The position numbers were made by a program, and so were the translations under genes. The notes beneath the pieces were generated by a model. That model ran no database searches. It was not told where the DNA came from and was given only the letters and a program-made list of their open reading frames with translations. Positions 1-64,000 of a DNA stretch of 64,000 nt are shown here, piece by piece. Each line of letters starts with the position of its first letter. The first letter of the stretch is position 1. Origin of the DNA: Krasilnikoviella flava (GTDB taxonomy: Bacteria > Actinomycetota > Actinomycetes > Actinomycetales > Cellulomonadaceae); the NCBI RefSeq assembly GCF_900167525.1, contig NZ_FUZQ01000007.1, forward strand, positions 310,001 through 374,000, in the 5' to 3' direction.

Positions 1-1485
1 GCCACCGGCAGGGCCGTGCAGGACGGCGCGCTCGGCATCGCGCAGCTCCTCGCGCCGATCCTCGACGAGCAGCCCGCGGAGCTCGCCGCGAAGCTGAACG
101 GCGACGACCGGTACGTGATCCTCCAGCGCAACGCCGTGCCCGAGGTGCAGCGGGCGATCGCCAAGCTCGACCTGCAGGCCTACGTCCGTACCGAGCTCAC
201 GTCGCGGCGCACGTACCCCGCGGGCGTCGTCGCGGGGACGTTGGTGGGCTACGTGGACCGGGACCAGGTCGGCCAGGGCGGGCTCGAGCGCGCCTACGAG
301 GACGTGCTCGCGGGCACGGACGGCAAGGTCGTCTTCGAGCGGGGCCGTGACGGGGTCCAGATCCCGAACTCCGAGCAGGAGTCGACCCCCGCGGTGCCCG
401 GTGGCGACGTGGTCCTGACCATCGACGCCGACGTGCAGTGGAAGGCGGAGGAGCTCATCGACGACGCCGTGTCGAAGTCGGGCTCGGCCTACGGCATCGC
501 CGTCGTGCAGGACGTGCGCGACGGGACGGTGCTCGCCGTGGCCGACTCGGGCGACGTCGACCCGAACGACCGGTCCACGTCCGCCGTGGCCAACGGCTCG
601 CGCGCCGTGAAGGACGTCTTCGAGCCCGGCTCGACCGGCAAGGTGATCACCATGGCGGCGGCGCTCGAGGAGGGTTACTGGGCGCCCGACAGCCAGTTCG
701 AGGTGCCCTACCGCTTCACCACGCCCAACGGCGAGAGCTTCAAGGACTCCCACGAGCACCCCCTGCAGCGGCTGACGCTCGCGGGAGTGCTGGCGCACTC
801 GTCGAACACCGGCACGGTGCAGATCGGCGAGAAGATCCCGCTGGACGTCCGGCACGACTACCTGGGCAAGTTCGGCTTCGGGCAGCAGACCGGTCTGGGG
901 CTGCCGGGCGAGTCCGCGGGCATCGTGCCGTCGGAGCAGACGCTCGCGAACGACTCCCGCACGCCCTACACGATCCTGTTCGGCCAGGGCGTGGCCGTGA
1001 ACGCGATGCAGGCGACGCAGGTCTTCTCGACGGTCGCCAACGGCGGCGTGCGGGTCGAGCCCAGCCTCGTGGCGGGCACCCGCGACGCGGAGGGCACGTT
1101 CTCCGCCGCCGACGCGCCCACGGAGACGCGGGTGGTCTCCGAGAAGACCGCGGACTCCGTCATGCGGATGATGGAGTCGGTCGTGGGCGAGGAGGGGACG
1201 GCGGCCAACGCCCGCGTGCCCGGCTACCGCGTGGCCGGCAAGACCGGCACCGCCCAGATGTGGCTGCCCGGCGGCGGCACCACCTACATGGCGTCGTTCA
1301 TCGGCGTCGCGCCGGCCGACGACCCGCGCTACACGGTGTCCGTCTTCCTGCGCAGCCCGCAGTCGTCGATCTACGGCGGCGTGGTCGCGGCACCCGTGTT
1401 CAGCGACCTCATGGGCTACACGCTGCAGAAGATGGACGTGCCCCCCAGCACCACGCCCGCAGACCCGTACGACCTCACCTGGTGA
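1..1485 (+). CDS. ftsI: Peptidoglycan transpeptidase FtsI/PbpB (class B PBP), 5' end cut off
   Basis: Septal class B penicillin-binding protein that cross-links peptidoglycan at the division site, working with FtsW. The reading frame is open from base 1, so the N-terminus (cytoplasmic tail, membrane anchor and part of the dimerisation domain) lies upstream of the window; 494 codons are visible. The three transpeptidase motifs are in order: STGK (SxxK, catalytic Ser codon at 631), SSN (codons 799-807) and KTG (from 1240). It is the first visible gene of the dcw cluster and lies 96 nt before murE. Its position next to mur genes separates it from elongation-type PBPs. Confidence 0.95.
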   Translation, partial: ATGRAVQDGALGIAQLLAPILDEQPAELAAKLNGDDRYVILQRNAVPEVQRAIAKLDLQAYVRTELTSRRTYPAGVVAGTLVGYVDRDQVGQGGLERAYEDVLAGTDGKVVFERGRDGVQIPNSEQESTPAVPGGDVVLTIDADVQWKAEELIDDAVSKSGSAYGIAVVQDVRDGTVLAVADSGDVDPNDRSTSAVANGSRAVKDVFEPGSTGKVITMAAALEEGYWAPDSQFEVPYRFTTPNGESFKDSHEHPLQRLTLAGVLAHSSNTGTVQIGEKIPLDVRHDYLGKFGFGQQTGLGLPGESAGIVPSEQTLANDSRTPYTILFGQGVAVNAMQATQVFSTVANGGVRVEPSLVAGTRDAEGTFSAADAPTETRVVSEKTADSVMRMMESVVGEEGTAANARVPGYRVAGKTGTAQMWLPGGGTTYMASFIGVAPADDPRYTVSVFLRSPQSSIYGGVVAAPVFSDLMGYTLQKMDVPPSTTPADPYDLTW

Positions 1486-1568
1486 GCGGGTCGCGCAGCA
1501 CCGTCGCGAGAGCCGTGACGGTCGTCATGCCCGGCACGCCCGGTGCCTGGCCGACAGCCCGCAGACGG

Positions 1569-1574
1569 TAGGTT
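1569..1574 (+). promoter_or_regulatory. Putative -10 box (TAGGTT) of a leaderless murE transcript
   Basis: TAGGTT ends 7 nt before the GTG at 1582. It implies a murE transcript starting at or next to the start codon, inside the dcw cluster. No clear -35 box. Confidence 0.5.
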
Positions 1575-1581
1575 CTTCTCC

Positions 1582-3222
1582 GTGACATCCCCGCTTCCCC
1601 GTATCCGGCCCGCGGGCACGACGCCCCGGCGGGTGCGGGACCTCGCCCTGACCTTCGGGCTCGAGGTGACGACGCCGACGGGCCCCGCCGAGGGCCACCG
1701 GCCGCAGGCTCCCGCCGACGTCGTCGTCACCTCGGTCGCGTCCGACAACCGCGTGGCCGCCGACGGCGATCTGTTCGTCGCCCTGCCGGGCGCGCACGCG
1801 CACGGCGCGAGGTTCGCCGCCGACGCCCTGGCGCGCGGGGCCCGCGCGGTGCTCACCGACGCAGCCGGGGCCGCGGCGCTCACGACGGGACCGGACGCCC
1901 TCGACCCCGCGGTGCCCGTGCTGGTCGCCGCCGACCCGCGTGCCGTGCTGGGGCCGGTCGCGGCCTGGGTCTACGGCGAGCCCGCCGAGCACCTCATGAC
2001 GTTCGGCGTCACCGGGACCAACGGCAAGACCACCACGACCTACCAGGTCGACCACCTGCTGCGGGCCCTGGGCTGGACCGGCGGGCTGATCGGCACCGTC
2101 GAGATGCGGGCGGGGGACCGGGTGCTGCCGAGCCGGCTGACCACCCCGGAGGCAGCCGACCTGCAGGCGCTGCTCGCGGCCATGTGCGAGGCCGAGGTCC
2201 GCACGCTCGCGATGGAGGTCTCGTCGCACTCGCTGTCGATGCACCGGGTGGACGGGATCGAGTTCGGCGTCGTCGGCTTCACGAACCTCAGCCAGGACCA
2301 CCTGGACTTCCACGGCGACCTGCAGTCCTACTTCGACGCGAAGGCGTCGCTGTTCACGCCGGAGCACGCGCGCCGCGGCGTCGTCGTGGTGGACGACGTC
2401 TGGGGCGAGCGCATGGCGGCCGTCGCGCAGGTGCCGGTCGCGACGCTGCGCACCCGCGCGCCTCGGGACGACGAGCAGGCGGCCGACTGGACGGTCACCG
2501 ACGTGGCCCCGCAAGGCACCGGCTCCGCCTTCACGCTCACGCACACCGACGGCCGCGCCCTGCGCACGTCGACGTCGCTGCCGGGCGGGTTCAACGTGGC
2601 GAACGCCGCGCTGGCCCTCGCGATGGTGCTCGAGGGCGGCGCGCACGTCGAGGACGTGGCCGAGGCGCTCGCCGCGGCCGACGGGCTCTCGGCGGTCGTT
2701 CCGGGCCGCATGGAGGTCGTGGGCGCCGGTGGCGACGGGCAGCCCCGCGTGATCGTGGACTTCGCGCACAACACGGAGGCCCTCGAGCTCGCGCTCGCCG
2801 CGCTGCGCCCGACGACGGGCGGCCGGCTGGTCGTCGTCTTCGGCGCCACGGGCGACCGGGACAAGGGCAAGCGTCCCGCCATGGGCGCGGCCGCCGTCGC
2901 GGGCGCGGACGTCGTCGTCGTGACCGACGACGACCCCCACGGCGAGGACCCCGCCGTGGTCCGCGCGGCCGTGCTCGACGGGGCCCGCGCGGCCCGCGAC
3001 GCGGCGCGCGCCACCGGGCGCGACGTCGTCGTGACCGAGGCCGCGCCCCGTGGGGCCGCGATCGAGGCCGCCGTGCTCGACGCAGGGGCGCGGGACACCG
3101 TCCTCGTGGCGGGCCGTGGCCACGAGACCATCCAGGAGGTCGCGGGCGTCGACCTGGAGCTCGACGACCGGGACGAGGCCCGCCGTGCGCTGCAGCGGCG
3201 GCACGAGAGGACGACCGCATGA
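1582..3222 (+). CDS. murE: UDP-MurNAc-tripeptide synthetase MurE
   Basis: Cytoplasmic ATP-dependent ligase adding the third residue (a diamino acid) to UDP-MurNAc-L-Ala-D-Glu. 546 aa from GTG 1582; an ATG at 1543 is in frame, but the -10 box directly before 1582 and the start of family similarity favour the GTG. The ATP loop GTNGKTTTT lies near residue 143. The motif that is DNPR in meso-diaminopimelate enzymes reads DDPH here (residues 450-453), followed by GEDP. The family Arg that contacts meso-DAP is therefore absent, pointing to ornithine or lysine as substrate. Stop overlaps the murF start (ATGA). Confidence 0.95.
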   Translation: MTSPLPRIRPAGTTPRRVRDLALTFGLEVTTPTGPAEGHRPQAPADVVVTSVASDNRVAADGDLFVALPGAHAHGARFAADALARGARAVLTDAAGAAALTTGPDALDPAVPVLVAADPRAVLGPVAAWVYGEPAEHLMTFGVTGTNGKTTTTYQVDHLLRALGWTGGLIGTVEMRAGDRVLPSRLTTPEAADLQALLAAMCEAEVRTLAMEVSSHSLSMHRVDGIEFGVVGFTNLSQDHLDFHGDLQSYFDAKASLFTPEHARRGVVVVDDVWGERMAAVAQVPVATLRTRAPRDDEQAADWTVTDVAPQGTGSAFTLTHTDGRALRTSTSLPGGFNVANAALALAMVLEGGAHVEDVAEALAAADGLSAVVPGRMEVVGAGGDGQPRVIVDFAHNTEALELALAALRPTTGGRLVVVFGATGDRDKGKRPAMGAAAVAGADVVVVTDDDPHGEDPAVVRAAVLDGARAARDAARATGRDVVVTEAAPRGAAIEAAVLDAGARDTVLVAGRGHETIQEVAGVDLELDDRDEARRALQRRHERTTA

Positions 3223-4706
3223 TCGCGCTGACCGCCGCCGACGTCGCTTCCGCGACCGGGGGACGGCTGCACGCCGACGCCGAGACACCCGTGACCGGGC
3301 CCGCCGTGGTGGACTCCCGGCGGGTCGAGCCCGGCGGGCTGTTCGTCGCGCTGCCGGGCGAGCGGGTGGACGGGCACGACTTCGCCCGCGCCGCCGTGGA
3401 GGCCGGGGCCACCCTGGTCCTCGCCGCCCGGGAGGTCGAGGGCGTGCCGACCGTCGTCGTCGACGACGTGCAGGCCGCCCTCGGCGAGCTCGCCCGCGCC
3501 GTGCTGGCCCGCGTGCGGGCGCAGGGCGACCTGCGGGTCGTCGCGGTGACGGGCTCGGTGGGCAAGACGACCACCAAGGACCTGCTCGGCCAGCTCCTCG
3601 CCGACCAGCTGCCGGACGGCGTGGCCGCCGAGGACGCCCTCGTCGTGCCCGCGGGGTCGTACAACAACGAGGTCGGCCTGCCGCTGACCGTGCTGCGCGT
3701 CACCCGGGCCACCCGGTTCCTCGTGCTGGAGATGGGCGCCGACGGCCCGGGCAACATCGCGTACCTCACCCGGATCGCGCCGCCCGACATCGGCATCGTG
3801 CTGGCCGTGGGCGTCGCCCACGTGGGCAAGTTCGGCTCGGTCGAGGCGATCGCGCGCACCAAGTCCGAGATGGTCTCGGGCGTCCTCCCGGGCGGCACCG
3901 TCGTGCTCAACGCCGACGACCAGCGTGTCGCGGCGATGGCGTCCCTCGCGGCGCCCGAGCACACCGTCACCACGTTCGGCACCATCCCCTCCGCCGGCGT
4001 GCGTGCCGCCGACGTCCAGGTGGACGCCTCCGGCCGGGCGGCCTTCGGGCTCGAGGTCGCGGGCGGTCAGGGGTCCGGCGAGCCCGCCCCCGTGGCGCTG
4101 CGCCTCGTGGGGGCCCACCACGTGAGCAACGCGCTGGCCGCGGCCGCGGCCGTGCTCGCCCTCGGCGGCTCGACACCCACCGTGGCGCAGGGGCTCTCTC
4201 GCGCGACGCCCGTCAGCCCGCACCGCATGGCCGTCACCGAGCGGGCGGACGGCGTCACCGTGATCGACGACGCCTACAACGCCAACCCGGACTCGATGCG
4301 TGCCGCCCTGCGCACGCTCGCCGTCATGGCGGGTCGCACGCGCCGCTCCGTCGCCGTGCTGGGCGAGATGCTCGAGCTCGGGGACGGCTCGCGCGCCGCG
4401 CACGACGCGATCGGCCGCCTCGTGGTGCGATTGAACGTCAAGCTCCTCGTCGTCGTCGGCGACGGGGCGTACCACATCCATGAGGGAGCCCTGCAGGAGG
4501 GGTCCTGGGGAGAGGAGTCGGTCTTCGTGCCTGACCTCGACGCCGCGCGCGCGGTGCTCGCCGAGGCGCTCGAGCCGGGCGACGTCGTCCTCGTGAAGTC
4601 CTCCCTGGGGTCCGGCTTGTGGCAGCTCGGCGACGAGCTCGCCGCCGGCGGCCCGTCCCTCGGGTCCGACGCCACGGACGAACCTGCCACGGAGGTCGCC
4701 CCGTGA
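3219..4706 (+). CDS. murF: UDP-MurNAc-tripeptide:D-Ala-D-Ala ligase MurF
   Basis: Cytoplasmic Mur ligase attaching D-Ala-D-Ala to the UDP-MurNAc-tripeptide, giving the complete pentapeptide precursor. 495 aa. ATG 3219 overlaps the murE stop in an ATGA, so translation is probably coupled. The ATP loop [10 protein letters not shown] and the downstream [13 protein letters not shown] segment, typical of MurF, are both present, and the C-terminal ligase domain carries [11 protein letters not shown]. The C-terminus ends in an acidic, Ala-rich stretch. The GTGA at 4703 starts mraY. Confidence 0.95.
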
Positions 4707-5785
4707 TCGCGATCCTGGTCTCGGCCGGTGTCTCCGGGCTCGTCGCGCTCTTCGGGACCCCGCTGTTCATCCGGTTCCTCGTGCACCGCAACTACGGCCA
4801 GTTCGTGCGCCAGGACGGGCCGACGGCGCACTTCACCAAGCGCGGCACCCCGACGATGGGCGGGGTCGTGATCATCGCGGCGACCCTGGTCGGCGTCGCG
4901 GTGTCGATGCTGATCGCCGGCCGGCCCCCGAGCGCGTCGGCGCTGCTGTGCCTCTACCTCATGACCGGTCTCGGGCTGGTCGGCTTCCTGGACGACTTCA
5001 CGAAGATCCGTAAGCAGCGGTCGCTCGGGCTGACGCCGAAGGCGAAGATCGTGGGCCAGGGCTTCGTCGGGATCAGCTTCGCGATCCTCGCGCTGCAGTT
5101 CCCCAACGCCAACGCCCGGACGCCCGCGTCCACGCGCATCTCGTTCCTGCGGGACACCAACCTGGACCTCGCCTTCGCCGGCGTGACGGTGGGCCTGATC
5201 CTCTTCGTGATCTGGGCGAACTTCCTCATCACCGCCTGGTCCAACGCGGTGAACCTCACGGACGGCCTGGACGGCCTCGCCACCGGGGTGTCGATCATCG
5301 TCTTCGGGGCGTACGTCCTCGTGTGCATCTGGCAGCTCAACCAGTCGTGCCAGCGCCTCGCCGCGGCCGGGCCGCGCTGCTACGAGGTGCGTGACCCGCA
5401 GGACCTCGCGATCGTCGCCGCCGCCATCGCGGGCGCCTGCATCGGCTTCCTGTGGTGGAACGCCAGCCCCGCGAGGATCTTCATGGGCGACACCGGCGCC
5501 CTCGCCCTCGGCGGCGCGCTGGCCGGCATCTCGATCCTGTCGCGCACCGAGATCCTCGCCGCCATCATCGGCGGGCTGTTCGTCGTCATCGTGATGTCGG
5601 ACGTCATCCAGATCGGCTTCTTCAAGATGACCGGCAGACGCGTGTTCAAGATGGCGCCGCTGCACCACCACTTCGAGCTGTCCGGGTGGGGCGAGGTCAC
5701 GATCGTCATCCGGTTCTGGCTCATCGCGGGCCTCTTCGCCGCGCTCGGCATGGGCGTCTTCTACGCCGAGTGGGTCGCCACGTGA
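4703..5785 (+). CDS. mraY: Phospho-N-acetylmuramoyl-pentapeptide transferase MraY
   Basis: Integral membrane enzyme transferring phospho-MurNAc-pentapeptide to undecaprenyl phosphate to make lipid I. 360 aa from GTG 4703, overlapping the murF stop by 4 nt. About ten hydrophobic segments are visible. Family motifs include TPTMGG near the N-terminus, DDFTK (first Asp pair), [13 protein letters not shown] in the middle, [11 protein letters not shown] and the C-terminal PLHHHFE. Length and motifs match the family. It ends in GTGA shared with murD. Confidence 0.96.
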
Positions 5786-7227
5786 CGGGCGCCCTGCCGG
5801 ACGGCGTGCGCGTCGTCGTGGCGGGGCTCGGCGTGACCGGCCGCGCCGTCGTCGCGGCCCTGCACGGCCGCGCGGGGTCGGTGGTGACGGTCGACGGCCG
5901 GGCCGACGACGCGGACGTCCGCGCCGCGGACGACGCCGCGGTGGCGGAGCACGTCGTCGCCGGCGCGGATCTCGTGGTCGCCTCCCCGGGGTGGCCGCCG
6001 AGCTCGCCGCTGCTGGTCGCCGCCCGCGCGGCGGGCGTCCCGGTGTGGAGCGAGATCGAGCTCGCGTGGCGGCTGCGGGTCGAGCGCGTGCCCGGGCCGG
6101 ACGGCCGGCGCGGGCCCGCCCCGTGGCTCGCCGTCACGGGGACGAACGGCAAGACGACGACGGTCGAGATGCTCGCGTCGATCCTCGCGGCGGCGGGCCT
6201 GCGCATGGCCGCCGTCGGGAACGTCGGCACCCCCGTCGTGGAGGCCGCGCAGGACCCGACGCTCGACGTCCTCGCCGTGGAGCTGTCCAGCTTCCAGCTG
6301 CACCACACGCTCACGACGTCGTTCGAGGCCGCGGCCGTGCTCAACGTGGCCGCCGACCACCTCGACTGGCACGGCTCGCTCGAGGCGTACGCGGCGGACA
6401 AGGGACGGGTCTACGCCCGCGCGCAGCTGGCGTGCGTGTACAACACGGCCGACCCGCGTACCGAGCAGCTCGTGCGCGACGCCGACGTGACGGAGGGAGC
6501 GCGGGCCGTCGGGTTCACCCTCGGCGCCCCCGGCCCCGGCCAGCTGGGCGTCGTGGAGGACGTGCTCGTCGACCGCGCCTTCCACACCGGGTCCTCCGTC
6601 CGCGACCGGCAGCGGACGGCCGCGGAGCTGGGCACGCTCGCCGACCTGGCGCACCTCGCGCCCGCAGGCGCACCGGCCCCGGCGCACGTTGTCGCGAACG
6701 CCCTGGCCGCGGCGGCACTGGCGCGGGCGCACGGCGTTCCCGCTGCCGCCGTGCGCGACGGCCTGCGGGCGTTCCGACCCGGCGCACACCGCATCGCCCG
6801 CGTCCGTGAGCTCGACGGCGTCGCCTGGGTGGACGACTCGAAGGCCACCAACGCGCACGCGGCGGCCGCGTCGCTGGGCGCGTACGGCGCCGGCACCGTG
6901 GTGTGGGTGGCGGGCGGCCTCGCGAAGGGTGCCTCGTTCGACGCGCTCGTCGCCGGCCGGGCCGACCGCCTGCGCGCTGCCGTGCTCATCGGCGTCGACC
7001 CGGAGCCGATCCGCGGTGCGCTGGCCCGACACGCGCCCGAGGTCCCCGTCGTCGTGGTCGATCCCGGCGACACTGGGTCGGTGATGCGACGCGCGGTCGC
7101 GGCGGCACGGGACCTGGCGGAGCCGGGCGACACCGTGCTGCTGGCGCCCGCGGGAGCGTCCATGGACCAGTTCGCCTCCTACGCCCAGCGCGGGGAGGCG
7201 TTCGCCACGGCCGTGGCGGAGCTGTAG
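5782..7227 (+). CDS. murD: UDP-MurNAc-L-Ala:D-Glu ligase MurD
   Basis: Cytoplasmic ligase adding D-Glu to UDP-MurNAc-L-Ala. 481 aa from GTG 5782, overlapping mraY by 4 nt. The N-terminal Rossmann-type region has [10 protein letters not shown], the ATP loop is [10 protein letters not shown] near residue 115, the middle domain carries [12 protein letters not shown], and the C-terminal domain has [12 protein letters not shown], all typical of MurD. A short hairpin follows the stop before ftsW. Confidence 0.95.
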
Positions 7228-7245
7228 GCGGCAGATCGCTGCCGC
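7228..7245. other. Intra-operon hairpin between murD and ftsW
   Basis: GCGGCAG, loop ATCG, CTGCCGC: a perfect 7-bp stem directly after the murD stop. No T tract follows. It could reduce read-through or protect mRNA ends; the role is unknown. Confidence 0.4.
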
Positions 7246-7267
7246 AACGTGAGCAAGGGGTGTCGGG

Positions 7268-8644
7268 ATGGCGGTCACGACGGGCACCCGACGCGGCCCC
7301 CGCGGCTCGGCCGATCGCCCGTCGAAGGGCACGTCGACCGGGCGGGCGTCGAGCGGACGTGGCGCGGGGGGCGCGAAGCAGTCCGCGACGAAGGGGGCGC
7401 GGGGGTCCGCCGAGCGCCCGTGGCTCGGTCAGTGGAACTCCACCGTCACGAGCTACTACCTGCTCGTCGGGGCCACCGGGCTGCTGCTCGTCATCGGCCT
7501 CGTCATGGTGCTGTCCAGCTCGACGGTGACGTCGATCGCCGAGGGCGACTCGCCGTTCGCCGCCTTCCTCGTCCAGGGCCGGTACGCGCTCATCGGGCTG
7601 CCGCTCATGCTGGTCGCCGCCCGCCTGCCGGTGCGCTGGTACAAGCGACTGGCGTGGCCCGCGATGATCGTCTCGCTCGGGATGCTCGTCGCCGTGCTCT
7701 TCGCCGGCAAGCTCGTCAACGGCAACCGCAACTGGCTCGTCGTCGGGCCGCTGCAGTTCCAGCCCTCGGAGCTCGCCAAGCTCGGCCTGGCGGTGTGGCT
7801 GGGCGCGGTGCTGGGCCGCAAGCAGCACCTGCTCGGCAGCTGGGGCCAGGCGATCGTGCCCGGGGTGCTCGGTCTCGCCGCGGTCCTCGGTCTCGTCATG
7901 GCGGGGCACGACCTGGGCACGGCGCTCATCCTCGCGCTGCTGGGCCTCGGCGCCTACTGGGTCTCCGGCGCCCCCGCGTCGCTGCTCGCGGTGGGCGGGG
8001 TCGGGGCGGCGCTCCTGGTCGGCTGGGCCTTCATCCTCAACCAGGGCAGCTCGGACCGCCTCACCCGCATCCTCGCCACCTACGGCGCCGCGTGCGACGC
8101 GGCGAGCGAGTGCTACCAGTCGATCCACGGCCTGTACGGGCTGGCGACGGGCGGCCTGTTCGGCGTCGGCCTGGGCGCCAGCCGCGAGAAGTGGAAGTAC
8201 CTGCCGGAGGCGCACAACGACTTCATCTACTCCGTGATCGGCGAGGAGCTCGGGCTGCTCGGCACGCTCCTGGTGCTCGCGCTGTTCGCCGTCCTCGGGA
8301 TCGCGATGGCCCGGGTGGTCCGTCGTCACGAGGACCCGTTCGTGAAGATCACCACGGCCGCGATCGGGTGCTGGATCGTGGGTCAGGCCTTCGTCAACAT
8401 CGGCGTGGTGATCGGCGTCCTGCCGGTGATCGGCGTGCCGCTGCCCCTGGTCTCTGCGGGTGGGTCGGCCCTCGTCACCACCATGCTGGCGCTCGGGGTG
8501 GTGATCAGCTTCGCGCGCAGTGAGCCGGGCGCCGCGGAGGCGCTCGCCGCGCGCCGGAGCGTCGTCAAGAGGTCGGTCGCCGTCCTCTCGCGGCGGGGTC
8601 GCCGCGGGACGGGTCGGGGCCGCGGGGACGGCGCCGGCCGATAG
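7268..8644 (+). CDS. ftsW: Septal glycan polymerase FtsW (SEDS family)
   Basis: Polytopic SEDS glycosyltransferase that polymerises lipid II at the septum with its partner FtsI. 458 aa. ATG 7268 has an AAGGGG ribosome site about 7 nt upstream. A basic, Gly/Ser-rich cytoplasmic tail of about 60 residues precedes roughly ten membrane segments. Conserved stretches include NGNRNWLVVGPLQFQPSE, the AHNDFIYSVIGEELG segment and the C-terminal PVIGVPLPLVSAGGSALV. The Arg-rich C-terminal tail holds the -10 box of murG. Its position between murD and murG separates it from RodA or SpoVE. Confidence 0.94.
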   Translation: MAVTTGTRRGPRGSADRPSKGTSTGRASSGRGAGGAKQSATKGARGSAERPWLGQWNSTVTSYYLLVGATGLLLVIGLVMVLSSSTVTSIAEGDSPFAAFLVQGRYALIGLPLMLVAARLPVRWYKRLAWPAMIVSLGMLVAVLFAGKLVNGNRNWLVVGPLQFQPSELAKLGLAVWLGAVLGRKQHLLGSWGQAIVPGVLGLAAVLGLVMAGHDLGTALILALLGLGAYWVSGAPASLLAVGGVGAALLVGWAFILNQGSSDRLTRILATYGAACDAASECYQSIHGLYGLATGGLFGVGLGASREKWKYLPEAHNDFIYSVIGEELGLLGTLLVLALFAVLGIAMARVVRRHEDPFVKITTAAIGCWIVGQAFVNIGVVIGVLPVIGVPLPLVSAGGSALVTTMLALGVVISFARSEPGAAEALAARRSVVKRSVAVLSRRGRRGTGRGRGDGAGR

Positions 8645-8647
8645 GGT
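8642..8647 (+). promoter_or_regulatory. Putative -10 box (TAGGGT) of a leaderless murG transcript
   Basis: TAGGGT ends 7 nt before GTG 8655 and overlaps the ftsW stop codon. It would give an internal promoter for murG-murC-ftsQ. Confidence 0.45.
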
Positions 8648-8654
8648 CCTGCGT

Positions 8655-9830
8655 GTGAAGAGCACTGCAGTCACGTCCGTCGTCCTCGCCGGGGGCGGCA
8701 CCGCCGGCCACGTCAATCCCCTCCTCGCCGTCGCGGACGAGCTCCGCGCCCGCGAGCCGGAGGCCCGGATCCTCGCCCTCGGCACCACGTCAGGGCTCGA
8801 GGCCGAGCTCGTCCCGGAGCGCGGCTACCGCCTGTGGCCCGTGCCGCGCGTCCCGCTCCCGCGCCGCCCCAGCGTCGACCTCCTGCGGCTCCCCGGCCGG
8901 CTGAGCGCGGCGGTGAAGGCGGCCGAGGCCGCGATCGACGAGATCGGCGCCCAGGCGGTCGTCGGCTTCGGCGGGTACGTCTCGACGCCGGCCTACCTCG
9001 CCGCCCGTCGCCGCGGCGTTCCTGTGGTGATCCACGAGCAGAACGCCCGGCCCGGCCTGGCCAACAAGCTCGGCGCCCGCTGGGCGGCCCGCGTCGGCGC
9101 GACGTTCCCGGGCACCGCGCTGCCAGGCGCCCGGGTGGTGGGGCTGCCGCTGCGCGCCGAGATCGCGGAGCTCGTCTCGGCCCGCGAGGCGGACCCGGTG
9201 GCCGCCCGCGTGCAGGCCGCCGACGCGCTGGGCCTGGACGCCGCGCTGCCGACGCTCGTCGTCACGGGCGGCTCCTCGGGAGCGGCCTCGGTGAACGCCG
9301 CGCTGGCGGGTTCGGTGGACGCGTTGCTGCGCGCCGGGGTGCAGGTGCTGCACCTCACGGGAAAGGGCAAGGACGGTCCCGTCCGCACCGCCGTCGAGGC
9401 CGCCACGGCCGCGGGCGGCCACGAGGCCGCGCGCTACCAGGTGCGGGAGTACCTGTCCGAGATGCAGCTCGCCCTCGCCGTCGCCGACCTGGTCGTGGCC
9501 CGGTCGGGTGCGGGGACGGTGTGCGAGCTCGCCGCTCTCGGTGTGCCGGCCGTCTACGTGCCGCTGCCCATCGGCAACGGCGAGCAGCGGCTCAACGCCG
9601 CGCCGCTCGTCGAGGCGGGCGGCGGCCTGCTCGTGGACGACGCGGACCTCACGCCGGCCTGGGTCGCCGAGCACGTGCCGGCGCTGCTGGCCGACCGCAC
9701 CCGCCTCGACGCGATGGCGTCCGCGGCCCGGACGACCGGCGTGCGCGACGGTGCCGCACGCGTGGTCGACCTCGTCGCCGAGGCGGTCGCGCAGTCGGAT
9801 GCAGGCTCCGGCTCCGGGCGGCAGGCGTGA
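8655..9830 (+). CDS. murG: Lipid II synthase MurG (GlcNAc transferase)
   Basis: Peripheral membrane glycosyltransferase (GT28) adding GlcNAc to lipid I to make lipid II. 391 aa. GTG 8655 was chosen because GGGTAGHVNP, the donor/acceptor loop that sits close to the family N-terminus, follows within about 12 residues. Other motifs are GFGGYVSTPAYLAA, VIHEQNARPGLANK and the C-terminal donor-binding RSGAGTVCELA and GNGEQRLNA. Its stop overlaps the murC start in GTGA. Confidence 0.96.
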   Translation: MKSTAVTSVVLAGGGTAGHVNPLLAVADELRAREPEARILALGTTSGLEAELVPERGYRLWPVPRVPLPRRPSVDLLRLPGRLSAAVKAAEAAIDEIGAQAVVGFGGYVSTPAYLAARRRGVPVVIHEQNARPGLANKLGARWAARVGATFPGTALPGARVVGLPLRAEIAELVSAREADPVAARVQAADALGLDAALPTLVVTGGSSGAASVNAALAGSVDALLRAGVQVLHLTGKGKDGPVRTAVEAATAAGGHEAARYQVREYLSEMQLALAVADLVVARSGAGTVCELAALGVPAVYVPLPIGNGEQRLNAAPLVEAGGGLLVDDADLTPAWVAEHVPALLADRTRLDAMASAARTTGVRDGAARVVDLVAEAVAQSDAGSGSGRQA

Positions 9831-11350
9831 GCGCCGACGCGTCGTCACGACCCCCGGCCCTGACCGTCGAGGAGCTCGGCCGGGTGCACCTGGTGGGCGT
9901 GGGCGGCGCCGGCGTCTCGGTCGTCGCGCGGCTGCTGGCGGCCCGCGGCGCGGACGTCCAGGGCTCCGACGCGACCGCCGGTCCCGCCCTCGAGGCGCTC
10001 CGGGCCGATGGCGTGCGGGTCTGGGTCGGTCACGACGCGGCGCACGTCGTCGGGCCGGACGGCGCGCCCCTGGTCGACACGGTCGTCGTGTCGTCCGCGG
10101 TGCGGGACACCAACCCCGAGCTCGCCGCCGCCCGCGCGGCCGGGATCCGCGTGCTGCACCGCTCGCAGGCGCTGGCGTCGCTCATGCTGGGGCGCCGCGC
10201 GGTGGCCGTGGCGGGCGCGCACGGCAAGACCACGACGTCCGCCATGGTGGCGACGGTGCTGCGGGCCTGCGGCGTGGACGCGTCGTTCGCGATCGGCGGC
10301 ACCGTGCGGGTCCGCGACGCCGAGGGCCGTGAGGGCGCGGTGCCCGGCGGCCACCTCGGGGCGTCGGACGTGCTGGTCGCCGAGGCGGACGAGTCGGACG
10401 GCTCGTTCCTCAACTACGCGCCGACCGTCGCCGTGGTGACCAACGTCGAGCCGGACCACCTCGACCACTACGGCTCCCGCGAGGCCTTCGAGCAGGCGTT
10501 CGAGGAGTTTGCCGGGCGCATCGCCGAGGGCGGCACCCTCGTGGCGTGCGCCGACGACGCCGGGTCGGCGACCCTGGCGGCCGCGCACCGGACGGCGGGC
10601 GGCGCCGTCGTGACGTACGGCGAGGCCGCCGGCGCCGACGTCCGGGTGCGCGACGTCGTCGTGGGCCCGGGCACCGTGTCCGCGGTGGTCTCGGGCGGTC
10701 TGCTGGGCGACGCCTCGCGCGAGCTGCGGCTCGACGTGCCGGGCGCGCACAACGCGCTCAACGCGACGGCGGCCGTGGTGACGGCGGTGCTGCTCGGCGC
10801 GGAGCCGGGCGCGGCGGTCCGTGGCGCGGCCTCGTTCGTCGGGACGGGGCGGCGCTTCGAGCCCAAGGGCGAGGCCGACGGGGTCCGGGTGTTCGACAGC
10901 TACGACCACCACCCCACCGAGGTCGAGGCGCTGCTGCGCGCGGCCCGGCCGGTGGCCGGCGACGGACGCATCGTGGTGCTCTTCCAGCCGCACCTGTACT
11001 CCCGTACGCGGATCTTCGCCGACCGGTTCGCCGCGGCCCTGGCGCTCGCGGACGAGGTGGTCGTCACGGGCGTCTACCGAGCGCGGGAGGACGTCGACCC
11101 GTCGGTCGGGCCGCACACGATCACCGACCTGCTCGAGCGGACGTCGTCCGGCGGGGGAGTGCGTGCGATCGAGGACCGGCTGGAGGCAGCGCACGTCGCC
11201 TCGGCACTGGCCCGTCCGGGCGACCTGGTGCTCACCGTCGGCGCGGGCGACGTGACCGAGCTCGGCCCGGTGGTCCTCGCCGACCTCGCCGCGCGCGGCT
11301 CCGGCGTGGCGTCGCCACCGGCCGCGGCCCCCGACGAGACCATGGGGTGA
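9827..11350 (+). CDS. murC: UDP-MurNAc:L-Ala ligase MurC
   Basis: First Mur ligase of the pathway, adding L-Ala to UDP-MurNAc in the cytoplasm. 507 aa from GTG 9827 (GTGA overlap with murG). The N-terminal HLVGVGGAGVS dinucleotide-like fold, ATP loop AHGKTTTSAMV, middle-domain NVEPDHLDHYGS and C-terminal DSYDHHPTEVEALL followed by FQPHLYSRT are visible. The order murG-murC-ftsQ is usual in actinobacteria. Start of ftsQ overlaps the stop. Confidence 0.96.
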   Translation: MSADASSRPPALTVEELGRVHLVGVGGAGVSVVARLLAARGADVQGSDATAGPALEALRADGVRVWVGHDAAHVVGPDGAPLVDTVVVSSAVRDTNPELAAARAAGIRVLHRSQALASLMLGRRAVAVAGAHGKTTTSAMVATVLRACGVDASFAIGGTVRVRDAEGREGAVPGGHLGASDVLVAEADESDGSFLNYAPTVAVVTNVEPDHLDHYGSREAFEQAFEEFAGRIAEGGTLVACADDAGSATLAAAHRTAGGAVVTYGEAAGADVRVRDVVVGPGTVSAVVSGGLLGDASRELRLDVPGAHNALNATAAVVTAVLLGAEPGAAVRGAASFVGTGRRFEPKGEADGVRVFDSYDHHPTEVEALLRAARPVAGDGRIVVLFQPHLYSRTRIFADRFAAALALADEVVVTGVYRAREDVDPSVGPHTITDLLERTSSGGGVRAIEDRLEAAHVASALARPGDLVLTVGAGDVTELGPVVLADLAARGSGVASPPAAAPDETMG

Positions 11351-12372
11351 TGCGACCGCCAGCCCGCCCGCGCCCGTCGACCCGTACGACGTCGGGTCCG
11401 TCCGGCCGTCCCGGTGCGGGCCGGTCCCGGGCGACCGCCGCAGAGCGCCCCGTCCCGAGCCCCCCGGCGGCGCGCGCGGCGGCGACGGCCCCGACCGGCA
11501 CCCCGGCGGCGGGCGCGACGGCACCCGGGCCGGCGCGGGGCGCGAACGACACCTCGAAGCCCGCCCGTGCGGGAGGGCCCAGGCCGGCAGCCCCGCGCAC
11601 CGGCGCCACGGCGGTGGTCCCGGCCGGTCAGGAGGTGCCGCCCCGCGTGTCGACCGCGATGGCGGACCGCCTCGCCGAGCGCACCGCGATGCGGCGGCAC
11701 CGCGCCTGGCGGCGCGTGCTCGCCTGGGTCGTGGCGCTGGTGCTGGTCGTGGGCGCCGCGGTGGCGGCGCTGTGGTCGCCGGTGCTGGCGCTGGAGAAGG
11801 CCGAGGTCACCGTCTCCGGCGTGGACGAGTACATCGACGGGGCCGCGGTGCGAGAGATCGTCGAGGCCCCGGTGGGCACCCCGCTGCCGCGCCTGGACAC
11901 CGTCGCGATGCGCGAGGAGGTGCTCGGGCTGCGCGGGGTGAAGGACGTGCGGATCGCGCGGGCCTGGCCCCACGGGCTCGCGGTGGAGGTCGCGCCGCGC
12001 GTCCCCGTGGCCGCGGTGCCTGACGGCGACGAGCTGGCCCTGCTCGACTCGTCCGGGGTGCGCGTCGCGACGCGGGAGGCGGCGCCGAAGGGACTGCCGC
12101 AGGTGGACGTCCCTCTGGACGACGCGCTGGCGCTGCAGGCGGCGCTGCACGTGCTGGCCGCGCTGCCGGCCAGGCTCGCAGGTCAGGTCGAGCACGTGAG
12201 CGCGGACACGCAGGACGCCGTCGAGACCGTCCTGGACGACGGCACCACTGTCCGGTGGGGCGGGAGCTCGGACCTGCCGCTCAAGGTGGAGGCGGTGCGC
12301 ACGCTGCGCTCGCTGGACGAGGGTGCGCGGACCATCGACGTGTCGTCGCCCGAGCTGCCGGTGACCCGATGA
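11350..12372 (+). CDS. ftsQ: Cell division protein FtsQ (POTRA domain)
   Basis: Bitopic divisome scaffold that links FtsZ-proximal and septal wall synthesis proteins. 340 aa from ATG 11350, sharing one base with the murC stop. Residues 1 to about 115 are a Pro/Ala/Arg-rich, probably disordered cytoplasmic tail, followed by a single membrane helix (VLAWVVALVLVVGAAVAAL) and a POTRA domain beginning around LEKAEVTVSGVDEYI, then a beta domain. The long N-terminal tail is common in actinobacterial FtsQ. It is the last gene before the 264-nt gap upstream of ftsZ. Confidence 0.9.
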   Translation: MRPPARPRPSTRTTSGPSGRPGAGRSRATAAERPVPSPPAARAAATAPTGTPAAGATAPGPARGANDTSKPARAGGPRPAAPRTGATAVVPAGQEVPPRVSTAMADRLAERTAMRRHRAWRRVLAWVVALVLVVGAAVAALWSPVLALEKAEVTVSGVDEYIDGAAVREIVEAPVGTPLPRLDTVAMREEVLGLRGVKDVRIARAWPHGLAVEVAPRVPVAAVPDGDELALLDSSGVRVATREAAPKGLPQVDVPLDDALALQAALHVLAALPARLAGQVEHVSADTQDAVETVLDDGTTVRWGGSSDLPLKVEAVRTLRSLDEGARTIDVSSPELPVTR

Positions 12373-12527
12373 GCCGCGCGGCACGAGCGGTGGGTCGCCG
12401 TGTCAGGGGGCCGTGGCACGAGCCGGAGGGTGATGCGAGCACCGGGCGCGCGCGACACGCCGAGAGACGTCCGGCGCCGGGCCCGACGCGACGCCTACCG
12501 TCGATCGCAGCAGCAACCTGACATAAC

Positions 12528-12558
12528 TCTAACCCTCAACTCGAACCTTAAGGTTAGA
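12528..12558. promoter_or_regulatory. AT-rich dyad upstream of ftsZ
   Basis: In the 264-nt gap before ftsZ lies an unusually AT-rich patch. A perfect 12-bp palindrome AACCTTAAGGTT (12544-12555) sits inside a wider TCTAACC...GGTTAGA inverted repeat (12528-12534 with 12552-12558). Three AACC copies start at 12515, 12531 and 12544. It is a likely promoter or regulator site for ftsZ. The rest of the gap (12373-12527, 12559-12636) shows no other clear element. Confidence 0.55.
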
Positions 12559-12636
12559 CCCGCGGGTCGGCCGGCAGGGGCGATGGGGGAGCGAGGACCG
12601 GACGTCGGGACAAGGAACGACCCGAGAGGCAACGAC

Positions 12637-13986
12637 GTGGCAACTCCGCAGAACTACCTGGCAGTGATCAAGGTGGTCGGTATCGGCGGTGGCGGCGTGA
12701 ACGCCGTGAACCGCATGATCGAGGTCGGACTCAAGGGTGTCGAGTTCATCGCCATCAACACCGACGCGCAGGCGCTGCTGATGTCGGACGCCGACGTCAA
12801 GCTCGACGTCGGTCGCGAGCTCACCCGTGGCCTGGGCGCCGGTGCCGACCCCGAGGTCGGCAAGAAGGCGGCCGAGGACCACGCCGAGGAGATCGAGGAC
12901 GTCCTGCGGGGCGCCGACATGGTCTTCGTGACGGCGGGCGAGGGCGGCGGCACCGGCACCGGTGGCGCACCCGTGGTGGCGCGCATCGCGCGCTCGCTCG
13001 GCGCGCTGACGGTGGGCGTCGTGACGCGTCCGTTCACCTTCGAGGGCCGGCGCCGTTCCGTGCAGGCCGAGCAGGGGATCGATGCGCTCCGCGACGAGGT
13101 CGACACCCTCATCGTGATCCCCAACGACCGCCTCCTGTCGATGTCCGACAAGAGCGTCTCGGCGATCGCGGCGTTCCACTCGGCCGACCAGGTGCTGCAC
13201 TCCGGCGTCCAGGGCATCACCGACCTCATCACCACCCCGGGCCTCATCAACCTCGACTTCGCAGACGTGAAGTCCGTGATGCAGGGGGCGGGCTCCGCGC
13301 TCATGGGCATCGGCTCGGCCCGGGGTGAGGACCGCGCGGTGCAGGCCGCCGAGCTCGCGATCTCCTCCCCGCTGCTCGAGGCCTCCATCGACGGCGCGCA
13401 CGGCGTCCTGCTCTCGATCCAGGGCGGCAGCGACATCGGCCTCTTCGAGGTGCACGAGGCCGCCCGTCTCGTCCAGGAGGCGGCGCACTCCGAGGCGAAC
13501 ATCATCTTCGGCACGGTCATCGACGACGCGCTCGGCGACGAGGTGCGGGTCACCGTCATCGCCGCCGGGTTCGATGGCGGCGTGCCGCAGGCGCGCAAGG
13601 ACGGACGCGGGCTCGGCCAGATCGCCGGGGTGCCGGCCAAGCCGGTCGTCTCTGCCCAGGGCGGCGTCGCCTCGACGCCCGTCCCGCAGCCCGGTGCGCC
13701 GTCGGTCCCGGCGCGCCCGTCGCAGCCGGCCACCGCCTCCGTCCCCGCGGCCGGCGTACAGCCGCGGCCGATCCCGGCCGAGCCCGACGACGTCCCCGTG
13801 AGCCTCGACGCCCCGCCGGCCCCTCCGGCCGGTGCGCGGCCCGCGGAGCCCCGCCGGCCGTTCACGGTGGTCGAGGACGGCGAGGGCGAAGGGGTCACCG
13901 TCGAGCGCCCCGTCGAGGTGCCGCGCCTGTTCGACGAGCCGCGTCGTCCTGCCGAGGAGCTCGACGTGCCCGACTTCCTCAAGTGA
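12637..13986 (+). CDS. ftsZ: Cell division GTPase FtsZ
   Basis: Tubulin-like GTPase that forms the Z ring. 449 aa. GTG 12637 is preferred over upstream in-frame starts because family similarity begins immediately ([19 protein letters not shown]) and a GAGAGG ribosome site lies about 8 nt before it. The tubulin signature GGGTGTG is at residues 103-109. The globular domain ends near residue 320, followed by a Pro/Ala-rich linker and the C-terminal peptide DVPDFLK, which binds partners such as SepF. Expression is probably driven from the AT-rich dyad upstream. Confidence 0.97.
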
Positions 13987-13993
13987 GCGCGGA

Positions 13994-14815
13994 GTGAGCG
14001 GCGGCATCGACGGGGCCGTCGGCTGGGCCCAGGAGGCGTTGTTGCCGGCACAGTTCGGTGCGGGGCTGCTGCGGGTGGACCTCGGTGACGGCGTCGTGGC
14101 GGGCTTCACCACGCGCCACGGCGGCGTGTCGCCCGCTCCGTGGTCGTCGCTCGACCTGGGCATGTCGACGGGCGACGACCCGGTGCGGGTGCGGGAGAAC
14201 CGCGCCCGCCTCGGGGAGTGGGTCGGCGCACCGGTGGCGTTCTCGGCACAGGTGCACGGCGACCGGGTGCTGGCGCTGGGCGCCGCGGAGCTGGCCGAGT
14301 GGTCGTCCGCGGAGCCCCCGGTCGCCGCGGGCGAGGCCGACGCGATGGTGACGGCGGAGCCGGGCCTCGGCCTCGGAGTGCTGGTCGCGGACTGCGTGCC
14401 GGTCGTGCTGGCGGACCCGGTGGCACGGGTCGTGGCCGTGGCGCACGCCGGCCGCAAGGGTGTCGCCGCAGGCGTGGTGCACCGCGTCGTGGAGCGGATG
14501 CTCGCGGCCGGTGCCCGCGTCGAGGACGTCCGTGCGGCCGTCGGCCCGGCCGTGTGCGGCGCCTGCTACGAGGTGCCCGCCGCGATGCGCGCCGAGGTCG
14601 CGGCCGTCGTCCCCGAGACGTGGGCCACGACGGCCGCGGGCACGCCGGGCCTCGACCTTCCGGCCGGGGTGCTCGCCCAGCTGGCGGCGCAGGGCGTGGC
14701 CGCCACGCGCGTGGACCGGTGCACGCTCACGGACACCGACCTCTACTCCCACCGACGTGCCACCGCCCAGGGCGTCACGACGGGCCGTCAGGCGGGCGTC
14801 GTCGTCCTCGCCTGA
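13994..14815 (+). CDS. pgeF: Laccase-domain protein PgeF (YfiH family)
   Basis: Family members act as purine nucleoside phosphorylase/adenosine deaminase-like enzymes or as peptidoglycan editing factors that remove misincorporated UDP-MurNAc-L-Ser; which applies here is not known. 273 aa from GTG 13994, 7 nt after ftsZ. The fold hallmarks TTRHGGVS, the metal-site HGD (SAQVHGDRV), ADCVPV and AHAGRKG, and GPAVCGACYEV with its Cys are present. The location between ftsZ and sepF is conserved in actinobacteria and fits a wall-quality role. Confidence 0.85.
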   Translation: MSGGIDGAVGWAQEALLPAQFGAGLLRVDLGDGVVAGFTTRHGGVSPAPWSSLDLGMSTGDDPVRVRENRARLGEWVGAPVAFSAQVHGDRVLALGAAELAEWSSAEPPVAAGEADAMVTAEPGLGLGVLVADCVPVVLADPVARVVAVAHAGRKGVAAGVVHRVVERMLAAGARVEDVRAAVGPAVCGACYEVPAAMRAEVAAVVPETWATTAAGTPGLDLPAGVLAQLAAQGVAATRVDRCTLTDTDLYSHRRATAQGVTTGRQAGVVVLA

Positions 14816-14863
14816 CTCCCGGCAGGCCCGCGGCACGCCGCCGAGCAGCGAGGACACGCCCGC

Positions 14864-14893
14864 GACGCAGGACACACCGGCGTGTCGTGCGTC
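14864..14893. terminator. Hairpin between pgeF and sepF
   Basis: GACGCAGGACAC, loop ACCGGC, GTGTCGTGCGTC: 12-bp arms with one G-G mismatch. No T run, which is common in high-GC terminators. Confidence 0.45.
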
Positions 14894-14972
14894 GATGCCG
14901 GCGTGGCCGTGGTTAACGTCGTGACACCGTCCGGGACGGAGGGCGGGACGTGGCGACGAACGGAGCAGGGCG

Positions 14973-15446
14973 ATGGGCGGAGCGCTTCGCAAGACGATGC
15001 TGTACCTGGGGCTCGCCGACGACCAACGGGAGTCGGAGGAGTACCTCGACGAGTACGAGGAGCTGGAGGCACCGGTGCGTGACCGTGACGACTACCAGGC
15101 GCAGGTCACCCCGCTGCACCGCGGCGGATCGAGCGAGTCGGTGATCGCCTCCGACCTGCGGCGCATCACGACCATCCACCCGCGCTCGTACAACGACGCG
15201 CGCACGATCGGCGAGGCGTTCCGCGGGGGCACGCCGGTGATCATGAACCTCTCGGACATGGACGACGCCGACGCCAAGCGCCTCGTCGACTTCTCGGCGG
15301 GGCTGATCTTCGGGCTCCGCGGGTCGATCGAGCGTGTGACGAACAAGGTCTTCCTGCTCTCGCCGGAGCACGTCGAGATCGCGGGCGAGGAGCCCCCGGC
15401 GGAGAAGCCGGCTCCCAACCGGGGCGCGTTCTACAACCAGAGCTGA
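14973..15446 (+). CDS. sepF: Cell division protein SepF
   Basis: Membrane-associated FtsZ anchor of Gram-positive bacteria; it bundles and tethers FtsZ filaments. 157 aa. The N-terminal [14 protein letters not shown] is the usual amphipathic membrane-targeting helix, followed by an acidic linker and the SepF core from about residue 65 ([14 protein letters not shown], then [20 protein letters not shown]). ATG 14973 has only a loose purine-rich site (GGAGCAGGG) upstream. A strong hairpin follows the stop. Confidence 0.93.
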
Positions 15447-15483
15447 CCGCGCGGCCGATCGCGCCGATCGCACCGTCCGGCAC

Positions 15484-15509
15484 GGGCCGGGGCAGTCCTG
15501 CCCCGGCCC
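15484..15509. terminator. Strong GC hairpin after sepF
   Basis: GGGCCGGGGC, loop AGTCCT, GCCCCGGCCC: perfect 10-bp stem (12 bp if AG/CT also pair). It lies 37 nt after the sepF stop and before the yggT promoter, so it is a likely terminator. Confidence 0.65.
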
Positions 15510-15524
15510 TGCGTCGTGCTCGGG

Positions 15525-15530
15525 TAGGTT
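15525..15530 (+). promoter_or_regulatory. Putative -10 box (TAGGTT) of leaderless yggT
   Basis: TAGGTT, then 6 nt, then GTG 15537. Located after the sepF terminator hairpin. Confidence 0.55.
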
Positions 15531-15536
15531 CGACCC

Positions 15537-15830
15537 GTGAGTCTCGTCTTCAACCTGGTCTACCTCGTCCTGTGGCTGTTCATGCTGTGCCTGATCGTCC
15601 GGCTCGTCTTCGACTGGGTGCAGTTCTTCGCGCGCGACTGGCGGCCGAAGGGTGTGCTGCTCGTCGTGGCCGAGGCCGTGTACACGGTGACCGACCCTCC
15701 GCTGCGCTTCCTGCGCGGCCTGATCCCGCCGCTGACCCTCGGGCAGATCCGGCTGGACCTCGCCTTCCTCGTGCTCTTCATCGGCACGGGCATCCTCATG
15801 CGGGTGGCCTCGTTCCTCGCTGCGATGTGA
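15537..15830 (+). CDS. YggT family membrane protein
   Basis: 97-aa integral membrane protein with two hydrophobic segments, one at the N-terminus (FNLVYLVLWLFMLCLIVRLVF) and one near the C-terminus (LAFLVLFIGTGILMRVASFL). The central YTVTDPPLRFLRGLIPPL matches the YggT signature with its Asp-Pro-Pro and Arg-Arg spacing. The molecular function is unknown; neighbourhood between sepF and divIVA is conserved in actinobacteria and suggests a role in division or membrane organisation. GTG 15537 appears to be the first base of a leaderless mRNA. Confidence 0.88.
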   Translation: MSLVFNLVYLVLWLFMLCLIVRLVFDWVQFFARDWRPKGVLLVVAEAVYTVTDPPLRFLRGLIPPLTLGQIRLDLAFLVLFIGTGILMRVASFLAAM

Positions 15831-16013
15831 CCTGGACCGCGGTTCGACCGGGCCGGGCAGGGGCGCCTCGGTGCTGACCTGTGAAGACGTCGTGTGGGCG
15901 GGACAGCCCGGCCTCGTCGGACAGGTCGCCCGGCGAGGCGTCCGCTACCGTGGTCATCCAGACGGCCCGGGAACCGGGTCCCACCGACCCTGCAAGAACG
16001 ATGAGGTGAGACG

Positions 16014-16652
16014 ATGGCGCTGCTGACGGCAGAGGACATCCTGAACAAGAAGTTCGCCGCGACCAAGTTCCGTGAGGGCTACGACGTCGAAGAGGTCGAC
16101 GACTTCCTCGACGAGGTCGTGCGGACCCTCACGGCGGTCCAGGAGGAGAACGACGACCTCCGCTCCAAGCTCACCGCGGCGGAGCACCGGGTCGCGGAGC
16201 TGAGCCGTTCGGACGCTGCGCAGCAGGCGCAGCCCACGCCGACCCCGGCGCCCGCGCCGACGCCGGCCCCCGCCCCCGCGGCGGCCGCGGCGAAGCAGCA
16301 GCCCGCGGAGCCCGAGTCCGCGACCGGGATGCTCCAGCTGGCCCAGAAGCTGCACGACGACTACGTGCGCTCCGGTCAGGAGGAGGGCGACCGCCTCATC
16401 TCGGAGGCCAAGTCCGAGGGCTCGCGCATCGTCCGCGAGGCCGAGGAGACCAGCCACCGCACGCTCTCCCAGCTCGAGCAGGAGCGTTCGCTCCTCGAGC
16501 GCAAGATCGACGAGCTCCGGCTTTTCGAGCGCGACTACCGCACGCGCCTCAAGAGCTTCCTGCAGAACCTGCTGGGCGACCTCGACGCCCGCGGTTCGGC
16601 ACTGCCGCCCCAGCGGCAGAACGCCGCGGCAGGCCGCGGCTCGGAGCTCTGA
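16014..16652 (+). CDS. divIVA: Polar growth and division coiled-coil protein DivIVA/Wag31
   Basis: Curvature-sensing coiled-coil protein marking cell poles and septa. 212 aa, ATG 16014 with GAGGTGA 5-6 nt upstream. Residues 1-60 are the conserved membrane-binding N-terminal domain (LTAEDILNKKF, EGYDVEEVDDFLDEVV). A Pro/Ala/Thr linker at about residues 71-100 separates it from a long C-terminal coiled coil rich in Glu, Arg and Leu. A TACCGT about 70 nt upstream could be the -10 box. A long hairpin closes the unit. Confidence 0.94.
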   Translation: MALLTAEDILNKKFAATKFREGYDVEEVDDFLDEVVRTLTAVQEENDDLRSKLTAAEHRVAELSRSDAAQQAQPTPTPAPAPTPAPAPAAAAAKQQPAEPESATGMLQLAQKLHDDYVRSGQEEGDRLISEAKSEGSRIVREAEETSHRTLSQLEQERSLLERKIDELRLFERDYRTRLKSFLQNLLGDLDARGSALPPQRQNAAAGRGSEL

Positions 16653-16699
16653 GCGGGGGGCCGTCACCCCGCGCACCCCGCTCCTTCGTCCTGCCTCAC

Positions 16700-16760
16700 G
16701 CCGAGCGGCCCGCACGACACGCACGCCACACCGCGCGTGCTGTTGTGCGGGCCGCTCGGC
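16700..16760. terminator. Long hairpin with perfect 16-bp stem after divIVA
   Basis: GCCGAGCGGCCCGCAC (16700-16715) pairs perfectly with GTGCGGGCCGCTCGGC (16745-16760). Inside, GCACGC (16721-16726) pairs with GCGTGC (16735-16740), so nearly the whole 61 nt can fold as one rod. Probable terminator; no T run. Confidence 0.65.
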
Positions 16761-16810
16761 GCACTTACGCTGCGGTGACTCGTCGTCGACGCACCAACGA
16801 AAGGGCACCG

Positions 16811-17272
16811 ATGGCCAAGCTCTCGACCACCACTCGCGCGGCACTGCGCGAGAACTTCCCGCACCTCGCGAGGGACGTGAAGTCGTTCCCGGTCCGCGAG
16901 GGCGAGGAGTCCTGGACCCTGCACGAGGTGGAGGAGCTGGCGGCCTTCCTGCTCGAGGACAAGGAGCGCCTGGAGCGGGAGCTCGCGGTCGCCGACCAGG
17001 AGCTGTCGGACCTGCTGCGCAACTCCGGCGACGGCGCGGGCGACGACCAGGCGGACTACGGCTCGAGCGCCCTGGAGCGCGAGCAGGAGCTCACCCTGGT
17101 GAACAACATGCGCGACCTGCTCGCCCAGACCTCGCACGCCGTCGATCGCATCCGCAAGGGCACGTACGCCACGTGCGAGATCACGGGTCTGCCGATCGGC
17201 AAGGCGCGCCTGCAGGCGTTCCCGCGTGCCACCCTCTCCGTCGAGGCGAAGGCCCGCGAAGAGCGCCGCTGA
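16811..17272 (+). CDS. TraR/DksA-like protein with a broken zinc finger
   Basis: 153 aa; ATG 16811 with GAAAGG about 7 nt upstream. The N-terminal two thirds form an acidic coiled coil (LHEVEELAAFLLEDKERLERE), followed by the usual GTYATCEITGLPIGKARLQA knuckle. Canonical DksA has four zinc Cys (CxxC and CxxC). Here only Cys122 remains, the second position being Thr, and the last pair reads LSVEA. Such Cys-poor relatives occur in actinobacteria, and the fold may not need zinc. RNA polymerase secondary-channel binding is possible but inferred only from family. Confidence 0.8.
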   Translation: MAKLSTTTRAALRENFPHLARDVKSFPVREGEESWTLHEVEELAAFLLEDKERLERELAVADQELSDLLRNSGDGAGDDQADYGSSALEREQELTLVNNMRDLLAQTSHAVDRIRKGTYATCEITGLPIGKARLQAFPRATLSVEAKAREERR

Positions 17273-17300
17273 GCCGGTCCCGGCGTCCGGCTCGTCCGCC

Positions 17301-17306
17301 TAGACT
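17301..17306 (+). promoter_or_regulatory. Putative -10 box (TAGACT) for lspA
   Basis: TAGACT followed by 8 nt and ATG 17315, one or two bases longer than in the other leaderless-looking genes here. Confidence 0.4.
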
Positions 17307-17314
17307 GGCCGACG

Positions 17315-18013
17315 ATGTCGACCACGCCCGCCGGCTCTGCCCCGGCCCCTGAGCCCGCGCCGCGCGACGGCGCCCCCGAGTCGCCCGTGTCGGGTGCACC
17401 CGCCGACGCCGTCCCTGAGGCGACTGCCGAGCCCGGGGCCGACGACGCCCCGGTGTCCGCGGCGCGCCGGCGCCGACTGGTGACGTGGACGTTCGTCCTC
17501 GCGGCGCTCGTGCTCCTCGTGGACCAGCTCACCAAGTGGTGGGCCGAGTCGGCCCTCGTCTGGGGCGCCGACCCGCGGCCGCTGGTCGGCGAGCTGCTGC
17601 AGCTGCGGCTGATCTACAACGACGGCGCGGCGCTGTCGATCGCCACGGGCATGACCTGGATCCTCACGATCGTGGTGTGCGTGGTGGTCGTCGTGATCGT
17701 GCGGGCGATCCGGCGCATCGGCTCGACCGGCTGGGCCGTCGCCCTCGGGCTCCTGCTGGGCGGGGCGCTGGGCAACCTGGGCGATCGCTTCTTCCGGGAG
17801 CCCGGCTTCGCCCGTGGACACGTGGTGGACTTCATCGACTACGGCGTGTTCGTGGGGAACGTCGCCGACATCGCGATCGTGGCGGCGGCGGTGCTCATCG
17901 TCGTCCTGTCGTTCCGGGGGATCGGCCTCGACGGGCAGCTCCACACCGACGGCGCCGAGCGCCAGGCTGCCGAGAGTGAGGCCGTCGAGCCTGCCGCCGA
18001 CGAGGAGCGCTGA
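17315..18013 (+). CDS. lspA: Lipoprotein signal peptidase II LspA
   Basis: Membrane aspartyl protease that cleaves prolipoprotein signal peptides after lipid attachment. 232 aa, longer than the usual 150-170 because of a Pro/Ala-rich N-terminal tail of about 60 residues and an acidic C-terminus. Four membrane segments. Motifs are [25 protein letters not shown] (first catalytic Asp region) and [19 protein letters not shown] (second catalytic Asp); the usual FNxAD is GNVAD here. It matures lipoproteins such as the BMP and protease lipoproteins in this window. Confidence 0.93.
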
Positions 18014-18015
18014 CG

Positions 18016-18945
18016 ATGTCCACCCGCACCCTGCCGGTCCCCGACGGTCTCGCCGGCGAGCGGGTCGACGCCGCTCTCGCCCGCATGCTCGGGTTCTCCC
18101 GCACCCAGGCCGCGGAGCTGGCGGCGTCCGGGGCCGTGCTCCTCGACGGCCGCGAGGTCGGCAAGTCCGACCGGGTCGTCGCCGGGGGCTGGCTCGAGGT
18201 GACCGTCCCGGAGACGCGGCCGGCGGCGCCTGTCGTCGCCGAGCCGGTGCCCGGGATGGTGATCGCCTACGAGGACGACGACGTCGTCGTCGTCGACAAG
18301 CCGGTCGGGGTCGCGGCGCACCCGTCCCCCGGCTGGACCGGCCCGACCGTGGTCGGCGCGCTGGTCGCGGCCGGCTACCGGATCGCGACGTCGGGCGCCG
18401 CCGAGCGGCAGGGCATCGTGCACCGCCTGGACGTCGGCACGTCCGGCCTCATGGCCGTGGCGAAGAGCGAGGCGGCGTACAGCGGGCTCAAGCGGGCGTT
18501 CAAGGAGCGCACGGTCGAGAAGGTCTACCACGCGCTCGCGCAGGGCCACCCCGAGCCCACGACCGGCACCATCGACGCGCCCATCGGTCGGCACCCGAGC
18601 GCTGACTACAAGTTCGCCGTCGTCGCGGACGGCAAGCACTCGGTGACGCACTACGAGGTGCTCGAGATGCTGCCCGCCGCCTCGCTGGTCGAGGTGCACC
18701 TCGAGACGGGGCGTACCCACCAGATCCGCGTGCACTTCCAGGCGGTGCGGCACCCGCTCGTGGGCGACCTCACCTACGGCGCCGACCCGGTGCTCGCGTC
18801 GAAGGTCGGGCTGGAGCGGCAGTGGCTGCACGCGATGCGGCTCGGCTTCGAGCACCCGCTGACCGGGCGCTGGGTCGAGGTGACCAGCGAGTACCCCGAC
18901 GACCTGGCGCACGCGCTCGAGGTCGTGCGCGGGGCCTACCGGTAG
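18016..18945 (+). CDS. RluD-type rRNA pseudouridine synthase
   Basis: 309 aa. N-terminal S4 RNA-binding domain (residues about 10-75, [14 protein letters not shown] and [13 protein letters not shown]) and a RluA/RluD catalytic domain with [11 protein letters not shown], where the Asp is the catalytic nucleophile, then [12 protein letters not shown]. It isomerises specific uridines, most likely in 23S rRNA; the exact target cannot be read from sequence. It starts 3 nt after lspA with GAGGAG upstream; the lspA-rluD pair is widely conserved. Confidence 0.92.
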
Positions 18946-18953
18946 GCACGCAG

Positions 18954-19370
18954 GTGCCCGACCTGCCCGTCTGGGCGGACGTCGTCCTGGGGCTCGTGGC
19001 CGCCCTGCTCGCCCTCTGGGCGCTGCTGGCCGTGGGCCTGCTCGTGGTGCGGCGGCGCACCGGGCGGGGGTCGCTGCGCGGGGCGGTGCGCCTGCTGCCC
19101 GACGTGCTCCGCCTGGTGCGCCGGCTCGCCGCCGACCGAACCCTCTCGCGGCGCGTGCGCGCGCTGGTCGTCGTGCTCCTCGGCTATCTGGCGATGCCGT
19201 TCGACCTCGTGCCGGACGTCATCCCGGTGCTGGGTTGGGCCGACGACGTGATCGTCGTGGTGCTGGTGCTGCGGGCCGTGGTGCGCAGCGCGGGGCCCGA
19301 CGTCGTGCGCCGGCACTGGCCGGGTACGGAGGACGGGCTCCGCGTGCTGCGGCTCCTGGTGCCGTGGTGA
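18954..19370 (+). CDS. YkvA-like (DUF1232) membrane protein
   Basis: 138 aa from GTG 18954, 8 nt after the pseudouridine synthase. A strong N-terminal membrane segment (VVLGLVAALLALWALLAVG) is followed by an Arg-rich stretch and the DUF1232 signature YLAMPFDLVPDVIPVLGWADD, with its conserved Pro, Asp and Gly residues, then a second hydrophobic segment. Function unknown. It is probably the last gene of the lspA transcript, before the hairpin upstream of dnaE. Confidence 0.8.
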   Translation: MPDLPVWADVVLGLVAALLALWALLAVGLLVVRRRTGRGSLRGAVRLLPDVLRLVRRLAADRTLSRRVRALVVVLLGYLAMPFDLVPDVIPVLGWADDVIVVVLVLRAVVRSAGPDVVRRHWPGTEDGLRVLRLLVPW

Positions 19371-19395
19371 CCGGAGCGCGACGGGCCTGTGAGAT

Positions 19396-19415
19396 CTCCC
19401 TCGGCGGGGGAGTTT
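19396..19415 (+). terminator. Small hairpin with TTT before dnaE
   Basis: CTCCC, loop TCGGCGG, GGGAG followed by TTT. A short stem, but the only clear stop signal between the DUF1232 gene and dnaE. Confidence 0.4.
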
Positions 19416-19442
19416 CCGTATGTCCCAGGGTGTATCTAGGCT
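19413..19442 (+). promoter_or_regulatory. Putative dnaE promoter, leaderless
   Basis: TTTCCG (19413-19418), 18-nt spacer, TAGGCT (19437-19442), then 6 nt to ATG 19449. Both boxes are visible here, unlike at most leaderless starts in the window. Confidence 0.55.
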
Positions 19443-19448
19443 CGCCTC

Positions 19449-22400
19449 ATGCCCGCTGAGACAGACGATTTCGTTCATCTCCACGTCCACACCGAGTACT
19501 CGATGCTCGACGGCGCGGCGCGGATGAACGACCTGTTCAGCGAGGTGTCGCGGCTCGGCCAGAAGGCCATCGCGATCACGGACCACGGATACCTGTTCGG
19601 GGCGTTCGACTTCTGGAGCACGGCGCAGAAGCACGGGGTCAAGCCGATCATCGGTGTCGAGGCGTACGTGACCCCTGGCACCAGCCGCAAGGACCGCACC
19701 AAGGTGCTGTGGGGCGAGCAGCACCAGAGGCGCGACGACGTCTCCGCGGGCGGCGCCTACACCCACATGACCCTCTGGGCCCGCGACAACGAGGGGATGC
19801 ACAACCTGTTCCGCGCGTCGTCGCTGGCGTCCCTGGAAGGCCAGATGGGCAAGTGGCCGCGCATGGACCGCGAGCTGCTCGAGACCTACGGCAAGGGCCT
19901 CATGGGCACCTCGGGCTGCCCGTCCGGCGAGGTGCAGACCCGCCTGCGGCTGGGACAGTGGGACGAGGCCGTCCGCGCGGCGGGGGAGCTGCAGGACATC
20001 CTCGGCAAGGAGAACTTCTTCGTCGAGCTGATGGACCACGGGATCGAGATCGAGTCCCGCACGTACAAGGACCTGCTGCGCCTCGCCGAGCACATCGACG
20101 CGCCGCTCGTCGCGACGAACGACCTGCACTACACCAAGCAGGACGACTCGCACTCGCACGAGGTGCTGCTCGCGGTGAACTCCGGGTCCACGCTCGACGA
20201 GCCGACCTACGACCAGGGCGGCAGCCGGTTCGCCTTCAGCGGGGACAGCTTCTACGTGCGCTCGGGCGCGGAGATGCGCCGCCTGTTCTCCGAGCTGCCG
20301 CAGGCGATCGACAACACGCTGCTCATCGCCGAGCGGTGCGAGGTCTCGTTCGACACCAAGGCGAACTACATGCCGCGGTTCCCGGTGCCGGACGGCGAGG
20401 ACGAGGTCAGCTGGTTCGTCAAGGAGGTCGAGGCCGGCCTGCGCCGCCGCTACCCCGACGGCATCGGCGACGACGTGCGCAAGCAGGCGAACTACGAGGT
20501 CGAGGTCATCATCCAGATGGGCTTCCCGGGGTACTTCCTCGTGGTGGCCGACTTCATCAACTGGGCCAAGGAGCAGGGCATCCGCGTGGGCCCGGGCCGC
20601 GGGTCGGCGGCGGGCTCGATGGTGTCGTACGTCATGGGCATCACCGAGCTCGACCCGCTCAAGCACGGCTTGATCTTCGAGCGCTTCCTCAACCCGGAGC
20701 GCGTCTCGATGCCGGACGTCGACGTGGACTTCGACGAGCGCCGGCGCTCCGAGGTGATCCGCTACGTCACCGAGAAGTACGGCGACGACCGCGTCGCGAT
20801 GATCGTCACGTACGGCTCCATCAAGGCCAAGCAGGCACTGAAGGACGGCTCGCGCGTGCTCGGCTTCCCCTTCGCGATGGGGGAGAAGCTCACCAAGGCG
20901 ATGCCGCCGGCGGTGATGGGCAAGGACATCCCGCTGTCCGGCATCTTCGACCCGAAGCACGAGCGGTACGCCGAGGCCGCGGAGTTCCGCGCGGTGCACG
21001 ACGCCGATCCCGAGGCGCAGCGCGTGGTCGAGACGGCGCGCGGCATCGAAGGCCTGAAGCGGCAGTGGGGTGTGCACGCCGCGGGCGTCATCATGTCGAG
21101 CGACCCGCTGATCGACATCATCCCGATCATGCGGCGGCCGCAGGACGGCGCGGTCATCACCCAGTTCGACTACCCGACGTCCGAGGGCCTCGGCCTCATC
21201 AAGATGGACTTCCTCGGGCTGCGCAACCTCACGATCCTCGACGACGCGCTCGAGAACATCGTCATGAACGGCAAGGAGCCGGTGGCGATCGAGACGGTGG
21301 AGCTCGACGACAAGGCCACCTACGACCTGCTGGCGCGCGGCGACACGCTCGGCGTCTTCCAGCTCGACGGCGGTGCGATGCGCTCCCTGCTGCGCCAGAT
21401 GCGCCCCGACAACTTCGAGGACGTCTCCGCCGTCATCGCCCTGTACCGTCCGGGCCCGATGGGCATGAACTCGCACATCAACTACGCCTTGCGCAAGAAC
21501 GGCCTGCAGAAGATCGAGCCGATCCACCCGGAGCTCGAGGAGCCGCTCAGTGAGGTCCTGGGCGAGACCTACGGCCTCATCGTCTACCAGGAGCAGGTGC
21601 AGCGCGCCGCGCAGATCCTCGCCGGGTACTCGCTCGGCCAGGCGGACCTGCTGCGCCGCGCGATGGGCAAGAAGAAGAAGGAGATCCTCGACAAGGAGTT
21701 CGTCCCGTTCGAGGCGGGCATGAAGGAGCGGGGCTACTCCAAGCCCGCGATCCAGGCGGTCTGGGACACCCTGGTCCCGTTCGCCGGCTACGCGTTCAAC
21801 AAGGCGCACTCCGCCGGGTACGGCGTCGTCTCGTACTGGACCGCGTACCTCAAGGCGAACTACCCGACCGAGTACATGGCCGGCCTGCTGCAGAGCGTGC
21901 GGGACGACAAGGACAAGATGGCGCTCTACCTGGGCGAGTGCCGTCGCATGCACATCACCGTGCTGCCGCCGGACGTCAACGACTCGGCGGCGAAGTTCAC
22001 CGCCGTCGGGCACGACATCCGGTTCGGGCTGACGGCGATCCGCAACGTCGGCGCCAACGTCGTGGACGCGATCATCACCGCGCGCGAGGAGAAGGGCGCG
22101 TTCACCTCGTTCACGGACTTCCTCGACAAGGTGCCGGCGGTCGTCTGCAACAAGCGCACCATCGAGTCGCTCATCAAGGCCGGTGCCTTCGACTCCCTCG
22201 GCCACCCGCGCCGCGCCCTGCTCGTGGTCCACGAGCAGGCCGTCGACTCGGTGATCTCCGTGAAGCGCAAGGAGGCCGAGGGGCAGTTCGACCTCTTCGC
22301 CGGCTTCGGCGGGGCGGAGGAGGACGCGGCGATGACCTTCGCCGTCGACGTGCCCGACCTGCCGGACTGGGACAAGAAGCAACGGCTCGCGTTCGAGCGG

Positions 22401-23003
22401 GAGATGCTCGGCCTGTACGTGTCGGACCACCCGCTGTCGGGGCTCGAGCACGTGCTGGCGCGCGCGGCGGACACGTCGATCGCTGCGCTGATGGCCGACG
22501 AGGGGCGCCAGGACGGCTCGCAGGTCACGGTCGCGGGACTGCTCACCAGTGTGCAGCGCAAGATGAGCAAGAACGGTAACCCCTGGGCGGCCGTCACGGT
22601 CGAGGACCTCGAGGGCGCCGTCGAGGTGATGTTCTTCGGCGAGACCTACCTCGCGTACTCGACGATCCTCGCGGAGGACCAGGTCGTCACCCTGCGCGGC
22701 CGCGTGCGGCGCCGCGACGACCAGATGCAGCTGCAGGCGATGGAGGTGTCGCTGCCGGACACGTCCGCCGTCGCCGACGCGCCCGTGCTGGTCACCGTGC
22801 CGCACACCCGGTGCGTCGAGCCGGTGATGGTGCGGTTGCGCGAGGTGCTCGCCACGCACCCGGGATCGGCGGAGGTGCACGTGAGCGTCGCGGAGCCGGG
22901 CAAGCGGACGGTGGTGCGCGCGGCGGACACGCTGCGCGTCGAGAAGTCGCCCGCGCTGTTCGGCGACCTCAAGGCCCTCCTCGGACCGAGCTGCCTCTCA
23001 TGA
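19449..23003 (+). CDS. dnaE: DNA polymerase III alpha subunit DnaE
   Basis: Replicative DNA polymerase (C-family), 1184 aa. The N-terminal PHP domain starts at once (HLHVHTEYSMLDGAARM); the palm has PDVDVDFDERRR with the catalytic Asp pair, GRGSAAGSMVSY is the fingers/palm core and YQEQV marks the later polymerase domain. A helix-hairpin-helix and an OB fold (QVTVAGLLTSVQRKMSKNG) lie in the C-terminal third. Features fit DnaE1, the main polymerase, rather than the mutagenic ImuC/DnaE2. The stop overlaps the Nudix gene start (ATGA). Confidence 0.97.
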   Translation: MPAETDDFVHLHVHTEYSMLDGAARMNDLFSEVSRLGQKAIAITDHGYLFGAFDFWSTAQKHGVKPIIGVEAYVTPGTSRKDRTKVLWGEQHQRRDDVSAGGAYTHMTLWARDNEGMHNLFRASSLASLEGQMGKWPRMDRELLETYGKGLMGTSGCPSGEVQTRLRLGQWDEAVRAAGELQDILGKENFFVELMDHGIEIESRTYKDLLRLAEHIDAPLVATNDLHYTKQDDSHSHEVLLAVNSGSTLDEPTYDQGGSRFAFSGDSFYVRSGAEMRRLFSELPQAIDNTLLIAERCEVSFDTKANYMPRFPVPDGEDEVSWFVKEVEAGLRRRYPDGIGDDVRKQANYEVEVIIQMGFPGYFLVVADFINWAKEQGIRVGPGRGSAAGSMVSYVMGITELDPLKHGLIFERFLNPERVSMPDVDVDFDERRRSEVIRYVTEKYGDDRVAMIVTYGSIKAKQALKDGSRVLGFPFAMGEKLTKAMPPAVMGKDIPLSGIFDPKHERYAEAAEFRAVHDADPEAQRVVETARGIEGLKRQWGVHAAGVIMSSDPLIDIIPIMRRPQDGAVITQFDYPTSEGLGLIKMDFLGLRNLTILDDALENIVMNGKEPVAIETVELDDKATYDLLARGDTLGVFQLDGGAMRSLLRQMRPDNFEDVSAVIALYRPGPMGMNSHINYALRKNGLQKIEPIHPELEEPLSEVLGETYGLIVYQEQVQRAAQILAGYSLGQADLLRRAMGKKKKEILDKEFVPFEAGMKERGYSKPAIQAVWDTLVPFAGYAFNKAHSAGYGVVSYWTAYLKANYPTEYMAGLLQSVRDDKDKMALYLGECRRMHITVLPPDVNDSAAKFTAVGHDIRFGLTAIRNVGANVVDAIITAREEKGAFTSFTDFLDKVPAVVCNKRTIESLIKAGAFDSLGHPRRALLVVHEQAVDSVISVKRKEAEGQFDLFAGFGGAEEDAAMTFAVDVPDLPDWDKKQRLAFEREMLGLYVSDHPLSGLEHVLARAADTSIAALMADEGRQDGSQVTVAGLLTSVQRKMSKNGNPWAAVTVEDLEGAVEVMFFGETYLAYSTILAEDQVVTLRGRVRRRDDQMQLQAMEVSLPDTSAVADAPVLVTVPHTRCVEPVMVRLREVLATHPGSAEVHVSVAEPGKRTVVRAADTLRVEKSPALFGDLKALLGPSCLS

Positions 23004-23533
23004 CCGGGCCGACGTCGGCCAGCCCGGTCCAGCCCTCCGCCGGGTCGTGGGACGACGGCTCCGCGGACCACCGCTTCCGGGTGGTGCCCGCGGCGTACGT
23101 CTACCTGCGTCGCGAGGGCCAGGTGCTGCTGCAACTGCGGCAGGGCACGGGGTTCATGGACGGGCACTGGGCCGCCGCGGCGGCCGGGCACGTGGAGCCC
23201 GGGGAGTCCGTCGTCGGCGCGGCCGTGCGCGAGGCGCGCGAGGAGCTCGGGGTCGTGATCGACCCGGCGGACCTCGTCCCGGTCACGACGATGCACCGCG
23301 GGCTTCCCGGCGGCCCGGCGCTGGAGCAGCGGGTCGACTTCTTCTTCACGGCGACGCGCTGGTCGCGCAGCCCGGAGATCCGCGAGCCGGGCAAGGTCGC
23401 CGACCTGCGGTGGTTCCCGTTCGTCGCGCTGCCGGAGCCCGTGGTGCCGCACGAGCTGGTGGTGCTGCGCGCCCTGCACGACGAGGGCCGGCACGGCACC
23501 CGGGTGCCGCCGATCCTCACCGACGGCTTCTGA
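23000..23533 (+). CDS. Nudix hydrolase
   Basis: 177 aa. A full Nudix box (GHVEPGESVVGAAVREAREE, continuing LGV) near residues 63-85 shows a metal-dependent nucleoside diphosphate-X pyrophosphatase; the substrate is unknown. ATG 23000 lies within the dnaE stop (ATGA), giving coupled translation. A house-cleaning role, such as hydrolysing oxidised nucleotides near the replicative polymerase, is possible but not shown by sequence. IPP isomerase-like Nudix proteins are an alternative, though the length is short for them. Confidence 0.85.
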   Translation: MTGPTSASPVQPSAGSWDDGSADHRFRVVPAAYVYLRREGQVLLQLRQGTGFMDGHWAAAAAGHVEPGESVVGAAVREAREELGVVIDPADLVPVTTMHRGLPGGPALEQRVDFFFTATRWSRSPEIREPGKVADLRWFPFVALPEPVVPHELVVLRALHDEGRHGTRVPPILTDGF

Positions 23534-23558
23534 GAGCCGGCTCCTGCTGGGGCCGTCG

Positions 23559-23564
23559 TAGGCT
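23559..23564 (+). promoter_or_regulatory. Putative -10 box (TAGGCT), leaderless start at 23571
   Basis: TAGGCT, 6 nt, GTG 23571. Confidence 0.5.
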
Positions 23565-23570
23565 CGGGGC

Positions 23571-23975
23571 GTGTTCCGCCTCAACCCCGAGCAGCTCGTG
23601 TTCGTCACCGAGCGCCATCTCGCCACCCTGACGACGCTGCGCGCCGACGGCAGCCCGCACGTCGTCCCCGTCGCCTTCACCTGGGACACGGACGCGGGCG
23701 TCGCGCGGACCACGGCGCGCCGCTCGTCGACCAAGGTGGCCAACGCGCGGCGGGCGGCGGCGGACGGGAGCCGTCCCCGCGCCGCGCTGTGCCAGGTGGA
23801 CGGCGGCCGGTGGCTGACGCTCGAGGGCACGATCGAGGTGAGCGAGGACCCGGACGAGGTGGCGGACGCCGTCGTGCGGTACACGAAGCGCTATCGCCCG
23901 CTGGAGCACGACCCCGAGCGCGTGGTCCTGCGCCTCACCCCGGACCGCGCGATGGCCTCCACCTACATGGCGTGA
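23571..23975 (+). CDS. Split-barrel (PPOX-class) F420- or FMN-dependent oxidoreductase
   Basis: 134 aa, single split-barrel domain of the pyridoxamine-phosphate-oxidase-like group. The opening LATLTTLRADGSPHVVPVAF is the usual first strand pair that holds the flavin or F420 phosphate, and KVANARRAAADG follows. In actinobacteria such short proteins mostly use F420. The substrate is unknown. It converges on the S4-protein gene, with a terminator-like hairpin between. Confidence 0.75.
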   Translation: MFRLNPEQLVFVTERHLATLTTLRADGSPHVVPVAFTWDTDAGVARTTARRSSTKVANARRAAADGSRPRAALCQVDGGRWLTLEGTIEVSEDPDEVADAVVRYTKRYRPLEHDPERVVLRLTPDRAMASTYMA

Positions 23976-23978
23976 GGC

Positions 23979-24013
23979 CGGCGGCCCCGTCGCAGGACCG
24001 CCGCGGGCCGCCG
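23979..24013. terminator. Hairpin between two convergent genes
   Basis: CGGCGGCCC (23979-23987) and GGGCCGCCG (24005-24013), perfect 9-bp arms with a 17-nt loop. Probable bidirectional terminator. Confidence 0.5.
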
Positions 24014-24027
24014 CGGCGCCGGTCGCG

Positions 24028-24255
24028 TCAGGCCACGACGGCGGACTCGTCGCCCTCGGGCTGGGACACCGTCACCCGGTCGCCGCGGACCAGCTGACGG
24101 CCGCGGCGGGTCTCGGGCTCCTCGTTGACCCGGACCTCGCCGTCGGCCACCAGGTCGCGGGCGTGGGTGCCGGACTCCGCGAGACCGGCCAGCTTGAGGA
24201 ACTGACCCAGCCGGATCACGTCGTCGCGGATGGGGACCTCGATCGGGGCGCTCAT
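24028..24255 (-). CDS. Small S4-domain RNA-binding protein
   Basis: 75 aa made almost wholly of one S4 domain (IRLGQFLKLAGLAESGTHAR, then DLVADGEVRVNEE and RGRQLVRGDRV). Similar to YbcJ/YaaA-type proteins, for which RNA binding is established but the target is mostly unknown. ATG at 24255. It lies downstream of the transporter operon on the same strand, separated from the cyclodeaminase gene by 54 nt. Confidence 0.85.
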   Translation of the reverse strand: MSAPIEVPIRDDVIRLGQFLKLAGLAESGTHARDLVADGEVRVNEEPETRRGRQLVRGDRVTVSQPEGDESAVVA

Positions 24256-24309
24256 GGCCCCATTGTCCGCCCTTGTGGGCGGCGCCCCGTCGCCACGCGT
24301 CGCCGCGGG

Positions 24310-25380
24310 TCAGGCGGCCAGGTCGACCGCGACGCCCCGGCCCGTCGCGCGCGCCCGCTCGACGAGCACGGCGCCGAGCGCGACGTCGAGCAGGCCCAGC
24401 CCGACGGAGTCGAAGAGGGTGACCTCGTCCGGTGCGCGGCGACCGGTCTCGCGGCCGGTCACGACGTCCCCGAGCTCGAGGCGGCACGCGTCGGTGTCGA
24501 TGGCTCCCTCGGCGATGGCGAGGAGCGCGTCGCCGGACTCGTGCAGCGCGGTCGCCACGGAGTCGACCACGACGCGGGAGCGCGCCATGGCGGCTCCGTC
24601 CACCTCGCGGTGGTCGGGCCGGGGAGGTGCGCCGACGACGTTCACGTGCAGGCCCGGCGTGAACCACGCACCCTGGACGAGGGGGTCGCGGGCGGGCGTC
24701 AGCGTGCACACGATGTCGGCGGGCCGGACTGCCGCCTCCGGCGAACCGACCGCTTCCACGGTCAGGTCCGGCCGGTGCTCGGCGACCAGCGCGGCGAACG
24801 CCGCGACGCGCTCCGCCGTGCGGGACCAGACGAGGACGCGCTCGAGAGGGCGGACCTCGGCCAGCGCGCGCACGTGCTCGAGCGCCAGCGCGCCCGCGCC
24901 GACGAGGCCGAGCACTCGGGCGTCCTCGTGTGCCAGCCACCGGGTCGCCACGGCGCTCGCCGCCGCCGTGCGCAGCCGGGTGGGGACTGCGCCGTCGAGC
25001 ACCGCGACGGGGGCGCCCGTGACGGAGTCGACGAGCACCAGGACGGACCGCTGGGCCGGCAGGCCGCGGTCGCGGTTGCCGGGGACGTCGGCGAGCAGCT
25101 TCGAGCCGGCGAGGCCGGCCCGGCCTGAGACGGCGGTCATGGGCAGGAAGTGCGCGGCCGGGTCGAGCGCCGCGACGGTGAGCGGCGCCTGGGCGGCGAC
25201 CCGGTCGGCGAGGTCGGCGAAGGCCTGCTCGACGAGATCGACCACCTCCCCGGGCGTGACCAGCCCGGTGAGGTCGGAACGGGAGAGGACGAGAGGCACG
25301 GGCGCTCCAGCGAGGTCGGTGGGGAGGTCGGAGGTGGGGGCGATGTCGGGGCCGGCGCGGCATGGCGTGACGGCGCTCAT
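24310..25380 (-). CDS. Ornithine cyclodeaminase / mu-crystallin family protein
   Basis: 356 aa. NAD(P)-dependent family that cyclises ornithine to proline or reduces cyclic ketimines and related imines. Visible features are the substrate-side GSKLLADVPGN with its Lys, RTAAASAVATRWLA, the dinucleotide-binding GLVGAGALALEHV and the family FDSVGLGLLDVA. ATG 25380 overlaps the permease stop in ATGA, so it is made with the ABC importer. It may act on the imported compound; substrate is not deducible. A GTG about 30 residues in is an alternative start. Confidence 0.82.
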   Translation of the reverse strand: MSAVTPCRAGPDIAPTSDLPTDLAGAPVPLVLSRSDLTGLVTPGEVVDLVEQAFADLADRVAAQAPLTVAALDPAAHFLPMTAVSGRAGLAGSKLLADVPGNRDRGLPAQRSVLVLVDSVTGAPVAVLDGAVPTRLRTAAASAVATRWLAHEDARVLGLVGAGALALEHVRALAEVRPLERVLVWSRTAERVAAFAALVAEHRPDLTVEAVGSPEAAVRPADIVCTLTPARDPLVQGAWFTPGLHVNVVGAPPRPDHREVDGAAMARSRVVVDSVATALHESGDALLAIAEGAIDTDACRLELGDVVTGRETGRRAPDEVTLFDSVGLGLLDVALGAVLVERARATGRGVAVDLAA

Positions 25381-26303
25381 GCCGTGCGCCCGAGCCGGAC
25401 GAAGGGCGTGGTGAGGCCCGACGGCGGGCGGCTGTGGGTGACGAGCCCGGCGACGGCCAGCAGGGCGAGGACGTACGGCAGCATGACGAGCAGCGCGAAC
25501 GGCACGTCCACCCCCAGCGCGGGAAGCGTGAACTGCAGCGCCTGCGCCAGCCCGAAGACCAGGGCCGCGACGGCGACGCCGACGGGGCGCCAGCTCCCGG
25601 CGATCACGGCCACGACCGCGAGGTAGCCGGCACCTGCCGTCATGTTGTCCGTGAAGGTGTGCACCTCCGCGAGGGCCAGCTGGGTGCCCGCGAGCCCGGA
25701 CAGCACCCCGACGACGAGCACCGCCAGGAACCTGACGCGCCGCACCGGGACCCCCGCGCGGTCGGCGCTCGCCGCGTCCTCGCCGACGGCGCTCAGGGCG
25801 ATGCCCCACGTCGTGCGGCGCGACGTGAGGAAGCCGAGCCCGACGACCACCGCCAGCAGGACGTACGCGAGGCCGGTCTGCTGGAACAGCGCGGGTCCGA
25901 GGACGGGGAGGTCGGAGAGCCAGGGCACCGCGACCCGGTCGAAGCCGGGGACGACGGTCCCGCGCTCGAGGAGCAGGCGGGCGCCGAAGGTGGTGCCGGC
26001 GAGCGCGAGCGCGTTCGCGGCGATGCCGGTGACGATCTGGTCCGCGCGCAGGACGACGCTCAGGAGGGCCTGCAGGAGCCCGGCCAAGAGCCCCGCAGCG
26101 GCGCCGCAGGCGACGCCGACCAGGGCGGACCCCGTGGTGGTGGCCCCGACGACGGACGCGAAGGCGCCGGTGAGCATCATGCCCTCGACGCTCATGGTCA
26201 GGACGCCCGACCGCTCGCCCACGAGCTCACCGCTCGCGGCGACGAGGACGGGGACGGCCAGGGCGACGCCTGCGGCGAGCAGGTCGGTGAGGGTGTCGAT
26301 CAC
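25377..26303 (-). CDS. ABC importer permease, second subunit (YufQ/BmpB-system type)
   Basis: 308 aa inner-membrane subunit of the BPD-transp-2 family used by simple sugar and nucleoside importers. About eight hydrophobic segments. Typical stretches are ERSGVLTMSVEGMMLTGAF near the N-terminus, LRADQIVTGIAANALALAGT, and GAGYLAVVAVIAGSWRPVG. GTG 26303 overlaps the stop of the first permease (GTGA). The heterodimeric permease pair with one double ATPase is the known layout of BMP-type nucleoside transporters. Confidence 0.88.
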   Translation of the reverse strand: MIDTLTDLLAAGVALAVPVLVAASGELVGERSGVLTMSVEGMMLTGAFASVVGATTTGSALVGVACGAAAGLLAGLLQALLSVVLRADQIVTGIAANALALAGTTFGARLLLERGTVVPGFDRVAVPWLSDLPVLGPALFQQTGLAYVLLAVVVGLGFLTSRRTTWGIALSAVGEDAASADRAGVPVRRVRFLAVLVVGVLSGLAGTQLALAEVHTFTDNMTAGAGYLAVVAVIAGSWRPVGVAVAALVFGLAQALQFTLPALGVDVPFALLVMLPYVLALLAVAGLVTHSRPPSGLTTPFVRLGRTA

Positions 26304-27558
26304 GGGGTCGCCTCCGCTCGGGGGGACGTCGGGTCGGGGCGGTGCGCGCGCCGTGGCCGGGCCGCGCGGACGGCCCAGATCGCGGTGCCGGCGATGCCGA
26401 GGATGAGGAGGCTCTCCGCGACCTGCGTGAGCGACGCGGGGACCCCGGCGGCGAGCTGCAGGTTGATACCGCCCGACACGAGGAAGCCGAGCGCGGTCGC
26501 CACGGCCACCGCGGCGGCGCACGACCCGCGCGCCAGCAGACCCACGACGAGGCCGGAGAACCCGTACCCCGACGAGATGCCGTCGTCGAGCACGTGCGGC
26601 GCGGAAGCGACGAGGACGCCGCCGGCGACCCCCGCGGCAGCCCCGGCGCCGGTCAGGGCGGAGAACCGGAGCCGGTCGACGCCCAGCCCCAGGCGGTGCG
26701 CCGCGGGCCGGGACAGCCCGACGGCCGCCAGCCGGATGCCGGTTCCGGTGCGATGCAGGACGAGCGCCACGACTCCCGCCGCGGCGAGCGCGAGCACCGG
26801 CGCGACGGTGGCGGGCGAGCCCGGGATCCCCAGGAGCGGCAGGTGCGCCGCCTCCACGAGCGGAGCGGACTGCGGGAGGGTCTCCGAGCTGGTCACGGGC
26901 TGGCGCAGGAGCGCCTCCTCGTGCACGGCGAGGACGAGGACGGCGGCACCGACGAAGTTGAGCAGCAGCGTGGTGATGACCTCGCTCACCCCGCGCCGGA
27001 CGGCGAGCCAGGCGGCGATCGCCGCCCATCCTGCGCCACCGGCGGCGGCGGCGAGCAGGACGAGGGGCAGGGCCAGGGCCGGGGGCACGCTCGGCGGCAG
27101 GGCGGTGCCGACCGCGGTGGCGGCGACCGCCCCCACGCAGATCTGGCCCTCGCCGCCCACGTTGACCAGGCCCGCGCGGTGCGCGAGGAGGAACCCGGCG
27201 GCCACCAGGAGCAGGACCGCCGCGGTGTTGACGGCCGAGCCGATCGCGTACGGGGTCCCGACCATCCCGTCCCAGAGGGCCGCGGCCGCCTCGGCGGGCG
27301 GCGCGCCGGCGAGCGCGGCGAGCACGGCGCTGACCGCCAGGGCTCCGGCGACGGCCGCGGTCGGGACGAGGACGGGTGCCAGGTCGCGGAGCCGGGCCGC
27401 CGGTCCGCCCGGGCGAGAAGCGGTCGGCGAGCTCGGTGACCCGGGTGGCGGTGCGGGTCGTGTCTCGGGTGGTGACGGGGGTGGCGACGCGGGCGGCGAC
27501 CCCGGCTCGGGCTGCCCCGGGGCGCCCTGCGCGGCGGCGGTGGCTCGTGCGGCGAGGG

Positions 27559-27562
<4 letters not shown>
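26300..27562 (-). CDS. ABC importer permease, first subunit (YufP type)
   Basis: 420 aa. The first 50 residues are Pro/Ser/Gly-rich and look disordered, which is unusual for the family; the membrane part begins near DLAPVLVPTAAVAGAL. Family features are LAHRAGLVNVGGEGQICVGA, the RRGVSEVITTLLLNF loop and GYGFSGLVVGLLAR. ATG 27562 overlaps the ATPase stop (ATGA). A shorter protein starting later is possible, but the coupling favours this start. Confidence 0.86.
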
Positions 27563-29187
<1,625 letters not shown>

Positions 29188-29270
29188 GGGACCTCCTGGG
29201 CGGGTGGGCGGTGTGGTGCCGGGCGGGTGGCCGGGGCAGTGGCCGGGCGGACGGACCGGAGGAAGGCCCG

Positions 29271-30323
29271 TCAGTACGGGGTGACGTCGCCGCCGGCGAC
29301 GGAGTCGGTGATCGTCGCGAGCGCGTCCGCGATCTCGGGGTCGTCGTCGCACAGCACGAACTCGGTGCCGCCGCGCTCGGACGTCAGCCCGAACGGCACC
29401 TGCGCCGCTTCCCACGTGCCGTCCAGGACGGACTGCACGGCGTACTCGACCTCCGTGCCGATGTCCGTGCGGACGTACCCGGCGTACGGCGCGGTGCACT
29501 CGCCGGGGATCGGGCCGCCGATCATCGCGGCGCCCGCGTCGTCCGCGGCCTGCTCGATGCCCTGCTTGCCGAGGTTGACGATCTGCCCCACGACGTCGAC
29601 GCCGACGCCGAAGTTCGCCGCGGCGGCCTGCTTCGCCTTCGCCGGGTCGTTGAAGTCGCCGAGGAACTGCGGCGTCACCACCGTGGTGCCGGGGACGGCG
29701 GCCTCGGCGCCGTTCGCGAAGGCGGCGGAGGCGTTGACGATGGCGGGCAGCTCGACGCCGCCGATGAACCCGATCTTCCCGGTGGACGACGACAGGGCGG
29801 CGACGGCGCCCGAGAGGTACTCGGCCTCGGCCTGCTGCGGGTCGTAGTAGGCGAGGTTCTCGAGCGGCTCCGCGTCGGCCGGGCCGCCGATCTCGACGAA
29901 GGTGACGTCGGGGAACTGCGGGGCCACCTTGCGCAGGTCGGCGTCGGTCTGCCCGCCCACGGAGATCACGAGGTCGGAGCCCCCGGCGAGCCGCACCAGG
30001 GTCTGCTCGTAGTCGGCCGCGGCGACCTCCTCCACGAACGACATGTCGACCTCGTCGCCCAGCTCCTCCTCGACGCGCTGGTACCCCAGGTACGCCGACT
30101 GCATGAACCCGGTGTCCGAGGTCGAACCGGGCAGGAACACGCCCACGGCCAGCGGGCCGTCGGCCGTCGGGTCGGTGCCGGAGGCCGCGGGGGTGCCGCA
30201 CGCCGTGAGGGCGAGCAGCCCGGCGGTGCCGAGTGCGACGGCCCGGACCTGGGGGGTCGGTGCCCCGGGGCGTGGCCGGGTGCGGTGGGTACGGGGACCG
30301 GTGCCGGGTCGGGGGCTGCGCAT
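29271..30323 (-). CDS. BMP-family substrate-binding lipoprotein
   Basis: 350 aa. The signal peptide has a twin-basic, Arg-rich start and a lipobox LTAC at about residues 39-42; the mature protein is lipid-anchored outside the membrane. The Bmp/PnrA fold is shown by LAVGVFLPGSTSDTGFMQSA, GSDLVISVGGQTDADL and STGKIGFIGGVELP. Known family members bind purine nucleosides, but others differ, so the ligand is open. ATG 30323 has GGAGG 6 nt upstream. The operator at 30341-30358 lies directly before it. Confidence 0.9.
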   Translation of the reverse strand: MRSPRPGTGPRTHRTRPRPGAPTPQVRAVALGTAGLLALTACGTPAASGTDPTADGPLAVGVFLPGSTSDTGFMQSAYLGYQRVEEELGDEVDMSFVEEVAAADYEQTLVRLAGGSDLVISVGGQTDADLRKVAPQFPDVTFVEIGGPADAEPLENLAYYDPQQAEAEYLSGAVAALSSSTGKIGFIGGVELPAIVNASAAFANGAEAAVPGTTVVTPQFLGDFNDPAKAKQAAAANFGVGVDVVGQIVNLGKQGIEQAADDAGAAMIGGPIPGECTAPYAGYVRTDIGTEVEYAVQSVLDGTWEAAQVPFGLTSERGGTEFVLCDDDPEIADALATITDSVAGGDVTPY

Positions 30324-30340
30324 GGTCGTCCTCCAGTGAG

Positions 30341-30358
30341 TTAGCGGTATACCACTAA
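30341..30358. promoter_or_regulatory. Probable GntR/FCD operator for the BMP transporter operon
   Basis: TTAGCGGTATACCACTAA: an 18-bp dyad, perfect except for one pair, with core GGTATACC. It lies 17 nt upstream of the lipoprotein ATG and between that gene and the GntR gene. FCD-type GntR proteins bind TNGT-NN-ACNA-like sites, which this matches. Confidence 0.7.
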
Positions 30359-30429
30359 TGGAGGAGTCTCGGGACGCCGTGTTTCCGGGGGGTCAACCGG
30401 CCGTAAATGGTGCGTGACCGTCCCGGCGG

Positions 30430-31155
30430 TCAGCCGGGGCGCCGGCTCCGGTTGCGCGACCGGGTCGCCTCGACGGGATCGATCGGGGAGGACGCCCAGG
30501 TCTCGGCGAGCGCGAGGCTCGGCTCGCGCCCCGAGGCCACGTGTCGCTGCGCGAGCGCGCCGACGGTCTCCGCGTCGCGGGCCTCGATCGCCGCCAGCAT
30601 CGCCGCGTGCTCCTCGCACTGCTCGCGGGTGTCCCGCTGCTTCGTGAGGTGGAAGAGCCAGCGCACGCGGGCGTCGAGCGGCGCGAGCATCGACCGCAGC
30701 AGCGCGTTGCCGCAGGCCTGGACGACCGCCGCGTGGAAGCCGGCGTTCGCGGCGGCCGTCGCGGCGTCGTCGTGGGCGTCGAGGGCGTGGCGCGCGGCCT
30801 GCACCGCGGTCGCCATCGCCTCGAGGTCGGCAGTCGTGCGCCGCAGCGCCGCGAGCCTGAAGGCGAGCACCTCGACGCTCTCGCGGACCTCGAAGATCTG
30901 CTCGACGTCCTCGCGCGTGAAGGGGGCGACGAGCGCGCCCTGCCGCGGTACCAGGATCACGAGCCCTTCACTCTCGAGCTGCTGCAGCGCCTCGCGGAGC
31001 GGGACGCGCGAGACGCCGAGCTCGGCGGCGATGTCCCGCTCGACCAGACGCTGCCCGGGGTGGAGGTCGAGGCCGATGATGCGGGCTTTGATGGTCTCGT
31101 AGGCGGTCTCGCGCAGCGAGCGGCCGTCGTCGCGAGGTGCCGGGAGCATGGTCAC
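30430..31155 (-). CDS. GntR family regulator, FCD (FadR) subfamily
   Basis: 241 aa. N-terminal winged helix (AYETIKARIIGLDLHPGQRL, LGVSRVPLREALQQLESEGL at about residues 20-70) and a C-terminal all-helical FCD ligand domain with the metal-type pattern (Asp in EVRESVEVLAFRL region, HAAVVQACGN, EEHAAMLAAI). It probably represses the neighbouring BMP importer until the imported or related ligand binds. GTG 31155 sits 6 nt after a TAGGAT box, so the mRNA looks leaderless; ATG 31149 is an in-frame alternative. Confidence 0.88.
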   Translation of the reverse strand: MTMLPAPRDDGRSLRETAYETIKARIIGLDLHPGQRLVERDIAAELGVSRVPLREALQQLESEGLVILVPRQGALVAPFTREDVEQIFEVRESVEVLAFRLAALRRTTADLEAMATAVQAARHALDAHDDAATAAANAGFHAAVVQACGNALLRSMLAPLDARVRWLFHLTKQRDTREQCEEHAAMLAAIEARDAETVGALAQRHVASGREPSLALAETWASSPIDPVEATRSRNRSRRPG

Positions 31156-31161
31156 CCACCG

Positions 31162-31167
31162 ATCCTA
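31162..31167 (-). promoter_or_regulatory. Putative -10 box (TAGGAT) of the leaderless GntR gene
   Basis: TAGGAT on the minus strand, 6 nt before GTG 31155. Divergent from the hisD promoter about 80 nt away. Confidence 0.5.
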
Positions 31168-31245
31168 GGGAGCGGGCCGCCGGTGCGTCGTCCTGCCCGC
31201 CGTCCGTCCTCCGGTCGGGACGGATGTCGGCCACGGGGCCCGACC

Positions 31246-31251
31246 TAGACT
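31246..31251 (+). promoter_or_regulatory. Putative -10 box (TAGACT) of leaderless hisD
   Basis: TAGACT, 6 nt, GTG 31258. No clear -35 box. Confidence 0.55.
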
Positions 31252-31257
31252 GGTCGG

Positions 31258-32583
31258 GTGATCCGACGCATCGACCTCCGCGGGCAGGACCTGGCCCGCA
31301 CCGAGCTGCTCGGGGTGCTGCCGCGCCCCGAGATCGGGGTGGACCAGGCCGTCCAGGCCGTGACCCCGATCATCGCCGACGTGCGGTCCCGCGGCGCCGC
31401 CGCGCTGCGGGACCTGTCCGAGCGCCTCGACGGGGTGCGGCCGGAGCATCTGCGCGTCCCGGCAGCGGCGCTGTCCGACGCTCTCGCCTCGCTCGACCCG
31501 CAGGTGCGGGCCGGGCTGGAGGAGGCGATCCGGCGCGTGCGCGCCGTGCACGCTGCCCAGGTGCCCACGGAGCACGCGACGCAGGTGGCGCCGGGTGCCG
31601 TGGTGCGGCAGCGATGGGTCCCGGTGCAGCGCGTGGGTCTCTACGTGCCCGGCGGGCGTGCGGTCTACCCGTCGTCGGTGATCATGAACGTCGTCGCGGC
31701 GCAGGAGGCCGGAGTGCCCGGTCTCGCGGTCGCGTCGCCGCCCCAGAAGGACGCCGGCGGCCTGCCGCACCCGACGATCCTCGCGGCCTGCGCCCTGCTC
31801 GGCGTGGACGAGGTCTACGGGGTCGGCGGGGCCCAGGCGGTCGCCATGTTCGCGTACGGCGCCGCGGGCAGCGAGCCGCAGGACGGGGACGTCCTGTGCG
31901 CGCCGGTGGACGTGGTGACGGGGCCGGGCAACGTCTACGTCACGGCGGCCAAGCGCCTGGTGCGCGGCGTCGTCGGCATCGACGCGGAGGCGGGGCCCAC
32001 GGAGATCGCCGTGCTCGCCGACGCCACCGCGGATCCGGGGCACGTGGCTCTCGACCTCATCAGCCAGGCCGAGCACGACCCGATGGCGGCCTCCGTGCTG
32101 GTCACCCCGTCCGTGGAGCTGGCCGGCGCCGTGGAGGCGCGGCTCAGCGACCTGGTGAGCTCGACGAAGCACTCGGCGCGCGTCATGCAGGCGCTGGGCG
32201 GTCCGCAGTCGGCGGTCGTGCTCGTGGACGACCTGGAGCAGGGTCTCGCGGTCGTGGACGCCTACGGTGCCGAGCACCTCGAGATCCAGACGGAGGGCGC
32301 CGCGGAGCTCGCGGAGCGCGTGCGCTCGGCCGGGGCGATCTTCGTCGGGCCGTGGTCGCCGGTCTCCCTGGGGGACTACATGGCGGGCAGCAACCACGTG
32401 CTGCCCACCGGCGGGTCCGCGCACTTCTCCAGCGGCCTCGGCGTGCACGCGTACCTCAAGTCCGTCCAGGTGGTCGAGTACACCCGGGACGCGCTCGAGG
32501 AGCTCGCGGACCGGATCGTCGCGGTCGCGAACGACGAGGACCTGCCGGCGCACGGCGAGGCCGTGCGCGGCCGCTTCCTCTGA
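31258..32583 (+). CDS. hisD: Histidinol dehydrogenase HisD
   Basis: Last enzyme of histidine synthesis; zinc- and NAD-dependent four-electron oxidation of L-histidinol to histidine. 441 aa from GTG 31258. Signature regions are [52 protein letters not shown] with the zinc-site Gln and His, and [14 protein letters not shown]. In related actinobacteria hisD is directly followed by hisC and hisB; here hisC is 8.4 kb downstream. Confidence 0.96.
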
Positions 32584-32692
32584 GCAGCTTCGCCCGGCTG
32601 TCGGCGCCCTCCGGGCGGCGCGACGAAATAGTGTGCCAAGCGGCACGGTCGACCCCGCCCGTCGCGTCGGAGGCCCGTGCGAGCATGGACGC

Positions 32693-35600
32693 ATGCCCGC
32701 GCCGCCACCCCGCCTCGACCCGGTCGCGGTGGGCGACGTCGTCGGGAGCGCGGCATTCCGGCGTGCCCAGGGCTACCAGCGCGCGGGCATGGTGCGTACC
32801 TGGCGGTGGGACGCCGATGCGTGCGTCCTGACCGCCCGGGTGGCAGGGAGCGGCCCGCAGCCGTACACGTGCAGGGTCTCGTTCACGGTCGGCACCGACG
32901 GACGGTACGCGTACGGGTCGTCGACGTGCAGCTGCCCCGTCCGTGCGGACTGCAAGCACGTCGCGGCCGTGCTCCTGCACGTCGGGGCACAGCCCGGGGC
33001 GGCCGACGCCGGCAAGTTCGACGACGGTGGTGGTGACGGCGCCCCCGAGGGCTGGCGAGGACGCCTCGCCGCGGTGACCGGCGTGTCGGGGGCCCGCACC
33101 GCGGACGCCGACGAGGTCGCCGCCCGCGGCGGCGGTGTCCTGCCCGTGGCGCTGCGCTTCCGCCTCGACGAGGCGTTCGGCGACCTCCCGACCCAGCTCT
33201 CGGTGCGACCCGTGGTGCGCGGCAGGACGGGCTGGAAGGTCGCGCCGGAGGCGAGCTGGGAGGCGCTCGCCACCGGCCTGTACGCATTCGCGGACGTGCG
33301 CGCCACCCCGGCGCCCGAGGTGCGCCGCTGGTTCGCGGACCTCGGCTCCGCCCTCGCCGACGGCGGCGGGTTCGGCCGCGCCCGCCAGGCGTGGCGCCCG
33401 CTCGCGGCCGGCGGCCGCGGGCTGTGGGCGCTGCTCGCCGAGGCGTCCGACCTGGAGATCCCCCTCGTCGCGCACGGTGCGCGCGACGAGGTGCGGCTGG
33501 CGCGGGTCGCCGAGGCTCGCCTCGTGGTGGGCGCGGCGGGCGACGGGGTGCGCCTCGACCCGGTCCTCGCCTTCGACGGCGCGGACGCGCCGGCCGGGGC
33601 CGCGCTCGGCGCGGTGGGGGACACGGGGCTGTTCGCGGCCGACACACAGGACCGGCGGACGGTGCTGCGTGTCGGTCCGACCCCGCGGCGCCTGGGCGAC
33701 GCGGCGCGCGAGCTCGTCGTCGTCGGGCGGGTGGACGTCCCCGCCGCCGACGTCGCGGAGCTGTTCGCCGACCATCTGCCGGTGCTGCGCCGGGCGGTGC
33801 GCGTGGTGTCCTCCGGCTCCGTCGAGCTGCCCGACCCGCCGCGTCCCGTGCTGGTGGCCGAGGTCGGCTTCGTGTCTCCCGAGCACGCGCGGCTGGCCTG
33901 GACCTTCGAGTACTCGCCCCCCGACGGCGCGGTCCGTCGCGTCCCGCTGGACGGGGCGACGTCGGAACCGGTGCGCGACCCGGACGCCGAGGCGGAGATC
34001 CGGGACAAGGCGCAGGCCGCCGTGCGCGGGGTGGCGGGGTTCGAGCGGTTCGACCTCGTGGCCCGGACGGAGCTGCGGGGGCTGGACGCCCTCGACCTCG
34101 CCCACGCGGTCCTGCCGGCGCTCGCGGCCACCGGCGACGTGCGGGTGGCCGCGACCGACGTTCCGCACTACCTGCACCTCGACGCCGCGCCGAGGGTCGT
34201 CGTGTCCGGGGCGCCCTCCGGCGACTCGGACTGGCTCGATCTCGGCATCTCCGTGACCGTCGCGGGCAAGGAGCTGCCCTTCACGCGCCTGTTCACGGCG
34301 CTCGCGCGCGGCGACGAGCGGCTCCTGCTCGTCGACGGGTCGTGGCTCCGGCTCGACCAGCCGGTGCTGGGCCGGCTGCGCGACCTCATCACCGAGGCCA
34401 CCGCGCTGAGCGACCGCCCCGGGAAGGCCCGGGTCAGCCGGTACGACGCCCACTTGTGGGGCGAGCTCGAGGACCTGGCGGACGTCGTGGAAGCCGCAGC
34501 GGCGTGGCGGCGCGCGCTGGCCGGCCTGCGATCCCTCGCCGCGGGGGGCAGCGCGCCGGAGCCCGCCGCCGTGCCGGACGGTGTACGGGCGGTGCTCAGG
34601 CCGTACCAGCGGGAGGCGTTCGAGTGGCTGACGTTCCTGTGGGACCACGGGCTGGGCGGGATCCTGGCCGACGACATGGGGCTCGGCAAGACGGTCGAGA
34701 CGCTGACCTTCCTCGCGCACGCCCGGACGCAGGCGCCGGGCTCGCCGCCGTTCGTCGTCGTGGCACCCGCGTCCGTGGTCGGGAACTGGGTGGACGAGGC
34801 GGCCCGCTTCACCCCCGACCTGCGGGTGGTGGCGATGCCGGCCACGGCGCGCACGCTGGGGACCGAGGTGGCGGACCTCGCCGCCGAGGCCGACGTCGTC
34901 GTGACCTCGTACGCCGTCTTCCGCCTCGAGTTCGACGCGTTCGACGCCCTCGACTGGGGCGGGCTGATCCTCGACGAGGCCCAGGTCGCGAAGAACCCGC
35001 GCACCCGGGCGCACGAGACGGCGCGACTGCTCGGCGCACCGTTCAAGCTGGCGATCACCGGCACCCCGCTCGAGAACAACCTGATGGAGCTCTGGGCGGT
35101 GCTCGCGATCGTCGCGCCGGGGCTGTACCCCTCGATGCACCGCTTCAAGGCGGAGACCGCCCGGGTGGTCGACGCCGCGGCCGCTGACGACGACCCGCAG
35201 GTGGTCGCGGCCGGCAACCGTGCCCTCGCCCGGCTCAAGCGCCGTATCCGCCCGCTGGTGCTGCGCCGGACCAAGGAGCAGGTCGCGCCGGAGCTGCCCG
35301 AGCGGACCGAGCGCGTGCTGCGCGTGCCGCTCACCCCTGACCACCGCAAGGTCTACGACACCCACCTGCAGCGCGAGCGCCAGCGGCTGCTCGGCCTGCT
35401 CGAGGACTTCGACGCCAACCGTGTGGCGATCTTCCGGTCGCTGACGACGCTGCGCCGCCTGGCGCTGGACGCCTCGCTGCTCGACGACGCCTACGCGCAC
35501 GTCGGCTCCGCGAAGCTCGACGTGGTGACCGACGAGCTGACGGAGATCGCCGCCGAGGGGCACCGCGCGCTCGTCTTCTCGCAGTTCACGTCCTTCCTGC

Positions 35601-36016
35601 GGCGGGTCGAGGAGCGCTGCGCCGCCGCGGGGCTGCCCGTCGTCTACCTCGACGGCGCCACCCGGCGGCGCGCCGACGTCGTGCGGTCCTTCAGGGACGG
35701 GGACGCGCCGGTGTTCCTCATCTCGCTCAAGGCGGGCGGCGTGGGCCTCAACCTCACCGAGGCCGACTACGTCTACCTGCTCGACCCGTGGTGGAACCCG
35801 GCGGCGGAGGCGCAGGCCGTGGACCGCACCCACCGCATCGGGCAGACCCGCAACGTCGTGGTCACCCGCCTGGTGGCCCAGGACACGATCGAGGAGAAGG
35901 TCATGGCGCTCGCGCGGCGCAAGGCCGCCCTGTTCGACGCGGTGCTCGACGACGCCGCGGGCACGTTCGCGCGGGCGCTCGCGGCCGACGACGTCCGCGG
36001 CCTGCTGGACGGGTAG
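32693..36016 (+). CDS. SWIM-domain SNF2/HepA-family helicase
   Basis: 1107 aa DNA-dependent ATPase/translocase. A SWIM zinc finger (CSCPVRADCKH, about residues 79-90) is followed by an uncharacterised middle region and, from about residue 620, the SNF2 ATPase: DDMGLGKTVETL (Walker A, about 660), DEAQ (about 760), TGTPLENNLMELW, then helicase C with GLNLTEADYVYLLDPWWNP and RTHRIGQTR. Likely role in nucleic acid remodelling or repair; no partner is known. ATG 32693 lacks a good ribosome site; TAGTGT about 65 nt upstream may be a -10 box. Converges on recQ. Confidence 0.88.
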   Translation: MPAPPPRLDPVAVGDVVGSAAFRRAQGYQRAGMVRTWRWDADACVLTARVAGSGPQPYTCRVSFTVGTDGRYAYGSSTCSCPVRADCKHVAAVLLHVGAQPGAADAGKFDDGGGDGAPEGWRGRLAAVTGVSGARTADADEVAARGGGVLPVALRFRLDEAFGDLPTQLSVRPVVRGRTGWKVAPEASWEALATGLYAFADVRATPAPEVRRWFADLGSALADGGGFGRARQAWRPLAAGGRGLWALLAEASDLEIPLVAHGARDEVRLARVAEARLVVGAAGDGVRLDPVLAFDGADAPAGAALGAVGDTGLFAADTQDRRTVLRVGPTPRRLGDAARELVVVGRVDVPAADVAELFADHLPVLRRAVRVVSSGSVELPDPPRPVLVAEVGFVSPEHARLAWTFEYSPPDGAVRRVPLDGATSEPVRDPDAEAEIRDKAQAAVRGVAGFERFDLVARTELRGLDALDLAHAVLPALAATGDVRVAATDVPHYLHLDAAPRVVVSGAPSGDSDWLDLGISVTVAGKELPFTRLFTALARGDERLLLVDGSWLRLDQPVLGRLRDLITEATALSDRPGKARVSRYDAHLWGELEDLADVVEAAAAWRRALAGLRSLAAGGSAPEPAAVPDGVRAVLRPYQREAFEWLTFLWDHGLGGILADDMGLGKTVETLTFLAHARTQAPGSPPFVVVAPASVVGNWVDEAARFTPDLRVVAMPATARTLGTEVADLAAEADVVVTSYAVFRLEFDAFDALDWGGLILDEAQVAKNPRTRAHETARLLGAPFKLAITGTPLENNLMELWAVLAIVAPGLYPSMHRFKAETARVVDAAAADDDPQVVAAGNRALARLKRRIRPLVLRRTKEQVAPELPERTERVLRVPLTPDHRKVYDTHLQRERQRLLGLLEDFDANRVAIFRSLTTLRRLALDASLLDDAYAHVGSAKLDVVTDELTEIAAEGHRALVFSQFTSFLRRVEERCAAAGLPVVYLDGATRRRADVVRSFRDGDAPVFLISLKAGGVGLNLTEADYVYLLDPWWNPAAEAQAVDRTHRIGQTRNVVVTRLVAQDTIEEKVMALARRKAALFDAVLDDAAGTFARALAADDVRGLLDG

Positions 36017-36055
36017 CCGTCGCCGGCCCGGGACGCCGCCGTCGGACCGGACGGG

Positions 36056-38536
<2,481 letters not shown>

Positions 38537-38543
38537 GTCCTCG

Positions 38544-38549
38544 ATCGTA
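38544..38549 (-). promoter_or_regulatory. Putative -10 box (TACGAT) of leaderless recQ
   Basis: TACGAT on the minus strand, 7 nt before GTG 38536. Confidence 0.45.
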
Positions 38550-38624
38550 GGGGGCGCCGCCGACGGCCTCGACGGTCCCTCCACAGGACGGCGCGCCGCC
38601 GTCCGCCGAGCGGGCGGGTCGCCG

Positions 38625-39047
38625 TCAGCGCACGTACTCCCGTAGGAGCGCGACGGCCGACGCGACCACCGCGACCACCTCGGACGCCGCGGCGACGATC
38701 TCGTTCGTGCCGGCGAAGGTCTCGTTGACCCCGTAGAACCCGACCGTCGTCGACAGGACGAACGCGAGCAGCGTCGCGCCGCCGAAGCCGATCCCGCCGA
38801 CCAGCGGCAGCCAGTGCCGCCACACCACGAGCAGCACGGCCAGCACCAGGCCCGCCACGGCGTTCAGGAGGAAGAGGGGGCCGACGACGGCAATCGTGTC
38901 GTAGCCGTCGAGATAGAGGACGACGTGGACCACCGCCGAGACGAGCACGGCGGCCGCGGCCACCAGACGCCACGCGCGCGCGACCGGCGGTCGGTCCGGG
39001 GTGGTGGGCCGTGGCTGCGGTGGCACGGCGCCCTGTGGCGAGTCCAT
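38625..39047 (-). CDS. Small membrane protein of unknown function
   Basis: About 140 aa. After a short Pro-rich start there are four hydrophobic segments: LVAAAAVLVSAVVHVVLYL, VVGPLFLLNAVAGLVLAVLL, LPLVGGIGFGGATLLAFVL and IVAAASEVVAVVASAVALL. A His and two Asp sit in and after helix 1 (VVHVVLYLDGYD). I do not recognise the family. ATG 39047 has GGGAG about 10 nt upstream; ATG 39083 in the same frame would add 12 residues. It is divergent from the Rieske gene, with about 90 nt between. Confidence 0.6.
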   Translation of the reverse strand: MDSPQGAVPPQPRPTTPDRPPVARAWRLVAAAAVLVSAVVHVVLYLDGYDTIAVVGPLFLLNAVAGLVLAVLLVVWRHWLPLVGGIGFGGATLLAFVLSTTVGFYGVNETFAGTNEIVAAASEVVAVVASAVALLREYVR

Positions 39048-39140
39048 GATGTTGATGCTCCCACTCCTCGGGCGCGTCGTCATGGAGAGGCACGCCGGCG
39101 GCGGTGGCCGTCCGGGGTCCCGACCGTCCCGGAGGCCCGC

Positions 39141-39689
39141 ATGCGCAGCACCACGACCGTGACCCCCGCACCGTCCACGACCGGCCCGGCGACAGGTGCC
39201 GTGGCCGATCCCGTGGTCGACCCCCGTGCCGCCGGCGCCGAGGTCGCCGGGTGTGCCTGCGGGCCCACGAGGCGTCAGCTGCTGCGCGGCACCGGCGCCG
39301 CGGCCGGTGCGCTCGCGGGCGTGGGCGCCCTCGCCGCCTGCTCCGGGCAGACGCCGTCGCCGCAGGAGGCCGCGGAGTCCGTGAGCTCGGCCGAGGCGGG
39401 CACGGTCGTCGTGGCGCTCGCGGACGTGCCGGTGGGCGGCGCCGTGGCGGCGAAGATCGGCGGGCAGGACGTGCTCGTGACCCAGCCGACGGAGGGCGAG
39501 GTGCACGCGTTCAGCGCGATCTGCACCCACGAGGGGTGCGCCGTCACGCCCGGCGAGGGAGAGCTGGTGTGCCCCTGCCATCAGTCGCGGTACGCGCTCA
39601 CCGACGCCGCGGTGCTGGGCGGGCCCGCCCCCGCACCGCTCCCCGCGATCGACGTCGAGGTCTCGGGCCAGGACGTGGTCGTGACCTGA
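39141..39689 (+). CDS. Rieske 2Fe-2S lipoprotein
   Basis: 182 aa. Two halves: an exported N-terminus with TRRQLLRG twin-arginine motif, hydrophobic stretch and lipobox LAAC, then a Rieske domain with CTHEGC and CPCHQSRY supplying the two Cys and two His ligands of a 2Fe-2S cluster, and two more Cys for the usual disulphide. Tat export of a folded Fe-S protein anchored by lipid is the likely outcome. Redox partner unknown; it is not part of a cytochrome bc gene set here. ATG 39141 has GGAGG 5 nt upstream. Confidence 0.85.
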   Translation: MRSTTTVTPAPSTTGPATGAVADPVVDPRAAGAEVAGCACGPTRRQLLRGTGAAAGALAGVGALAACSGQTPSPQEAAESVSSAEAGTVVVALADVPVGGAVAAKIGGQDVLVTQPTEGEVHAFSAICTHEGCAVTPGEGELVCPCHQSRYALTDAAVLGGPAPAPLPAIDVEVSGQDVVVT

Positions 39690-39719
39690 GCGGGATGCGG
39701 GCGGGCCCGAGCCGTGAGG

Positions 39720-40751
39720 TCAGCCCCGCATGTCCATGACGACGCGTCCGTCGATCCTGCCGTGCTCCATCTCGTCGAAGATGGCGTTGATGTCGCTCAG
39801 CGGGCGCACGGTGTAGGTCGGGTCGATCTTGCCGCGGGCGAAGAAGTCCAGCGCCTCGGCCATGTCCTTGCGCGTGCCGACGATCGAGCCGCGCACGGTG
39901 AGGCCGAACAGGACCGTCGTGAAGATGTCCAGCGGGAACTTCTCCGGCGGCAGGCCCACGAGCGACACCGTGCCGCCGCGGCGCAGCGCGCCGACGGCCT
40001 GGGGGAAGGCGTGCGCGTTGACGGCGGTGACCAGGGCGCCGTGCACGCCGCCCCCCGTCTTCTCCTGGAGCTCGGCTGCGGCGTCCGCGGACGCCGCCGC
40101 GTTGACCGTGACCTCGGCGCCGTGCCTGCGGGCCAGCTCGAGCTTGGCGTCGTCGACGTCGACCGCCGCGACGCGGCGACCCATGGCCACGGCGTACTGG
40201 ACGGCGATGTGGCCGAGGCCGCCGATGCCGGAGATCAGCACCCACTCGCCGGGCTTCGTGTCGGTGACCTTGAGGCCCTTGTAGACCGTGACCCCGGCGC
40301 AGAGGATCGGCCCGACGGCGGCGGGCTCGACGCCCTCGGGGACGACCGGCGCGTACCGCGAGTCCACGAGCATGTACTGGCCGAACGAGCCGTCGACCGA
40401 GTAGCCGCCGTTCTTCTGGTTCGGGCAGAGGGTCTCCCACCCGGTCTCGCAGTACTCGCACTCGCCGCAGGCGCTCCACAGCCAGGCGTTGCCGACCGTG
40501 TCGCCGACCTGCACCCGGGTGACCTGGTCGCCGACGGCGACCACGTGACCGATGCCCTCGTGCCCGGGCACGAACGGCGGGGTCGGCTTGACCGGCCAGT
40601 CGCCGTGCGCGGCGTGCAGGTCGGTGTGGCACACGCCGGTGAAGTCGACCTTGACGAGGGCTTCGTGGGGGCCGGGGGCGGGGATCTCGAGGTCACGGAT
40701 CTCGAGCGGCGAGGTGAACGAGGTGACGACGGCGGCCTGCATGGTGCTCAT
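39720..40751 (-). CDS. adhP: Zinc-dependent alcohol dehydrogenase AdhP type
   Basis: 343 aa medium-chain NAD-dependent dehydrogenase interconverting primary alcohols and aldehydes. Catalytic zinc ligands lie in GVCHTDLHAAHGDW and GHEGIG; the structural zinc site is CGECEYCETGWETLC; the NAD fold has GIGGLGH. ATG 40751 has GGAG about 8 nt upstream. A perfect Rex-type dyad 114 nt upstream suggests control by the NADH/NAD ratio, as for fermentative alcohol dehydrogenases. TAGCGT at 40820-40825 (minus) may be the -10 box. Confidence 0.93.
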   Translation of the reverse strand: MSTMQAAVVTSFTSPLEIRDLEIPAPGPHEALVKVDFTGVCHTDLHAAHGDWPVKPTPPFVPGHEGIGHVVAVGDQVTRVQVGDTVGNAWLWSACGECEYCETGWETLCPNQKNGGYSVDGSFGQYMLVDSRYAPVVPEGVEPAAVGPILCAGVTVYKGLKVTDTKPGEWVLISGIGGLGHIAVQYAVAMGRRVAAVDVDDAKLELARRHGAEVTVNAAASADAAAELQEKTGGGVHGALVTAVNAHAFPQAVGALRRGGTVSLVGLPPEKFPLDIFTTVLFGLTVRGSIVGTRKDMAEALDFFARGKIDPTYTVRPLSDINAIFDEMEHGRIDGRVVMDMRG

Positions 40752-40864
40752 GGACCTGACTCCTTCACGGGCCGGGGCGAGGTCTCCCGCCCCTGGGGCT
40801 GCTCCGCGCTGACGTCTCCACGCTAGGCACGCGTCGTCTGCGGCGCAGCGCCGTCGTCCGGAAT

Positions 40865-40888
40865 GTCTTGTGAACTTCTTCACAAGAC
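40865..40888. promoter_or_regulatory. Rex-type redox operator
   Basis: GTCTTGTGAA, CTTC, TTCACAAGAC: perfect 10-bp inverted repeat. It contains TTGTGA-N6-TCACAA (40868-40885), the established consensus of the NADH-sensing repressor Rex. It lies between adhP (114 nt from its ATG) and hisC. Confidence 0.75.
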
Positions 40889-40947
40889 GAGAAGAGCCTG
40901 CCCGTCCGGGCGTCGGACGGGCCGCCTCGGCCACCTCGGGCGTTCCG

Positions 40948-40953
40948 TAGACT
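40948..40953 (+). promoter_or_regulatory. Putative -10 box (TAGACT) of leaderless hisC
   Basis: TAGACT, 6 nt, GTG 40960; identical box and spacing to hisD. It gives hisC-hisB-hisH-hisA a promoter of their own. Confidence 0.55.
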
Positions 40954-40959
40954 GGCGCG

Positions 40960-42174
40960 GTGACCACCCCTCTGTCCGCCCCCGCACCCGCGGGCGGGGT
41001 CGACGGCGCGCGGCTGCCGCTGCGCCCGGAGCTCGCCGACGAGGCGCCCTACGGCGCCCCGCAGCTCGACGTCCCCGTGCTGCTCAACGTGAACGAGAAC
41101 CCGTACGCGCCGCCCGAGTCCGTCGTCGCGACGATCGCCCGGTACGTGGCGGACGCGGCGCGGGGTCTCAACCGCTACCCGGACCGCGACTTCGCGGCCC
41201 TGCGCGGCGACCTGGCGGACTACCTGGCGCTCGAGTCCGGCGTGCGTCTCGCGCCCGAGCAGGTCTGGGCCGCCAACGGGTCCAACGAGGTCATGCTGCA
41301 CCTGCTGCAGGCGTTCGGCGGCCCCGGCCGCACGGCGGTGTCGTTCGCGCCGACCTACTCGATGTACCCCGAGTATGCCCGGGACACCCACACCCGCTGG
41401 GTCACCGGCCGCCGGGAGACCGACTTCACCCTCGACGTCGACCACGCGGTCGCGACGATCGAGGAGGTCCGGCCGTCGGTGGTCCTGCTGGCCAGCCCCA
41501 ACAACCCGACCGGCACCGCGCTCCCGCTCGCGACGGTGGAGGCGATCCTCGACGCGGCGGCGCGCATCCAGGTGCCCGACGCGCCGGAGCACGACGGCCG
41601 CCGCGCGGGCGCCGTCGTCGTGGTCGACGAGGCCTACGCCGAGTTCCGCCGCCCCGGCACGCCCTCGGCCCTCGAGCTGCTCGGCGCGCACCCGCACCTG
41701 GCGGTGTCGCGCACGATGTCGAAGGCCTTCGCCGCGGCCGGGCTGCGGCTCGGCTACCTGGCGGCGTCGACGGCGCTCGTCGACGCGCTGCGCGTCGTCC
41801 GGCTGCCCTACCACCTGTCTGCCGTCACGCAGGCGGCCGCGCGCGGCGCCCTGGCGCACCACGACGAGCTGCGCGCCCAGGTGCGCGACCTGCGCGACGA
41901 GCGCGACGCGCTGGTCGCGTGGCTGCGTGAGCAGCGGGTGGGCGGCCGCCCGCTCCAGGTCGCGGACTCCGACGCGAACTTCGTGCTGTTCGGCACCTTC
42001 GGTGACCGGCACGCCGTCTGGCAGGGCCTGCTCGACCGTGGCGTCCTCATCCGCGAGACCGGGCCCGACGGGTGGCTCCGCGTCTCCGTCGGCACGCCCG
42101 CAGAGAACGCCGCGTTCCGCGCTGCGCTCACCGAGGTCGTCGCCGCCGCGCCGACCACCGAGAAGGAGGACTGA
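40960..42174 (+). CDS. hisC: Histidinol-phosphate aminotransferase HisC
   Basis: PLP enzyme (fold type I) converting imidazole-acetol phosphate to histidinol phosphate. 404 aa from GTG 40960. Visible features: [10 protein letters not shown] near the N-terminus, [41 protein letters not shown], and the PLP-lysine region [18 protein letters not shown]. An N-terminal extension of about 30 residues precedes the core. The stop overlaps the hisB ATG. Confidence 0.95.
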
Positions 42175-42776
42175 TGCAGCACCGCACGGCCCGCGTGGAG
42201 CGCACGACGAGCGAGTCCAGCGTCGTCGTCGAGCTCGACCTCGACGGCACCGGGCGCACGGAGGTCTCGACCACCGTGCCGTTCTACGACCACATGCTCA
42301 CGGCGCTCGGCAAGCACTCCCTGATCGACCTCACCGTGCGCGCCACGGGGGACACCCACATCGACGCCCACCACACCGTCGAGGACGTCGCCATCGTGCT
42401 CGGCGAGGCCCTGCGTGAGGCGCTCGGCGACAAGCGCGGCATCTCCCGCTACGGCGACGCCACGGTGCCGCTCGACGAGGCGCTGGCGCTCGCGGTCGTC
42501 GACCTCTCCGGTCGCCCGTACCTGGTGCACTCGGGCGAGCCGGAGGGCCAGGAGTACCACCTCATCGGGGGCCACTTCACCGGGTCGCTCACGCGGCACG
42601 TGCTCGAGTCGATCGCCCACCACGCCGGCATCTGCCTGCACGTGCGCGTCCTCGCCGGGCGCGACCCGCACCACATCGTCGAAGCCCAGTTCAAGGCGCT
42701 GGCCCGTGCGCTGCGCGCCGCTGTCGCCCCCGACCCGCGCGTCGAGGGCGTCCCGTCCACGAAGGGTGCGCTGTAG
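42174..42776 (+). CDS. hisB: Imidazoleglycerol-phosphate dehydratase HisB
   Basis: Manganese-dependent dehydratase making imidazole-acetol phosphate, the substrate of HisC. 200 aa, monofunctional (no N-terminal phosphatase, as usual outside enterobacteria). Metal-binding repeats [17 protein letters not shown] and [15 protein letters not shown] with their His clusters, plus [16 protein letters not shown] 42174 overlaps the hisC stop by one base. Confidence 0.96.
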
Positions 42777-42780
42777 CCGC

Positions 42781-43317
42781 ATGACCACCGATCCCGACCA
42801 GCACCCGGACCTGCCTGACGAGCTGCCCGAGGGGTTCGAGGTCCCTGACGACCTGTCGGGCCTCGACGGCACCCGCAAGGACCCCGACCTGGCGGTCCTC
42901 GTCACCCAGATCGCGGGGGCGGAGCCGCTCGCCGCCGCCTGCGCGCTCGCCGAGCTCGACGTCGACGCCGCCCCCACGCCCGTGGGCGCGGTCGCCGTCC
43001 TGCGCGACACGAGCGACGACGCCCCCGACCACGCCGCCGCGGCCGTCTCGAAGCTCGTCGCGGGCGTGCCGCTGGTGCTCGTGACGCGCTGGGGCGAGCA
43101 GCTCACGTGCGTGCGGTACGCCGACGGCGAGGCCGAGGGCGAGCTCCCGCCCGGCCTCGTGCTGGGTGGCGCGCCCGAGGCGCTCGAAGACCTCGTCACC
43201 GGGCAGATCACCGTGGCCGACCTGCCCGGCGTCGTGGCGTCCGGGAGCATCGGCCGGTTCAAGGCGATGCGGATGCTGACCGGCGCCGCCCGCAAGGCCC
43301 GCAAGAAGCAGCAGTAG
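42781..43317 (+). CDS. Unknown protein encoded between hisB and hisH
   Basis: 178 aa; not recognised. Acidic N-terminus with Asp-Leu-Pro repeats, a central alpha/beta-looking region (GAVAVLRDTSDDAPDHAA, VPLVLVTRWGEQLTCVRY), and a basic C-terminal tail ending in KKQQ. No signal peptide or membrane segment. It begins 4 nt after hisB and ends 9 nt before hisH, so it is made with the histidine enzymes. A role linked to the pathway is inferred only from location. Confidence 0.75.
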   Translation: MTTDPDQHPDLPDELPEGFEVPDDLSGLDGTRKDPDLAVLVTQIAGAEPLAAACALAELDVDAAPTPVGAVAVLRDTSDDAPDHAAAAVSKLVAGVPLVLVTRWGEQLTCVRYADGEAEGELPPGLVLGGAPEALEDLVTGQITVADLPGVVASGSIGRFKAMRMLTGAARKARKKQQ

Positions 43318-43326
43318 GGGAGACGC

Positions 43327-44127
43327 ATGCCGGACACGCCTCGCGAGGCCGACCAGGCTGACCAGCCCGACCTCGCCGCTGTGCAGGCGGCCGCGGGGAT
43401 CTCCCCGCTGCTGCCGCACGGCGGCGCCGCAGCCGACCTGAACCCCACGCCTGTCGCGCCCGCGACCGGCGGCCGCCGGCGCGTGGTGGTGCTCGACTAC
43501 GGCTTCGGCAACGTCCGCTCGGCCGTGCGCGCGCTCGAGCGCGTGGGCGCCGACGTCGAGCTCACCGCCGACCTGGCGCGGGCCGTCGAGGCCGAAGGGC
43601 TCGTGGTCCCGGGCGTCGGCGCGTTCGCCGCCTGCATGACCGGGCTCCGCGCCGTGCGCGGCGACCAGGTGATCGACCGTCGGCTCGCCGGCGGCCGTCC
43701 CGTGCTCGGCATCTGCGTCGGCATGCAGGTCATGTTCGACGCCGGCGTGGAGCACGGCGAGCGCGCCGAGGGGCTGGGGGAGTGGCCCGGCGTCGTCGAG
43801 CGGCTCGAGGCCCCGGTGGTGCCGCACATGGGCTGGTCGCCCGTGGAGGTGCCCGACGGCTCCCGCCTGTTCGCGGGCGTGGAGCGCGAGCGCTTCTACT
43901 TCGTGCACTCGTACGCGGCGCAGGAGTTCACCCAGGGGCACGACGGCGACGCCGACCCCCGGTACACGCCGCCGCTGGTCACCTGGGCACGGCACGGCGC
44001 GCCGGGCTCCCAGGCCCGGTTCGTGGCCGCCGTCGAGAGCGGGCCGCTGGCCGCCACGCAGTTCCACCCCGAGAAGTCCGGCGACGCGGGCGCCACCCTG
44101 CTGGAGAACTGGGTCCGCTCGCTCTGA
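43327..44127 (+). CDS. hisH: Imidazoleglycerol-phosphate synthase glutaminase subunit HisH
   Basis: Class I glutamine amidotransferase supplying ammonia to HisF. 266 aa. Catalytic triad: Cys in GICVGMQ, His and Glu in [11 protein letters not shown]. The oxyanion-strand PGVGAF and the start [14 protein letters not shown] are canonical. The first about 52 residues are an extra Ala/Pro/Asp-rich extension; the ATG at 43327 with AGGGGAG 4 nt upstream supports it. hisF is not in the window. Confidence 0.95.
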
Positions 44128-44135
44128 CACCCCCC

Positions 44136-44198
44136 GGTGGTCGAGCCCGTCGAGGCCACCGTCGCCGAACCCTGGTGGTCGCGAAAGGCTCGACCACC
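44136..44198. repeat. Pair of REP-like palindromes between hisH and hisA
   Basis: Two 25-bp imperfect palindromes separated by 13 nt: 44136-44160 (GGTGG...TCGA...CCACC) and 44174-44198 (GGTGGTCG, 9-nt spacer, CGACCACC). CGGTGGTCGAGCC (44135-44147) is also perfectly inverted at 44187-44199. A related copy lies at 57815-57833. Confidence 0.75.
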
Positions 44199-44219
44199 GC
44201 TGAGACTGGAGACATCCTC

Positions 44220-44951
44220 ATGACCGACCGCCTCGTGCTGCTCCCTGCCGTCGACGTCGCCGACGGCCAGGCCGTCCGCCTCGTCCAGGGGGAGGCCGGC
44301 TCCGAGACGTCCTACGGCGACCCGCTGGCGGCCGCCCGCGACTGGCAGGCCGGCGGCGCCGAGTGGATCCACCTCGTGGACCTCGACGCGGCGTTCGGGC
44401 GCGGCTCGAACGCCGACCTGCTGGCGCAGGTCGTGGCCGAGCTGGACGTGCAGGTGGAGCTGTCGGGCGGGATCCGCGACGACGCGTCGCTCGAACGCGC
44501 CCTGGCCACGGGGGCGCGCCGCGTCAACATCGGCACGGCGGCTCTCGAGGACCCGGAGTGGACGGCCCGCGTCATCGCGGAGCACGGCGACGCGGTCGCC
44601 GTCGGGCTCGACGTGCGCGGCACCACCCTCGCCGCACGCGGCTGGACCAAGGAGGGTGGCGACCTCTGGGAGGTGCTCGCCCGCCTGGACGCCGCCGGCT
44701 GCACGCGGTACGTCGTCACGGACGTCACCAAGGACGGCACGCTGCGCGGCCCGAACGTCGACCTGCTGCGCGAGGTCGCGTCCCGGACTCCCGCGAAGGT
44801 GGTCGCCTCGGGCGGCATCTCCTCGCTCGCCGACCTGGAGGCGCTGCGCGCCCTGGTCCCGGACGGCGTCGAGGGCGCCGTCGTCGGCAAGGCGCTGTAC
44901 GCGGGGGCGTTCACGCTGCCCGAGGCACTCGACGTGGCGGGCCGGCCGTGA
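44220..44951 (+). CDS. priA: Phosphoribosyl isomerase HisA/PriA
   Basis: TIM-barrel isomerase (ProFAR to PRFAR). 243 aa. Phosphate loops and catalytic Asp pair are seen in [35 protein letters not shown] and [13 protein letters not shown]. In actinobacteria this enzyme is usually the dual-substrate PriA, also doing the TrpF step of tryptophan synthesis; whether a separate trpF exists cannot be seen here. ATG 44220 has GGAG 8 nt upstream. The stop overlaps the next gene in GTGA. Confidence 0.92.
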
Positions 44952-45757
44952 CCAGCGCGGACGAGAGGGGGGCCGGCGAGGAGCGTGCGCTGCCCGGCCA
45001 CCTGAAGTCGATCCAGCCCACGTCGCAGTTCGCCGGCGACGACGGCACGGCCGACCCGGAGCTCGCCGGGCTGCTGCGCGCGCACGCCGACGGCACGGGG
45101 CCGCTGCGTGACGTGGTGCGCCGCCTGGCGGCGACCCGCGTGCTCGTGCCGGTGCTCGCCGAGCTCGCCGTCGCCGACGTCGTGGAGCACGACGGCCCGT
45201 CGGGCACGCAGGAGCTGCACGTCGACAAGGAGGCCGCTGCCGGCGTGGTGGCGATCGAGGCCCCCGACGGTCGCCGGGCGCTGCCCGTCTTCACCTCGGT
45301 CGACGCGATGCGCGCCTGGCGTGCCGACGCCCGTCCCGTCCCGGTCGAGGCGTCCCGCGCCGCCCTGTCGGCGGTGAGCGAGGACTGGTCGCTCCTGGTC
45401 GTCGACCCGGCCGGGCCGGCCACCGCCCTCGTGCCCCGGCCGGCGGTGTGGGCGCTCGCCCAGGGCGAGGAGTGGCGCCCGGCGCTCGTCCCGGCGGGGC
45501 CGGACGGCGTCGTGGAGGTCGACCAGGAGGTCGCCTCCGCGGTCGCGGACGCGGCCGCCCCCGTGCAGCACGTGGTGCGCGCGCACGCCGCGCCCGGCCG
45601 CCGCGCCGAGGTCGCCGTCGTGCTGGCCCTGGACCCGGGGCTGGACCGAGCCGGCCTGGACCGCGTGCTCGCGCAGGTGAACGCCCGCCTCGGTGCGTCG
45701 TCCGTGATCTCGGGCCGGGTGGACTCCCTCGAGCTGCGGGTCGGCGCCGCGCGCTGA
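44948..45757 (+). CDS. SseB-like protein
   Basis: 269 aa from GTG 44948, coupled to priA by a 4-nt overlap. The middle matches the SseB N-terminal fold ([42 protein letters not shown]). A second region ([29 protein letters not shown]) resembles the SseB C-terminal part. The family has no settled biochemical function. It follows hisA in many actinobacteria. Confidence 0.78.
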
Positions 45758-45767
45758 GCCCGGTGGC

Positions 45768-46559
45768 CTAGTCCGTGGGTGACCCGGAGGGCTGCGCGCA
45801 CGGGGGCAGCGCCCGGAACCCGTCGGCGTCGTCCAGCACCCGCTCGAGCGTGGAGAGCGGCACCAGCAGGGACCGGTCGTCCGCGGTCTTGGCGTAGACG
45901 ACCCCGATCACCCGGCCCTGCGCGTCGAGGGCCGCGGACCCCGACGACCCCGGCTCGACCTGGGCGTCGGTGAGGAGCACCTCGCCCAGGTTCTCGTGCA
46001 GCGGGTCGGTGGTCGGGCCGATGACCTCGCCCGCGGTGATGGTCAGCTCGCCGCCCTCGGGGTACCCCACCACCGTCACCTCGTCCCCGGGCCGGGGGTC
46101 GGCGTCCGCGAGGGTCGGATGGCTGGGCAGCGGGTCCGTCGTGCGCACCAGCGCCAGGTCGGCCAGCGACGCGCTCCCCGCCGCCGAGACCGCGAGGTCC
46201 CGCCCGTCGTACGTGCTGACCTCCAGCGTCGCCGAGTCGGCGACCACGTGACGGTTGGTGACGAGCGTGTGCTCGTCCACGGCGAAGCCGGACCCGGTGG
46301 AGAGCCCGTCGCAGCCCACGTTGCGGATCCGCACGGCCATGCGCTGGACGGCGTCGAAACCGTCGGGGGAGAGGGCCTCCGCACCGTCCGGCGAGCGTGG
46401 CGCCGCCGAGGGCACGGCGCGCGTCGGCACGACGTCTCCCGGTACCGACGGCGGCAGCGAGGGGAGCACCCCGCAGCCCGCGAGGGCCACGGCCAGGAGG
46501 ACGACCGGCACCGGGCGCAGCGGCCGTGCGGAGGCCCGGGCGCCGCCCGGCCTGCTCAC
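45768..46559 (-). CDS. Trypsin-like serine protease lipoprotein
   Basis: 263 aa. Signal peptide with lipobox LAGC at about residues 25-28, so a membrane-anchored extracellular protein. Catalytic triad: His in LVTNRHVVAD, Asp in ASLADLALVRT, Ser in EPGSSGSAAL. No PDZ domain or extra membrane segments, unlike HtrA and MarP. Substrate unknown. GTG 46559 overlaps the stop of the coiled-coil gene (GTGA); they may act together at the membrane. Confidence 0.88.
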   Translation of the reverse strand: MSRPGGARASARPLRPVPVVLLAVALAGCGVLPSLPPSVPGDVVPTRAVPSAAPRSPDGAEALSPDGFDAVQRMAVRIRNVGCDGLSTGSGFAVDEHTLVTNRHVVADSATLEVSTYDGRDLAVSAAGSASLADLALVRTTDPLPSHPTLADADPRPGDEVTVVGYPEGGELTITAGEVIGPTTDPLHENLGEVLLTDAQVEPGSSGSAALDAQGRVIGVVYAKTADDRSLLVPLSTLERVLDDADGFRALPPCAQPSGSPTD

Positions 46560-47137
46560 TGCTCGAGCTCCTTCTGCAGCTGGTCGTTCGCCTTCGACGC
46601 CTGCCGGCACAGGGTCTCGACGTCGGAGGCGAACCGTTCGACGTCGTCCGCGTCGTAGGAGCCGCGGTCCCCGAGGTACGTGATGAGCTGCGACTGCGCG
46701 TCGACGCAGTCGCCGAGCGCCGTGGTCACGACGCCCGCGGCCTCGCTCACCCGCCGCTGGTAGTCGAGGTACTGCTGCGACGCGACGTTCTCGTCCCCGA
46801 GCTGCGCCTTCTCGTTGGCGAGGTCCGAGATGCGCGCGGTCGCGGTGGCGAGCTGCTCCCGGGCCGCCACCAGCTCCGCGTCCGTGGCGTCGAGCTCGGC
46901 GTCGAGGGAAGCCACCCGGTCGGCGTACCCGCGGGCCTCGGACTCCCAGGCGGCGCTGTGCTCCTGCCAGCGCGTCGTCGTCAGCCACAGGTAGGTGCCG
47001 ACGCCCAGCGACCCGGCAAGCAGCACCGCCAGGACGACCACCGCCGTGCGCCGCCCGCGGCGCCGTGGGAGCGGGCCGCCGCCCGGCGGCGACGGCGGGT
47101 GGTCCGGGGGCGGCGGCCAGGCCGACTGGGCGGACAT
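46556..47137 (-). CDS. Bitopic coiled-coil membrane protein, unknown function
   Basis: 193 aa. Pro-rich cytoplasmic start, Arg cluster, one membrane helix (VVVLAVLLAGSLGVGTYLWL), then an extracytoplasmic coiled coil (about residues 70-125) and a C-terminal region with two Cys (DCVDAQ and LCRQA) that could form a disulphide. Not recognised. It sits between a DUF1844 gene and the protease gene with minimal spacing and a 4-nt overlap. Topology is inferred from the positive-inside rule. Confidence 0.7.
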   Translation of the reverse strand: MSAQSAWPPPPDHPPSPPGGGPLPRRRGRRTAVVVLAVLLAGSLGVGTYLWLTTTRWQEHSAAWESEARGYADRVASLDAELDATDAELVAAREQLATATARISDLANEKAQLGDENVASQQYLDYQRRVSEAAGVVTTALGDCVDAQSQLITYLGDRGSYDADDVERFASDVETLCRQASKANDQLQKELEQ

Positions 47138-47138
47138 G

Positions 47139-47525
47139 TCAGACGACGGAGCCCGTGAACTTCTCGCCCGGGCCATCGCCGGGCGCGTCCGGGACGACGG
47201 AGGCCTCGCGGAACGCGAGCTGCAGGGAGCGCAGGCCGTCGCGCAGGGAGCGGGCGTGCTGGTTGCCGATGTCCGGGGCGCTTGTCGTGACGAGCGCGGC
47301 GAGGGCCGTGATCAGCTTCCGGGCCTCGTCGAGGTCCAGGTGCCCCTGGGCGTCCGCGTCCTCCGCGAGCCCGCACTTCACGGCGGCGGCGCTCATGAGG
47401 TGCACGGCTGCGGCGGTGATGACCTCGACCGCGGCGACGTCGGCGATGTCACGGGTCGCGTCGTCGGCGGGGTCGGTCGCAGGGGAGGTGGAGGTGGCGT
47501 CGGGCGAGGTGCTCATGGGGTCCAT
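47139..47525 (-). CDS. DUF1844 family protein
   Basis: 128 aa. After a Ser/Thr/Asp-rich start, the DUF1844 core reads VEVITAAAVHLMSAAAVKCGL and DLDEARKLITALAALV. The family is small, helical and without assigned function; it is often located close to infC, as here. ATG 47525 is listed; ATG 47516 (three codons later) is possible, and neither has a good ribosome site. Confidence 0.8.
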   Translation of the reverse strand: MDPMSTSPDATSTSPATDPADDATRDIADVAAVEVITAAAVHLMSAAAVKCGLAEDADAQGHLDLDEARKLITALAALVTTSAPDIGNQHARSLRDGLRSLQLAFREASVVPDAPGDGPGEKFTGSVV

Positions 47526-47618
47526 CTTCGCATCGGGAAAGGGGGGCGAGGACGGCCGAGGCCGGGTCCCGTGCGGGGCCCGGCCTCGGCGTGCGGTGCG
47601 TCCGCGTGCGCCGCCGCG

Positions 47619-49136
47619 TCAGATCCCGACGGGCTCGACGTCGGGGCCGGAGCCGCCGGCGGCCGGCGACGGGACGTGGCCCGCGGAGACCTCGGCCCGC
47701 AGCTTGGCGCCGAGCTCGGCGTCGACGTTCGTCCAGTACTGGAAGAACCGCTCACGGATCTCGTCGATCGTGATCGCGAGGCCCTGGCCGGTGAGCGTCT
47801 CGAGGAACCGCGCCTTGGCGGCGTCGTCGAAGACCTCGCGGTACAGGGTGCCGGCCTGGCCGAAGTCGTCGTCCTCGGCGTGCAGGGACTGCGCCGTGCG
47901 GACGAGCTCGCCGTCCGACTCCCAGGCGGACTCGACGCCGCGCGTCGCGTCGGCCACGGGGCCGCCCTGGGCGCCGAAGGAGTTCGGCGTGTAGACGCGG
48001 TGCTCCGGGCCGTTGAACTGGTACTGCATGTTGCCCTGGTGCATGTAGTTCGCGACCGGGGCGGCGTGCGGCTGGTTCACCGGCAGCTGGTTGTAGTTGG
48101 TGCCGATGCGGTACCGCTGCGCGTCCGGGTAGGAGAAGACGCGCGCCATGAGCATCTTGTCGGGGGAGATGCCGGTGCCGGGCACCTGGTTGCCCGGCGA
48201 GAACGCGGCCTGCTCGATCTCGGCGAAGAAGTTCTTCGGGTTCCGGTTCAGCGTGAATGTGCCGACCTTGATCAGCGGGTAGTCCGCGTGCGGCCAGACC
48301 TTCGTCATGTCGAACGGGTTGAAGCGGTAGGTCTTCGCGTCCTCGTACGGCATGACCTGGACCTTGACGTCCCACGAGGGGTGCTCGCCGCGCTCGATGG
48401 CCTCGTACAGGTCGCGGCGGTAGTAGTCCGCGTCCTCGCCCGCGATCCGCTCGGCGTCCTCCGAGGACATGTTCTCCACGCCCTGCTGCGAGATGAAGTG
48501 GTACTGCACCCAGAAGCGCTCGCCCTCGGCGTTGATCCACTGGTAGGTGTGCGAGCCGTAGCCGTTGAGGTGCCGCCACGACTTCGACAGGCCACGGTCA
48601 CCCATGACGTAGGTGACCTGGTGGGCCGACTCGGGGGAGAGGGTCCAGAAGTCCCACTGCATGTCGGCGTCGCGCAGGGCCGAGGCGCCGAGGCGCTTCT
48701 GCGAGTGGATGAAGTCGGGGAACTTCATGGCGTCGCGCAGGAAGAACACCGGGGTGTTGTTGCCGACGATGTCGAGGTTGCCCTCGGAGGTGTAGAAGCG
48801 CAGCGAGAAGCCGCGCACGTCGCGCCACGTGTCGGGGGAGCCCTGCTCGCCCGCGACCGAGGAGAAGCGGAGCAACGTCTCGCTCGTGGCGCCCTTCTGG
48901 AAGACGGCCGCGCGGGTGTACTGCGAGACGTCCTCGGTGACGACCAGCTCGCCGAAGGCGCCGCCGCCCTTGGCGTGCGGGTTGCGCTCGGGCACGCGCT
49001 CCCGGTTGAAGGAGGCGAGCTTCTCGACCAGGTAGCGGTCGTGCAGGACGGTGGGCCCGTCCGCACCCACGGTGAGGGACTGTGCGTCGCTCGCGACCGG
49101 GGTGCCGGTCTGCGTCGTCGTGAACGGCGTCGTCAT
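47619..49136 (-). CDS. katA: Monofunctional haem catalase
   Basis: Dismutates hydrogen peroxide in the cytoplasm. 505 aa, the size of small-subunit catalases. Catalytic His in [12 protein letters not shown], catalytic Asn in [10 protein letters not shown], and the haem-ligand Tyr region [17 protein letters not shown] are present. No C-terminal flavodoxin-like domain. ATG 49136 with AAAGGA about 10 nt upstream. It lies 32 nt after a Fur-family gene, the usual regulator-catalase pair of actinobacteria. Confidence 0.96.
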
Positions 49137-49168
49137 GGGGATGACGTCCTTTCTCAGGGGGTTCCAGG

Positions 49169-49627
49169 TCAGAGGGTCGTGCTCAAAGGCCCGGCTGCCG
49201 GGACGGGGTCGACAGCACAGGTGGGGCACAGGCCCCAGAAGGTGACCTCGGCGAGGTCGACGGCGAAGCCGTGGGACGCGCTGGGGGTCAGGCACGGTGC
49301 GTGCCCCACGGTGCAGTCGACGTCGGCGACGGCTCCGCACGAGCGGCAGACCACGTGGTGGTGGTTGTCGCCGGTGCGGCGCTCGTACCGCGCGGGATGC
49401 CCGGCTGGTTCCATGCGGCGCAGGAGCCCGGCCGAGGTGAGCGCGTGCAGGCAGTCGTAGACGGCCTGCACGGACACCGAGCCGAGGTCGGCGCGCACGG
49501 CTCGCACGACGTCGTCGGCGGTGGCGTGCGGGTGCTCGGAGAGCGCGCGGAGGACGGCGAGCCGGGAACTGGTGACGCGCAGGCCACGTTCCCTCAGCGA
49601 CGTCCCGTCCGTGCTCGCCGTGGTCAT
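49169..49627 (-). CDS. Fur-family peroxide regulator (CatR/FurA/PerR type)
   Basis: 152 aa. N-terminal winged helix ([36 protein letters not shown]), then the dimerisation domain with the metal-binding [13 protein letters not shown] and LCPTCAVD, which supply the two CxxC structural zinc pairs. Co-transcription with catalase suggests peroxide sensing and autorepression via the dyad at 49650-49664. ATG 49627 is chosen; ATG 49648 is in frame but lies next to the operator. CAGGGT-N7-ATG may make it leaderless. Confidence 0.9.
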
Positions 49628-49649
49628 GGCGGCGACCCTGCCACACATT

Positions 49650-49664
49650 CTGGAATGATTCCAG
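49650..49664. promoter_or_regulatory. Probable Fur/CatR operator
   Basis: CTGGAAT-G-ATTCCAG, a perfect 7-1-7 inverted repeat 22 nt upstream of the Fur-family ATG. TGGAAT and CAGGGT, 17 nt apart on the minus strand, may be the promoter that it blocks. Confidence 0.65.
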
Positions 49665-49757
49665 CAAAGCGAACCCGGTCAGGCGTGGCTCGGCGGGCCC
49701 CGCGACGGCGCCGGGAGGCGCTCGTCACAGGGTGCGACCGCGGGGTGATCTGCGTGC

Positions 49758-49763
49758 TAGCCT
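49758..49763 (+). promoter_or_regulatory. Putative infC promoter -10 box (TAGCCT)
   Basis: TAGCCT about 270 nt upstream of infC; no convincing -35. The gap between the Fur gene and infC (49628-50038) otherwise holds the Fur dyad and the infC leader fold. Confidence 0.35.
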
Positions 49764-49952
49764 TGATCGCTGACCGACCCGGGTCATCACGCACGACGCT
49801 CCGCAGGAGCATTCGTCGTCGGCCTGGGTGCATCAAGTGGATCTCATCCCACCCGAGCACCGACGACCGCCTGTGGGCGGCGACTGGAGCCGGGTCCCGG
49901 TCGGGCGTCCCTCGTGGGCGCCCGCCTCGGTCGTCGGAGCCCCGCGCTCCGG

Positions 49953-50019
49953 CGTCGGTAGATGGCCTCCACCTGTGCTCAGGTCGGGGGCCTTTCCCGT
50001 CCCTGACGGTCTACCGACG
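49953..50019 (+). promoter_or_regulatory. Structured leader upstream of infC
   Basis: CGTCGGTAGA (49953-49962) pairs perfectly with TCTACCGACG (50010-50019). Inside, GGCC, then ACCTG-TGCT-CAGGT (49971-49984), then GGGGGCC followed by TTTCCC look like a terminator or attenuator hairpin. The ribosome site AGGAG (50027-50031) lies directly downstream. Confidence 0.55.
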
Positions 50020-50038
50020 AGTTCCTAGGAGCATCACC

Positions 50039-51049
50039 ATCAGCGAGCCTCGCATCAACGATCGGATCCGCGTCCCCGAGGTCCGACTCATCGGCCCGGG
50101 CGGGGAGCAGGTCGGCGTGGTCGCCACGGGAGTCGCCCTGAAGCTTGCCCAGGACGCCGACCTCGACCTCGTCGAGGTGGCCCCGGACGCCCGTCCGCCC
50201 GTCGCCAAGCTCATGGACTTCGGCAAGTTCAAGTACGAGTCGGACATGAAGGCGCGCGAGGCGCGGCGCAACCAGGCGAACACGGTCCTCAAGGAGATCC
50301 GGTTCCGCCTGAAGATCGACCCCCACGACTACGGCACCAAGAAGGGCCACGTCGTGCGCTTCCTGGAGGCCGGCGACAAGGTCAAGGTCATGATCATGTT
50401 CCGCGGCCGTGAGCAGTCGCGCCCCGAGATGGGCGTGCGCCTGCTGCAGCGGCTCGCGGAGGATGTCGCGGACCTCGGCTTCGTCGAGTCGATGCCGAAG
50501 CAGGACGGCCGCAACATGACCATGGTGCTCGGCCCGGTGAAGAAGAAGGCCGACGCCAAGGTCGAGCAGCGCAAGCGGTCCAGCGAGATCGACGCGCAGC
50601 GCAAGACCAAGTCCGAGGTCAAGGCCGAGGCCCGCGCCCAGTCCACGACCGCGCAGTCGGTGGACGAGGCCCCGGCGGACGTCCAGGAGGCGCTGGTCCC
50701 CGAGGCCGAGCAGCCGGCACCTGCCGCGCCGCCCGCGGAGCCGGAGGCGGCCGTGGTGCCGCCTGAGGCGCCGGCAGAGCCTGCCGCCGCCCCGGTGGAG
50801 CCCGCGACGGCCGAGCCCGCAGCCGCGGCCCCGGCGAAGCCCGCGACGGCTGCGCCGGCCAAGCAGGCCGCCGCGCCGAGGCCCGCGTCCTCGACAAAGC
50901 CCGCCGCCGCGACAAAGCCCGCCGCCGCGCCGAAGCCTGCGTCCTCGGCGAAGCCTGCCGCCGCGACGCCGAGGCCCGCGACGCCGAAGCCCGGCACCCC
51001 GCGGCCGTCGGCACCGCGTCCGAAGCCGAGCCCCCGCGCGGGGCACTAA
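50039..51049 (+). CDS. infC: Translation initiation factor IF-3, probable ATC start
   Basis: Keeps 30S and 50S subunits apart and checks start codon and initiator tRNA. 336 aa. The family N-terminus [16 protein letters not shown] follows ATC 50039, which has AGGAG 7 nt upstream; no ATG, GTG or TTG lies nearby in frame. IF-3 genes are known for AUU/AUC starts that allow self-repression. Residues 1-175 are both IF-3 domains ([34 protein letters not shown]). The last 150 residues are a low-complexity Ala/Pro/Lys tail. Confidence 0.92.
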
Positions 51050-51154
51050 GGCCGCGCCGTACACGACCATCTGGCACCGGGCCGCTCGTCGGCCCCGGTC
51101 CGCACCACGTCCCCGCCACCCGGCGGGTGACCGACACGAGGAGAGACGGCAGTC

Positions 51155-51349
51155 ATGCCGAAGAACAAGACGCACTCCGGCGCCAAGAAGCGTTTCCGGG
51201 TCACCGGCAGCGGCAAGATCATGCGTGAGCAGACGAACGCTCGTCACTACCTCGAGCACAAGTCCAGCCGCCGCACTCGTCGTCTGGCCCAGGACCAGGT
51301 GGTCTCGGCCGCCGACGTCAAGACCATCAAGAAGCTGCTCGGCAAGTGA
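51155..51349 (+). CDS. rpmI: 50S ribosomal protein bL35
   Basis: 64 aa, basic; [20 protein letters not shown] at the N-terminus and KTIKKLLGK at the C-terminus are canonical. ATG 51155 with GGAGAGA about 8 nt upstream. Part of the infC-rpmI-rplT operon. A small GGGCC/GGCCC hairpin lies in the 105-nt gap before it. Confidence 0.97.
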
Positions 51350-51354
51350 GCCCT

Positions 51355-51398
51355 CGGCGGCCACCCGCTCCCGGTGACACCGAGGAGCACGGCCGCCG
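51355..51398 (+). promoter_or_regulatory. Stem-loop between rpmI and rplT
   Basis: CGGCGGCC (51355-51362) pairs with GGCCGCCG (51391-51398) around a 28-nt loop. It could be an L20 control site, since L20 is autoregulatory in other bacteria, but no homology was tested. Confidence 0.3.
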
Positions 51399-51434
51399 GG
51401 TCCACTTCCGACCCGATACTGCAAGGAGCATCAC

Positions 51435-51818
51435 GTGGCACGCGTGAAGCGGGCGGTCAACGCCCACAAGAAGCGCCGTACGACCCTCGAGCGCGCCAGC
51501 GGCTACCGCGGCCAGCGTTCGCGCCTGTACCGGAAGGCGAAGGAGCAGGTCACCCACTCCCTCGTCTACTCGTACCGCGACCGCAAGGCGAAGAAGGGCG
51601 ACTTCCGCAAGCTGTGGATCCAGCGCATCAACGCTGCGTCCCGCGCGCAGGGGCTGACCTACAACCGCCTCATCCAGGGCCTCAAGGCTGCCGGTGTGGA
51701 GGTCGACCGCCGCATGCTCGCCGAGCTCGCGGTCAACGACGTGGCGGCGTTCAACGCGCTCGTCCAGGTCGCCAAGGACGCGCTGCCGGCCGACGTCAAC
51801 GCGCCGAAGGCCGCCTGA
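51435..51818 (+). CDS. rplT: 50S ribosomal protein bL20
   Basis: 127 aa, early-assembly 23S rRNA-binding protein. [20 protein letters not shown] at the start, [16 protein letters not shown] and LWIQRINAA are typical. GTG 51435 has AAGGAG 6 nt upstream. Followed after 47 nt by an rRNA methyltransferase gene. Confidence 0.97.
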
Positions 51819-51865
51819 GCCACCCCGCTCAGCACCACGGACGCCCGGACACCCCCGACCTGTCG

Positions 51866-52738
51866 ATGCCCCGCATCCCCGACGTGACGCTCGCCAACCC
51901 GCGAGCGGACCGGGTCAAGCAGGTCAGGGCGCTGTCCGGGCGTCCTGCGCGTTCCCGGCACGAACAGTTCCTCGTCGAGGGTCCGCAGGGCGTGCGCGAG
52001 GCGGTCCGCCACGCGACCGACGACGTCCGGGACGTCTACCTCACACCGGCCGCGGCCGAGCGCTACGACGAGATCCTGCACGACGCCCTCGAGTCCGGCC
52101 TGCACGTGCACGTCGGTACCCCCGAGGTGCTGGAAGCGATGAGTCCCGACGCCCAGGGCGTCCTGGCCGTCGTCCGCGCCGGGTCGACCGGCCTCGACGA
52201 GGCCGTGGCGACCCTGGAACAGGCGAGGTCCGCCGTCGGGCGCCCGCTGCTCGTCACGGTGCTCGCCGCCGTGCGCGACCCCGGGAACGCGGGCACGGTG
52301 ATCCGTGCGTCGGACGCCGCAGGGGCCGACCTGGTGGTCCTCGCGGGCCACAGCGTCGACCCGCACAACCCCAAGGTCGTGCGCTCCACCGCCGGCTCGC
52401 TCTTCCACGTCCCGGTCGTCACCGGGGCGTCGCTGGCCGACGCCGTGGCCGTCCTCCGGTCGGCCGGCTGCGTCGTCCTCGCCGCGGACGGCGCGGGCAC
52501 CCACGACCTCGACGACCTGCTCGACGTCGCGGGCGCTGCCCCGCGCGAGCCTGATCAGCCCGATCTGGCCGGCTCGACGGCATGGGTCTTCGGCAACGAG
52601 GCATGGGGTCTGCCCGAGGCCGACCGTGCCCTCGCCGACGCCGTCGTGCGCGTGCCGATCCGCGGCCAGGCCGAGTCTCTGAACCTCGCCACCGCCGCCA
52701 CGGTGTGTCTCTACGCCAGCGGACGCGCACAGCGCTGA
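51866..52738 (+). CDS. SpoU/TrmH-family RNA 2'-O-methyltransferase
   Basis: 290 aa. N-terminal substrate-binding domain (RHEQFLVEGPQGVREAV) and C-terminal knotted SPOUT fold with the three motifs LAAVRDPGNAGTVIRASDAAG, WVFGNEAWGLP and VPIRGQAESLNLATAA. It methylates a ribose in rRNA or tRNA; the nucleotide is not known. In actinobacteria this gene sits between rplT and pheS, as here. ATG 51866 has no strong ribosome site. Confidence 0.92.
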   Translation: MPRIPDVTLANPRADRVKQVRALSGRPARSRHEQFLVEGPQGVREAVRHATDDVRDVYLTPAAAERYDEILHDALESGLHVHVGTPEVLEAMSPDAQGVLAVVRAGSTGLDEAVATLEQARSAVGRPLLVTVLAAVRDPGNAGTVIRASDAAGADLVVLAGHSVDPHNPKVVRSTAGSLFHVPVVTGASLADAVAVLRSAGCVVLAADGAGTHDLDDLLDVAGAAPREPDQPDLAGSTAWVFGNEAWGLPEADRALADAVVRVPIRGQAESLNLATAATVCLYASGRAQR

Positions 52739-52754
52739 GCCCACGGCTCGCGCC

Positions 52755-53084
52755 TCACGAGGCCGCAGCCCGCTCGTCGCCCCGGCGGCCGAACGCCCCC
52801 GGGCCGGCGTGGAACAGGCCGATCGCCAGGACGCCGAGCGACCCGGCGGCCCACGCCGACACGGGATGCTGCCCTGCCGGGGACCAGACGAGCCACAGCG
52901 GCGTCGTGCTCAGGGCGAACCAGCCGGCCACCAGGTTCGGCACCGGGCCGCTGCCCAGAGCCGACGGGTAGCGCCGCCGCGTGGTGCCGCGGACCAGGTG
53001 CGGGACGCCGTCCCCGCCCCAGACGCCGTCGAGGAAGCTGAGGACGTTCGTGGTCAGCATCGTGGTCAGCATCGTGGTCAGCAC
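52755..53084 (-). CDS. Small membrane protein with repeat-encoded N-terminus
   Basis: About 109 aa from GTG 53084, which has GAGAGG 6 nt upstream. Two hydrophobic segments (NLVAGWFALSTTPLWLVW, AAGSLGVLAIGLFHAG). The first 12 residues come from a 12-bp tandem repeat (LTTM repeated), and each repeat carries an in-frame ATG, so starts at 53084, 53072 or 53060 are all possible. Not recognised. It converges on the SpoU gene and is divergent from thpR. Confidence 0.6.
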   Translation of the reverse strand: MLTTMLTTMLTTNVLSFLDGVWGGDGVPHLVRGTTRRRYPSALGSGPVPNLVAGWFALSTTPLWLVWSPAGQHPVSAWAAGSLGVLAIGLFHAGPGAFGRRGDERAAAS

Positions 53085-53085
53085 G
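53051..53085. repeat. 12-bp tandem repeat at a start codon
   Basis: Nearly three copies of TGGTCAGCATCG (last copy ACG-ended and one base short). On the minus strand each unit reads ATG CTG ACC ACG, giving alternative start codons. Confidence 0.85.
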
Positions 53086-53168
53086 GGGCGCCTCTCGGTG
53101 GCGGACGTCGGTGGCGGCCGGTCTTCCGTCGCGCGAACCGCGCCGCGAGGGCGTGGCACGATGCCGGG

Positions 53169-53813
53169 ATGCGTCTCTTCACGGCCGTGTACCCCTCCGG
53201 GGAGGCGGCCCGTCACCTGGAGCTCGCCCTGGCAGGGGTCGGTGGGCCGTTCCTCGCGGACCCGGGCCGGGGCCTGCGGTGGGTGCCGCCGGGGCAGCGG
53301 CACGTGACGCTCGTCTTCCACGGCGAGGTGCCGGACGGTGCTGTGCCGGACTACGTCGACGCGCTGAGGGACGCCCTGGCCGACGTGCCGCCGTTCGAGC
53401 TGGCCCTGAGCGGCGGCGGCACGTTCGGGGGGCGCACCCTCTGGGTGGGCGTCGCCGGGTCCGTCGACGACCTGCGGCGCGCCGGGGAGCTCGCGCAGGA
53501 CGCCGCCGTCGGCGCCTCGGGTCTGCCCGCCTCGGACCGCACGTCGGGGCGGCCGCACCTCACCGTCGCGCGTGCGACCGTCCGGGCCGCGGAGGGGCGG
53601 CGGCGGGTGGACGGCGCGCGCGGCGGCACGAGCGGGCGCGAGGCCGAGACGTCGCCGCTGGTGCCCTGGGCGCGAGCGCTCGTCGTGTACCGGGGGCCGT
53701 CGTGGCGGGTGGACGCCGTGCACGTCGTCGCGTCCCGGCTCGGGGAAGGGCGGTCGGGAGGGCCGCTGCACGAGGACGTCGCCGTCGTCGCGCTGGGCGG
53801 AGGGGTCGCCTAG
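53169..53813 (+). CDS. thpR: RNA 2',3'-cyclic phosphodiesterase ThpR
   Basis: 2H phosphoesterase that opens 2',3'-cyclic phosphates on RNA ends. 214 aa. The two catalytic HxT motifs are HVTLVF (about residue 44) and HLTVAR (about 132). ATG 53169 begins with the family start MRLFTAVYPS. CACGAT, 6 nt before the ATG, may be a weak leaderless -10 box. A Gly/Arg-rich insert follows the second motif. Confidence 0.88.
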   Translation: MRLFTAVYPSGEAARHLELALAGVGGPFLADPGRGLRWVPPGQRHVTLVFHGEVPDGAVPDYVDALRDALADVPPFELALSGGGTFGGRTLWVGVAGSVDDLRRAGELAQDAAVGASGLPASDRTSGRPHLTVARATVRAAEGRRRVDGARGGTSGREAETSPLVPWARALVVYRGPSWRVDAVHVVASRLGEGRSGGPLHEDVAVVALGGGVA

Positions 53814-53921
53814 CGGTCGGCCGGGCGAGGCGTGCTGGACGCAGCGGGGTCCGCTCGTCGGCGAAGGTCGAGGCGATCTGCGGGTACGCGGTCGCCTGAG
53901 CCGCGGTCACAACGTCCGCGC

Positions 53922-54025
53922 CACGCCTCCCGTGCCATCATGGGAGGCGTGACACGCCGCGACCGCCGATTTACCGGGCCCGCCACGGGCCCGGCCCCGG
54001 CTGCCTCCGCGCGCTGAGCGCGCGG
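53922..54025. other. Three perfect hairpins and a tiny reading frame upstream of pheS
   Basis: The 303-nt gap between thpR and pheS contains CACGCCTCCC/GGGAGGCGTG (53922-53951, 10-bp arms), CCGGGCCCG-CCA-CGGGCCCGG (53974-53994, 9-bp arms) and CCGCGCGC-TGA-GCGCGCGG (54007-54025, 8-bp arms). A 22-codon frame from GTG 53949 to TGA 54015-54017 spans the second hairpin and its stop is exactly the loop of the third. CATCAT lies 7 nt before that GTG. Role unknown: terminators, or a leader. Confidence 0.45.
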
Positions 54026-54063
54026 CACCGCGGACGCCGACCTGACCGGCCCGGGCGGGCACA

Positions 54064-54069
54064 TAAACT
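54064..54069 (+). promoter_or_regulatory. Putative pheS promoter -10 box (TAAACT)
   Basis: TAAACT about 47 nt before ATG 54117, downstream of the hairpin cluster. The mRNA would have a normal leader with AGGAAGG about 7 nt before the start. Confidence 0.45.
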
Positions 54070-54071
54070 GA

Positions 54072-55189
<1,118 letters not shown>

Positions 55190-55190
<1 letters not shown>

Positions 55191-57802
55191 TGCCTCGCAT
55201 CGTCACTGACTGGCTCGGCGAGCACGTCGAGCTGCCGGCGGACCTCACCGCGGAGCAGCTCGCGGCAGCGCTGGTGAAGGTCGGCCTGGAGGAGGAGGAG
55301 ATCCACCCCGCCGCCGTCACCGGCCCGCTCGTCGTCGGGCGCGTGCTCTCGCAGACGCCGGAGCCGCAGAAGAACGGCAAGACCATCAACTGGTGCCTGG
55401 TCGACGTCGGCCCGGAGCACAACGCCACGCAGATCAAGGGCGTCGACGACGCCGACGTCCCCGCGGGCGGCGCGCGCGGCGTCGTCTGCGGCGCGCACAA
55501 CTTCGGCGTGGGGGACCTCGTCGTCGTGTCGCTGCCCGGCACGGTGCTGCCGGGCGGCTTCGCCATCGCGGCGCGCAAGACGTACGGCCACGTGTCGGAC
55601 GGCATGATCTGCTCGGTGCGCGAGCTCGGCATCGGCGAGGACCACGACGGTATCCTCGTGCTGACCCGCGCCGGCTTCGACGCCGCCGACCTCACGCCCG
55701 GCCAGGACGCGGTCGCCCTGCTCGGCCTCGGCGACGAGGTCCTCGAGATCAACGTGACCCCCGACCGCGGGTACGCGTTCAGCTACCGCGGGGTGGCGCG
55801 CGAGTACGCCCACTCGACGGGCGCGCGCTTCACCGACCGGGGGCTCGCCGCGAACCTCGTGACGCCCCCGCCCCCCGCGACGGCCGACGGGTTCGCCGTC
55901 GAGGTCGACGACGCGGCGCCGATCCATGGGCAGGTGGGCTGCGACCGGTTCGTCACGCGCGTGGTGCGCGGCATCGACCCGGCGGCGCCCACCCCGCCGT
56001 GGATGAAGCGCCGCCTCGAGGGCTCGGGCATGCGCACCATCTCCCTGGCCGTCGACGTCACCAACTACGTCATGCTCGACCTCGGGCAGCCGCTGCACGC
56101 CTACGACCTGGACCAGGTCGCGGCGCCGATCGTCGTCCGGCGAGCGGCCCCGGGGGAGCGGCTGACCACGCTCGACGACGCCGACCGCGCGCTGGACGGG
56201 GAGGACCTGCTGATCACCGACTCGCTCGCCGGCGGGCGTGGATCGCGGGTGCTGGGCCTGGCCGGCGTCATGGGTGGTGCCTCCTCCGAGGTCAGCCCCA
56301 CGACGACCGACGTCCTGGTCGAGGCGGCCCACTTCGACCCGATCACCGTGGCCCGCACGGCCCGCCGGCACCGGCTGCCGTCCGAGGCGGCCAAGCGGTT
56401 CGAGCGCGGCGTGGACCCGCTCCTGCCCGCCGTCGCGGCGCAGCGCGTGGTCGACCTGCTCGTCGAGCTCGGCGGCGGCACGGCCGACCCGGCCGTGGGC
56501 GACCTGGACGCCACCACACCGCCCCAGGCGGTGCACCTGGACGTCACCCTGCCGACGCGGCTGTCCGGCGTCGACTACGACCGGGCGACCGTGACCAGGA
56601 CTCTCGAGCAGATCGGCTGCACCGTCACCGACGCGGTGCCCGGCGCCGCCATGGACGCCGTCCGTGTGACGCCGCCGTCGTGGCGCCCCGACCTCACCGA
56701 GCCGGCCGCGCTGGTCGAGGAGGTCGTGCGGATCGAGGGTTACGACCAGATCCCCTCGGTGCTCCCCGCCGCACCCGGCGGCCGCGGGCTCACGACCGAG
56801 CAGCGGGCCCGCCGGTCGGTGGCGCGCTCGCTCGCCGAGGCGGGGCTCGTCGAGGTCCTGTCCTACCCGTTCGTCGGTCAGGCCGACCTGGACGCGCTCG
56901 GGCTGCCCGAGGACGACGTGCGCCGCACGACGCTCCGCCTGGCGAACCCGCTGGCGGACGACCGGCCGTTCCTGCGTGCCGACCTGCTCTCGACGCTGCT
57001 CGAGACCGCGCGCCGGAACGTGTCGCGCGGGCTTCCCGACGTCGCGGTCTTCGAGATCGGGCTGGTCACGCGGCCGACGCCGGGCACGCCGGCGCCGCCG
57101 CAGCTGCCGGTCGGCGTGCGGCCGTCGGACGAGGACCTGGCGGCCCTGGTCGCCGCCGTGCCCGACCAGCCTCGGCACGTCGCCGGCGTGCTGACCGGCC
57201 GGGCCGTGCCCGCCGGCTGGTGGGGAGGCGGTCGCTCGGCGGACTGGGCGGACGCCCTCGACGCCGCCCGCCTCGTCGCCGCGCGCACCGGCGCCGTGGT
57301 CACGGTCGCGGCCGACGCGGGGACGATGCCGTGGCACCCGGGCCGCTGCGCGGCGCTGACGCTGCCCGACGGCACCGTCGCCGGGCACGCGGGCGAGCTG
57401 CACCCCAAGGTGGTCGAGGCCCTGGGCCTGCCCGCCCGGGCTGCGGCGTTCGAGCTCGACCTCGGCGCGCTGATCGCGGCCGGCGGCGACGAGCCGGTGG
57501 CTGCCGGCCCGGTGTCGGCGTTCCCGGCGGCGAAGGAGGACTTCGCGTTCGTCGTCGACGACGCCGTGCCTGCCGCGGACGTGCGCGCCGCCGTCGTGGC
57601 GGGCGCCGGCCCGCTGCTGGAGGACGCGCGGCTGTTCGACGTGTTCACCGGTGACCAGGTGGGGGAGGGCAAGAAGTCCCTCGCCTACTCGGTGCGGCTG
57701 CGCGCCGCCGACCGCACCCTCACCGCGGACGACGTGCGCGCCGTCCGCGAGGGCGTCGTCGCGTCGGCCGCCGAATGCGTGGGAGCCGTGCTGCGTGGCT
57801 GA
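55190..57802 (+). CDS. pheT: Phenylalanine-tRNA ligase beta subunit PheT
   Basis: 870 aa partner of PheS. Domain order: EMAP-like tRNA-binding fold (LVVGRVLSQTPEPQKNG, about residues 40-150), B3/B4 editing domain, B5 (TRLSGVDYDRATVTRTL region), a catalytic-like domain and the C-terminal ferredoxin-like anticodon domain (AKEDFAFVVDDAVPAADV). ATG 55190 overlaps the pheS stop. The dehydrogenase that follows begins inside its last 8 nt. Confidence 0.96.
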
Positions 57803-58679
57803 CTCGTCCCGGCCGGTCGAGCCTGTCGAGACCACGCCGCCCCCGGCCCGCACCGCGCTGGTCACCGGCGCGAGCCGCGGCATCGGCCGTGAGGTCGCGC
57901 TCGGGCTGGCGAGGGCCGGTCTCGACGTCGCGCTCGTCGCGCGGGATGCCGGTCGGCTGGCCGAGGTCGCGCGCGAGGTGCGCGACCTCGGCCGGTCGGC
58001 CCTCGAGCTGCCGGCCGACGTGACCGACACCGCCGCGGTGGGCGCCGCCGTGCACGCGGCCGAGGCGTCCCGGTCCGACGGGGGCCTCGGGTCGGTGGAC
58101 CTGCTCGTCAACAACGCGGGCCGCATCGACGCCGAGGTGCCGCTGTGGGAGGCGGACCCCGACGAGTGGTGGTCGGTGCTGGAGACCAACGTGCGCGGCC
58201 CGTTCCTGCTCGCCCGGCACGTGGTGCCCGGCATGCTGGCCCGTGGCGGCGGTCGCGTCGTCGACCTTGCCTCGGGCGCGAGCACGCACGAGATGGTCGC
58301 GTCGAGCGCCTACAACGCGAGCAAGACGGCACTGCTGCGTCTCGGCGCGGGCTTGCACGCGGCGGGGCACGCGCGCGGGCTGCGGGTCTTCGAGCTCTCG
58401 CCCGGGACGGTCGCTACCGAGATGACCGCCGGAATGCCGATGCACGCCGAGCGCACCGAGTGGACGCCGGTCGAGCGCACGGTGGACATGGTCGTCGCGA
58501 TCGCGAGCGGCGACCTGGACGCCTGCTCGGGGTGGTACCTGCGGGTCACGCACGACACCCCGGCGTCCCTGCGCGCTCTCGTCGCGACGGCGGAGGGGCG
58601 CCGGGGCATGGCACGGCACCTGCGGGTGCTGCCCGCGGCCGCGGGCGACCCGCTGGGCCCGGACCTCACCGGTCGATGA
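57795..58679 (+). CDS. Short-chain dehydrogenase/reductase
   Basis: 294 aa. Classical SDR: cofactor motif TGASRGIG, NNAG, and catalytic YNASK with the preceding Ser in DLASGASTHE. Substrate unknown. GTG 57795 overlaps pheT by 8 nt. Residues 6-13 (RPVEPVET) are encoded by a REP-like palindrome, so the N-terminal extension before PARTALVTGAS looks like a non-conserved addition made by repeat insertion. Confidence 0.85.
   Translation: MADSSRPVEPVETTPPPARTALVTGASRGIGREVALGLARAGLDVALVARDAGRLAEVAREVRDLGRSALELPADVTDTAAVGAAVHAAEASRSDGGLGSVDLLVNNAGRIDAEVPLWEADPDEWWSVLETNVRGPFLLARHVVPGMLARGGGRVVDLASGASTHEMVASSAYNASKTALLRLGAGLHAAGHARGLRVFELSPGTVATEMTAGMPMHAERTEWTPVERTVDMVVAIASGDLDACSGWYLRVTHDTPASLRALVATAEGRRGMARHLRVLPAAAGDPLGPDLTGR
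57815..57833. repeat. REP-like palindrome inside a coding start
   Basis: GGTCGAGCCTGTCGAGACC, 17 of 19 bases the same as 44139-44157. It lies in the first 40 nt of the dehydrogenase gene and is read as RPVEPVETT. Confidence 0.7.
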
Positions 58680-58709
58680 CCGGCGGCCCGGGCGGCCCCG
58701 GGAAGCGGA

Positions 58710-59495
58710 TCAGCGGCGCTCGTCGCGCCAGCGCACCCACTGCTCGACGAGCGTCAGGTCGTAGTCGGGCCCGCTCGTGCCGATCGTGAACAGGGTGGCG
58801 CCGGCGTCGAGCAGCTTGTCCCCGACCTCCTCGGGCGGGGCGCCCACGCCGACCGACCGCTCCACGAGGGCCGCGGTGTCGCGCCCGACGGCCGCGCCGT
58901 GCTCGTCGAGGATCGCGGACTTGCGCGTCAGGGTGTCGACGTCGCCGAAGGAGTGCCAGACGTCGGCGTGCTCGGCCACGAGGCGCAGCGTCTTCTTCTC
59001 GCCGCCGCCGCCGATCAGCACGGGGATCTCCCGGGTCGGCGCGGGGTTGCCGGCCGCGAGCCGGGCCTTGATGCGGGGGAGCGCCTCGCCGAGGTCGGCG
59101 ATCCGCGAGCCCGCCGTGCCGAACTCGTAGCCGAACTGCTCGTAGTCCTTGGCGAACCAGCCGGCGCCGATGCCGAGGATCAGGCGGCCGCCGCTGATGT
59201 GGTCGACCGTGCGTGCCATGTCCGCGAGCAGGTCGGGGTTGCGGTAGGAGTTGCAGCTGACCAGGGCGCCGATCTGGACGCGCTCCGTCTGCTCGGCCCA
59301 GGCGCCGAGCATGGTCCAGCACTCGTAGTGCTTGCCGTCGGGGTCGCCGGACAGCGGGAAGAAGTGGTCCCAGTTGAAGAGGACGTCGACCCCGGCGTCC
59401 TCGGCGCGCCGGACGGCGTCGCGCATCTGGGCGTAGTCGGCGTGCTGAGGCTGGAGCTGGACCCCGATGCGGATCGGGTGGGTGGTGTCGGTCAC
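58710..59495 (-). CDS. LLM-class F420-dependent oxidoreductase
   Basis: 261 aa luciferase-like monooxygenase fold (TIM barrel). FNWDHFFPLSG, GALVSCNSYRNPDLLADMA, HISGGRLILGIGAGWFAKDY and VLIGGGGEKKTLRLVAEHAD are typical of the actinobacterial F420-binding branch. Substrate unknown. GTG 59495 lies 6 nt after TAGGCT, so it looks leaderless. It converges with the short-chain dehydrogenase. Confidence 0.87.
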   Translation of the reverse strand: MTDTTHPIRIGVQLQPQHADYAQMRDAVRRAEDAGVDVLFNWDHFFPLSGDPDGKHYECWTMLGAWAEQTERVQIGALVSCNSYRNPDLLADMARTVDHISGGRLILGIGAGWFAKDYEQFGYEFGTAGSRIADLGEALPRIKARLAAGNPAPTREIPVLIGGGGEKKTLRLVAEHADVWHSFGDVDTLTRKSAILDEHGAAVGRDTAALVERSVGVGAPPEEVGDKLLDAGATLFTIGTSGPDYDLTLVEQWVRWRDERR

Positions 59496-59501
59496 GCGCC
59501 G

Positions 59502-59507
59502 AGCCTA
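59502..59507 (-). promoter_or_regulatory. Putative -10 box (TAGGCT) of the leaderless LLM gene
   Basis: TAGGCT on the minus strand, 6 nt before GTG 59495. Confidence 0.5.
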
Positions 59508-59528
59508 CGACCGTCCGTGCGCTGGCCG

Positions 59529-60320
59529 TCAGGCTGTTCGCGTGGCGACCACGAACACGCGCCGGAACGCCAGGGGAGTGCCCCACGGCCGGCGGGGGTA
59601 CGCCTCCCGCAGCGCCGCCCCGAGATCGGCGTCGAAGCTCGCGCGCAGCCCCGTCCCCTGCGCCGCGTCGTACGCGTCGAGCGCGTGCAGCACCGGCTGC
59701 GCCCCGGTGGCGGAGATCCAGCGGAGCACCGGGTCCTCGCCGCCCAGCACGTGGGAGTAGGTGGTCTCCCACGTGTCGACCTCCCACCCGGGGCCCGCGA
59801 GGAGCTCGAGGTAGTCCGCCGGGTCGCCGACGGCGCGGCGCTCGACCGGGCCGACGGCGGCGGCGTACGGCTCGCGCCCGGCGACCTCGCGCAGCGCGCG
59901 GTGGCTCGGGGCGTCGTGGTTGCCGGGGACCGAGAAGGCGAACGTCTGCCGCGCCGTCGCGGCGAGCGCCGGCAGCAGGTCGCGGTGCCCGGGCACCCAC
60001 TGCAGCGTGGCGTTGCTGATCACGAGGTCGGCCTCGGGCGCAGGGCCACGGCCGGCGGCGTGGTCGCGGACGTCGGCGAGCTCGTAGCGTCCGTCCGGGT
60101 CGGCCGCCCGCGCCCGCTCGATCATCGCCGGGGAGGCGTCGAGCCCGACGAACGAGGCGTGCGGCCACCGCTCGCGGAGCAGGGGAGTGAGGTGGCCGGG
60201 GCCGCAGCCGAGATCGACGATGCTCGCCGGGTCGGTCAGCACGCGCGCGACCAGGTCCCCGAACGGCCGCGACCGCTCGTCGGTGTAGCGCAGGTACGCG
60301 GTGGGGGACCAGTCGGCCAT
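59529..60320 (-). CDS. tam: Trans-aconitate 2-methyltransferase Tam
   Basis: 263 aa SAM-dependent enzyme that methylates trans-aconitate, an aconitase inhibitor formed from cis-aconitate, especially under oxidative stress. SAM motif I IVDLGCGPGHLTPLL, GLDASPAMIERAR, NATLQWVPGHRDLLP and the Tam-type PGNHDAPSH are visible. ATG 60320 has GAGAGGA 6 nt upstream. Its start region overlaps the end of a long dyad that resembles a MarR/TamR-type operator. Confidence 0.9.
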   Translation of the reverse strand: MADWSPTAYLRYTDERSRPFGDLVARVLTDPASIVDLGCGPGHLTPLLRERWPHASFVGLDASPAMIERARAADPDGRYELADVRDHAAGRGPAPEADLVISNATLQWVPGHRDLLPALAATARQTFAFSVPGNHDAPSHRALREVAGREPYAAAVGPVERRAVGDPADYLELLAGPGWEVDTWETTYSHVLGGEDPVLRWISATGAQPVLHALDAYDAAQGTGLRASFDADLGAALREAYPRRPWGTPLAFRRVFVVATRTA

Positions 60321-60329
60321 CACGATTCC

Positions 60330-60358
60330 TCTCGACGTCAAGTGTCTTGATGTCGAGA
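60330..60358. promoter_or_regulatory. Long dyad upstream of tam, possible TamR-like operator
   Basis: TCTCGACGTCAAG (60330-60342), TGT, CTTGATGTCGAGA (60346-60358): 13-bp arms with one mismatch. In Streptomyces tam is controlled by the MarR-family protein TamR. No MarR gene is in the window. Confidence 0.6.
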
Positions 60359-60375
60359 GACTAGCCTGGCGCAGC

Positions 60376-61359
60376 TCAGGGGACCAGCAGCACCTTGCCG
60401 GTCGTCGCGCGCCCCTCGAGGGCACGGTGCGCCTCGCCGGCGTCCGCCAGCGGGAACGTCGCGCCGACGCGGACGTCGAGGTCGCCCGCCGCGGCGGCGC
60501 CCAGTACCTCGGCCGCCCGCCACTCCAGCTCTCCGCGGGTGAGCGTGTAGTGCGCCAGCGTCGGCCGGGTGAGGTAGAGCGAGCCACCGGCGTTGAGCCG
60601 CTGCGGGTCGAACGGCGGCACCTGACCCGACGCACCTCCGAACAGCACCAGCGTGCCGCGCGGGCGCAGCGACGCGAGCGAGGCGTCGAACGTCGCGCGG
60701 CCCACGCCGTCATATGCCACGTGCACGCCGCGGCCGTCGGTGAGGTCGCGCACGACGGCGGGCAGCTCGGTCGAGACGTCGCCCATCGCGGCGTAGTCCA
60801 CCGTGTGCGCGGCGCCCGCCGCCGACGACAGGGCGGCCTTCTCCGGCGAGGACACCGTCGTGATGACACGCCCGCCGCGCGCGACCGCGAGCTGCGTCGC
60901 GAGCAGGCCGACGCCGCCCGCCCCGGCGGTGAGCAGGACGTCGTGGCCCGGACCGACCTCGAAGGTCGACGCCACGAGGTAGTGCGCCGTCATCCCCTGC
61001 AGCGGCAGTGCGGCAGCGGTGACGAGGTCGAGCCCCGCGGGGACGCGGACGGCGTTCGCGGCGGGGACGACGGCGAGCTCGGCGTACGAGCCCGGGGCCT
61101 CGTTCCAGGCCACCTCGTCGCCGACGGCGAAGCCCGTCACGCCGTCGCCGAGCGCCTCGACCGTGCCCGCACCCTCGACACCGACGACGTGCGGGTAGCT
61201 CATCGCGTACACGCCCGCACGCCGGTAGGTATCGATGAAGTTGACCCCGGCCGCGGCGACGCGGACGACGAGCTCGCCCGGGCCGGGCGAGGGGTCGGGC
61301 TGCTCGACGTACTCCAGGACCTCAGGACCACCCGCCGCGCGGGCCACGACTGCGTGCAT
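60376..61359 (-). CDS. Quinone oxidoreductase (zeta-crystallin type MDR)
   Basis: 327 aa zinc-free medium-chain reductase. VRVAAAGVNFIDTYRRAG and the NADPH motif AGAGGVGLLATQLA are hallmarks; the active-site Cys/His zinc ligands of alcohol dehydrogenases are missing. It probably reduces quinones with NADPH. ATG 61359 follows TAGGCT by 7 nt (leaderless). It ends 55 nt before tam, with the tam dyad in between. Confidence 0.9.
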   Translation of the reverse strand: MHAVVARAAGGPEVLEYVEQPDPSPGPGELVVRVAAAGVNFIDTYRRAGVYAMSYPHVVGVEGAGTVEALGDGVTGFAVGDEVAWNEAPGSYAELAVVPAANAVRVPAGLDLVTAAALPLQGMTAHYLVASTFEVGPGHDVLLTAGAGGVGLLATQLAVARGGRVITTVSSPEKAALSSAAGAAHTVDYAAMGDVSTELPAVVRDLTDGRGVHVAYDGVGRATFDASLASLRPRGTLVLFGGASGQVPPFDPQRLNAGGSLYLTRPTLAHYTLTRGELEWRAAEVLGAAAAGDLDVRVGATFPLADAGEAHRALEGRATTGKVLLVP

Positions 61360-61366
61360 GCGCCCG

Positions 61367-61372
61367 AGCCTA
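61367..61372 (-). promoter_or_regulatory. Putative -10 box (TAGGCT) of the leaderless quinone oxidoreductase
   Basis: TAGGCT on the minus strand, 7 nt before ATG 61359. Confidence 0.5.
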
Positions 61373-61386
61373 CGCAGCCGGGACCG

Positions 61387-61989
61387 TCAGTCCGTCCGCT
61401 CGCCGGCCCGCACCGGCGTGGTGAGCCGGTTGCCGGCGGGCGCCAGCGGGCACGTCCAGGCGGGGTCGTAACGGCAGGACGGGTGGTAGGCGAGGTTGAG
61501 GTCCATCACCACGAGCCCGTCGCGCCCGCCGAGGTCGGCGCCCTTGGCCGTGTCGAGGAGGTACCTCCCGCCGCCGTACGTCTCGCCGCCGGCGGTGCCG
61601 TCGCGCAGCGGCACGAAGAGGCCGCCGCCGTACTGCGCCAGCCACCAGGCGTCCAGGGGGCCGATGCCGGGCAGCTCGAGCGTGCCGACGCGCTCCATCG
61701 TCGTCGTGCCGTCCGCCCCCGTGTCGAGCTCGAGCATGGCGGGCGGCGCGGGTCGCAGCGGGACCTCGAACCGCAGCGCCGGGTCGTAGGGCCAGTACGG
61801 CAGGCCGGACCTGCGCAGCGGGTCGCCGGAGGGCAGCGGGCTCTGCGGGTGGTCGCGGAACAGCGCGTCACGGCCGGCCCGCCAGGTGGCGTGCCCGCTC
61901 GCGGGGTCGGGGGCGGCGCGGACCGCCGCGTAGAGCTCGGCCGTGCGGCGCCGCCAGTCCGCGAGCTCGACCGCGGTACGCGGCGTCAT
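61387..61989 (-). CDS. DUF1684 family protein
   Basis: 200 aa, cytoplasmic. DUF1684 features: FRDHPQSPLP near the N-terminus, GGGRYLLDTAKGADLG and DLNLAYHPSCRYDPAWTCPL with the conserved His and Cys residues. Function unknown. ATG 61989 overlaps the methyltransferase stop in ATGA, so the two are co-translated. Confidence 0.85.
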   Translation of the reverse strand: MTPRTAVELADWRRRTAELYAAVRAAPDPASGHATWRAGRDALFRDHPQSPLPSGDPLRRSGLPYWPYDPALRFEVPLRPAPPAMLELDTGADGTTTMERVGTLELPGIGPLDAWWLAQYGGGLFVPLRDGTAGGETYGGGRYLLDTAKGADLGGRDGLVVMDLNLAYHPSCRYDPAWTCPLAPAGNRLTTPVRAGERTD

Positions 61990-62552
61990 CGCGCCGCCCC
62001 GGGCAGAGCCGTCTCCAGCTCGGCGAGCAGGAACGAGTCGCCGTCGTCGTGGCGCCACGCGGCGTGCCGGCGCAGGCGCAGCCCGGCGAGCAGTTCGGGC
62101 GTGGCGAAGCGGTCGTGGTGCACGGGGAAGTCGCGGGGTGGGCCCGCGGGCCGGCCGAAGCCGGTGAACGTCGCTGTGACGGCGCGGCCGCCCGGCCGCA
62201 GCACGCGGGCCCACTCGGCCAGCACCGCGTCCGGTCGGGGCATGAGCTGCAGCGCCGTCACGCACGTCACGAGGTCGACGGAACGGTCGGCGACGGGCAG
62301 CGCCGCCGCGTCGGCCAGGACGAACACGGCGGCGGGCAGCGCACGACCGGCGGCAGCGAGCATCGCGGGGGCGACGTCGACGCCGGTCGCCCGCAGCGGG
62401 TCCGGGGATGTCGCGGCCAGCGCCCGGAGCACCAGGCCGGTCCCGGTGCCGACGTCGAGGACGTCGGCGACCGCGGCGCCGACCGCGCCGCTCTCGATGC
62501 CGTTCTCGATGCCGTTCCCCATGTCGTCGGTCAGGGTCGGGTCGACGGTCAC
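61986..62552 (-). CDS. Class I SAM-dependent methyltransferase
   Basis: 188 aa. Motif I VLDVGTGTGLVLRAL, acidic VDVAPAMLAAA, and VTCVTALQLMPRPDAVLAEW followed by RVLRPGGRAV show a Methyltransf_11-type enzyme; substrate unknown. GTG 62552 lies 7 nt after TAGGGT. Two copies of a 12-bp unit encode the repeated NGIE near the N-terminus. Shares its promoter region with the divergent GNAT gene. Confidence 0.82.
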   Translation of the reverse strand: MTVDPTLTDDMGNGIENGIESGAVGAAVADVLDVGTGTGLVLRALAATSPDPLRATGVDVAPAMLAAAGRALPAAVFVLADAAALPVADRSVDLVTCVTALQLMPRPDAVLAEWARVLRPGGRAVTATFTGFGRPAGPPRDFPVHHDRFATPELLAGLRLRRHAAWRHDDGDSFLLAELETALPGAAR

Positions 62553-62559
62553 GCTGGCG

Positions 62560-62569
62560 ACCCTATGCT
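62560..62569. promoter_or_regulatory. Overlapping divergent -10 boxes, both leaderless
   Basis: ACCCTATGCT. Minus strand: TAGGGT (62565-62560), 7 nt, GTG 62552. Plus strand: TATGCT (62564-62569), 6 nt, GTG 62576. The two boxes share the TA at 62564-62565; only 23 bp separate the two start codons. Confidence 0.65.
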
Positions 62570-62575
62570 GCGCGG

Positions 62576-63094
62576 GTGACACGCGACACGAACCCGGCAT
62601 TCCGCGTCCGCCCGGCCCGCGACGAGGACTGGCCCCGTCTGTGGCCGATCGTGGCGGAGGTGGTGCGCGCGGGGGAGTCGTACGCCTACCCGACCGACCT
62701 CACGAGCGACGACGGTCGCGACCTCTGGATGGAGCGAGCGCCAGGCGCGACGGTCGTCGCGGAGGGGGCGGACGGGGAGCTGCTGGGCACGGCCAAGATG
62801 GGGCCGAACCGTCCCGGTCGGGGCGACCACGTCGGCACGGCGTCGTTCATGGTGGCGCCCGCGGCGCGGGGGCTCGGCGTGGGCCGGGCGCTCGGCGAGC
62901 ACGTCGTCGCCTGGCACCGGGAACAGGGCTTCCGCGGCATCCAGTTCAACGCGGTGGTGGAGACGAACGAGGCGGCGGTCCGGCTGTGGCGGTCGCTCGG
63001 GTTCGAGGTCGTCGGCACCGTGCCGGGTGCCTTCCGCAGTGCGTCGCACGGGTACGTGGGGCTGCATGTGATGTACCTACCGCTGGCCGGCTGA
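62576..63094 (+). CDS. GNAT-family N-acetyltransferase
   Basis: 172 aa single GNAT domain (FRVRPARDEDWPRLWPIVAEV at the start, acetyl-CoA loop ARGLGVGRALGEHV near residue 97, then FNAVVETNEAAVRLWRSLGF and GTVPGAFR). Similar to YhhY/phosphinothricin-type acetyltransferases, but the substrate cannot be assigned. GTG 62576 is directly behind its -10 box. Confidence 0.87.
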   Translation: MTRDTNPAFRVRPARDEDWPRLWPIVAEVVRAGESYAYPTDLTSDDGRDLWMERAPGATVVAEGADGELLGTAKMGPNRPGRGDHVGTASFMVAPAARGLGVGRALGEHVVAWHREQGFRGIQFNAVVETNEAAVRLWRSLGFEVVGTVPGAFRSASHGYVGLHVMYLPLAG

Positions 63095-63133
63095 CAGCCG
63101 TCGTCCGGTCCGCGGGAGGGGGTCCCCGGCGAC

Positions 63134-64000
<867 letters not shown>

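Follow-up and report, generated by a model that had tools for sequence, protein, structure and literature searches.

The DNA analysed here is a 64-kb window (C4:310001-374000) of a 4.85-Mb genome, whose G+C content is about 74% in the 1.2 Mb sampled. A methyltransferase gene and a GNAT acetyltransferase gene run away from each other across a short gap, and downstream of the methyltransferase lie two further genes. Both flanking genes are real. Among named sequences the GNAT protein is closest to those of Isoptericola species, so the genome is described here as Isoptericola-like. The features of the locus are as follows.

60376-61359, zinc-binding dehydrogenase-like gene, beyond the DUF1684 gene
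61367-61372, minus strand, separate leaderless-type -10 element of the dehydrogenase-like gene (TAGGCT-N7-ATG)
61390-61992, minus strand, DUF1684 gene, beginning inside the methyltransferase stop (ATGA)
61986-62552, minus strand, methyltransferase gene, 188 aa (Pfam Methyltransf_11, 1.6e-22; P0001)
62550-62552, minus strand, GTG start codon of the methyltransferase gene, 7 bases from its -10 element
62560-62565, minus strand, predicted -10 element TAGGGT of the methyltransferase gene, unchanged in 5/5 genomes
62564-62565, TA common to both -10 elements and its own reverse complement
62564-62569, plus strand, predicted -10 element TATGCT of the GNAT gene, unchanged in 5/5 genomes
62576-62578, plus strand, GTG start codon of the GNAT gene, 6 bases from its -10 element
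62576-63094, plus strand, GNAT acetyltransferase gene, 172 aa (Pfam Acetyltransf_1, 4.8e-16; P0002)

At the centre of the gap is ACCCTATGCT (62560-62569), a 10-bp core holding two -10 hexamers on opposite strands, and the whole arrangement, CAC-N7-ACCCTATGCT-N6-GTG, spans 62550-62578. An initial annotation had read a minus-strand TAGGGT and a plus-strand TATGCT as sharing 2 bp, with start codons 23 bp apart. The sequence agrees on both points: the shared TA lies at 62564-62565, and 23 bases separate the two GTG codons, or 24 when counted from first base to first base. On each side a TANNNT box stands 6-7 bases before an RTG start, with a gap of 6 for the plus-strand gene and 7 for the minus-strand gene. 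At this fixed spacing the window has a single occurrence of the pattern, and none of 100 dinucleotide shuffles has any. The pair had also been called fully leaderless, which by predicted start holds exactly for the GNAT gene and to within 0-1 nt for the methyltransferase gene. At the usual 6-base gap, transcription of the latter would begin at 62553, 1 nt ahead of the GTG; a 7-base gap would place it on the G of the GTG itself.

The DUF1684 gene is probably carried on the methyltransferase transcript. The window's methyltransferase is 188 aa long, against 208-244 aa in three relatives that share an N-terminal stretch missing here, and because of this absence the gene may be decaying. At the downstream junction in I. 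cucumis (L041) and I. luteus (L044), the TAG stop of the methyltransferase doubles as the opening TAG of the -10 element of the next gene, and the fused box, TAGTCT, is of the leaderless type, 6-7 bases before an ATG. On the other side of the locus, argC (semialdehyde dehydrogenase domains) also looks leaderless (TATAGT-N7-ATG at 63146-63161). Its box sits within an AT-richer stretch (window 63130-63161) that is kept in relatives and could be an arginine-repressor site.

A TANNNT box just upstream of RTG is a published signature of actinobacterial leaderless genes (PMC3160421, PMC3898074). We counted TANNNT-to-RTG gaps of 0 to 24 over 1.264 Mb of the window's genome and found 123 at gap 6, 89 at gap 7 and 36 at gap 8, with 14-31 at each of the remaining 22 gaps. 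Leaderless use of TANNNT-N6/7-RTG in this genome is strongly supported by these sequence counts. The two genes at our locus resemble the actinobacterial leaderless genes described in Zheng et al. 2011 (PMC3160421), Cortes et al. 2013 (PMC3898074) and Shell et al. 2015 (PMC4633059), with the same -10 motif and distance and no Shine-Dalgarno sequence. They differ in that two such genes stand back to back here, with boxes that overlap by two base pairs.

How well is the double box kept among relatives? We compared 18 genomes of the genus, 14 of which have a close GNAT orthologue. In five of these 14, the window's own and four other Isoptericola genomes, CAC-N7-ACCCTATGCT-N6-GTG is unchanged in core and spacing. 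Across the five genomes, 10 of 10 core columns are invariant, against 3 of 13 spacer columns, the other 10 being variable (Fisher p 3.6e-4, a rough value since the rows are related). On this contrast, the -10 elements are kept by selection. Alignment across related genomes was one of the checks proposed in the initial annotation, and it came out in favour: both boxes and their spacing are kept in all five genomes, that of the window among them, in which an ORF still runs from the minus-strand start.

The double box is absent from the other nine of the 14 genomes with a GNAT orthologue. In several of these nine (e.g. L042, L045, L055, L061, L068), the GNAT gene instead faces the dehydrogenase-like gene, and in this arrangement, seen in several genomes, the two genes have separate leaderless-type boxes with 10-12 bases between them. 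In one of the five genomes with the double box, Isoptericola sp. QY 916 (L039), the methyltransferase is down to a partly repetitive 31-codon ORF that overlaps DUF1684 by GTGA, with start, spacing and box all intact; the present role of this ORF may be that of a leaderless coupling peptide. Another genome, G017, holds a methyltransferase fragment in which no in-frame start codon was found. G017 lacks the double box, and upstream of its GNAT gene no TANNNT was found at a suitable distance. This co-loss of methyltransferase start and double box is a single case and only suggestive.

The same geometry recurs across the genus. The pattern CAYN{6,7}ANNNTANNNTN{6,7}RTG was found at 56 places in 17 of the 18 genomes, six of them in the window's genome. 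With both spacers shifted to 10-11 bases, it was found at four places in 4/18 genomes and at none in the window's genome; a reversed-pattern control gave a weaker contrast (20 against 56). The 56 places hold 33 distinct cores, so the double box is not one copied element. Shared-TA places with a 6-base spacer (43 of the 56) outnumber any single offset from 0 to 12 among close pairs that do not overlap (at most 21). These close pairs, taken from the same 18 genomes with 0-12 bases between boxes and at least one 6-base spacer, number 57 over 13 offsets, with none at offsets 0 and 2. A second favoured spacing appears among them, 21 of the 57 lying 10 bases apart, many with look-alike sequences across genomes.

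To what extent do these places lie between two genes? Twenty of the other 55 were fetched, picked to cover different cores. At nine of the 20, the ORF on one side was 54 codons or shorter, so geometry alone is no proof of two genes. Pfam was run on both sides of eight fetched places and on one side of two more, and a family was found on both sides at four of the eight: TetR/DinB_2, Rdx/MTS methyltransferase, MFS/GNAT and pyridine nucleotide reductase/DUF3017. The Rdx gene is present in 16 of the 18 genomes; the Rdx/MTS methyltransferase pair has the shared-TA double box in 9 of these 16 and the Rdx-side box alone in the other 7, among them the window's genome. Variable presence at both this locus and the GNAT/methyltransferase locus means that two gene pairs with no relation to each other have each gained or lost overlapping double boxes. 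Elsewhere, 8 of the 18 genomes keep a double box whose core is ACGGTAGTCT; in one of them, at L196 2043-2072 (G000:C10:605542-605571), one side opens just a 7-codon ORF.

The evidence is weaker outside the genus than within it. A phylum sample of 119 genomes had 952 places against 894 at shifted spacing, which is no overall enrichment; we think that the background of AT-rich genomes swamps the signal. The nine genomes of the same class, the window's own left out, gave 68 against 22, in a split that was chosen after seeing the table.

Two TANNNT boxes with a common TA give a start distance of 23 bp by simple counting, a geometry that is already known. Bacterial bidirectional promoters are defined by start sites 7-25 bp apart (PMC12825309, PMC10268837), and according to PMC12825309 such promoters have start distances of 18, 10 and 23 bp, with 23 bp among the common ones. 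At our site, where the -10 elements overlap, the predicted distance of 23-24 bp falls within this definition, and the statement that bidirectional -10 promoters are known is borne out by the 23-bp class. As in earlier descriptions of such promoters (Warman et al. 2026, PMC12825309; the Salmonella plasmid study PMC10268837), a short symmetrical -10 region is predicted to serve two directions; unlike in them, each predicted start here falls at the start codon of a protein-coding gene, leaving no leader. That the site belongs to a known kind of promoter, as its leaderless variant, is a well-supported prediction. The 18-bp form, with a fully shared TANNNTA, is the commonest in E. coli; in leaderless form it was found at nine places in 6/18 genomes of our genus, fewer than the 38 in a reversed-pattern control, and so shows no sign of enrichment, unlike the 23-bp form. 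With the 23-bp geometry known and 56 leaderless-geometry places in 18 genomes of the genus, the remark that so compact a version is striking was overstated. The pattern is more general than first thought, which makes the single site less exceptional.

Divergent leaderless genes also have a precedent. In M. tuberculosis, according to a figure legend in PMC3898074, closely juxtaposed divergent promoters are common, and the divergent genes prpD (Rv1130) and Rv1129c both have mRNAs mapped as leaderless. The -10 overlap seen at our locus is not mentioned in that legend. Our search, with most subscription literature and the founding paper on bacterial bidirectional promoters (Warman et al. 2021) outside it, found no description of leaderless bidirectional promoters as a class or of a divergent leaderless pair served by one bidirectional 10-bp core, and no transcription start site map of Isoptericola among papers judged on titles and abstract openings.

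We consider it probable that ACCCTATGCT acts as one bidirectional promoter of the main sigma factor and that both mRNAs are leaderless, with start sites and leaderless translation predicted from the DNA. Two TANNNT elements on opposite strands would overlap at a palindromic TA, and RNA polymerase, whichever way it faced, would melt the same few base pairs. A rightward polymerase would start at the GNAT GTG; a leftward one would start at the methyltransferase GTG or one base before it and would probably continue into DUF1684. Both leaderless mRNAs would then enter leaderless translation initiation. Several points count against this single-promoter reading: the minus-strand gap is 7 rather than 6, the minus-strand gene is reduced in L039 and a remnant lacking the double box in G017, nine of the 14 genomes with the GNAT orthologue do not have the double box, and at 9 of the 20 other places one side has a short ORF.

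Other explanations of the locus have to be weighed. The GNAT box could be the sole true promoter, with the methyltransferase leadered and expressed from a promoter inside the GNAT gene, and TAGGGT a chance match or by-product. The GNAT-side box is indeed kept more widely than the minus box, being in frame at 27 of 81 loci, and 9 of the 20 other double-box places have a sizeable ORF on one side only. The minus box, however, keeps its six letters and 7-base gap in 5/5 genomes while the spacer varies, even where the minus ORF is 31 codons long, and we regard this explanation as unlikely.

It is still less probable that TAGGGT is no -10 element at all and contains the ribosome-binding site (AGGG) of a leadered methyltransferase mRNA, although AGGG lies at a plausible distance for one, 8 bases before the GTG. 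By the test used for M. smegmatis in PMC6448022, AGGA, GGAG and GAGG at -17 to -6 are absent on both sides in all five genomes with the double box. The two terminal Ts of TAGGGT are also invariant, which a ribosome site would not require, and on these two grounds the Shine-Dalgarno reading was rejected. We give slightly less credence again to the conserved block being the operator of a regulator that controls both genes, with promoters elsewhere. Conservation of all ten core letters, including the free positions of TANNNT, together with the adjoining CG, would fit an operator, but the block is not an inverted repeat, and 33 cores among 56 places suit a promoter geometry better than one operator.

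If ACCCTATGCT is a bidirectional promoter, two polymerases would be unable to occupy it together, and binding in one orientation would exclude the other. Simultaneous binding is impossible at bidirectional promoters, and all five tested in E. coli fire at basal rates too low for competition, which emerges once one direction is strongly activated (all from PMC12825309). By analogy, polymerase exclusion at the GNAT/methyltransferase site is likely real; given the low basal firing in E. coli, it may have little effect here unless one gene is induced.

What might such sites mean more widely? We tentatively propose that selection could have favoured leaderless bidirectional promoters as a way of organising gene pairs, one that recurs in Isoptericola and probably elsewhere among high-GC actinomycetes. 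Such promoters could arise from single-gene leaderless promoters by a base change or two, a short route to a two-gene promoter that is open because TA reads the same on both strands. The 23-bp form with its shared TA would be preferred to E. coli's 18-bp form, and it would tie the expression of both genes together, with no room for another control element. Initiation at both GTGs of our site would show that a 23-bp gap is enough to launch two whole genes in opposite directions, each with its promoter merged into its translation start. Because they have no leader and no spare space, such sites would be clean natural tests of polymerase competition. The pattern would also provide a sequence rule for locating them in genomes without transcript data, and a before-and-after comparison is possible within the genus, where the same gene neighbourhoods exist both with overlapping boxes and with boxes that stand apart.
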